Shown: positions 1 through 40,009 of the stretch, piece after piece
How positions within the stretch are numbered: the stretch's first letter is position 1
Layout of the letters: every line of letters begins with the position of its first letter
DNA from: an uncultured Bacilli bacterium
Lineage (GTDB): Bacteria > Bacillota_I > Bacilli_A > RF39 > UBA660
Reading direction: 5' to 3'
Assembly: GCA_947628145.1 (NCBI GenBank)
Contig: CANQYU010000005.1
Location: 1-40,009, forward strand
DNA length: 40,009 nt
Made by a program: the position numbers and the translations under genes
Notes under the pieces: generated by a model
Database searches by the model: none
What the model was told of the DNA's origin: nothing
The model's input: the letters and a program-made list of their open reading frames with translations, nothing else

Positions 1-68
1 ATTTTTTTCAACTCAATTTGTGCCTTTCAGAGGACTGAAAGGACGATAGAAAGGAATGTTAGTTAAAT

Positions 69-1193
69 ATGAAAAAAATATTATTCTTATACGTTGAATA
101 TGGCTCAGGGCATAAATCTATCGCGGAATATACTGCTAAATATATTGCCGAGCATAATCAAGTTGAAATTAAAATATTAGATATGACCGAATATAGTAAT
201 TTTATTGGTAAAATAGGTCATAAATTATATAATTGGGTTTTAATCCACCGTAAAGAACGAATTTTTTCACTTGCTTATGAAATTATGGACCATAAACTAA
301 CAACTGCTTTAAATAGTACTATCTCTAAAAGAAGCTATGATAATCCTAAACTAAGAAAAATCATTTCGGATTTTAATCCTGATATTACTATTTCTACCCA
401 TTTTTTTTGTAGTAATATAATTAGTTATTATAATAAATTAGGTTTAATAAATTCTAAAATATTTACTATTATTACTGATTATCGTAGTCATGAATTATGG
501 ACTAAAAATGCTAAAAACGAAGATGGTTATATAGTCGCCAATGAAATCGTAAAAGAAGAATTAATTAAACGAAAAATAAGTTCTAAAAAAATCTTCCCTT
601 TTGGTCTTCCCTTAAATATTACGGCTTTAGCTAAACTAGACGAAGAAAAAACTATTTATGAACGTTATAATTTAACTAATAAAAAACCAGTCTATCTTTT
701 CTTTGGTGGTAGTTCTTCAGGAAGCATGTATTATTTTAATTATTTTAAAGCTTTATGTAAATTAAATTTACCCATAAATATTATTTTTATATGTGGTAAA
801 AATGCTAAATTAAAAGAAAAAAGTACTGAATATGTAATTGAAAATAATCTCAAAAATGTTAAAGTATTAGGCTATTCTACCGATGTTTTAAATATCATGA
901 AAATTAGTAATTTAGTTATAACTAAACCAGGGGGAGCTACTTTAACTGAATGTTTAGAAATGAAAGTTCCTATGCTTTTAGTCCCTGGGGTTGGTGGTCA
1001 AGAAAAATATAATGCTCGCTTTATTTCTAAAAGAAAATATGGTCTTAAAGTAAGAGGTACTTATTCATTTAAAAAAACTTTAAAAAAGCTTAATAATAAC
1101 CCCGAAATAATCGAAAATATGCATTCTAAATTAAATAAACTAGATAATAATAAAGCCGTGGAAAAAATAAATAATTTAATAAATAAAATTTAA
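69..1193 (+). CDS. GT28-like glycosyltransferase (MGDG synthase / processive diacylglycerol glucosyltransferase-like)
   Basis: N-terminus KKILFLYVEYGSGHKSIAE and C-terminal KPGGATLTECLEMKVPMLLVPGVGGQEKYNARF, typical of MGDG synthase/UgtP-type GT28 enzymes. Confidence 0.75.
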   Translation: MKKILFLYVEYGSGHKSIAEYTAKYIAEHNQVEIKILDMTEYSNFIGKIGHKLYNWVLIHRKERIFSLAYEIMDHKLTTALNSTISKRSYDNPKLRKIISDFNPDITISTHFFCSNIISYYNKLGLINSKIFTIITDYRSHELWTKNAKNEDGYIVANEIVKEELIKRKISSKKIFPFGLPLNITALAKLDEEKTIYERYNLTNKKPVYLFFGGSSSGSMYYFNYFKALCKLNLPINIIFICGKNAKLKEKSTEYVIENNLKNVKVLGYSTDVLNIMKISNLVITKPGGATLTECLEMKVPMLLVPGVGGQEKYNARFISKRKYGLKVRGTYSFKKTLKKLNNNPEIIENMHSKLNKLDNNKAVEKINNLINKI

Positions 1194-1232
1194 AAAAAGT
1201 TCACTTAATTGGAACTTTTATTTTTTTATATA
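1194..1232 (+). terminator. Intrinsic terminator after the glycosyltransferase, between convergent genes
   Basis: AAAAGTTC-acttaatt-GGAACTTTT followed by a T-rich run. Confidence 0.7.
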
Positions 1233-1781
1233 ACTATTATAAATATTTTGGTAATCTTCTTTATCTATAATCTCGCGAGCTAAAATGGTTTTAGCTAAAT
1301 CTAAATCTACCCAAGTTAAAGAATTATCTCTAATTCTATTTAATTTTGCTTCTAATTTTCTTTTTTGTTTTTCTAATTGGGCAAGCTCATATAAAGTTTC
1401 TAATTGGGCTTTTTCGTCAACTATTGTAAATTCTCTTACTGGTTCTTCTTCTTGAGCTTTCGCTTTTAACTGTAATACCGCTTCATTTACTACTTTTAAA
1501 AATTTAACGGGAAAATAACTCACATATTTTCTTAAATCTTTGAAATCAACCTCCGGTTTTAGCCGATATATTAATTCTTTATTTACATATATTTCATCAA
1601 AATATTTAGCTAAATTTTCCTTTTCTTCCGCATTAAACCAACCATCTACGAAATCAAAATGGGCATGTAAATAATTAGAAAATATTTCGTATTCTCCAAT
1701 TGTCATATATCTTCTTTGGTTATAATAATTTAAAGTTAATATTCCTAAGGCTAATTTTTCTGTTCTTGATATTTCTAACAT
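1218..1781 (-). CDS. Conserved hypothetical protein, C-terminal coiled coil
   Basis: 187-aa ORF with upstream GGAGG-like RBS; no recognised domain. Confidence 0.65.
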   Translation of the reverse strand: MLEISRTEKLALGILTLNYYNQRRYMTIGEYEIFSNYLHAHFDFVDGWFNAEEKENLAKYFDEIYVNKELIYRLKPEVDFKDLRKYVSYFPVKFLKVVNEAVLQLKAKAQEEEPVREFTIVDEKAQLETLYELAQLEKQKRKLEAKLNRIRDNSLTWVDLDLAKTILAREIIDKEDYQNIYNSYIKK

Positions 1782-1807
1782 TTTTTTACCTCCTAAAAAA
1801 AACTTGG

Positions 1808-3976
1808 TTAATCAAGTTTTTTCTCTTTCTTTGAACTTTCTTTTTCTGGTTTAGGTAAAGCTTGTTTTCTTGATAAATTTAATCGTCCACGATTATCATA
1901 ACCTAAAGCTTTAACCATTATTTTATCGCCTACCCTGACTATATCACGTGGTTTTTGAACTCGTTTATAATCAAGTTCTGATACATGTACTAAGCCCTCA
2001 CATCCTGGCCATAATTCGACAAAGCAGCCAAAATCTTCAACTTTTACAACTTTTCCTGTATATATTGCATCAACTTCAACTTCTTTAACAATTTCTTCAA
2101 TCATTTTTCTTGTTTTCGCAATAATCTCAGCATTTTGGTGATAAATAATTACTCTTCCATCATCTTCTAAATCAACTTTAACTGCTTCTTTATCATTAAC
2201 TGTTTTGACATTACTAGCTTCTAAGATAATTTTGGTAATCATTTCTCCACCCCGACCAATAACATCTTTAATCTTATCTGGATTAATTTTAAAGGTATCA
2301 ATTTTTGGTGCATATTTACTTAAACTCTTTCGTGGCTCAGGAATACATTTAGCCATGACATCTAGTATTTCTAATCTAGCTTTTTTAGCTTGGGCTAAAG
2401 CTTCTTTTAAAATCTTTTCTGTAACCCCTTTAATTTTAATATCCATTTGTAAAGCACAAATACCTTTTTTAGTCCCTGCGACTTTAAAATCCATATCTCC
2501 CATATGGTCTTCAAGCCCTTGAATATCTGTTAAAATAGTATATTTCTTCTTATCTTCAGCTTGAATAAGTCCCATCGCTATTCCGGCGACTGGAGCTTTA
2601 ATTGGAACTCCGGCGGCCATTAAAGATAAACAACCAGCACAAATTGTGGCTTGACTACTAGAACCATTACTTTCTAATATTTCACTAACTACTCTTATTG
2701 TATAAGGGAATTCTTCTTCAGATGGAATAACTTGAGCTAAAGCTCTTTCCCCTAAAGCTCCATGGCCTATTTCTCTTCTTCCTGGTGCCCCATATCTTCC
2801 TGTTTCACCTACGGAGAAAGCTGGAAAATTATAGTGAAGCATAAATCTTTTCGAATCTTCTAATCCTAAACCGTCTAATATTTGATGTTCGCCAATTGCC
2901 CCTAAAGTTGTCGTCGCCAGTGATTGTGTTTCCCCTCTTGTAAATACCGCGGAACCATGAGTTCTTGGTAATAAATCTATTTCACAAGAAAGAGGTCTAA
3001 TCTCATCCATTGCTCGTCCATCCGGTCTAATTTTTTTATCTGTAATTAATCTTCGTACCTCTTGAGCTTCAATTAAATTAACAATTTTTTCCACTTGTTT
3101 AATTTTATCTTCCACATCTTCATCCTCGGCATAAACCTCCGTAAAGTTTTCAATTGTTCTCGCTTTAACCTCATCTATGGCCGCATATTTTTCTAACTTA
3201 TCTTTAATTTGAATAGCTTTAAGCATATCTTTAGTCGCATATTCTTCCACGGCTTCTTTAATTTCGGGCGTTAATTCCGCTTTAGCTAATTCAATTTTTG
3301 GCACTCCAATTTCGTCAATAATTTGTTGTTCAAATTCACATAATTTTTTTAAATTCTCATGCCCAAACATTAAAGCTTCTAACATTTCTTTTTCGCTTAA
3401 TTCTTGAGCGCCCGCTTCGACCATACATATTGCATCTTTAGTCCCAGCGACTGTTAAATTTAAAGAACTCTCTTCACTTTGAGCTGTTGTCGGGTTAATA
3501 ACTAATTCTTTACCAACTTTTCCGACCACTACTCCGGCGACTGGTCCATCAAAAGGAATTTTAGATATTCCTAAACATAAACTTGTTCCAAATAAAGCTG
3601 CCATTTCGGGACTATTATCTGGGTCCACAGATAAAACGGTATTAACTACTTGAATTTCTTGTCTTAAATTTTCGTCAAACATTGGTCTAATTGGTCTATC
3701 AATTAATCTTGCTGCTAGGGTTGCCGCATCACTAGGTCTACCCTCTCTTTTAATAAAACCACCGGGAATTTTACCTACGGAATATAGTTTTTCTTGATAT
3801 AAAACTTGTAAAGGGAAGAAATCTTGTCCCACTACCTCTTTACCCATAACTACTACTGATAAAACCACTGTATCTCCATATCTAACCAGTACTGCTCCAT
3901 CCGTTTGTTTAGCTAATTCTCCGGTTTCAACAATTAAATCTCGACCTAAAAAATCTAATTTAAATACTTTTTTCAA
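1808..3976 (-). CDS. pnp: Polyribonucleotide nucleotidyltransferase
   Basis: Two RNase PH domains, KH ([18 protein letters not shown]) and S1 ([30 protein letters not shown]). Confidence 0.97.
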
Positions 3977-4020
3977 ACTTTAACCTTCTTCCTAAAAAAA
4001 GACACTAAAAATTTTAGTGC

Positions 4021-4290
4021 CTACTTTCTTAAATTTAATTTACTTATTACATTTCTATAACTAACAACATCATTATCTTTTAAATATGTAAGTAATTTTC
4101 TTCTTTTACCGACTTTCATTAAAAGTCCTCTGTTAGAATGATAATCATGTTTATGAACTTTTAAATGTTCTGTTAAATCATTAATTTCTTGAGTTAAAAT
4201 TGCAATTTGAACTTCTGTTGAACCACAATCTTTCTCATTTTTACCAAATTCTTTAATTAATTTAGCCTTTGTCTCTTTAGAAACTGCCAT
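4021..4290 (-). CDS. rpsO: 30S ribosomal protein S15
   Basis: 89 aa; [48 protein letters not shown]. Confidence 0.97.
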
Positions 4291-4416
4291 AAACTTGTCC
4301 TCCTTCTTTTATAATCGGTTTAAACTAAGTAATAATTTAAGGAGTAAATTAAAACTTGGAATAAACTTCAATAACATTATATTATAATAATTCTAAAAAA
4401 GCAACAAAAATATTTT

Positions 4417-5406
4417 TTAACTTTTAAGCATTAATGTTTTAACATTAAGCTTCTCTCTTTTAAAAGTTTTTAATATTCCTTTTATATATTCATTTGAATT
4501 ATTTTCTATTTCTTCTAAAAAAGCTGGTTTCACTACTAAATAAATATGTTTAACTAAATTATCTTTAACCTCACTTATTACTACAAAATTAGCATCTTTA
4601 ACTTTAATCTCCGAACTAGTTAAATATAAAGAATTTTGTGGCTCTAATTCATGTACTCCATCACTCATTATTCCATCCGAACTAATTGTAAAATAATCTC
4701 TCCCCATATCCATATTTTGTAAATAATCCCCCTCTGGTTCACAAGTAATTAAAGTAACATTGGCTACTTGAGTACTTAAAAAATATATCAAATTATTAAA
4801 AATATTTTTTCTTTCCTCTTTAATCCTAATTATATCCATTTCTTCTTTTTTAGGTAATAACTCTGTTTTTAATCTAAAATCTTTAGTACAAATAATCCTT
4901 TTATTAAAACTATTATTTCTCTTTTTTAAATCTCTTTGTTCTATAATAAAAGGTTTTAATCCTTTAATAACTACTCTAGCTATTCCATTAGTTTTAAAAT
5001 CATAATATCTTTCTGGAATACATTCATTAACTAAATAAACTTTTCTAAATTTATCAAAAGAATAATATTCTTCAATAACTACATTATTATCTAAAATAAA
5101 TCCTATATCTGTTACTCCATATTGCGCTTTTAAACTATTTATTTCTTCTAAAACTTGAGTATAATTATAAAATTCACTTAAACTTTCTAATAATTTTAAA
5201 GCTTCGTCAAAATTATTTATTTTTAATTTTACTAATAAATTAATTAAAAACATTTCATAACCCAAACTAACTAATTTCTTATCTTTAAGTGCTTTTATCG
5301 CTATAATTGTTTTTCTAACCACATCTTGAGACTGTGTTCTTAAATCACTCAAACCTTTAAAAAAGCTCTCCCAATCTTCCAGCTTTCTTACTATTAATTG
5401 CTCCAT
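4417..5406 (-). CDS. Conserved hypothetical protein
   Basis: Intact 329-aa ORF; no recognised family. Confidence 0.65.
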   Translation of the reverse strand: MEQLIVRKLEDWESFFKGLSDLRTQSQDVVRKTIIAIKALKDKKLVSLGYEMFLINLLVKLKINNFDEALKLLESLSEFYNYTQVLEEINSLKAQYGVTDIGFILDNNVVIEEYYSFDKFRKVYLVNECIPERYYDFKTNGIARVVIKGLKPFIIEQRDLKKRNNSFNKRIICTKDFRLKTELLPKKEEMDIIRIKEERKNIFNNLIYFLSTQVANVTLITCEPEGDYLQNMDMGRDYFTISSDGIMSDGVHELEPQNSLYLTSSEIKVKDANFVVISEVKDNLVKHIYLVVKPAFLEEIENNSNEYIKGILKTFKREKLNVKTLMLKS

Positions 5407-5423
5407 AAAACCCCCACCCTAAA

Positions 5424-5669
5424 TTAATCTTTTACACTTTTAATATTCTCTAGCTGAAACCTATATTCTTGTTCTATATCTGGATATTTAACTTTATCAA
5501 CTTTTTCTAAAAACATTGTTTTCGGTCTAGCATATAACTTGTTATCTCCATATAATGCTCGATATATCACTAATTCTTCATTTGTCTCCGAATGAATAGC
5601 TACATCCAAAACTAAATAATAATCGCCCTTAAAATGTTTATATATTCCATTTTTGATAATATCTCGCAT
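5424..5669 (-). CDS. DUF1653-like small protein
   Basis: IIKNGIYKHFKGDYYLVLDVAIHSETNEELVIYRALYGDNKLYARPKTMFLEKV matches the DUF1653 pattern. Confidence 0.8.
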   Translation of the reverse strand: MRDIIKNGIYKHFKGDYYLVLDVAIHSETNEELVIYRALYGDNKLYARPKTMFLEKVDKVKYPDIEQEYRFQLENIKSVKD

Positions 5670-5755
5670 AAAGTTTCACCTCAAAAATTATTCTAACACA
5701 AATTAATCCATTTTAAAACTCCTTTACGGAGTTTTATGTCAAGTATTAGAAACTA

Positions 5756-6373
5756 TTAATCTTGAGTTATATTTACAAATCTAATTGTTTTAATACTTTG
5801 AGTAGTCATGGGCATATCATATTCATCCGTGGCTACTTTAGAAATCTCTTCTACTACCTCATATCCGGCAATTACTTGTCCAAAAGCCGCATATTGCCCA
5901 TCTAAATAACTTAAACTATCACTATCATTAACGCAAATAAAGAATTGACTACTGCCACTATCCATATCTTGAGCTCGAGCCATCGAAACTACCCCTATAT
6001 CATGTTTTAAATTATTTTCCACTCCATTACTTGCAAATTCCCCTTTGATATTTGCTACATTCTCTAAAGCACCATCTTTATTAAAGCCACCCGTTTGAAC
6101 CATGAAATCTTTAATTACTCGGTGGAATATTGTTCCATCATAATATTTTTCTTTAACTAAATTTTTAAAGTTTTCCACTGTAATTGGCGCATCTTCCGGT
6201 TTTAATTCTATTAAAATAACTTTATCTTTATTAGTAACAATTTTCACATAATTAGTTACATCTTCTGTTTCTTCATATTTAATATCTTGAATTGTTCCCA
6301 TACTCATATCTTTTTTACCACATCCTCCTAATATTAATAACATCATAATTAATACTAAATATATTTTTTTCAC
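5756..6373 (-). CDS. Cyclophilin-type peptidyl-prolyl isomerase, lipoprotein
   Basis: Lipobox LLILGGC; FHRVIKDFMVQTGG, SGSSQFFICVND, LDGQYAAFGQVIAGYEVVEEI. Confidence 0.92.
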   Translation of the reverse strand: MKKIYLVLIMMLLILGGCGKKDMSMGTIQDIKYEETEDVTNYVKIVTNKDKVILIELKPEDAPITVENFKNLVKEKYYDGTIFHRVIKDFMVQTGGFNKDGALENVANIKGEFASNGVENNLKHDIGVVSMARAQDMDSGSSQFFICVNDSDSLSYLDGQYAAFGQVIAGYEVVEEISKVATDEYDMPMTTQSIKTIRFVNITQD

Positions 6374-6416
6374 TTTATATCACCTATCTTATTTTAACAT
6401 AGGTTATAAAATATTT

Positions 6417-6881
6417 CTATCTATTAAGTATAAATATTGCTAAATTTAAATAAGTCGCAAAAAGTACCCAAACCAAATATAGTATTTGTAAATAACCACT
6501 AACTTTATTATTTTTAATAAAACATCTAATCATTAATATTACTAATATATCTAATAAAATTATCCATAAAAAAGCCATAAATCTTAATTTTAAACTAAAA
6601 AAAATTATTGACCATAATAAGTTAACTATTAATTGTGTATAATATATTTTTTGACAATTACTATCTAAATTATTTTCTTTTAATATTCCATAACTAATAC
6701 CCATTAAAATATATAAAATACTCCAAACTATTGGAAATATTATTCCTGGTGGTGATAGTATTGGTTTAATTAATGTATTATAATCCATACTCTTAGCTGT
6801 AATTAAACCAACAAGTGTTCCTAAAATTAACGGAACTAAAATACTTTTTAAATAAATCTTATATTTCATATCTTCCCCCAC
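6417..6881 (-). CDS. TspO/MBR family protein
   Basis: Five hydrophobic segments; ILSPPGIIFPIVWSILYILMGISYG is a TspO signature; probable start at the internal MKYKIY. Confidence 0.85.
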   Translation of the reverse strand: MGEDMKYKIYLKSILVPLILGTLVGLITAKSMDYNTLIKPILSPPGIIFPIVWSILYILMGISYGILKENNLDSNCQKIYYTQLIVNLLWSIIFFSLKLRFMAFLWIILLDILVILMIRCFIKNNKVSGYLQILYLVWVLFATYLNLAIFILNR

Positions 6882-6933
6882 TAAAAGATATGAAAATACT
6901 CATGTTATAATTCATAATTTTATTTTAATATAA

Positions 6934-7053
6934 AAAAAACATCTGATTTCAGAAAGGAGGGATAAAAAAAGAACTTTTATTATAAAAGTCCTTAGGCTTA
7001 TTGTTATCATTTTATTACTCCTTACCTTATTGGTAATAGCAATAAAAATATGA
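6934..7053 (+). other. Uncalled short hydrophobic peptide frame, type-I-toxin (Hol_Tox)-like, start codon degenerate
   Basis: In-frame ...HLISERRDKKRTFIIKVLRLIVIILLLLTLLVIAIKI* after AAAGGAGG; extended -10 TGTTATAAT at 6902-6910; followed by GACACTC/GAGTGTC and GAGGCGACATT/AATGTTCCTC inverted repeats. Confidence 0.35.
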
Positions 7054-7300
7054 CACTCAATCAATCTGCATTGACCGAGTGTCGAAACTAAATCTTTAGA
7101 GGCGACATTCACTTGCCTAAAATGTTCCTCTCTTTTTATTATAATTCTACTATTATTCTTTATAGTAATTATATTACTATTTAAATAATAAAAGCATCTG
7201 ATTTCAACAACAGTTGATTTCAGATGCAAACCCTCAAGGGGATAGCATCTGATTACCACCATCAAATGTATCCTTTTTTATTTTATGCAAGTTCCCTTGA
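6962..7300 (-). ncRNA. Candidate structured transcript (promoter to terminator), antisense to the peptide frame
   Basis: Minus-strand promoter TTGATA (7331-7336), 17-bp spacer, TATTAT (7308-7313); several hairpins; ends in GGACTTTTATAATAAAAGTTC-TTTTTTT. Confidence 0.4.
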
Positions 7301-7472
7301 CATATTCATAATATCATAAAAGCAAAGTTTTATCAAGGGTTAATCTTAGATAAAGCTTTTTATCTAAAGGAGTAAATAATTTTTCACACATAAATCACAC
7401 ATAATAGCCTATTTTTATAATAAATTACCATAATATAAAAATGAAAATTTCCCTAATTTAAGCCAAAAAAAA

Positions 7473-7548
7473 TGGTGCTGAAAACAAGAATCGAACTTGC
7501 GACCTACGCATTACGAGTGCGTTGCTCTACCTACTGAGCTATTTCAGC
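7473..7548 (-). tRNA. tRNA-Thr (anticodon CGT)
   Basis: Reverse complement GCTGAAATAGCTCAGTAGGTAGAGCAACGCACTCGTAATGCGTAGGTCGCAAGTTCGATTCTTGTTTTCAGCACCA; cloverleaf, anticodon loop CTCGTAA, encoded CCA. Confidence 0.95.
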
Positions 7549-7604
7549 AACAAAAATATTATATCACATAAAACCAAAAGAAAAAATACTTTCTTTTAAG
7601 TATT

Positions 7605-8246
7605 TTATTGCATTGCCATTCGCATTTTTTCTAAACTTTTCTTTTCATACCGGGAGACCATAACTTGAGTCATATTAAGTTTTCTAGCTACCTCTGACTG
7701 GGTTAAATCCTCGTAGTAGCGGGACTTTATAATTTCTTTTTCATTAGCATTTAATACTTTAAAACTATCGTCTAAAGCAATTTTTAAATCAATATTAACC
7801 TCTTTCGTATCAGGAATTACCTCGTGTAAATTAAGCTCATTTGCTTCGTCATCTAAACTCATTATCGTTTGAGCACTAAGCATGGCATCACTTACAACAT
7901 TAACATCTAATTCTAAATATAAAGCCACCTCTTCTGTCGTCGGAACTCTACCCATTTTTTGAGCTAAACTATATCTCGTTTTTTCCACTAATTTATATAT
8001 TTTTAATAAATCTTTACTTATTTTTATATTTCTTGATGCTTTAACTAAATTATACATTTCTCCATAAATATAATAATAAGCATAAGTACTAAAACTAGTA
8101 TTATCCTGAGCTTTAAAATTTTGGTAAGCTTTAAGTAAACCTATAACTCCCACTTGAATTAAATCTTCTTTTTCCGTATTGTAAAATTTGCTTGCAATTT
8201 TTTTAATTAACCCCATATGTAACGCGACAAGTTCATTAGTATTCAT
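7605..8246 (-). CDS. Sigma-70 family factor, SigF/SigB-like
   Basis: Region 2 KEDLIQVGVIGLLKAYQNF...STYAYYYIYGEM, region 4 LTQSEVARKLNMTQVMVSRYEKKSLEKMR. Confidence 0.88.
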   Translation of the reverse strand: MNTNELVALHMGLIKKIASKFYNTEKEDLIQVGVIGLLKAYQNFKAQDNTSFSTYAYYYIYGEMYNLVKASRNIKISKDLLKIYKLVEKTRYSLAQKMGRVPTTEEVALYLELDVNVVSDAMLSAQTIMSLDDEANELNLHEVIPDTKEVNIDLKIALDDSFKVLNANEKEIIKSRYYEDLTQSEVARKLNMTQVMVSRYEKKSLEKMRMAMQ

Positions 8247-8578
8247 TAGATATTAATTAACCTATTAGCCGCTAGTTCATTAGAAGCAATATTAATTCTT
8301 AATCTTTTCATTTTTATTCTTAAATCGTCACTTACCTCACATAAGCAAATTTTACCTTTATTAGTTCTAATTGCGCATTTCGTATTAAGTAAAGCATCTA
8401 AACCTGCTTCGTCAATATCTTTAAGCTCAAATAAATTAAAAACTAAATATTTAACTTTATGTTTTAGAACTGTTGGTACAATATAATTATTTATTTTATA
8501 ACATACCTTTCTTTCTAGTACTCCTTTAAGTCTTACATATAATATTCCCTTTTCATATTCCATTTCTACTTTTAACAT
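8246..8578 (-). CDS. STAS-domain anti-anti-sigma-like protein (SpoIIAA-like)
   Basis: STAS pattern VKYLVFNLFELKDIDEAGLDALLNTKCAIRTNKGKICLCEVSDDLR; TAATG stop/start overlap with the sigma gene. Confidence 0.75.
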   Translation of the reverse strand: MLKVEMEYEKGILYVRLKGVLERKVCYKINNYIVPTVLKHKVKYLVFNLFELKDIDEAGLDALLNTKCAIRTNKGKICLCEVSDDLRIKMKRLRINIASNELAANRLINI

Positions 8579-8709
8579 AATATCACCTTTGCTACTTTAA
8601 TATAGAGCAATTTAAAAACTTTTTAAACACGTTCGACAAAGGTTACCAAAAGTTATCAAAATATTCTTTAAAAAAAATGTAAATAGCCATTAAAAAAAGC
8701 ACTAAGTGC

Positions 8710-8925
8710 TTATTTAACAAATGGTACTAAAGCCATAAATCTTGCATATTTAACTTGTTCAGCGATATGTCTTTGATGTTTAGCACAAGCGCCAGTCATT
8801 CTTCTTGGCATGATTTTTCCTTTATCATTAATATATTTATTAATAATCATAACATCTTTATAATCAACACTTTTTCCAGCACACATTTGACATATTTTTT
8901 TCTTTTTCCGATAAAATTCTGCCAT
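8710..8925 (-). CDS. rpsR: 30S ribosomal protein S18
   Basis: INDKGKIMPRRMTGACAKHQRHIAEQVKYARFMALVPFVK. Confidence 0.95.
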   Translation of the reverse strand: MAEFYRKKKKICQMCAGKSVDYKDVMIINKYINDKGKIMPRRMTGACAKHQRHIAEQVKYARFMALVPFVK

Positions 8926-8940
8926 TATTATTCCTCCTTT

Positions 8941-9426
8941 TTAAAATGGTAAGTCATCATCACTTAAAGTAATTTCTTCACCAAAGTCTTTAAATGGGTC
9001 TTCTGATAAATCTGTCGTCGGCATATTTTGGATATTTTGATTTCCATAAGGTTCACTATATCCCGTTCCCCCGACTGGTTCTACTCTATTATTATCTGCC
9101 CCATTTGTATCTCTGGTTCCTAGGAAAGTAATATTATCGCACATAACCTCGGTAACATAACGTTTTGAACCATCTTGTGCTTGATAATTTCTTATTTGTA
9201 TTCTTCCTTCAACAGCAATTTGACTTCCTTTATGACAATATCTTGCTAAATTTTCTGCTTGTCTTCTCCAAACTACACAATTGATAAAATCTGTCTCTGG
9301 ATTTCCTCCTTGTGGAGTAAAAGGTCTTGAAACCGCGATAGAAAATGTCGCTACACTTACATTAGATGGTGTAGTTCTAAGTTCTGGGTCTCTTGCCAGT
9401 CTTCCAATCAAAATTACTTTATTCAT
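8941..9426 (-). CDS. ssb: Single-stranded DNA-binding protein
   Basis: MNKVILIGRLARDPELRTTPSNVSVATFSIAVSR and acidic C-terminal tail DDDLPF. Confidence 0.96.
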   Translation of the reverse strand: MNKVILIGRLARDPELRTTPSNVSVATFSIAVSRPFTPQGGNPETDFINCVVWRRQAENLARYCHKGSQIAVEGRIQIRNYQAQDGSKRYVTEVMCDNITFLGTRDTNGADNNRVEPVGGTGYSEPYGNQNIQNMPTTDLSEDPFKDFGEEITLSDDDLPF

Positions 9427-9429
9427 ATT

Positions 9430-9720
9430 CTACTCCTCATCTAATTTAATAATTAAATGTCTTAAAATTGTTTCTGAAAGTTGAGCTTTACGGTCAAACT
9501 CTCCAATAACCTCTTTACTAGCTTCTACTTTTAAAACTACATAAAAGCCATTAAGTTCTTTTTTAATTGGATAAGCTAATTTTCTTTCGCCCATTTCTTT
9601 TGTCTCCACTACTTTTCCTTTACCATCAGTAATGATTTTTTTCATTGCTTCAATAGTACTTTTAATTTTTTCTTCTTCCATCGTAGTTTTAACAATGAAC
9701 ATAATTTCATAATTAGTCAT
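9430..9720 (-). CDS. rpsF: 30S ribosomal protein S6
   Basis: MTNYEIMFIVKTTMEEEKIKSTIEAMK..GERKLAYPIKKELNGFYVVLKVEA; first gene of rpsF-ssb-rpsR. Confidence 0.95.
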   Translation of the reverse strand: MTNYEIMFIVKTTMEEEKIKSTIEAMKKIITDGKGKVVETKEMGERKLAYPIKKELNGFYVVLKVEASKEVIGEFDRKAQLSETILRHLIIKLDEE

Positions 9721-9725
9721 ATTTC

Positions 9726-9787
9726 CACCTCCTTATGGTCTATTGGCTTATAGTCTCGCTATAAGCAAGGAGTAATTTAATACTCGG
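9726..9787 (-). promoter_or_regulatory. Candidate rpsF leader (RBS-sequestering structure)
   Basis: Hairpin GCTTATAG-CGAGA-CTATAAGC; CTCCTT (9767-9772) complementary to the AAGGAG of the RBS. Confidence 0.4.
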
Positions 9788-9889
9788 GTATATTATAACT
9801 TAAAAAAAGTATTTTGTAAATAATAAATTACTCTTAAAAATATATGTCTCTTTAAAAATATTTAAGCATGAAAAAAGCTCATAATGAGC

Positions 9890-10279
9890 TTAATCAATAT
9901 TAATTATTTTTTTAGAAATATCTTCTTTTTTCTTAGGAGCTATAACTTTTAAAGTACCATCTTTAAATTCCGCTTTAATATCTTCTTCTTCAATATCTCC
10001 TAAATAGAAAGAACGGGATACTTTACCATAAAATCTTTCTCTTCTGATGTATTTTTTATCCTCTTTTTCTTCGGTACTTTCTTTCTTTTCAGCACTAATT
10101 GTAAGTGTACCTTTATTATATTCTAATACAATATCATCTTTGTTAAATCCAGGCATATCTAATTCTAAATTATATGCTCCGTCTTCCTCATAAATATCGC
10201 ATTTCATTTTAACAGGCTCACTTTCTAAGAAACTATCGAACATATCATCTAAAAACATTTTTCTTGGTAACATTACCAA
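9890..10279 (-). CDS. Hsp20/alpha-crystallin small heat-shock protein
   Basis: YNLELDMPGFNKDDIVLEYNKGTLTISAEK...RRERFYGKVSRSFYLGDIEEEDIKAEFKDGTLKVIAPK. Confidence 0.93.
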   Translation of the reverse strand: MVMLPRKMFLDDMFDSFLESEPVKMKCDIYEEDGAYNLELDMPGFNKDDIVLEYNKGTLTISAEKKESTEEKEDKKYIRRERFYGKVSRSFYLGDIEEEDIKAEFKDGTLKVIAPKKKEDISKKIINID

Positions 10280-10315
10280 TCATCTTCCTTTCATATTATG
10301 ATTATATCTCAATAA

Positions 10316-10342
10316 TTAGCACTTGTCAATAGAAAGTGCTAA
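10316..10342. promoter_or_regulatory. CIRCE-type operator (HrcA site) upstream of hsp20
   Basis: TTAGCACTT-N9-AAGTGCTAA, perfect 9-9-9 inverted repeat, one base per arm from the consensus TTAGCACTC-N9-GAGTGCTAA. Confidence 0.85.
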
Positions 10343-10382
10343 TATTATTATAAAAAAATATTTAAAGAATATACTTTAAATA

Positions 10383-10985
10383 CTATTTATTTTTTTTAAT
10401 TAAAGCCATAATATCTTTAGCTTTAGAATAAAGCATTAATAATTGACAAATATCTAGGATACTCGCTAAAATAATAAATATTCCAGCCGCCTCGACAATT
10501 TCTACATAAGCCATTGGATTTATCGCAATAAATATTCCAAATATTAAAATTATAATACTTATTACTAACATTAAAAGCCAACCATCAAAACCATATTTTT
10601 TAAGTTTTAAAGCACTTATCCCTCTAAATACCGCTAAAATTGCTAAATAAATTCCTAAAACCATTGTTAAAAACTTAACTAAATTAAATGGCTCAACAAT
10701 TGTTAAAATACCTAAAATAATTGCTAATATTCCTAAAATTAAATGTCCTCTAAATAAAGGAGTATCTTTTCTTAGTAAAAATTCGTATATATCATATAAA
10801 CCAAATAAAATAATTCCAATTCCTAAAACAATTCCTGCGGTACGTATAGCCATATAAGGATTAGAATAAAAAATAATACCTAATATTAAAAATAATACAT
10901 CTAAGAATATATACCCTAACATTACTTTATCAAAACTAAAACTAATTTTATCTAATAAAGTTAAATTTTTCTTTCTATTTGCCAT
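10383..10985 (-). CDS. DUF308-like multi-TM membrane protein (HdeD-like)
   Basis: Six hydrophobic segments with repeated LGI.L...GI...P pattern. Confidence 0.7.
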   Translation of the reverse strand: MANRKKNLTLLDKISFSFDKVMLGYIFLDVLFLILGIIFYSNPYMAIRTAGIVLGIGIILFGLYDIYEFLLRKDTPLFRGHLILGILAIILGILTIVEPFNLVKFLTMVLGIYLAILAVFRGISALKLKKYGFDGWLLMLVISIIILIFGIFIAINPMAYVEIVEAAGIFIILASILDICQLLMLYSKAKDIMALIKKNK

Positions 10986-11095
10986 AATTATCCTCCTACT
11001 AATATTATACTATATTTTTAAAACTAGTCAATCTAAACTATGGACAATTTACTAAATATATGATATAATATCGAACAATTTTAGGGGGTATTTAT

Positions 11096-12331
11096 ATGCA
11101 CATAAAGGAATTATCTATCGCAGAATTTGATGCTTTTGCTGCTTCCCATTTTTTAAATTCTTATCACCAAAGTTCCGATTATGCTTTATTAATGTCTGAA
11201 AATAATTATGATTATGATTTAATTGGCTATGTGGATGAATTAGGTATTATCAAAGCTGCGGCTTTAATTTTAATCAAAAAAATAAATCTCCATTATAAAT
11301 TTGGTTATTCTCCCAAAGGCTTTTTAATAGATTATTTTAACTTTGAATTATTAAAATCATTTACCGAAGCTATAAAATCTTATTATGCTAAAAAACTAGT
11401 ATTTATAAAAATAAACCCTGAAATAGCTATTGGGGAAATAAATAAATATTCCAAAATAACTAATTATAATCACAATATTATAATTAGAAATCATTTAAAA
11501 ACTTTAGGTTATACTAAATTAAAAGATAATTTATATTTTGAATCTTTATTACCTCGTTTTAATGGTATCATAAATTTAAAAGAATATGAATTTAATAAAT
11601 TATCTAAAAATACTAAAAATAAAATTCGTAAAGCTACTAAAAGAGGTTTAATTTGTGAATTAGCTGATTTAAATAAATTAGATATTCTCTATGAATTTAT
11701 TAAAAATAAAAAAAATATTAGTAATTATTATTATAAAAACTATTATAATATTTTTAGTCGTAAAAATGCTTGTGATTTCTTTTTAATTAAAATAGATTAT
11801 GAAAAATATTTATTAAATAGTAAAGCTTTATATGATAAAGAATTAATTAAAAATAATGAATTATCCGAAAAATTAATAAATAATAATCATCCTGGTTTAA
11901 TAAATGCTAAAATGAATTCAGACCGTACTTTACTTTCTTATAAAAATGATATTGAACTTGCGACTAAAGGTTTAAGAGAAAATAAAACTACTTATATAGC
12001 CGGAGCTTTAACTATTAAATATAATAATCGTATTAATATTATTATAAGTGGTATTAACCCTAAATATCGTCATTTTAATGCTAATTATTTTCTTCATTAT
12101 AATATTATTGAATACTATAAAAATAATTATAAATATTTAGATTTAAATGGTTTAACTGGTGATTTTAGTAATAATAATCATTATAAAGGGTTAAATGATT
12201 TTAAAATAGGTTTTAACCCTAATATTTATGAATTTATTGGCGAATTTGATTTAGTATTAAATAATAAAGCTTATCTTTATTTAAATAAAACTGGAGCTTT
12301 AGCAAAAGTATTTAATAAAAAAAGGGATTAA
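11096..12331 (+). CDS. FemAB/GNAT-fold aminoacyltransferase (peptidoglycan bridge-like)
   Basis: SYHQSSDYALLM near the N-terminus, KLSKNTKNKIRKATKRGL, and C-terminal YLDLNGLTGDFSNNNHYKGLNDFKIGFNPNIYEFIGEFDL. Confidence 0.8.
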   Translation: MHIKELSIAEFDAFAASHFLNSYHQSSDYALLMSENNYDYDLIGYVDELGIIKAAALILIKKINLHYKFGYSPKGFLIDYFNFELLKSFTEAIKSYYAKKLVFIKINPEIAIGEINKYSKITNYNHNIIIRNHLKTLGYTKLKDNLYFESLLPRFNGIINLKEYEFNKLSKNTKNKIRKATKRGLICELADLNKLDILYEFIKNKKNISNYYYKNYYNIFSRKNACDFFLIKIDYEKYLLNSKALYDKELIKNNELSEKLINNNHPGLINAKMNSDRTLLSYKNDIELATKGLRENKTTYIAGALTIKYNNRINIIISGINPKYRHFNANYFLHYNIIEYYKNNYKYLDLNGLTGDFSNNNHYKGLNDFKIGFNPNIYEFIGEFDLVLNNKAYLYLNKTGALAKVFNKKRD

Positions 12332-13083
12332 CCCTTCTTTTTTTTGCTTTTATCAACTGTTTTTATTACTGGCTCTTCAAAATAAGTTTCTTCTTTTTCC
12401 TCTTCTTTAAGCAGTCTTCTTTTTAATTCTTTTTTTCTTTCTTCTTCTAATTTAGCTTTTTTCGGGTCAACTTTTTTCTTATCACCCATTTTACTTGTTG
12501 TATTTTTAATATTAGTTAAAGTTACTATTCGCATAATATCTTTACCAATAATTACCATGGCAGGTATTAAAATACATAATAACCATCCCGCTCTTGAAGC
12601 TAAGAAAAATTGTAATCTTCCCAATTGAGGAATTTTTAAAATTACTTTGCCAATAACGTTATTAAATTTAGCACAAGCTTGGTCTTCAACTGGATTAGCA
12701 TCACCCTTAGTTTTATAACAAACTCTGCCATTTTCATCCTCAGTAATTGCAACGACCCGGTGCGTAATAGTTTTGCCTGGCGATATTAAACTAGAAGAAA
12801 TAAAAGTAATAATATCCCCCTCTTTAATATCCACGGGAGCATCAACTTTAACATTTATAATCGCATCATAAACTTTTATATTAGGCACCATTGAAGCACT
12901 AACTATTGTATATATTGAAAACTTAGGCTCATAACCAGAACCCTTTGCTGCATATATTCTTGTGGCAATATAATAATAAATTAAGAAAGCCGCGGCTATT
13001 AAAAGAATTACAAAAAGGGCCCAAGATAAAATCTTACTTATTATTTTTACTACATTCATAAAAGTACCATTTTTATTTTTCAT
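12328..13083 (-). CDS. sipW: SipW/ER-type signal peptidase I
   Basis: Catalytic Ser motif YTIVSASMVPNIKVYDAI, EGDIITF, catalytic His motif KTITHRVVAI; TM segments at both ends; Lys/Glu-rich tail. Confidence 0.87.
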   Translation of the reverse strand: MKNKNGTFMNVVKIISKILSWALFVILLIAAAFLIYYYIATRIYAAKGSGYEPKFSIYTIVSASMVPNIKVYDAIINVKVDAPVDIKEGDIITFISSSLISPGKTITHRVVAITEDENGRVCYKTKGDANPVEDQACAKFNNVIGKVILKIPQLGRLQFFLASRAGWLLCILIPAMVIIGKDIMRIVTLTNIKNTTSKMGDKKKVDPKKAKLEEERKKELKRRLLKEEEKEETYFEEPVIKTVDKSKKKKG

Positions 13084-13180
13084 AAGGCCCCTCCTATTCT
13101 ATTTTTATTATAGCTTATTATTTTTTAAAATACAAGATAGTTTAATTATTTTTTTATGAAAAGACTATTAAAAAAAGCCT

Positions 13181-15967
13181 CTAATTAGAAGCTTTTTTTA
13201 GATATTCTAGTCTAATTTCAATTTTAGCTGAGTAATTAACATTTTGGTCTTCGTCTTGTGGCTCATTTGTCTCTACAAATTCATACATAAGCTCAAATGT
13301 TGCTGTTTCTCCAGCCCCAATTATTAATCCTTCTGCAATAGGTCCATCTTCTCTTAAAGTTGGTATTCTATAAATAGAATTATTATTGCCATCTTTAACA
13401 ACTTGACCATCTTTTTTCAAAGTATATATGAAATTATCACTTTTAAAACCATTATGTACATCAATTAAATTAATACTATAAACTATTGATTTTTCAGATG
13501 TATTTTTAATTGTAAACTTTTGTGTACCCTCGTCAGTGCCATCTGGCCAACCAGGTTGAATATCTTTAACATTAATACCATTTACATAACTTACTACAAT
13601 TGTTCCATTAGTAGTCGTTCCTAGTTCGATATCACTATTACCATTATCCACAGTTGGAGCATTAACTTTCTTAACTAAAGTTACAAAATAAGTTTTAACT
13701 GTTCCATCTTCTGCCGTAACAATGATTGATACTGTTTTACCAGCTCCTTCAACCACTACTGAACCAGCTCCTCTAACAGTTGCTTTTGGATTAACTGCTT
13801 CCGCTTCAATATTAACAGATGTTGCATCATTTGGAATTTCTACTTCATAATAAGTTATATTTTCTTGGAAAGCTGGTTTTAAAACGTTATTACCTACTTT
13901 TAAAGATTTTAAATTAGCATTACTTGATAAACCACCCGTACAAGCAACATCACATTTGCCATCGCCATTGTTATCTATATCCACATCTGGAATATTATCT
14001 CCATTAGTATCCACATTAGTATCAGGCTCGCCATCGCCATTAATATCACAGTTTACATCACATTTTTTATCATTATTTGTATCGACATTTAAATCCGGTT
14101 TTTTATCGCCATTCGTATCGACGTTAGTATCTGGTTTACCATCCCCATTATTATCACAATTATAATCACAAATATTGTCATGGTTAGTATCGCAATTTAA
14201 ATCACAAACCCCATCATTATCGGTATCAAGATTAGTATCCGGTTTATTATCCCCATCAATATCACAATTTAAATCACATTTACCATCATTATCGGTATCT
14301 TGATTTGTTTTGTTTTTATCAGGCTCTCCATCACCATTCGTATCGATATTTGTATCCGGAACTCCATCTTTATTCGTATCAAGATTAGTATCTGGTTTAC
14401 CATCGCCATCTTTATCAATGTTAGTATCCGGTGTTCCATCATTATTATTATCAATGTTTGTATCTGGGAAACCATCATTGTTAGTATCACAGTTTAAATC
14501 ACATTTACCATTATTATCCGTATCTTGATTTGTTTTGTTTTTATCTGGTTTTTTATCGCCATCAGTATCACAGTTAAAATCACATCTGTTGTCGCCATTC
14601 GTATCAAGATTTAAATCTGGTTTACCATCATTATTTGTATCACAATTTATATCACATTCTTTGTCGCCATTCGTATCGACATTTAAATCTGGCTTTCCAT
14701 CACCATTCGTATCACAATTATAATCACACTTGTTGTCACCATTAGTATCGACATTTAAATCTGGTTTACCATCACCATTGGTATCACAATTATAATCGCA
14801 CTTGTTATCACCATTCGTATCCACATTTAAATCTGGGTCGCCATCGCCATCAATATCCACATTAACATCAGGAAAGCCATCATTGTTAGTATCGCAGTTT
14901 AAATCGCAATTACCATCATTATTTGTATCTTGATTCATTGGATTTTTATAATTACCATTTTCATCCGGTCCTACATTAACATCCGGCTTTTTATCTTTAT
15001 CTATATCTAAATTAGTGTCTGGTTTATTATCTCCATTCGTATCACAGTTTAAATCACATTTACCATCTGGTTTACCCTCTGGACCAGTTACATCTAAGTT
15101 AGTGTCCGGTTGGCCATCCTTATTTGTATCACAATTTAATTTACAATTTCCATTTTCGTCTTTTTGATTTGTTAAATTATCGTCAGGTTCCCCATCTTTA
15201 TTGGTATCACAATCAAAATCACAAACGTTATCTCCATCATAATCTTTGTTAATATCTGGAACTCCATCGCCATCTGTATCAACATTTATATCTGGTTCGC
15301 CATCATTATCGGTATCGACATTTAAATCTGGTTTACCATCACCATTCGTATCAATATCTGTATCGGCTTTTTTATCGCCGTCAGTATCTTTATTAATATC
15401 AGGTTTATTATCTCCATCTACATCCACATTAACATCTGGTTTACCATCGCCATTCGTATCTAAATTTAAGTCTGGTATTCCATCTTTATTTGTATCCACA
15501 TTTAAATCCGGCTCTCCATCGCCATTCGTATCACAGTTAGCACTGCAAACTCCAGTATTATCTAAATCTAGATTTAAATCAGGCCAGCCATCTTTATCAG
15601 TATCACAGTTTAAATCACATTTACCATCCCCATTGGTATCTCGGTTAAGTAAATTTTTATCAGGCTTTCCATCGCCATCAATATCGACATTAAAATGAGC
15701 TTTTTTATCGCCATTAAAATCAATATTGTAATCTGGTATTCCATCTCCATTAATATCACAGTTTACATCACAAAAGCCATCACCATCAATATCAATATTT
15801 AATCTTTCATCCTTAGGTCCATTACTAGAATAAGCAAAATATAAACCTAATAAAGTAACTAAAATAATTAATATACATAATACAATAATTACAATAGTTT
15901 TCTTTCTATCTTCTTGTTTTTCTTTTTCTAATAAAGCATATTGTTCTTGTAAAGTTGTTTCATCCAT
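13181..15967 (-). CDS. Large Asp-rich repeat membrane protein (TSP3-like Ca-binding-type repeats, cadherin-like beta-sandwich domain, TasA-like C-terminal domain)
   Basis: N-terminal TM IVIIVLCILIILVTLLGLYFAY; roughly 50 repeats of D(T/I)(N/D)GDGxPDxNV or ...xCDxNC; then LSSNANLKSLKVGNNVLKPAFQENITYYEVEIPNDATSVNIEA (cadherin-like) and a beta-rich end. Confidence 0.85.
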   Translation of the reverse strand: MDETTLQEQYALLEKEKQEDRKKTIVIIVLCILIILVTLLGLYFAYSSNGPKDERLNIDIDGDGFCDVNCDINGDGIPDYNIDFNGDKKAHFNVDIDGDGKPDKNLLNRDTNGDGKCDLNCDTDKDGWPDLNLDLDNTGVCSANCDTNGDGEPDLNVDTNKDGIPDLNLDTNGDGKPDVNVDVDGDNKPDINKDTDGDKKADTDIDTNGDGKPDLNVDTDNDGEPDINVDTDGDGVPDINKDYDGDNVCDFDCDTNKDGEPDDNLTNQKDENGNCKLNCDTNKDGQPDTNLDVTGPEGKPDGKCDLNCDTNGDNKPDTNLDIDKDKKPDVNVGPDENGNYKNPMNQDTNNDGNCDLNCDTNNDGFPDVNVDIDGDGDPDLNVDTNGDNKCDYNCDTNGDGKPDLNVDTNGDNKCDYNCDTNGDGKPDLNVDTNGDKECDINCDTNNDGKPDLNLDTNGDNRCDFNCDTDGDKKPDKNKTNQDTDNNGKCDLNCDTNNDGFPDTNIDNNNDGTPDTNIDKDGDGKPDTNLDTNKDGVPDTNIDTNGDGEPDKNKTNQDTDNDGKCDLNCDIDGDNKPDTNLDTDNDGVCDLNCDTNHDNICDYNCDNNGDGKPDTNVDTNGDKKPDLNVDTNNDKKCDVNCDINGDGEPDTNVDTNGDNIPDVDIDNNGDGKCDVACTGGLSSNANLKSLKVGNNVLKPAFQENITYYEVEIPNDATSVNIEAEAVNPKATVRGAGSVVVEGAGKTVSIIVTAEDGTVKTYFVTLVKKVNAPTVDNGNSDIELGTTTNGTIVVSYVNGINVKDIQPGWPDGTDEGTQKFTIKNTSEKSIVYSINLIDVHNGFKSDNFIYTLKKDGQVVKDGNNNSIYRIPTLREDGPIAEGLIIGAGETATFELMYEFVETNEPQDEDQNVNYSAKIEIRLEYLKKASN

Positions 15968-16052
15968 AACTATACACTCCCTACTATCTTAAAGTATAAC
16001 ATAACCTTAAATTATTCGCAATATCTAAAACTACATAAAAATTAAAAAAACT

Positions 16053-16190
16053 TTACTTTTTAGCAAAGTTTATCACTGGCAAAATTAATGCATCCTTAGC
16101 ATCATAACTAGTAACATTAGATATAAATGCTCTACAATAAGGATAAAGTATAGATGGGCAGTTATATCTAAAAAGTCTTTTATAAACTTT
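16053..16190 (-). pseudogene. SecB-like C-terminal fragment
   Basis: Uncalled frame KVYKRLFRYNCPSILYPYCRAFISNVTSYDAKDALILPVINFAKK*; resembles the SecB C-terminal pattern (..LFPYAR..IS.L.......L.L.PVNF); preceded by stops with no N-terminal part. Confidence 0.55.
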
Positions 16191-16371
16191 TCATTAAAAT
16201 TTGAATTTTCTTTAATCGTTTTTCTCTTTTACTATACATTTTTTTAATTTTTTTCTGTAATTTTTTATCATTTTCTAAATCTAAATACAATTTTTTTATA
16301 TCTTCTAATTCTGTTTTATATTTACTCATATCTACACCATTAAAATTTTTATAATTCATATTATCCCTCAC
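16180..16371 (-). CDS. Small hypothetical Lys-rich coiled-coil protein
   Basis: 63-aa ORF with an RBS-like GTGAGGGAT before the internal MNYKNF. Confidence 0.4.
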   Translation of the reverse strand: MRDNMNYKNFNGVDMSKYKTELEDIKKLYLDLENDKKLQKKIKKMYSKREKRLKKIQILMKSL

Positions 16372-16510
16372 TTAAATAACAAATTTATTAAACTATTATT
16401 TTTTTATAATAAAAGCTATATGAAAATACATCAACAATTATATGTTTCTCTTTTAAATATAAAATATCATAAAAACCTATCAAAATCAACAAATAAAAAA
16501 GTAAGAAATC

Positions 16511-17170
16511 TTACTCTTTATATAATTGTACATCTACTGAACCTTTAAAAGTTTTATTTTCATTATGATTTTGGTCACTCTTAGTATCTTTAAAAGAAAA
16601 AGTTAAAGTAAATTCATAAGTAGTCTCTCCATCTAAAGCTGAATGTTTAACAGTAGCTAACTTAATTGGTGTACTTAAAATCGTATTTGCTCCATCAGTT
16701 AAATCTCCAGTTATTTCTTCTTTACCATTTACTAAATCACCACTATATAATAAAACTGGTACACCCTTATTTTTAGCAGTTAATTTATAAGTAAATTCTG
16801 ATGCATCAATAACACAATTATTTGTTGGTGTTTTACTTTTACATACCTCAAAATTATTACTCTCTATATTTAAAAATATATCATATATTGTTTCATTTTG
16901 AGTTATCGAAGGTGTAACCTTAACTGAAAAATTTTTTGTAATATCTTTCATACCTGGATAAGCATTATCTATTTTAATAGCACTAGTTCCCGCATCATAA
17001 GTAGTTTTTAAAAATGCTGCCGTAGTTACTTTAAGACCTTCCCCAGGGTTATTTTCTATTTTCATTCCCGTTGTAAAATAAGCAAACGAAACCCCTATCC
17101 CCATGATTAAAACACACACAATAACCCCCAAAAGAATAGAATTCTTCTGTCCATTAGTTTCAAATTTCAT
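16511..17170 (-). CDS. SipW-dependent-type (TasA/camelysin-like) secreted protein
   Basis: Start trimmed to MKFETNG (RBS GGAGG); signal peptide NSILLGVIVCVLIMGIGVSFAYFTTG; beta-rich C-terminus. Confidence 0.75.
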   Translation of the reverse strand: MKFETNGQKNSILLGVIVCVLIMGIGVSFAYFTTGMKIENNPGEGLKVTTAAFLKTTYDAGTSAIKIDNAYPGMKDITKNFSVKVTPSITQNETIYDIFLNIESNNFEVCKSKTPTNNCVIDASEFTYKLTAKNKGVPVLLYSGDLVNGKEEITGDLTDGANTILSTPIKLATVKHSALDGETTYEFTLTFSFKDTKSDQNHNENKTFKGSVDVQLYKE

Positions 17171-17310
17171 ACCTAAGCCTCCATAGCTTAAATATAATAT
17201 ATCAAAAATTCGACATTTTTTCAATATTTTTCTACACACTTTATAACCAGTATACTAATAAATTTATAGTGTTTCTATCCCCTAAATCATTGACATTATC
17301 CTTATATTAT

Positions 17311-17419
17311 AGGAGGTATTTCAAATGGAAAGGAAAAATACAGTTTTATTAACAGTAATCGCTGTGGCAACTCTTTTAGTTGCAGTCGTTGGTGCTACTT
17401 TCGCTTATTTCACCGCTAC
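17311..17419 (+). repeat. 5' cassette repeat, copy A (109 nt)
   Basis: aggaggtatttcaaatggaaagg...ttatttcaccgctac, identical to the reverse complement of 20748-20856. Confidence 0.95.
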
Positions 17420-18125
17420 TAACACTACAGAGGGAAATGGCCAATCTGCAAATGTTACTACTCAAAAAGAACTTGGAGGTACTAATTTTAAGTTTGAAGG
17501 TACAGGTCAACATACTTCATATTTAAGTTATCCAGGTGGAATAGGAGTATTGGCTGCAAAAGCAACATTGACTGAAACTACTGAGGATGACGAAGCTAAT
17601 TACAAAGCTAGTTATGGCGTTTCAATTAAATACACTAACAATACTGCGACTAACTTAGAATGGGAATTATATGAACTAGAAACTGAAGATTTAAGTTCTA
17701 ATTTAGACCCAAAATGCTCACTTGTATCAAAAGTTGACTCTGCGCAACATCAAACTCAATTTTGGTATAACGACGATGGAAATGATTCAAGTGGAAGCGA
17801 TTGTACTTTTACTGGAAGTGGTTTAACTTCTCTTAGTAGCCCAGTAGCTAAAGGACAACTTTTAGCTAGCAAAGCTGAAGAGCAAACGATTAGTGCTGTT
17901 TCTAGTGCTGAAGGAGAAAAATCAACAGGACGTTTAAATGGTTTTACTTTACAAACTGATGGAACAGCAGACAATACTACTGGTAAATCTAAATACTATT
18001 ATTTAGTCGTTAGATTTAAAAATGATGGTTCTAACCAAAATGAAGGTAATCAAAACTTAGGTATCAATGTATCATTAGTATTAGATGACAACAGCCCTGT
18101 AACTGCTCCCGTCGCTGGTCAATAA
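17325..18125 (+). CDS. Secreted surface protein A with SipW-type signal peptide
   Basis: MERKNTVLLTVIAVATLLVAVVGATFAYFTA; RBS AGGAGG; own terminator CTATTCC-GTTA-GGAATAG-T7 at 18147-18171. Confidence 0.85.
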   Translation: MERKNTVLLTVIAVATLLVAVVGATFAYFTATNTTEGNGQSANVTTQKELGGTNFKFEGTGQHTSYLSYPGGIGVLAAKATLTETTEDDEANYKASYGVSIKYTNNTATNLEWELYELETEDLSSNLDPKCSLVSKVDSAQHQTQFWYNDDGNDSSGSDCTFTGSGLTSLSSPVAKGQLLASKAEEQTISAVSSAEGEKSTGRLNGFTLQTDGTADNTTGKSKYYYLVVRFKNDGSNQNEGNQNLGINVSLVLDDNSPVTAPVAGQ

Positions 18126-18146
18126 TATTTGAAATATTTATAAATT

Positions 18147-18171
18147 CTATTCCGTTAGGAATAGTTTTTTT
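18147..18171 (+). terminator. Intrinsic terminator of A
   Basis: CTATTCC gtta GGAATAG TTTTTTT. Confidence 0.85.
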
Positions 18172-18280
18172 ATGATATTGAAAAACTTTTCTTTTTAATT
18201 TTTTCTATAAATTAAGTAAAATAAAAAGTAGATAGTTATTTTATTTTTTATCCACTTTTTAAAATACGTTTAATAAATTT

Positions 18281-18583
18281 TTAATCAAATAAATCACTAT
18301 GACTACCAGTTGCTAGTAATAATAAAACTAAAGTATCATTTTTTATTTTATATATTAATAACCAGTCAGGTTCAATATGGCATTCTCTACAATCTTTATA
18401 TTTTTTATTATTAATTAACTTATGGTCTTTATATTTTTCTTCTAAGATATTTCCGCTTGCTATAATTTCAACTATACTTATTAATTTTTCGATGTTTTTA
18501 TGTTGCTTTGCAACTTTTTTTAATTGTTTTTTAAAATTTGATGTTGCATCTAAAATATATTTAGAATTTTTACTATTCTTCAT
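18281..18583 (-). CDS. YafQ/RelE-family mRNA interferase toxin
   Basis: FKKQLKKVAKQHKNIEKL...KDHKLINNKKYKDCRECHIEPDWLLIYKIKNDTLVLLLLATGSHSDLF. Confidence 0.88.
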   Translation of the reverse strand: MKNSKNSKYILDATSNFKKQLKKVAKQHKNIEKLISIVEIIASGNILEEKYKDHKLINNKKYKDCRECHIEPDWLLIYKIKNDTLVLLLLATGSHSDLFD

Positions 18584-18866
18584 TTAATATATCCTCAAAC
18601 ATTTTTCTTACATTCGTATAGCCTTCTTTTTTTCCGCTTTCAATATCTTTTACAATTTTATTACTCTCTTTAATCGCATTTTTAAGTTCTTTATTTACTC
18701 TAGAATTGCTTATTTCAAAGGGAATTCCGTCTGTTTTAATTACTTGTTTAATTGCCATGTTAATAAATGTAGTCATATTTAACCCTAAATCTTTTAATAT
18801 TCTTGTTGCTTCTTCTTTATCTTTGGCATCAACTTGAACATTTATTGCACTTGTTAAAGACTCCAT
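18573..18866 (-). CDS. RelB/DinJ-family antitoxin
   Basis: NVQVDAKDKEEATRILKDLGLNMTTFINMAIKQVIKTDGIPFEI; overlaps the toxin start; promoter TTGACA-17-TAAAAT upstream. Confidence 0.88.
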   Translation of the reverse strand: MESLTSAINVQVDAKDKEEATRILKDLGLNMTTFINMAIKQVIKTDGIPFEISNSRVNKELKNAIKESNKIVKDIESGKKEGYTNVRKMFEDILNEE

Positions 18867-19020
18867 ATTTATTTACACCTCACTTTTCAATAATTAAATT
18901 TTAACATAAAAATTACTATATGTCAATTTATATACTACATATTTACTACATAATAACTACAATATTATTATATGCAAACTGAGTAAAAAATATTAAAAAA
19001 AGTCAAAAAACAATATTTTC

Positions 19021-19049
19021 TTGACTAATAAACTTAAAGCAGTTATACT
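19021..19049 (+). promoter_or_regulatory. SigA-type promoter pointing toward cassette B
   Basis: TTGACT (19021-19026), 17-bp spacer, TATACT (19044-19049). Confidence 0.6.
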
Positions 19050-19050
19050 A

Positions 19051-19104
19051 GATAAATAAAATTTAAAAAGAATTACCAGTTGTTCTTTTTAAATTTTATT
19101 TATC
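19051..19104. repeat. Perfect 22-bp inverted repeat hairpin (H1)
   Basis: GATAAATAAAATTTAAAAAGAA-ttaccagttg-TTCTTTTTAAATTTTATTTATC. Confidence 0.95.
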
Positions 19105-19153
19105 TAAACTCTTCTTTCTTCTTTTTCAAATTTTTGTTTTTTATTTTTCAATA

Positions 19154-19180
19154 TGTGTACCACTTGTTAAGTGGTACACA
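19154..19180. repeat. Perfect 12-3-12 palindrome next to the truncated cassette
   Basis: TGTGTACCACTT-gtt-AAGTGGTACACA, ends 3 nt before the shared 45-nt core. Confidence 0.95.
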
Positions 19181-19908
19181 TTATAGTTGCAGTCGTTGGT
19201 GCTACTTTCGCTTATTTCACCGCTACTAGTACTAATAATACAGATGCTGAACCTAGTGCAAATGTTAATACTAATAAGGTTAATAGTACAAAGTTTGATT
19301 TTACTGATGAATCAGTAGGCAAAACTATGCTAGATTATCCTGGAGGTATTGCAGTTTTAGGCGCTAAAGCTGTTGGTTCAGTAGAAAGTTATGATTCAAC
19401 AGAGTCAAAATTTAGTTTTAAATTAAAAGTTGAAGGTTCAAATACTACGAAGACTGATATAGTTTGGATCCTATATAAAAAAGATACTCAAGCAACTTTA
19501 ACTAATATTGATAATTGTAAAAAAGTGGTTGAATATTCTCAAAGTGACAATAAAACTTACTATTATTACTCTGCAAATGGTACTACAGCATCTCATGGTG
19601 TTGGCAAATCTTGTAATTTAACTAACTTGGAACTTTCTGATGGTGATTTTGGAACTAAAATAGCTAGTGGTAAAGTTGCGGCTAGCGAAAATGGCGAAAC
19701 ACCGGGTAGTGTAACATTAGATGATATTGAAACAATTCCTGTACAAGAACTAACGACTGCTTCAGGTACAGTTACTTCTTATTATTATCTAGTTGCTACT
19801 TATGAAAATAAAGCAGACGATGACGTTAATCAAACTACTGATGATACATCAAAATCAATTAAAGTTTCTTTTGCAATTGACGGTGATGTTACCGCAGAAA
19901 CTGTTTAA
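19171..19908 (+). pseudogene. Silent cassette B: surface-protein gene lacking RBS, start and signal-peptide n-region
   Basis: Frame begins GTGGTACACATTATAGTTGCAGTC... with an in-frame TAA immediately upstream and no SD; mature region is paralogous to A (LDYPGGI.VL.AKA). Confidence 0.7.
19184..19228 (+). repeat. Core cassette repeat, copy B (45 nt shared with A; 43 nt shared inverted with C)
   Basis: tagttgcagtcgttggtgctactttcgcttatttcaccgctacta, identical to 17377-17421; first 43 nt identical to the reverse complement of 20748-20790. Confidence 0.95.
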
Positions 19909-19933
19909 GCAGATTAATTTAAGTTATATAACT

Positions 19934-19958
19934 AAACTATCCTATGTGATAGTTTTTT
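19934..19958 (+). terminator. Intrinsic terminator of B
   Basis: AAACTATC ctatgt GATAGTTT TTTT. Confidence 0.8.
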
Positions 19959-19992
19959 TAATTTAAAAAATATCTAATATTTTAAAATAAAT

Positions 19993-20048
19993 GGTAGATA
20001 AAAAATTAAAAAGAAAAATTAATTCTCCTTTTTAATTTTTTATCTACC
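19993..20048. repeat. Perfect 21-bp inverted repeat hairpin (H2)
   Basis: GGTAGATAAAAAATTAAAAAG-N14-CTTTTTAATTTTTTATCTACC; arms resemble H1. Confidence 0.95.
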
Positions 20049-20110
20049 TAATATATAGCAAACTTGTAAATTTGTCAAATAAAAAAATCTATCAAACGAT
20101 AGAAATTTTT

Positions 20111-20842
20111 TTATTCTGATTTAGCACTAACTTTTGTACCAGTAACACCAGTTAATTGAATCTTTATATCTTTACCAGCATCTTGTTCAGCTTGATTTTC
20201 TTCAGTTTTGTTAGCATATTTTAGTACTAAGTAATAATGTGTTCCACTAGCATCAGCATCTTCTGCATCTAATTTTTGGTCAGCAATTGTAACATCAAAT
20301 TTTCCATCCTCGTCACCAGATAAATCTAAACTTTGGTCTTCTCGATATAATGCGGTACCTTCACTTAAAGCTGTAGCAAGTGCACAACCATCAACATACA
20401 TTTCAGGATTACCAGATGTACCAGCGGCATTATGATATACGCAACTAGTAATTGGGTTTGCTTGGGATGTTTCTACTCTATAAACATTATAAGTAAATGT
20501 AGATGTAGATGATGCAGTTTTAAATGCACTTAAATCTATTTGGCCATTTAAAGTATAAGTAACTTCAAAATCGCCAGTATGTTCACCTGCATATTCTGCT
20601 TTAACACCAACGCCAGTAGCTAACCATACACCAGGATAAACATTTTCAAAATTATTTACTGTTTCTGGTGATGATGTAACATTAATTCCACTTACTTTTG
20701 CAGTTTCAACATCAGTAGCTGTTCCTCCTGTCTCACCACCAGTTGCGGTAGCGGTGAAATAAGCGAAAGTAGCACCAACGACTGCAACTAAAAGAGTTGC
20801 CACAGCGATTACTGTTAATAAAACTGTATTTTTCCTTTCCAT
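20111..20842 (-). CDS. Secreted surface protein C with SipW-type signal peptide
   Basis: N-terminus identical to A; promoter TTGCAA (20892-20897), 17 bp, TATGAT (20869-20874); RBS AGGAGG; terminator-like hairpin at 20081-20110. Confidence 0.88.
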   Translation of the reverse strand: MERKNTVLLTVIAVATLLVAVVGATFAYFTATATGGETGGTATDVETAKVSGINVTSSPETVNNFENVYPGVWLATGVGVKAEYAGEHTGDFEVTYTLNGQIDLSAFKTASSTSTFTYNVYRVETSQANPITSCVYHNAAGTSGNPEMYVDGCALATALSEGTALYREDQSLDLSGDEDGKFDVTIADQKLDAEDADASGTHYYLVLKYANKTEENQAEQDAGKDIKIQLTGVTGTKVSAKSE

Positions 20843-20856
20843 TTGAAATACCTCCT
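20748..20856 (-). repeat. 5' cassette repeat, copy C (109 nt, inverted relative to A)
   Basis: Reverse complement identical 109/109 to 17311-17419. Confidence 0.95.
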
Positions 20857-20940
20857 TTACTATAAAAAATCATATCAAATTATTTTTATTATTGCAACCC
20901 CTTTTTACACATTTTTTAAAAAAATTTTATTTTAAAGTAT

Positions 20941-23079
20941 TTAAATCGTTTTTTTTAGAGTTAAAGATACTCTTCCTTTTTCCTTATCAATATCTAAAAC
21001 ATAGCATTTTACAATGTCTCCCACCTTTAAAATTTCCCCTGGGTCTTTAATATAATCTTCACTAATTTGTGAAATATGAACTAAGGCATCATCATGTAAA
21101 CCAATATCAATAAAAGCGCCAAAATCTATAACATTTCTCACTGTTCCCTCTAGTTCCATACCTTTTTTTAAATCATCCATAGTTAAAATATCACTCTTTA
21201 AAACTGGAGCCATTGCTTCTTCTCTTGGGTCTCTTAAAGGCGCTATTAAAGCTTTAATAATATCTTCAACTGTATATATATCACTATTTAATTCTTTACT
21301 TAAATCTTGCAAGTTAACATTACTTAACACTTTTTTTATTTTATCAGTTCCCATATCTTCTCTATTTAAATTATATTTTTCTAATATATTAGAAGCAATT
21401 TTATAACTTTCGGGATGAATTGCTGTTTTATCAAATGAATTTAAAGCATCCGGTATTCTTAAAAACCCAATTGCTTGTTCATAAACTTTAGCTGTAAAAA
21501 CATTTTCTAATTCTTTTCTTGATTTTATTTTTCCTACTTTTTTCTTATAATCCAGTAATTTATCTAACATTGTTTTATTTAAACCTGATACATATTTTAA
21601 TAATTCTTTAGAAGCCGTATTAACATTTACTCCGACATTATTAACCGCCATTTCTACCACAAAAGTAAGTTCTTGGTCTAATTTATTTTCGGGGACATCA
21701 TGTTGATACATTCCTACTCCCATACTTTTAGGTTCAATTTTAACCAGTTCACTTAGAGGGTCAATTAATCTTCTTGCTAAAGATACGGCACTTCTTTGCT
21801 CTACATGTAAATTAGGAAATTCGGCTTTAGCTAATTTACTAGCCGAATAAACACTAGCTCCGGCTTCATTTACTATTGTATAACTAACTTTTCTTTTTGC
21901 TTTTTTAATTGTTTTCGCAATAAAAGCTTCACTTTCTCTACTAGCTGTACCATTTCCAATTGCAATAATATCAATTTTATAAGTATCAATTAAATTTAAT
22001 ATTTTTTCTTGAGCTTTTTCATAATTACTTGCATTAGAATGTGGTTCTACTAAATCTATATGTAATAATTCCCCAGTTTCACTTATAACTGCTAATTTAC
22101 AACCTGTTCTAAATGCAGGGTCAAAACCTAAAACTCTTCTTTCTTTTATTGGAGGAGTAAGTAATATATTATATAAATTTTTACTAAAGTTTTCTATAGC
22201 TTTCTCTTGAGCTTTTAAAGTTAAAGAAGCTCTTACCTCTCTTGTAATACTAGGCATAATTAATCTTTTTAAAGCATCTTTAATAGCTATAATAATTAAT
22301 TTAGCGGTGTCGTTATTAGGTTTATGAATTAATTTATTTTTTAAATAATTTACAATATAATCTTCATTTACCTCTATATTAACATTTAATATATCTTCTT
22401 TTTCTCCCCTATTTATAGCAAGTACTCTATGTGGTTTAATATACTCAATTTTTTCTTTATAATCATAATACATCTCATATAATTTATTTTTATCTTCTTT
22501 ATTTTTCTTTTTATTAACTTTTAATACTCCATATTTTTCCATATTATTTCGAATATATTTTCTAAAACTAGCATTATCACTTATATATTCAGCGACTATA
22601 TATAAAGCTTGTTCTATAACTATATCAACATCTTTTAATTGTTCATTTACATATTTATTAGCTATTATATATATATCTTTATTTTCTTTTAATATTTCTT
22701 TTGCTAAAGGTTCTAAACCTAGTTTTATGGCTTCCGTTGCTTTTGTTTTCTTTTTCTCTTTAAATGGCCGATATAAATCTTCCACCTCCACTAATTTTGA
22801 AGCTTCTTCAATTTTCTTTTTTAATTCTTCGGTCATTAACCCTTTTTCTTCTATTAATCTGATAACATCTAATTTTCTCTTTTTTAAATTTAATTGATAA
22901 GTATATACCTCATTAATTTGACTAATTTGGTCTTCATTTAAATTCCCTGTGGCTTCTTTTCGATATCTTGCCATAAAAGGTATAGTTGCCCCTTTTTCTA
23001 ATAAATTAAGAGTATTTTTTACTTGTATTTCTTTTATATTAAGTTCTAGACTTATATTTTTAATTATTTCTTCGTTCAT
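20941..23079 (-). CDS. tex: Tex family S1 RNA-binding transcription accessory protein
   Basis: ATIPFMARYRKEATGNLNEDQI, GFDPAFRTGCKLAVI, YQHDVPENKLDQELTFVVEMAVNNVGVNVNTAS, C-terminal S1 domain. Confidence 0.96.
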   Translation of the reverse strand: MNEEIIKNISLELNIKEIQVKNTLNLLEKGATIPFMARYRKEATGNLNEDQISQINEVYTYQLNLKKRKLDVIRLIEEKGLMTEELKKKIEEASKLVEVEDLYRPFKEKKKTKATEAIKLGLEPLAKEILKENKDIYIIANKYVNEQLKDVDIVIEQALYIVAEYISDNASFRKYIRNNMEKYGVLKVNKKKNKEDKNKLYEMYYDYKEKIEYIKPHRVLAINRGEKEDILNVNIEVNEDYIVNYLKNKLIHKPNNDTAKLIIIAIKDALKRLIMPSITREVRASLTLKAQEKAIENFSKNLYNILLTPPIKERRVLGFDPAFRTGCKLAVISETGELLHIDLVEPHSNASNYEKAQEKILNLIDTYKIDIIAIGNGTASRESEAFIAKTIKKAKRKVSYTIVNEAGASVYSASKLAKAEFPNLHVEQRSAVSLARRLIDPLSELVKIEPKSMGVGMYQHDVPENKLDQELTFVVEMAVNNVGVNVNTASKELLKYVSGLNKTMLDKLLDYKKKVGKIKSRKELENVFTAKVYEQAIGFLRIPDALNSFDKTAIHPESYKIASNILEKYNLNREDMGTDKIKKVLSNVNLQDLSKELNSDIYTVEDIIKALIAPLRDPREEAMAPVLKSDILTMDDLKKGMELEGTVRNVIDFGAFIDIGLHDDALVHISQISEDYIKDPGEILKVGDIVKCYVLDIDKEKGRVSLTLKKTI

Positions 23080-23117
23080 ATTACTACCTTACTTTAAAAA
23101 AGAAAAGTTTCCTTTTC

Positions 23118-25025
23118 TTAACTTCCCTCAAAACCCATCGTATTAACATTATTAATTGGGGCATTTGGTTCTATATTTAAATTTTGATTTTGGTCGACTT
23201 TAAGCATATCATCCTGAACCGTATTTATTGTATTACTATTTGGAGAAGCATCATCCCCAATATCCGTTTTAATATCTTTTCTAGAATCCCAATACGCGGA
23301 GACATCACAGCTGGCTGAAAAAGGTCTTGGGTCAGGCATATCGAGTTTACAAATCATTGGTATTTTAAAGGCCGTGCCAAAAGCGACACATGTTCCCGGT
23401 TGTAGAACTTTCATTTTCTCAATTACATCTGAACTTATATTAGGAAGCATTTCTTCAATATATTTAATATCTTTAGGGTGAGTCATTTTAAATATTAAAA
23501 AGTTTTGACATTGGGCTATAACCGTATCACTTATTTCCACTGGTCTTTGACTTATAATATCAAGAATTACTCCATATTTACGACCCTCTTTAGCAATTCT
23601 ATCAAATATATTATAACCAAGTAAAAATACATCATTATCATGTTGAATATATCTATGAGCTTCCTCTAAGAATAAATGAAAAGGTATCGTGGCTCTATTA
23701 GCATTTTCTTTCGAAAAATCAAAAATAATTCTAGAATATATTTTAACTAAAGCTTTAGCATAAGCATCATCTAAAGTTTCTAAGTTAATATTTATTATTT
23801 GTGATTTTTTATTTTGGTTACTAACTAAATTTGTAATAAATTTTGAATAAGAAACGTATTCTGTTCCTGTAAAGAAATTAGCCATATCACTATGTAAAAT
23901 ATTATTTAATCTAACTTTAATTAATTGAGCATCATCATGCATATTTTTATTTTGATTAAATCCCTCACTTATTAAAGTAAACTCTAAAGCTTTGGCTAAA
24001 TCAGCTAAAGTATAAATAGCTTTTTCTGGCTCACTAATTTCTTCCATATTTTCGTCAATAAATTTTAAAATATAATCAGTAATTAATACTTCTTCTCCAA
24101 AATGACCATGAGAATCTATTAAAAAGCATTCACTAAAGCTTCTCGTATATCCTAATCCCGGAATAACCGCATCAAAATTAAATTCTTTAGTATGACAAGT
24201 ATCAATAATAGTAAATATATCATCTTTCTTTTGTCTAGTTGTATTTTGACTATATAAAATTGTAATTAAAGCATTGGCAATAATATTATTTTTATATTTA
24301 TTAGCTTCGGGTGTATCAGTCGCAAATATTTTAGCATATTTAATTGCTCTTTCAATAATCGTTAATTGTGAGTGTTTATCCGCTTGTAATAATATTCCAA
24401 AATCGTCTACTTTCATTAAATTAAGTGGAATATTTATTAATACATCACTTTCGTCTCTAACTTTAGAAGTAACAAATTTATAATTATAATATTCACTAAT
24501 GGTATTTATACTTTTAAAAGCATTTTTATATTCTCCAAAAGAATCAAAAAATATTAAATTAGCATTATAAGCAAGCGAAGATTTATTACTTAAAATATTT
24601 TGAACAATTCTTGATACTCCACAAGATTTACCTGAGCCAGAGTTACCAAATATACACATATGATTAGCAAATAAATCATTTATCGATGGACACACATTAA
24701 AACCTTTATAGGTAGCACTTTTCCCTAAAACAAAATTCTTATTTGATTCTTGCCCAATTAGTTCTAATAATTCGTCTCTATTAATAACTCTAATCGTACT
24801 ATCTAAACTAGCTTTTCTAAGAATACCATTATTATATCTACCATCAATAAATTCGCCTAATAATCTAACCTCAATTTGCTCATCTCTAATTTCGACAATT
24901 TCACCTAAAAGCTTTTGTCCCTCATGTTCAAAAATAAGATGTAAATTTAATAAATCCCCTTTTAATTCTTGATTATTAGCAAGAATTACTTTGTTATCAC
25001 TTATATATAAAATTTTTCCAAACAT
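23118..25025 (-). CDS. HerA-like DUF87 ATPase with HAS-barrel N-terminus
   Basis: Walker A FGNSGSGKSCGVSRIV, FLEEAHRYI, EGRKYGVILDIISQRPVEISDTVIAQCQNFLIFKMTHPKD. Confidence 0.88.
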   Translation of the reverse strand: MFGKILYISDNKVILANNQELKGDLLNLHLIFEHEGQKLLGEIVEIRDEQIEVRLLGEFIDGRYNNGILRKASLDSTIRVINRDELLELIGQESNKNFVLGKSATYKGFNVCPSINDLFANHMCIFGNSGSGKSCGVSRIVQNILSNKSSLAYNANLIFFDSFGEYKNAFKSINTISEYYNYKFVTSKVRDESDVLINIPLNLMKVDDFGILLQADKHSQLTIIERAIKYAKIFATDTPEANKYKNNIIANALITILYSQNTTRQKKDDIFTIIDTCHTKEFNFDAVIPGLGYTRSFSECFLIDSHGHFGEEVLITDYILKFIDENMEEISEPEKAIYTLADLAKALEFTLISEGFNQNKNMHDDAQLIKVRLNNILHSDMANFFTGTEYVSYSKFITNLVSNQNKKSQIININLETLDDAYAKALVKIYSRIIFDFSKENANRATIPFHLFLEEAHRYIQHDNDVFLLGYNIFDRIAKEGRKYGVILDIISQRPVEISDTVIAQCQNFLIFKMTHPKDIKYIEEMLPNISSDVIEKMKVLQPGTCVAFGTAFKIPMICKLDMPDPRPFSASCDVSAYWDSRKDIKTDIGDDASPNSNTINTVQDDMLKVDQNQNLNIEPNAPINNVNTMGFEGS

Positions 25026-25116
25026 ATTATCACCTTAGTCTTTATACTTAAATATTATCATATTATTAATTTTTTTGCAATTTTATATATAAAAAAAGTG
25101 TATTTATTACACTTTC

Positions 25117-25806
25117 CTAATTAGTTTTAAATTTCTTAATCGCATATATTTCTGATATTATACTTAATGACATTATTCCTAAATATATTGGTAAATTATC
25201 GCTAGTCCCAGGATTTTTTTCTGGTTTTAAATCATCATACATATCTTGGTTCCAGATAATATCGTCATTAGCTTGGGCAGTTAATACAACATTTTTAGGA
25301 CTAACTACAATTGTTACAGTTTGGTCATCTTTTTTATCGTTATCCCAATCAAATGTCCAAGTATAGGTAATATCTTTTCCTTCTTTAGTTGCTTTAGTTA
25401 ATATATCCTCAGTAATTGCTCCATATACATTTATATAATGTTCGTCACTTTGGCTTTCACTTTTATTACTATCTTGATTAGTCCAGAATGATTTACCTGC
25501 AGTATCACTTGAATAAGTAGCTTCTTTTAATTTAGCTATTGGAACATCTTTAGGGGCTACAACTTTAACACCTAACCAAGCGGCATCTATAGTTCTTCCA
25601 ATTGAAGGTTGTTTAGGAACAATTTTTAATAATGCTGATTCGTAAGTAATCGTTACTTTATTAGTTCCATTGCCCACAACTGTTGGTTTACCTCCTTTAT
25701 ATGAATCATTACTATTTAATACTGTAACATTTTCATAAGTTAACGCATATACTTGAGGTACCATAATTAATAAGAATAATGCCAATATCAAAAATAATTT
25801 TTTCAT
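25117..25806 (-). CDS. Secreted protein with possible NPxTxDN sortase-type anchor
   Basis: Start trimmed to MKKLFLILALFLLIMVPQVYA (RBS GAAGGAGG); C-terminus NPGTSDNLPIYLGIMSLSIISEIYAIKKFKTN. Confidence 0.75.
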   Translation of the reverse strand: MKKLFLILALFLLIMVPQVYALTYENVTVLNSNDSYKGGKPTVVGNGTNKVTITYESALLKIVPKQPSIGRTIDAAWLGVKVVAPKDVPIAKLKEATYSSDTAGKSFWTNQDSNKSESQSDEHYINVYGAITEDILTKATKEGKDITYTWTFDWDNDKKDDQTVTIVVSPKNVVLTAQANDDIIWNQDMYDDLKPEKNPGTSDNLPIYLGIMSLSIISEIYAIKKFKTN

Positions 25807-25903
25807 TCTTTTTCCTCCTTCTTTTTTGAGATTTTTATTCATCTCTATTTTTATTATGTAAATATTTGTCATATTTATACTAAAAAATGTCATATTTTTA
25901 TGT

Positions 25904-26007
25904 TATAATAAATATACTAAGGGATTAAATACCACACTTCAAAAGAGGATTAATTAAACCTCACCCCTCTTTTTTATTTTCAAGTTTTGAAAACCAATTT
26001 AATTCCC
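25904..26007 (+). ncRNA. Candidate structured leader / small RNA with its own extended -10 promoter
   Basis: TGTTATAAT (25901-25909), then GGGATTAAAT (25921-25930) pairing with ATTTAATTCCC (25997-26007), inner AAAAGAGG...CCTCTTTTTT and TTTTCAA/TTGAAAA hairpins. Confidence 0.4.
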
Positions 26008-26117
26008 TGAATTATATTCTAAACATTTGATAATGACGTTTATGTTTCTTGTATCATAAACTACTTGCATTATCCTTTTTTTATGTTTATAATAAAAATG
26101 TTTAGGGGGGAAAAATT

Positions 26118-27380
26118 ATGTTACATCCAGAATTTATGATATATAGTTTATTAGATTTATATATAACCATAAGTGGTGAAGAAAAAATTAATATAGCGAA
26201 CTTAAAAAAAGCTTTTGAAATCTTAACTTTAAAATTTATTACGATGGAAAATATTACTTTCAATTTTAACTTTGATTTAATCTTATATAATTTATGTGAA
26301 AAATATAGTAATTATCTAACTATCGACAATGAAGAATTAATTGTTGATAATTTAGAAGAACTTTTTAAAGAATTAGAAGAAAATATATCTATGGCTGATT
26401 TTGATTACAATATTGACGAATATATTCATAATATTAATATATATGAAGCTTTAAATTTAACTATCCCTTTAGAAGAATATCAAAATTTATTTAAAATAAA
26501 TAATCGTATCATGCAACTATATACTTTAATCGCTGAAAGTGATTATAAGAATAACTTTAAAGAAATACCCCTTTTAATTTCTAAATTACGTAAAACCATT
26601 ACTGACCTTACAAATAAATTAGAAGAATTAACTCTCGATGATTTATTAGGTTTAAAAATGTGTTTTGCTAAATATAATTTATGCTTATCACTTGAAGAAG
26701 AATTATTCACCAATAGTGGTTGGAATATTGCTTTATTTTCTAAAAATCCCACTCAAATGAAAAAATTAAGATATGAACGTTTAGAATATTTAGCTAGTGA
26801 AATGGAATTTAAACTTTTTAATGAAGCCTTAGCCGAGGATGACGAAGAAATCGACTCTTCTTTAATTTATGATAATACTAGTGAATTTTCTATTTTCTTT
26901 ACTTATTATTTATTATACTTAAATAACTATTTAAAAAGACCTTTACCAGATTTTATAAGAGAAGCACTAACTATTAAAAAATATCTCCTTTTAAGTATGC
27001 CTGAACTTAGGCAAGCTGAAAATCACTTTTTAAATCATAACACTATTGAAAATTTAGAATTTCCAAACCTTAATCCGGAAATAATAAGCCCTACCTCTTT
27101 TGAAATATTACTTGAAAAAGCATTTGTTTGTGCGACTAATTTAGATTACTCCGACGAAGAATTAAAAATTAAACCTCATAAATATTATGAAATGGTTTTA
27201 AACGCTTTATTTGTTAAATGTTTTTTAAATTTATGTCAAAATGAAAATAGTAAAAAAGATATTATTAATTTAATAACATCAAGTAGATTTTATAATACTC
27301 CTAAATATTACAACACGACTATAACTCTTATAAATGATATTATTTTTTCTAAAGACATATCTCATTACCGAAATAAATAG
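26118..27380 (+). CDS. Conserved hypothetical protein
   Basis: Intact 420-aa ORF, promoter TTGCAT-16-TATAAT, GGGGGG-like RBS; no recognised family. Confidence 0.7.
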   Translation: MLHPEFMIYSLLDLYITISGEEKINIANLKKAFEILTLKFITMENITFNFNFDLILYNLCEKYSNYLTIDNEELIVDNLEELFKELEENISMADFDYNIDEYIHNINIYEALNLTIPLEEYQNLFKINNRIMQLYTLIAESDYKNNFKEIPLLISKLRKTITDLTNKLEELTLDDLLGLKMCFAKYNLCLSLEEELFTNSGWNIALFSKNPTQMKKLRYERLEYLASEMEFKLFNEALAEDDEEIDSSLIYDNTSEFSIFFTYYLLYLNNYLKRPLPDFIREALTIKKYLLLSMPELRQAENHFLNHNTIENLEFPNLNPEIISPTSFEILLEKAFVCATNLDYSDEELKIKPHKYYEMVLNALFVKCFLNLCQNENSKKDIINLITSSRFYNTPKYYNTTITLINDIIFSKDISHYRNK

Positions 27381-27441
27381 AATAATTCTTGTCAAATCCC
27401 CTCTTTTGTGGTAAACTATACTAGTTTGAAAAAAGAAAGAA

Positions 27442-29253
27442 GTGGATTTTATGGAAAAAATCATAAATATCGCCGTGGTTGCCCATGTTGATGCTGGTAA
27501 AAGTACTTTAGTTGATGCTTTATTAGAACAAAATGGGGTTTTTAATGAACATGAAGAAATCGTCGAAAGAGTTATGGATTCTAATGACCTTGAAAAAGAA
27601 AGAGGCATAACTATTTATTCTAAAAACTGTGCTATAAGATATAAAGATTATAAAATAAATATTGTTGATACCCCTGGCCATGCTGATTTTTCTAGTGAAG
27701 TTGAAAGAGTTATTAAAACTGTTGATACTGTTGTTTTACTAGTGGATTCCGCGGAAGGCCCTATGCCTCAAACTCGTTTTGTTTTAAATAAAGCTTTAGA
27801 ACAAAATTTAAAACCAATCCTTTTTATTAATAAAATAGATAAAAAAGATGCTCGTCCTGCAGAAGTTGTCGATATGACTTTTAATTTATTTATGGAATTA
27901 AACGCGACTGACGAACAACTTGATTTCCCAATTATTTATGGTATTGCTAAAAATGGTACTTGCTCTACTAGTTTAAATGAAGAGGGAAAAGATATATCTC
28001 CTCTTTTAGAAACTATTATTAATTTAGTTGAACCTTTTAAAGGTGATGAAAATGCTCCTTTACAACTTCAAATATCTAATTTAGGTTATGATGATTATAT
28101 AGGTCGTCTTGGTGTAGGTCGAATTAATAATGGTAAAATTAAAAGTGGTGAAACCGTCACTTTAGTTAAAAATGAGGGTAAAGTTGAAAGCTTCCGTATA
28201 AGTAAACTTTTTGTTAATGAGGGAATTAAAAGAGTAGAAAAAGATGTTGCTTATTATGGTGATATTGTAACTATCGCCGGATGTGCCGACATCTCTATTG
28301 GTGATACTATTTGTAAACAAGGAGTTATTGCTCCTCTTCCCCCTATTCATATTGAAAAACCTACCTTATCAATGAATTTCTTAGTTAATAATTCTCCTTT
28401 TGCTGGCCAAAGTGGTAAATTTTTAACCACTCGTCATATTAAAGAGAGATTAGAAAAAGAATTAGAAACTAATGTTGGTTTATTAGTGGAAGAAATACCG
28501 GGGACTGATGGCTATAAAGTAAGTGGTCGTGGAGAATTACATTTATCTATCTTACTTGAAAATATGCGGAGAGAAGGCTACGAATTATCGGTATCTAAAC
28601 CTGAAGTATTATTTGAAGAAATAGACGGAGTTAAATGTGAACCATTCGAAAAAGTTATTATTAATGTTCCTAGTGATTATTCCGGAACTGTTATTAATGA
28701 TTTACAAGAAAGAAAAGGTACTTTAGAGGTAATTAATAATAATGACGATAATTATGTTCACTTAGAATTTAGTGCTCCCACTCGTGGTTTAATTGGTTAT
28801 CGTAGTGCTTTTATTACTAATACTAAAGGTGAGGGTGTAATGGTTCGTTCTTTTGATACTTATAAACCTTACGTTGGTCCAATCGCCCATCGTAAAAATG
28901 GGGTTTTAGTATCCATGGAAAATGGTAAAGCTTTAGGTTACTCTTTATGGAACTTACAAGAAAGAGGTACTTTAATAATTGAACCGGCGACTGATGTTTA
29001 TGTCGGTATGATTGTGGGTATTCATAATCGTGATAATGATTTAGATGTTAACCCTTGTAAAAATAAAAACTTAACAAACACTCGTGCTAGTGGTAGTGAT
29101 GAAGCCATTAATTTAACTAAACCTAAAACATTCACTTTAGAAGAAGCCTTAGAATTTATCGAAAGCGACGAATATGTCGAAATAACTCCAACTGCTCTTC
29201 GCTTACGTAAAAAAATTCTCGACCCTAAAGACCGTTTTAGAGAAAACCGTTAA
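27442..29253 (+). CDS. typA: Translational GTPase TypA/BipA
   Basis: NIAVVAHVDAGKSTLVDALLEQNGVF, ERGITI, VDTPGHADFSSEVERV, NKIDKKDARP, EF-G-like C-terminus. Confidence 0.97.
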   Translation: MDFMEKIINIAVVAHVDAGKSTLVDALLEQNGVFNEHEEIVERVMDSNDLEKERGITIYSKNCAIRYKDYKINIVDTPGHADFSSEVERVIKTVDTVVLLVDSAEGPMPQTRFVLNKALEQNLKPILFINKIDKKDARPAEVVDMTFNLFMELNATDEQLDFPIIYGIAKNGTCSTSLNEEGKDISPLLETIINLVEPFKGDENAPLQLQISNLGYDDYIGRLGVGRINNGKIKSGETVTLVKNEGKVESFRISKLFVNEGIKRVEKDVAYYGDIVTIAGCADISIGDTICKQGVIAPLPPIHIEKPTLSMNFLVNNSPFAGQSGKFLTTRHIKERLEKELETNVGLLVEEIPGTDGYKVSGRGELHLSILLENMRREGYELSVSKPEVLFEEIDGVKCEPFEKVIINVPSDYSGTVINDLQERKGTLEVINNNDDNYVHLEFSAPTRGLIGYRSAFITNTKGEGVMVRSFDTYKPYVGPIAHRKNGVLVSMENGKALGYSLWNLQERGTLIIEPATDVYVGMIVGIHNRDNDLDVNPCKNKNLTNTRASGSDEAINLTKPKTFTLEEALEFIESDEYVEITPTALRLRKKILDPKDRFRENR

Positions 29254-29278
29254 AAAAAGGATTAATAAAATCCTTTTT

Positions 29279-30901
29279 TTATTGGAACTTAATTCCATTT
29301 TTAGCAATATTACTTTCTCTAATAATTCTTGAGCCATCCGCCCTTAAAACATATTCTGCTTTCATTACATAATATGGATTTTGTTGGTCTAAAACCTCTA
29401 AATTAATAACTATTTGATAACCAACTAAACCTAAACCAGACGTATTTTTAACTGGTATTCTTGATACTCTCCAAACTATATCATCCGTGGAAAATTTAAT
29501 TCCCATAGCTTCTAAATCATTTCTTACTCTAGTATAATCTAAATTAGATAAACTTTCTTCCGGATTACTATTTGGATTAATCGCACAACCATTTTTAGTT
29601 AAATTTACTGATAAAGTATAATAGTTAGTGTTATAATTAGCATCGCCATATTGACAAGTTCCAGTTCCACCATTTCTGACAATAATCTCAACACTAGCAC
29701 TCTTACCTGAAGCCGTCGCTGTTATCTTTACTGTACCCTCTTTTATTCCAGTTATAACTCCATTATTTACTGTCGCAATACTATTATCACTACTACTCCA
29801 AGTAACTGTTTTATTAAGGGCACTACTTGGTTTTACAGTCGCCGTTACAGTTTTACTTTGACCAATATTTAAATACATCGTTTTATAATTTAATGATACA
29901 CTAGAAACCTCCGTTCCCCCTTGGCCAGTAGAAACATTTTCCCAATGAGCAGTTAAAGTAACATTCGTTGTAATTGGTTGACTAAAATCAAACTTATTAT
30001 TTCCTCGATACCAACCTGCAAATTTATAACCATTTCTAGTTGGGGCTTCCGGTTCGGAAATTAAAGAACCATCTTGTACTCTCACGGACTTAACCTCAGT
30101 TCCTCCATTAGAATTAAATGTAACTAAATATAAAAGTCTTTCCGATTTTACAATCGAAAGTTTGGCTTCACATATTTGAGAGTTTCCATAAATATCTTTA
30201 GCCATAAATTTAATTACATAATCTCCTGCCGCGGTAAAAGCTGAATAATCAATGGGCTCTCCCTCGTCATTTACATCCTCGGTAATATAATTATATTCAC
30301 AAGAATAACTAGCATCATCACAAGAAGAAATAAAATCTTCTAATTCATAAGTATCTCCCTCAAATATTTCATAATTATTTACAACTACTTGAGGTGGTTC
30401 AGTATCTACTACTCTTAAATTAATCGTATAATCTTTTCCCAAGACATTTACAGTCATTCCATATTCGGCCGGAGTTTGTAAAGTTACTTTAATACAATCA
30501 AATTCTTCCGTCACATTATCTTCATTTAATATATCTTCATTTTCACTAATAATTCCAAGCACACTATCGGAACAAGCACTTAAATCATAACTTTTCTCAA
30601 ATTCCTCTGGTTCAGTTATTTTAATATCTTTAACATCAATATTCTCTAATTTAGTAAAATAATCGGAAGCATTTGGAACCTCACTGCCCGCTTCGACCAC
30701 TACTACATCTTTAAAAGTAAATGCCGGCTTTTTACTTTCAACTACTCTTCGTTCATGACCTTTAGTTGCCAGTACAACTAAAATAATCACTAAAATAACG
30801 CCTAATGTTGAAGCTCCTATAATAAGCCAAGTATTTTTATTTTTATCTCGAGCCTTTTTTAAATAATTTTCATCAAATATAAATCTTTTTTTTCTTGCCA
30901 T
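29279..30901 (-). CDS. Membrane-anchored protein with InlB B-repeat and Big_2 domains
   Basis: N-terminal TM; VTFNSNGGTEVKSVRVQDGSLISEPEAPTRNGYKFAGWYRG..TLTAHWE; LNIGQSKTVTATVKPSSALNKTVTWSSSDNSIATVNNGVITGIKEGTVKITATA. Confidence 0.88.
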   Translation of the reverse strand: MARKKRFIFDENYLKKARDKNKNTWLIIGASTLGVILVIILVVLATKGHERRVVESKKPAFTFKDVVVVEAGSEVPNASDYFTKLENIDVKDIKITEPEEFEKSYDLSACSDSVLGIISENEDILNEDNVTEEFDCIKVTLQTPAEYGMTVNVLGKDYTINLRVVDTEPPQVVVNNYEIFEGDTYELEDFISSCDDASYSCEYNYITEDVNDEGEPIDYSAFTAAGDYVIKFMAKDIYGNSQICEAKLSIVKSERLLYLVTFNSNGGTEVKSVRVQDGSLISEPEAPTRNGYKFAGWYRGNNKFDFSQPITTNVTLTAHWENVSTGQGGTEVSSVSLNYKTMYLNIGQSKTVTATVKPSSALNKTVTWSSSDNSIATVNNGVITGIKEGTVKITATASGKSASVEIIVRNGGTGTCQYGDANYNTNYYTLSVNLTKNGCAINPNSNPEESLSNLDYTRVRNDLEAMGIKFSTDDIVWRVSRIPVKNTSGLGLVGYQIVINLEVLDQQNPYYVMKAEYVLRADGSRIIRESNIAKNGIKFQ

Positions 30902-31074
30902 AACATCACCCTATTATCAATATATCATAATATTATCACGTTTTAAGAAATAAAGCTACATTATTTTCATTTTTTTATATTATAATTTTAAGCATTACAA
31001 ATAATATAACTTTTTCTAATATTTTATAAAAAACAATAATAATATAAAATGTAATTAGAAAGAGGTAGTATTTA

Positions 31075-31269
31075 ATGGCATTTAATTTAAATATAGAACG
31101 TAAAGAATCTATAAATAAATGTGTTCGTTTTCCCGTAAACATTATAAATGATATTGAAAAAATCGTCGAGGAAAATAATGTTTCTTTTTCCAAGTTTGTT
31201 ATTCAAGCTTGTGAATATGCTTTAAAAGATATAGAAGAACAAAAAAAGAAGCAAAAAGTAAAAGCCTAA
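31075..31269 (+). CDS. Small ribbon-helix-helix-like protein
   Basis: RKESINKCVRFPVNIINDIEKIVEENNVSFSKFVIQACEYALKDIEE; RBS AAAGAGG. Confidence 0.6.
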   Translation: MAFNLNIERKESINKCVRFPVNIINDIEKIVEENNVSFSKFVIQACEYALKDIEEQKKKQKVKA

Positions 31270-31346
31270 TTAAAGGCTTTTTAAATGAATTATTAATTAA
31301 ATGCAATAAATTATTAATTCTATACCAAAAAAAGAATAGTTTAAAT

Positions 31347-33308
31347 CTATTCTTCTTTTAAAGCTTCTTCTAATTCTTCTTTAGACATTTTAGTATAACC
31401 TTTAATGCCTTTTTCTTTAGCTAATTCTCTTAATTCTTCTTCGGTTTTTTCGCTTTTTTCTTTAGGAAGCTTACCAGTTTTAACTAAAGAATCAATTTCT
31501 TCTTTAGTTAAGGTTTCTTTTTCCATTAAAGCATCGGCTAGTAAATTAACTAAATCTTTATTAACTTTTAAAATATCTTGAGCTTTAGTGTAGCACTCTT
31601 CTACAATTTTGCGTACCTCTTCGTCAATTTCATGGGCCACTTTATCTGAGAAATTTTTACTTTTACCATAATCTCTACCTAAGAATACGCCTTCGCTTCT
31701 TTGCTCATATTGAACTGGACCTAAATCACTCATTCCATATTCTGTGACCATAGCCCGAGCAATATTTGTTGCTTTTTTAAAGTCGTCTGAAGCTCCCGTC
31801 GTTATTTCCCCAAGGAACATTTCTTCACTAACTCGGCCACCTAATAAACCAGTAATTTGCGCTTCTAGTTCTTTTTTAGTCATAATAGCAATTTTTTCTT
31901 CACGTGGAAGCATCATCGTATATCCCCCGGCTACGCCCCGCGGAATAATAGTAATTTTATGAACCTCATTAGCATCTTCTAATTTAATTCCTATTACGGC
32001 GTGACCAGATTCATGAATAGCTACTAAACGTTTTTCTTTATCGGTAATTTTACGACTAACTTTCGCTGGACCCATTAAAACTCGGTCCGTTGCTTCGTCT
32101 ATTTCATCCATAGTAATCGCATTTTTATCTCTTCTCACAGCTAGTAATGCTGCTTCATTAAGTAAATTCTCTAAATCCGCACCACTAAAACCTGGAGTTC
32201 TTAAACTTATATTTTTAAGATTTACATCTTGTGCTAATATTTTATTCCGGGAATGAACTTTTAAAATTTGTTCTCTCTCATTTGCATCTGGTAAACTTAC
32301 TGTTACTTGTCTATCAAATCTACCTGGACGTAGTAAAGCTGGGTCTAATACATCTGGTCTGTTAGTCGCGGCCATGATAATAATACCCTCATTTTCTCCA
32401 AAGCCATCCATTTCAGTCAGTAATTGGTTAAGAGTTTGTTCTCTTTCGTCATGACCTCCACCAAGGCCTGTACCTCTTTCTCTACCTACAGCATCTATTT
32501 CGTCAATAAATATTAGACAAGGGGCACTCCTTTTAGCATCTTTAAACATTTCTCTAACTCGGCTAGCTCCAACTCCGACAAATAATTCTACGAAATCAGA
32601 ACCACTTATATAGAAAAATGGTACATTAGCTTCACCAGCGACTGCTCTAGCTAATAAAGTTTTTCCAGTCCCGGGAGGCCCAACAAGTAAAACTCCTTTT
32701 GGTATTCTTGCTCCCAATTTTTGAAATTTTTTCGGATTTTTTAAGAAATCAATTAATTCTTTAACCTCTTCTTTTTCTTCTTTTAATCCTGCAACATCGC
32801 TAAACTTAGCTTGATGTTTATCATCACTTAATTTTGCTCTACTCTTGCCAAAATCCATTGAACCTTTATTAGAATTAGCTAGTTTAGAAAATAAAACATA
32901 AGCCATAATTGCTAATAATACTAAAGGTAATACTTGAACTATAATATATAATATTGGACTAGAACCAGGGTCACTGTTTGTTACATATTCTTCAATATCT
33001 TTACTATTAGCATATAAAGTAATATCATCGATTTCTGCTTCAATAACTTTCGCTGTAAATGATTCATTATCTTTATAATCTTTTAATTTACCCTCAACTA
33101 TATATACAGATTCACTACTTTTAGGCGTAATTGCTAACTCAGTAACTTCTTCATTTTTTAAAGCTTGAATGAGTTCTCCAGTCTTTAATTCATGAACATT
33201 ATCTGTTCCCATACTTAATATAAATAAGGTTACACCAATAACTATACATAGTATTAAATAAGGAAAAAAGTTTCTAAATGCATTATTCTTTTTTATATTT
33301 GTATTCAT
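31347..33308 (-). CDS. ftsH: ATP-dependent zinc metalloprotease FtsH
   Basis: [21 protein letters not shown] region, HESGHAVIG. Confidence 0.97.
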
Positions 33309-34630
33309 TAAATATCCTCCTCATATGAAAGTATTATATCATATATTCCATTACTTTCTACATCAAATTTTGATTTTTTTACACCCGGAAGCCATAAAAT
33401 ATTATTATTACTATCACAAACAACCGGGGCATTCTTTCTTTTTAAAGTACTTATTTTTTCATCAATAAATATATCTTTAATTTTTTTACTCCCTTTCATA
33501 TTTTTAACCGTCATTTTATCTCCATCTTTTTTACTCCGAATAATTATTGGTAAAGTAATATCTTTACTATTTAATCTTATTACGTAATTACTTTTAGCTT
33601 CACTCTTAGGAATTACTCTAATAACTCCTTGAGGTAAAACGACTTCTTGTTCAAGTATATAATAATATTCTTCTCTATCTTTATTATACTCGATTTTAAA
33701 TATATTATAGTCTTTTATAGCAATATATCCTTTGGGTAAATTAATTATTCCATTACTTTTATTAAGTTTAATTAAATTCATAATTGCCATTGTATTACTA
33801 TCACTAACTCTAAATAAATCATTAGTATATATAAGTGATAATTCATATTCAATTATTTTTTTAATTAAAAAATCATCATATTTAAGTAATTTATTAATTT
33901 GAATTCCCTCTTTATTCTTAATATCTTTTAATATTTCTTTTACTCTTTCATTAATAAAATTACTAGCTTGTTCTAATTCTTCACTAAATTTTAAAAACTT
34001 TAAATGCACATTAGGCTCTTCTTTTTTTAAAAAAGGTAATACTTTCTTTCGATATCTATTTCTTGTATAAACTAAAGAATTATTGCTTTTATCTATATAA
34101 TATTTTAAATTCTTATTTTCTAAATATTGTAAAATATCTGCTTTTGTTACAGTTATAAGCGGTCTAATCAGTTTATAAGAACCCATATCTACCTCTTTTT
34201 TAAACCCACTATAACCTTTAATACTACTACCTCTAACTAAGCGCATCATAATTGTCTCAATTAAATCATCCCCATGATGAGCCGTCATTAAGTATTGAGC
34301 TTTATATTTATTAACTAAACTCTTAAAAAATTCATATCTTTTATTTCGGGCATCATTTTCTAAATTATCATGGCCATATTCTTTTATTTCCATATATTCA
34401 TAAATTAATTTTTTCTTTTTAGCATAATCTTCTACAAAATCTTTTTCTTCTTCGCTTTCTTTTCTTAATTTATGATTTACATGTGCCACGATTATATTTA
34501 TATTTTTTCTTTTTTTAATTTCCCATAACAAATCTAAAAGACCCATTGAATCTGGTCCTCCCGATATTGCCACGACTACTTTATCATTATCTTTAAGTAA
34601 TTTATTTAAATAATTAAGTACTTGTTCCAT
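33308..34630 (-). CDS. tilS: tRNA(Ile)-lysidine synthetase
   Basis: VVAISGGPDSMGLLDLL PP-loop, LMTAHHGDDLIETIMMRLVRGSSIKGYSG. Confidence 0.95.
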   Translation of the reverse strand: MEQVLNYLNKLLKDNDKVVVAISGGPDSMGLLDLLWEIKKRKNINIIVAHVNHKLRKESEEEKDFVEDYAKKKKLIYEYMEIKEYGHDNLENDARNKRYEFFKSLVNKYKAQYLMTAHHGDDLIETIMMRLVRGSSIKGYSGFKKEVDMGSYKLIRPLITVTKADILQYLENKNLKYYIDKSNNSLVYTRNRYRKKVLPFLKKEEPNVHLKFLKFSEELEQASNFINERVKEILKDIKNKEGIQINKLLKYDDFLIKKIIEYELSLIYTNDLFRVSDSNTMAIMNLIKLNKSNGIINLPKGYIAIKDYNIFKIEYNKDREEYYYILEQEVVLPQGVIRVIPKSEAKSNYVIRLNSKDITLPIIIRSKKDGDKMTVKNMKGSKKIKDIFIDEKISTLKRKNAPVVCDSNNNILWLPGVKKSKFDVESNGIYDIILSYEEDI

Positions 34631-34684
34631 AATTTCACCATGCCCTATTATTTTATCGCACTATGGACTTTATATCAAGTATTT

Positions 34685-35452
34685 TTAAAGCGGACTAGTA
34701 TGTTCTAATATGGCTGTTATTCCATCTTGAACGGCTTTTAAATTAAATCTTTTTACCATATCTTGTTCATTTACCACTTTTTTTCTCACAAAATCTAAGA
34801 AATCTAAATCACAAACTCTATTTAAAGAACCATCTTCTTGAGCTTTTTTAAAATATTCTTCTAATAGTAAACTTACTGTCCCATTATAAGTATTAATGGT
34901 ATTATCATCTCTTACAACCCCTAATCCATATATTGTTGGCATAAATGGTTGAACACTTACTAATAAATCTTTTAAAATAAAGTTACTATTACAATAATTG
35001 ATAAAAGGTAAAGCATCTTCTTTTTTATAAAATCTAATTACAATTCCCTCATTTGTTGCTTTAACATTAAATTTAACTGTTGCTTGAATATTATTACGAA
35101 TTAAATATAAAAATACTGTTTTTAAAGCACTAATTAAATATTCATATTTTACAGGAAAATAAACTTTAATAGCTTCTTCATAATTAGCTTTTTCTGTAAC
35201 ATAAAATCCTATATAATATGTCGCATTATCGGCATTTTTAACTTTTCTTTGACTATATTTAACTAAAGAATTATTAAGATTATTTAAAAATTCTTCATAA
35301 AAGTTTTCAATATCTAATATTAAACTATTATCTTTTTTTACTCCTAAATATTTTAAAATAAAATAATAATCTTCCCAACTATATTCTTGCCCATTAACTT
35401 TAAAATCCACGGCTATTTTCTTTAAGAAATCATTCATACTCATTTTAAACAA
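34685..35452 (-). CDS. Conserved hypothetical protein
   Basis: 255-aa ORF overlapping the GNAT gene by 8 nt; no recognised family. Confidence 0.65.
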   Translation of the reverse strand: MFKMSMNDFLKKIAVDFKVNGQEYSWEDYYFILKYLGVKKDNSLILDIENFYEEFLNNLNNSLVKYSQRKVKNADNATYYIGFYVTEKANYEEAIKVYFPVKYEYLISALKTVFLYLIRNNIQATVKFNVKATNEGIVIRFYKKEDALPFINYCNSNFILKDLLVSVQPFMPTIYGLGVVRDDNTINTYNGTVSLLLEEYFKKAQEDGSLNRVCDLDFLDFVRKKVVNEQDMVKRFNLKAVQDGITAILEHTSPL

Positions 35453-35843
35453 CCTTCCTTAAAATAATCATATCTTGACGAACCTGTGCTTTTTGAAATC
35501 CATTATTTTCATAAAACTTTATTGCTTTTTTATTTTGAGCTCTTACCTTTATATATTTAACATCTAATTTTTTAAGTACTTTTCTACCTATCCCTTTATT
35601 TCGTTCTTTAGCCTCTATATATAATAAATCTAAATATTCATTATCAATTATATAAGCTCCTACTTTTTTAAAATTATACCATATTATATAACCTTTATTA
35701 TAATTATCTTTAATATAGTTATTAACAAATAAAATAGCTTTTAATTTTTCTTCTTCATTATTTATATAAGGTAGGATTACTTTTAGTTTATAATCTAAAA
35801 GTAATAACCTATCCCATTTTTTAGCTTTAACTTTCCATATCAT
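35445..35843 (-). CDS. GNAT family acetyltransferase
   Basis: LDLLYIEAKERNKGIGRKVLKKLDVKYIKVRAQNKKAIKFYENNGFQKAQ. Confidence 0.85.
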   Translation of the reverse strand: MIWKVKAKKWDRLLLLDYKLKVILPYINNEEEKLKAILFVNNYIKDNYNKGYIIWYNFKKVGAYIIDNEYLDLLYIEAKERNKGIGRKVLKKLDVKYIKVRAQNKKAIKFYENNGFQKAQVRQDMIILRKVV

Positions 35844-35855
35844 AGTTAAAAATTA

Positions 35856-37073
35856 TTAGCCTCGGTAAAAATCAGTTCTACTAGTAAAACGATAACCAAC
35901 TTTATTATTAAATCCTGGTGGTACTATTACACTTGAAGTTTTAACTCCTCCATTAGTTAAATAATAGCCTTTTTGTACTCCAAAATGAAGATGGGCTCCC
36001 GTAGTACATGTATCATATCCTCCGTGACTACTTGAAGTTGAATAACCACCTACATAGCCAATAATCGTGTCCGTTGTTACTATATCTCCGACATCTACAT
36101 TAAACTTTAATAAGTGATAATACCAAGTTGTATATTGTACTCCGGCAATATTAACATTAATAAATAATTTATTACCTCCACAGCTAGAACGAGAAACTTT
36201 CGCTACAACTTGTCCACTCGCCGCCGCATATACTGGAGTTCCCTCCGATATTCCTATATCAATTCCATCATGAAAACTATAAGCTTTTCCTGTTACAGGG
36301 TGTGTTCTATATCCTTGAGGACTAGTCACAACTCCACTTTTTAAAGGTTTAAGCCATCCTCCATTAATAGGCATTTTCGAACAATCCGAAAGCTTAACAC
36401 TATCGTCGGTTTTACCAATTGTTTCTTTACATATTTTAACATTAACATCAACTAATTCTTTAGCCGCGGCCACTTTTTCGTCTAAACTTAAAGCAAATTC
36501 GTTATATTCTTCGGCTTGAGTTTCTAACTTAGCAATTGCCGCTTCATAATTAGTAATTTTAGCATCTAAAGCTTTTTGTTTTTCTTTAAGTTCAATAACT
36601 AATTCTTCATTTTTCTTAATTTCTTTTTCTAAAGCATCCAAAGTATCTTGTATATATTCACTAACTTGTTTTATTGCTTCTATTCTGGTAATAAGCTCTG
36701 TCATACTTGTTGAACCAGTCACATATTCTACATAAGCATTTTTACTTTGCATTTGTTGCATATATTGTAAAACTTTTTCGCTTTCTGATTTTAATTGCTC
36801 TATTCTTTCGTTAGACTCTTCAATGGCAAGTAATGTTTCTTCTTCTTCATGTTCCGCAATAGTAAGTTCTTCTCGAGCTTTAGCTATTGCCGCTTGTTTA
36901 TTCTTAATTTCATTTTTAGCTTGTTCACTTTTATTATTATATTCTTTTTGTTCATTTAAAATATTTTGATATTCTCGTCTTAAATCTCCTAAAGTTTCGG
37001 CTTCTTTAGCATAAACATTTATAGTAAAGAAACTCCCTACTATAATTAATAATATTATTAACTTTTTCATCAT
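35856..37073 (-). CDS. Murein hydrolase activator / M23 peptidase with coiled coil (EnvC/CwlO-like)
   Basis: Signal peptide, long coiled coil, M23 motifs HDGIDIGISEGTPVYAAASGQV, HLHFGVQ. Confidence 0.92.
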   Translation of the reverse strand: MMKKLIILLIIVGSFFTINVYAKEAETLGDLRREYQNILNEQKEYNNKSEQAKNEIKNKQAAIAKAREELTIAEHEEEETLLAIEESNERIEQLKSESEKVLQYMQQMQSKNAYVEYVTGSTSMTELITRIEAIKQVSEYIQDTLDALEKEIKKNEELVIELKEKQKALDAKITNYEAAIAKLETQAEEYNEFALSLDEKVAAAKELVDVNVKICKETIGKTDDSVKLSDCSKMPINGGWLKPLKSGVVTSPQGYRTHPVTGKAYSFHDGIDIGISEGTPVYAAASGQVVAKVSRSSCGGNKLFINVNIAGVQYTTWYYHLLKFNVDVGDIVTTDTIIGYVGGYSTSSSHGGYDTCTTGAHLHFGVQKGYYLTNGGVKTSSVIVPPGFNNKVGYRFTSRTDFYRG

Positions 37074-37963
37074 ATTTTCAAATACTTTCTAACTGCTCTT
37101 GCGGAACCAAACATACCTACCACAGAACCAATAATTAAAAGTAATAATGATGTATATAACACAAACGGTACTGGTTTTACTAACTCAATAACTGCAAATG
37201 ATATTGAGCCTCCTAATTTTTCATAAGCTAGCATATATCCATATATTGTTAAAATAACTGGGACTAAAGCCCCCACTAAACCTAATAAAAAGCCTTCTAT
37301 GACAAATGGTAATTTAATCGATGTATTACTGCTTCCAACTAATCTCATAATCTCGATTTCGCTTCTTCTTGAGAATATTGTAAGTTTAATAGTATTACTT
37401 ATTAAGAAAGCTGTGACAATAATTAAAGCAATTACAATTACAAAAGTAGCATTTTTAATTATGTTAAAAACTGATATTATTTTTTCAACCATTCCCTCGC
37501 CATAATCGGCACTGGAAATATTATCAATATCTCTAATTTCTTTCGCCACGGGAGCTAAATATTCGTCATCATCAACAGTTACAATAAAAGAGTCTAGTAA
37601 AGGATTACCCTCTAAATAATCTAAAGTATCTTTTAAAGTTTCTGAACTGTTCATCATTTCTAAACGCCATTCGTCTTTACTTTTATAAATAACCTCTTTA
37701 ATCTCTGGTATCCGTGCAATTTTATTTTTAATTTCCTCAACCTCTTCACTAGTTGCGTCCTTTTCTACATAAGCAACAATTGTCAATTCTTCTTCAAGTA
37801 CCTTAGTCATATGATTAACATTTACTGTGACAATAATTGCTAAAGCGACTAATATTAATGTAATTGTTGTACAAATAATACTGGCCATACTTAAACTAAA
37901 ATTTCGAAGCACACTCTTAAAAGAGTCTCGAAAACTTCGACAAATAATTCTAAACGGTTTCAC
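37070..37963 (-). CDS. ftsX: Cell division ABC permease FtsX
   Basis: Four TMs, IFSRRSEIEIMRLVGSSNTSIKLPFVIEGFLLGLVGAL; ATGA overlap with the downstream gene. Confidence 0.94.
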   Translation of the reverse strand: MKPFRIICRSFRDSFKSVLRNFSLSMASIICTTITLILVALAIIVTVNVNHMTKVLEEELTIVAYVEKDATSEEVEEIKNKIARIPEIKEVIYKSKDEWRLEMMNSSETLKDTLDYLEGNPLLDSFIVTVDDDEYLAPVAKEIRDIDNISSADYGEGMVEKIISVFNIIKNATFVIVIALIIVTAFLISNTIKLTIFSRRSEIEIMRLVGSSNTSIKLPFVIEGFLLGLVGALVPVILTIYGYMLAYEKLGGSISFAVIELVKPVPFVLYTSLLLLIIGSVVGMFGSARAVRKYLKI

Positions 37964-38651
37964 TTATCTTAAAACTTCCTTTCATATGGTCTTGGAGAAG
38001 AACTCCACTATCCAAAACAATAACTCTCTTCTTCATTCTATTAACTATTTCTTTATCATGGGTAGCCATAATTATAGTTGTCCCTAAATCTTTATTAATT
38101 GCATCTAATACACTCATAATTTCTTTAGATGTATTAGGGTCTAAATTTCCTGTTGGTTCATCACAAATAAGTAATTTAGGCTCATTAACTATTGCTCTTG
38201 CAATACATACTCTTTGTTGTTCTCCACCCGATAATTCATTAGGAAAGCTTCTAGTTTTATCTTTTAAACCAACATGTTCTAAAGCTTTTAAAACTTTAGG
38301 CCTAATTTCACTACCTTTCATTCCAATACATTCTAAAGCAAACGCAACATTTTCATAAACAGTAAGTTTAGGTAATAATTTAAAATCTTGAAAAACTATT
38401 CCTAATTTTCTTCTTAATTTATAAACGGTTCTATTCCGCAACTTACTGACATTAATTCCGCCAATTTCGACAATTCCTTTCGTTGGTTTTTCTTCTCTAT
38501 ATAGCATTTTTATTAAAGTTGATTTCCCCGAACCGGAAGCTCCAATAACAAACACAAATTCCCCTTTATCTATATCTAAAGTTAAACCAGCAATCGCCGC
38601 TACACCATTTTTATAAACTTTATAACAATCTTTAATTCTAATAAACTTCAC
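37950..38651 (-). CDS. ftsE: Cell division ATP-binding protein FtsE
   Basis: GASGSGKSTLIKMLYREEKPTKG, LSGGEQQRVCIARAIVNEPKLLICDEPTGNLD. Confidence 0.95.
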   Translation of the reverse strand: MKFIRIKDCYKVYKNGVAAIAGLTLDIDKGEFVFVIGASGSGKSTLIKMLYREEKPTKGIVEIGGINVSKLRNRTVYKLRRKLGIVFQDFKLLPKLTVYENVAFALECIGMKGSEIRPKVLKALEHVGLKDKTRSFPNELSGGEQQRVCIARAIVNEPKLLICDEPTGNLDPNTSKEIMSVLDAINKDLGTTIIMATHDKEIVNRMKKRVIVLDSGVLLQDHMKGSFKISETV

Positions 38652-38746
38652 TTATTTTACCTCCTACTAGCATACTACCTTAATTATATCATATTCTAAA
38701 GCTTATTTAAATACCAAAAAAAGGAAAAGAAAAAACTTAAGTTTCC

Positions 38747-39406
38747 TTAAGCTTCTGATTTTGTTACTCCCGTAAATCCAACTTTAAAACTCAATGTTCC
38801 TTCTCTTAAATCAATACCATTCGGGTCAGCTTGATTAACTTTGTCGTCATTTTCAAGCCATACATAAAGTTCATAACTAAGAGGAGAGTCTGACGTAATA
38901 CTTTCGACTGATATTAAAGAAATCTTCCCACTATCATCATAAGTACTAAAATCACCAACTTTTTTTTGTACTCCATTTTGATATAAAGCATATTTTAAAT
39001 ATTTATTTTTTAGCTTAGAACTAACTGTAATATCTGTCATATAAAGTTCAAAGTTAGCATCTTTAATAGTACTTTCCGCATCAATTTGTACTGTAAAAGC
39101 TGTTTTATTATCAGCCGCATCTTTTTGTAACACAGCATAATCTATTGTTCCATCAGATTTTTCAGCATCAATTAAACCAGCTTTAAGAGAACTAAAAACA
39201 TTGGAATCTGCAAAACTCATTTTTAAACTGCCACTTTGAATAACTACCCCTTTATTTTCTGGATTTAAAACCTCTATTTTATTAACAAAGAAAGCATAAG
39301 AACCACTAATTGCTATTATTATGACTGCAACGGCAATTATTATTGCTCCTAGGATATTATATTTCATTACTTTTTTCTTATTGTCATTATTATCCATAAT
39401 TTCCAC
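38747..39406 (-). CDS. TasA/camelysin-like secreted protein
   Basis: N-terminal hydrophobic segment ending ISGSYAFFVNKIEV; beta-rich domain with YELYVWLENDDKVNQ. Confidence 0.65.
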   Translation of the reverse strand: MEIMDNNDNKKKVMKYNILGAIIIAVAVIIIAISGSYAFFVNKIEVLNPENKGVVIQSGSLKMSFADSNVFSSLKAGLIDAEKSDGTIDYAVLQKDAADNKTAFTVQIDAESTIKDANFELYMTDITVSSKLKNKYLKYALYQNGVQKKVGDFSTYDDSGKISLISVESITSDSPLSYELYVWLENDDKVNQADPNGIDLREGTLSFKVGFTGVTKSEA

Positions 39407-39484
39407 CCTATTCTATAACCATTGTAGCAAAAAATTCTAATTTAGACAATACCATAAAGAAACTTTTCCTAAAAAAAGAACAAA

Positions 39485-39856
39485 CTATCTTTTAATATTA
39501 GTTTGTTCTTTAAGTTGTTCATTATAAAGATGTGCTAAACGAACTATTTGTTGTGGATGTAAATATTCTTTTAAATTAAACATAAATCTTTTCATAGCTA
39601 TATCACTAGGTAATTTCTCATCATAATATGAACCTCTAATTTGTAAAGCATTATTAACAATTAAATCAATAATCTTTGTTTCTAAATCAGGATGAGCAAG
39701 AAATTCATAACTTAATTCTAGATTAGCTCTTTCTTTGTTAGCTCTATCATAAGTTCCTTCCCCATATCTAGCTAAAAATATACGTTCAATTTCTATTTTG
39801 CTTCTTACATATTGTGCAAGTTCGTTTCTAACCATTTCTACTGTATTTGCGTCCAT
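39485..39856 (-). CDS. Conserved hypothetical protein
   Basis: 123-aa ORF; promoter TTGACA-17-TATTAT immediately upstream (39888-39916). Confidence 0.65.
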   Translation of the reverse strand: MDANTVEMVRNELAQYVRSKIEIERIFLARYGEGTYDRANKERANLELSYEFLAHPDLETKIIDLIVNNALQIRGSYYDEKLPSDIAMKRFMFNLKEYLHPQQIVRLAHLYNEQLKEQTNIKR

Positions 39857-39945
39857 ATAACCAAATCCCCTTTCAAATACAGGCTATATAATAACACAAA
39901 TTACTTTATTTGTCAAATATCACTCCAAAATGTGTTAATCCTTTT

Positions 39946-39981
39946 TTAAAATGTATACGTATCATTAGTTAAAATGTATAC
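39946..39981. promoter_or_regulatory. Two direct repeats TTAAAATGTATAC, 23-bp period
   Basis: TTAAAATGTATAC at 39946-39958 and 39969-39981, between two promoters reading outwards. Confidence 0.5.
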
Positions 39982-40009
39982 ATACTTATGTTGTATAATA
40001 TATCTCTTG

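Follow-up and report, generated by a model that had tools for sequence, protein, structure and literature searches.

Strictly paired cysteines in a predicted calcium-type rod protein encoded at a putative SipW/TasA-type fibre locus of uncultured Bacilli

Metazoan TSP3 repeats place tandem acidic Ca2+ loops in an extended assembly that also contains disulfides, and these disulfides join cysteines lying farther apart in sequence. The loop motif itself, Dx[DN]xDG, recurs in diverse Ca2+-binding families (EF-hand, FG-GAP/calcium blades, TSP3, dockerin) with a near-identical binding mode (PMC3123361); that paper cites the TSP3 calcium core, and its main text nowhere mentions cysteine or disulfide. 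A related fibre locus is tapA-sipW-tasA of B. subtilis, in which an accessory protein and TasA-like subunits are encoded beside a SipW-type peptidase. TasA is known to assemble by donor strands, and the Bacillus cereus sipW-calY (camelysin) operon encodes SipW and two camelysin-family proteins without TapA; the available part of that account mentions neither a rod nor a repeat protein that carries paired Cys in the operon (PMC10151520). Exported proteins of obligate anaerobes are reported to be kept free of Cys, and an even number of Cys is read as a mark of oxidative folding (PMC12453122).

The window (the whole 40,009-nt stretch of DNA analysed here) encodes a rod protein that shares features with several of these systems (Table 1). 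A first-pass annotation had picked out the open reading frame and its Asp-rich repeat of about 12 aa, and both lie exactly where it placed them. The repeat unit, D1xN3xD5GxxD9, has the loop motif of the Dx[DN]xDG folds (PMC3123361), but its units are contiguous, without intervening helices or propeller blades, and each makes a choice between C/C and P/V at positions 8 and 12 (full consensus D1xN3xD5Gx[C/P]8 D9xN11[C/V/L/I]12). Tandem acidic loops of the Ca2+ type are likewise shared with metazoan TSP3, whereas the rod places an i,i+4 Cys pair inside a single unit and matches no TSP3 profile. The neighbourhood resembles that of B. subtilis, with a difference in the accessory protein: TapA is a donor or initiator with a complete Ig domain, whereas the rod, about 600 aa long and putatively membrane-anchored, would carry an acceptor TasA-like domain without a donor strand. 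The B. cereus operon is alike in being a SipW locus, and some rod tips weakly match the camelysin family PF12389. Calcium-loop chemistry and this type of fibre locus are thus already known, whereas we could not find the architecture or the Cys rule described in the open-licence literature.

Table 1. The rod gene, its domains and neighbouring genes in the window (residue numbers are those of the rod protein)
Feature	Position	Strand	Remarks
Rod protein, 928 aa	13181..15967	minus	comprises a membrane helix, 12-aa repeats of the Ca2+ type with paired Cys, a cadherin-like and a TasA-like domain
N-terminal membrane helix, residues 24-42	15842..15898	minus	contains the only unpaired Cys, C31
Rod, residues 59-676	13940..15793	minus	about 50 repeats, 17 CxxxC pairs, short linkers
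Cadherin-like beta-sandwich domain, residues 688-764	13676..13906	minus	PF12733, 24.6 bits against a cut-off of 24.2
TasA-like C-terminal domain, putatively acceptor-type	13184..13606	minus	hhalign to neighbouring TasA-like subunits
SipW-type (ER/archaeal-type) signal peptidase I	12328..13083	minus	TIGR02228, E 8.1e-26; about 100 bp downstream of the rod gene
TasA-like subunit, SipW-type signal GVSFAYF	16511..17239	minus	TIGR04088, 14.3 bits, below the cut-off of 19
SipW-dependent-type exported protein, signal GATFAYFTATN	17325..18125	plus	TIGR04088 above cut-off; two ectodomain Cys
Paralogous SipW-type exported protein	19171..19908	plus	TIGR04088 below cut-off; two ectodomain Cys
Paralogous SipW-type exported protein	20111..20842	minus	TIGR04088 below cut-off; two ectodomain Cys

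Judging from profile matches and gene order, the rod gene belongs to a putative SipW/TasA-type fibre locus, with the peptidase beside its presumed substrates. The peptidase scores 90.8 bits with TIGR02228 (cut-off 51.85) and does not reach the strict Bacillus SipW model NF046067 (82.8 versus 190). A same-strand SipW-type homologue lies downstream of the rod gene in 31 loci, 21 loci encode a TasA-like protein upstream of it in the same orientation, and SipW-type genes adjoin rod genes in a similar arrangement in other genera. About 530 bp (15968-16510) separate the TasA-like and rod genes of the window, compared with about 50-130 bp in most relatives. The ectodomain Cys pair of the three SipW-type paralogues, which share a GATFAYFTAT signal, is variably spaced, and other loci hold several GATFAYFTAT-type paralogues on both strands, like a variable repertoire of fibre subunits.

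AlphaFold2, given eight repeats of the window's rod and 31 in-register relatives, returned a model with a pLDDT of 92.2 and a pTM of 0.80, in which regular bridge residues occupy positions 10 and 12 of each unit. The tandem DxDxDG calcium loop found in the rod is common to many unrelated Ca2+ folds; because the Dx[DN]xDG motif binds Ca2+ near-identically in diverse families (PMC3123361), we infer that the rod units very probably do so as well. The label 'TSP3-like' in the first-pass annotation does not hold as a statement of membership, as the matches listed for 32 repeat segments, up to E<=10, and those of the whole protein include no Pfam model of TSP3. Dockerin was also absent among the 32 segments and EF-hand matched only weakly; memberships in TSP3, dockerin, EF-hand and MSCRAMM families were all rejected by profile searches. 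FG-GAP-type DxDxDG loops are among the nearest matches, which stay under threshold; FG-GAP itself matches weakly in 21 of the 32 segments (best E 2.2e-5; first member at 16.4 bits, under the cut-off of 22.1). No paper on the C/C-or-P/V alternation was found among open-licence papers. A PDB sequence search found nothing meaningful, and Foldseek with the rod model gave zero matches in the PDB and viral libraries, which is not evidence of a new fold because repetitive sequence may be masked.

The clearest property of the rod is the pairing of its cysteines. Besides C31 in the membrane helix, the protein has 34 Cys (35 in total), and these form 17 CxxxC pairs at repeat positions 8 and 12 without a single rod singleton, in agreement with the original count; degenerate units (DENGNCKLNC and GKPDGKCDLNC) hold two of the 17 pairs. 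With 17 Cys at each position, the chance of a perfect 8/12 coincidence would be 4.6e-14 for 52 repeats (order 1e-13 for about 50), a figure that overstates independence because repeats within one protein arise by duplication. A comparison across the family addresses this problem. Relatives from the same genus and genome contigs gave 47 family proteins (48 ORFs, with the unrelated L068 excluded), whose in-register repeats comprise 915 C/C units, 1368 with neither Cys and one apparent singleton. That singleton is a register artefact, a four-residue slip, and 62 'singletons' of a looser parse, in which the DxNxDG frame was read from the wrong D with a four-residue shift, likewise disappear in strict register. 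Homologous repeats were compared between protein pairs at least 65% identical (counts that are not phylogenetically independent): 937 are C/C in both, 1660 non-Cys in both, and 116 (103 distinct sequence pairs) switch at both positions, against 0 half switches. Despite the shared ancestry of the proteins, this lack of half states is unambiguous. The covariation of positions 8 and 12 as C/C or non-C/non-C, for which a repeat alignment had been proposed as a check, is therefore a property of all 47 proteins, with no genuine unpaired rod Cys. The claim of a uniform CxxxC has to be narrowed slightly: it accounts for 2392 of 2424 rod Cys, and the remaining 32, in a few relatives, use other spacings (CX4C, CX5C, CX8C, CX11C) in irregular local pairs. 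Near residue 70 of one relative (L107), a juxtamembrane CTGGCLFC cluster makes the Cys count odd just outside the rod.

Of 928 strict repeats that lack Cys, 780 combine P8 with I, L or V at position 12, so these two sites of a unit look like a single contact, which would be either hydrophobic or a disulfide. About a third of the units in the window's rod are C/C, and their placement across the family follows a rule: all 117 units that follow an 'xNQ' linker are C/C, and so is the repeat that closes the rod in each of the 45 complete main-set proteins, while the final repeat is non-Cys in three relatives from another genus. Since the putative disulfide units directly follow breaks in register and also close the rod on its C-terminal side, they would act as clips, and the simplest reading is that CxxxC clips pin a solenoid at its ends and wherever its register breaks. 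Staples spaced along a rod of the Ca2+-binding type, as first proposed, thus appear to be the best description. That first annotation passed over the surroundings, which are more informative: the N-terminal membrane helix, the C-terminus made of PF12733 and a TasA-like domain, the SipW/TasA-type locus and the patterned placement of the staples.

The number of rod Cys is even in 47 of 47 rods, the distance within a CxxxC pair is fixed while that between pairs ranges from 4 to 107 residues, and the count is divisible by four in only 21 of the 47, which is what two-thiol units predict; we consider intra-repeat disulfides quite likely on this basis. The first-pass annotation had named disulfides and metal binding side by side. 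Thiolate metal sites (Zn, Cu(I) or Fe), in which neighbouring turns or chains would each lend a pair to a four-thiolate site and the rod would be a giant surface metal store, would suit genomes without dedicated disulfide-forming enzymes, a gut habitat presumed to be anaerobic, and the very high Cys content of some relatives (up to 179 Cys). However, lone pairs separated from others by 20, 32 or 47 residues are frequent, exported neighbours that have no CxxxC mostly contain exactly two Cys, and C8/C12 gives way to P8/V12 at homologous positions with no other consistent change; together with parity and the lack of a preference for multiples of four, these observations fit disulfides better and leave the metal half of the earlier proposal unlikely. 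It could also be argued that the pairing is a relic of duplication, in which ancestral C/C and P/V units were copied and the pairing was never selected. Duplication of units within the gene is clear, and a change from P/V to C/C needs several base changes, so that point mutation would rarely yield half states. This explanation is nevertheless largely refuted, and we give it very little weight: the 103 distinct double-switch pairs are accompanied by not one half switch, about 2,280 units contain no singleton that has drifted, parity extends to the 32 irregularly spaced Cys and largely to unrelated neighbours, and the unit after a linker is invariably C/C.

If the pairs are disulfides, as we favour, the question of their oxidation arises. 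Two ectodomain Cys are present in 16 of 21 TasA-like proteins (none in three, one in one and three in one) and in 25 of 29 GATFAYF-type proteins (four in three, seven in one); the exported neighbours thus share paired Cys, and pairing typifies exported proteins at these loci beyond the repeat. Profiles for DsbA, DsbB and VKOR had no match in any of the 36 genus genomes, in which control profiles did match. A search with PF00085 found a thioredoxin-family protein throughout the same 36 genomes, and strong matches to PF00578 (AhpC/TSA) occur in only 3 of them. At two loci (L116 and L117; G019:C22 and G003:C1), genes for a CcdA-like membrane protein, a membrane-anchored CPPC thioredoxin and a small lipoprotein form a possible extracytoplasmic thiol system, and similar thioredoxin-like frames of 147-168 aa are found in about a dozen of the 36 genomes. 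Considered as alternative catalysts, thioredoxin, the CPPC thioredoxin with its CcdA-like partner, and AhpC/TSA all fail to parallel the distribution of the rod, and the latter two are not general. Against the reported avoidance of Cys in what obligate anaerobes export (PMC12453122), these rods have up to about 170 Cys, keep pair parity without exception in those analysed, and occur in a genus sample with no recognised Dsb enzyme. Two testable questions follow: by what route such cells would make disulfides, and what attaches a TasA-type fibre to a cell without TapA. The 12-aa unit, with its C/C or P/V alternatives, also amounts to a clean natural experiment in exchanging a hydrophobic contact for a disulfide, which could be useful for protein design.

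At the other end of the rod, hhalign finds the C-terminal domain homologous to the TasA-like subunits encoded nearby (97.9%, E 3.7e-13), and PF12733, in the domain before it, is matched by 25 of 37 relatives. The alignment covers template columns 39-200; as it begins only after the subunit's signal and first strand, the rod's TasA-like domain would lack a donor strand. Its invariant residues include the Pro of an 'I-x-P-G-W' motif and a late Gln (P18 and Q117 in A3), which are similar in kind to P62 and Q232 of TasA. Those two residues form part of the proline box conserved where TasA meets the donor strand (PMC10151520), and the equivalence is positional, not structural. Camelysin PF12389 matched weakly in 6 of 37 tips, and a kinship of tip and neighbouring subunits with TasA or camelysin itself, which may exist, rests on these weak matches and on the positional analogy to P62/Q232. 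Foldseek with the two-domain tip returned only unrelated beta-sandwich proteins, at TM below 0.3. A second type of tip, about 175 aa long with two conserved Cys far apart, occurs in seven relatives (L038, L046, L047, L049, L050, L052 and L053), where the preceding SipW-type protein is a different one (YSAFF/YSSFF signal) and has no ectodomain Cys in six of the seven. Two proteins of another genus (L105 and L106) have C/C calcium units inside large multi-domain adhesin-like proteins without a TasA-like tip.

These results can be combined into a proposal, in which we have moderate confidence: a cell-surface, membrane-anchored rod of the Ca2+ type, clipped by disulfides, would present an acceptor-only TasA-like fibre domain. 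The N-terminal helix, oriented N-in, would hold a rod built from about fifty units of 12 residues; in every unit, a Dx[DN]xDG-x-x-D calcium loop would lead into a bridge of two to three residues. Residues 8 and 12 would touch, usually as Pro with Val, Leu or Ile and in about a third of units as a Cys-Cys disulfide, and the disulfides would hold the calcium solenoid where stacking breaks off. The cadherin-like and TasA-like domains would form the tip, which, as it keeps acceptor residues without a donor strand, would accept the donor strand of a co-encoded TasA-like subunit and so tie the fibre to the membrane. The charged N-terminus ahead of the helix, with five K/R before it and two after, is consistent with an N-in/C-out orientation, and the N-terminus has no match to TIGR04088 (the SipW-type signal); cleavage of the helix by SipW would make the rod a secreted component of the fibre and not an anchor. 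A role in tethering the fibre is a reading that we favour by a small measure. The fuller proposal is more tentative, and we would not yet bet on it: that a calcium solenoid with i,i+4 intra-repeat disulfides at its segment ends serves, bound to the membrane, as the acceptor end on which a TasA-like fibre of donor-strand type terminates, that these gut Bacilli make dozens of disulfides in each molecule without DsbA, DsbB or VKOR, and that this is a new extracellular architecture.

The tethering role competes with another one, in which the rod is a free-standing surface adhesin or spacer and its adjacency to SipW and TasA-like genes reflects shared export by SipW, with no anchoring of fibres. 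The adhesin-like C-termini that follow rod units in L105 and L106 speak for this, as does the two-Cys tip of about 175 aa; the homology of the TasA-like tip to the adjacent subunit and the recurrence of gene order across loci and genera argue against it, and we hold it to be doubtful, though the more credible of the alternatives considered. A flexible stalk like the SD repeats of MSCRAMM adhesins (ClfA/Sdr) is, by comparison, scarcely credible and refuted as membership. The NCBIfam MSCRAMM_ClfA and Sdr models do match at E of about 1e-34 to 1e-30, but with scores far under the curated cut-offs (118 versus 1150 bits), and the matches look compositional because they fall below the cut-offs and are confined to the Asp-rich part of the models. 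Moreover, the 12-aa Dx[DN]xDG repeat has a confidently predicted fold, and no LPXTG-type end was seen in the rod protein sequence.

The rod family is lineage-restricted. The C/C unit is present in 30 of 36 genomes of the genus, the window's own included, and in 0 of 24 genomes sampled outside it in a first sample; order-wide, it was found in 119 of 385 genomes and 30 of 117 genera. A sample of the phylum returned the rod family only, plus one short DRDC-type simple repeat that was judged unrelated by its sequence. Within the family, one relative (L063; G012:C64) has most of its calcium loops replaced by longer Gly-rich loops of the DDGSxGGxxGDG type at wider spacing, and keeps every CxxxC.
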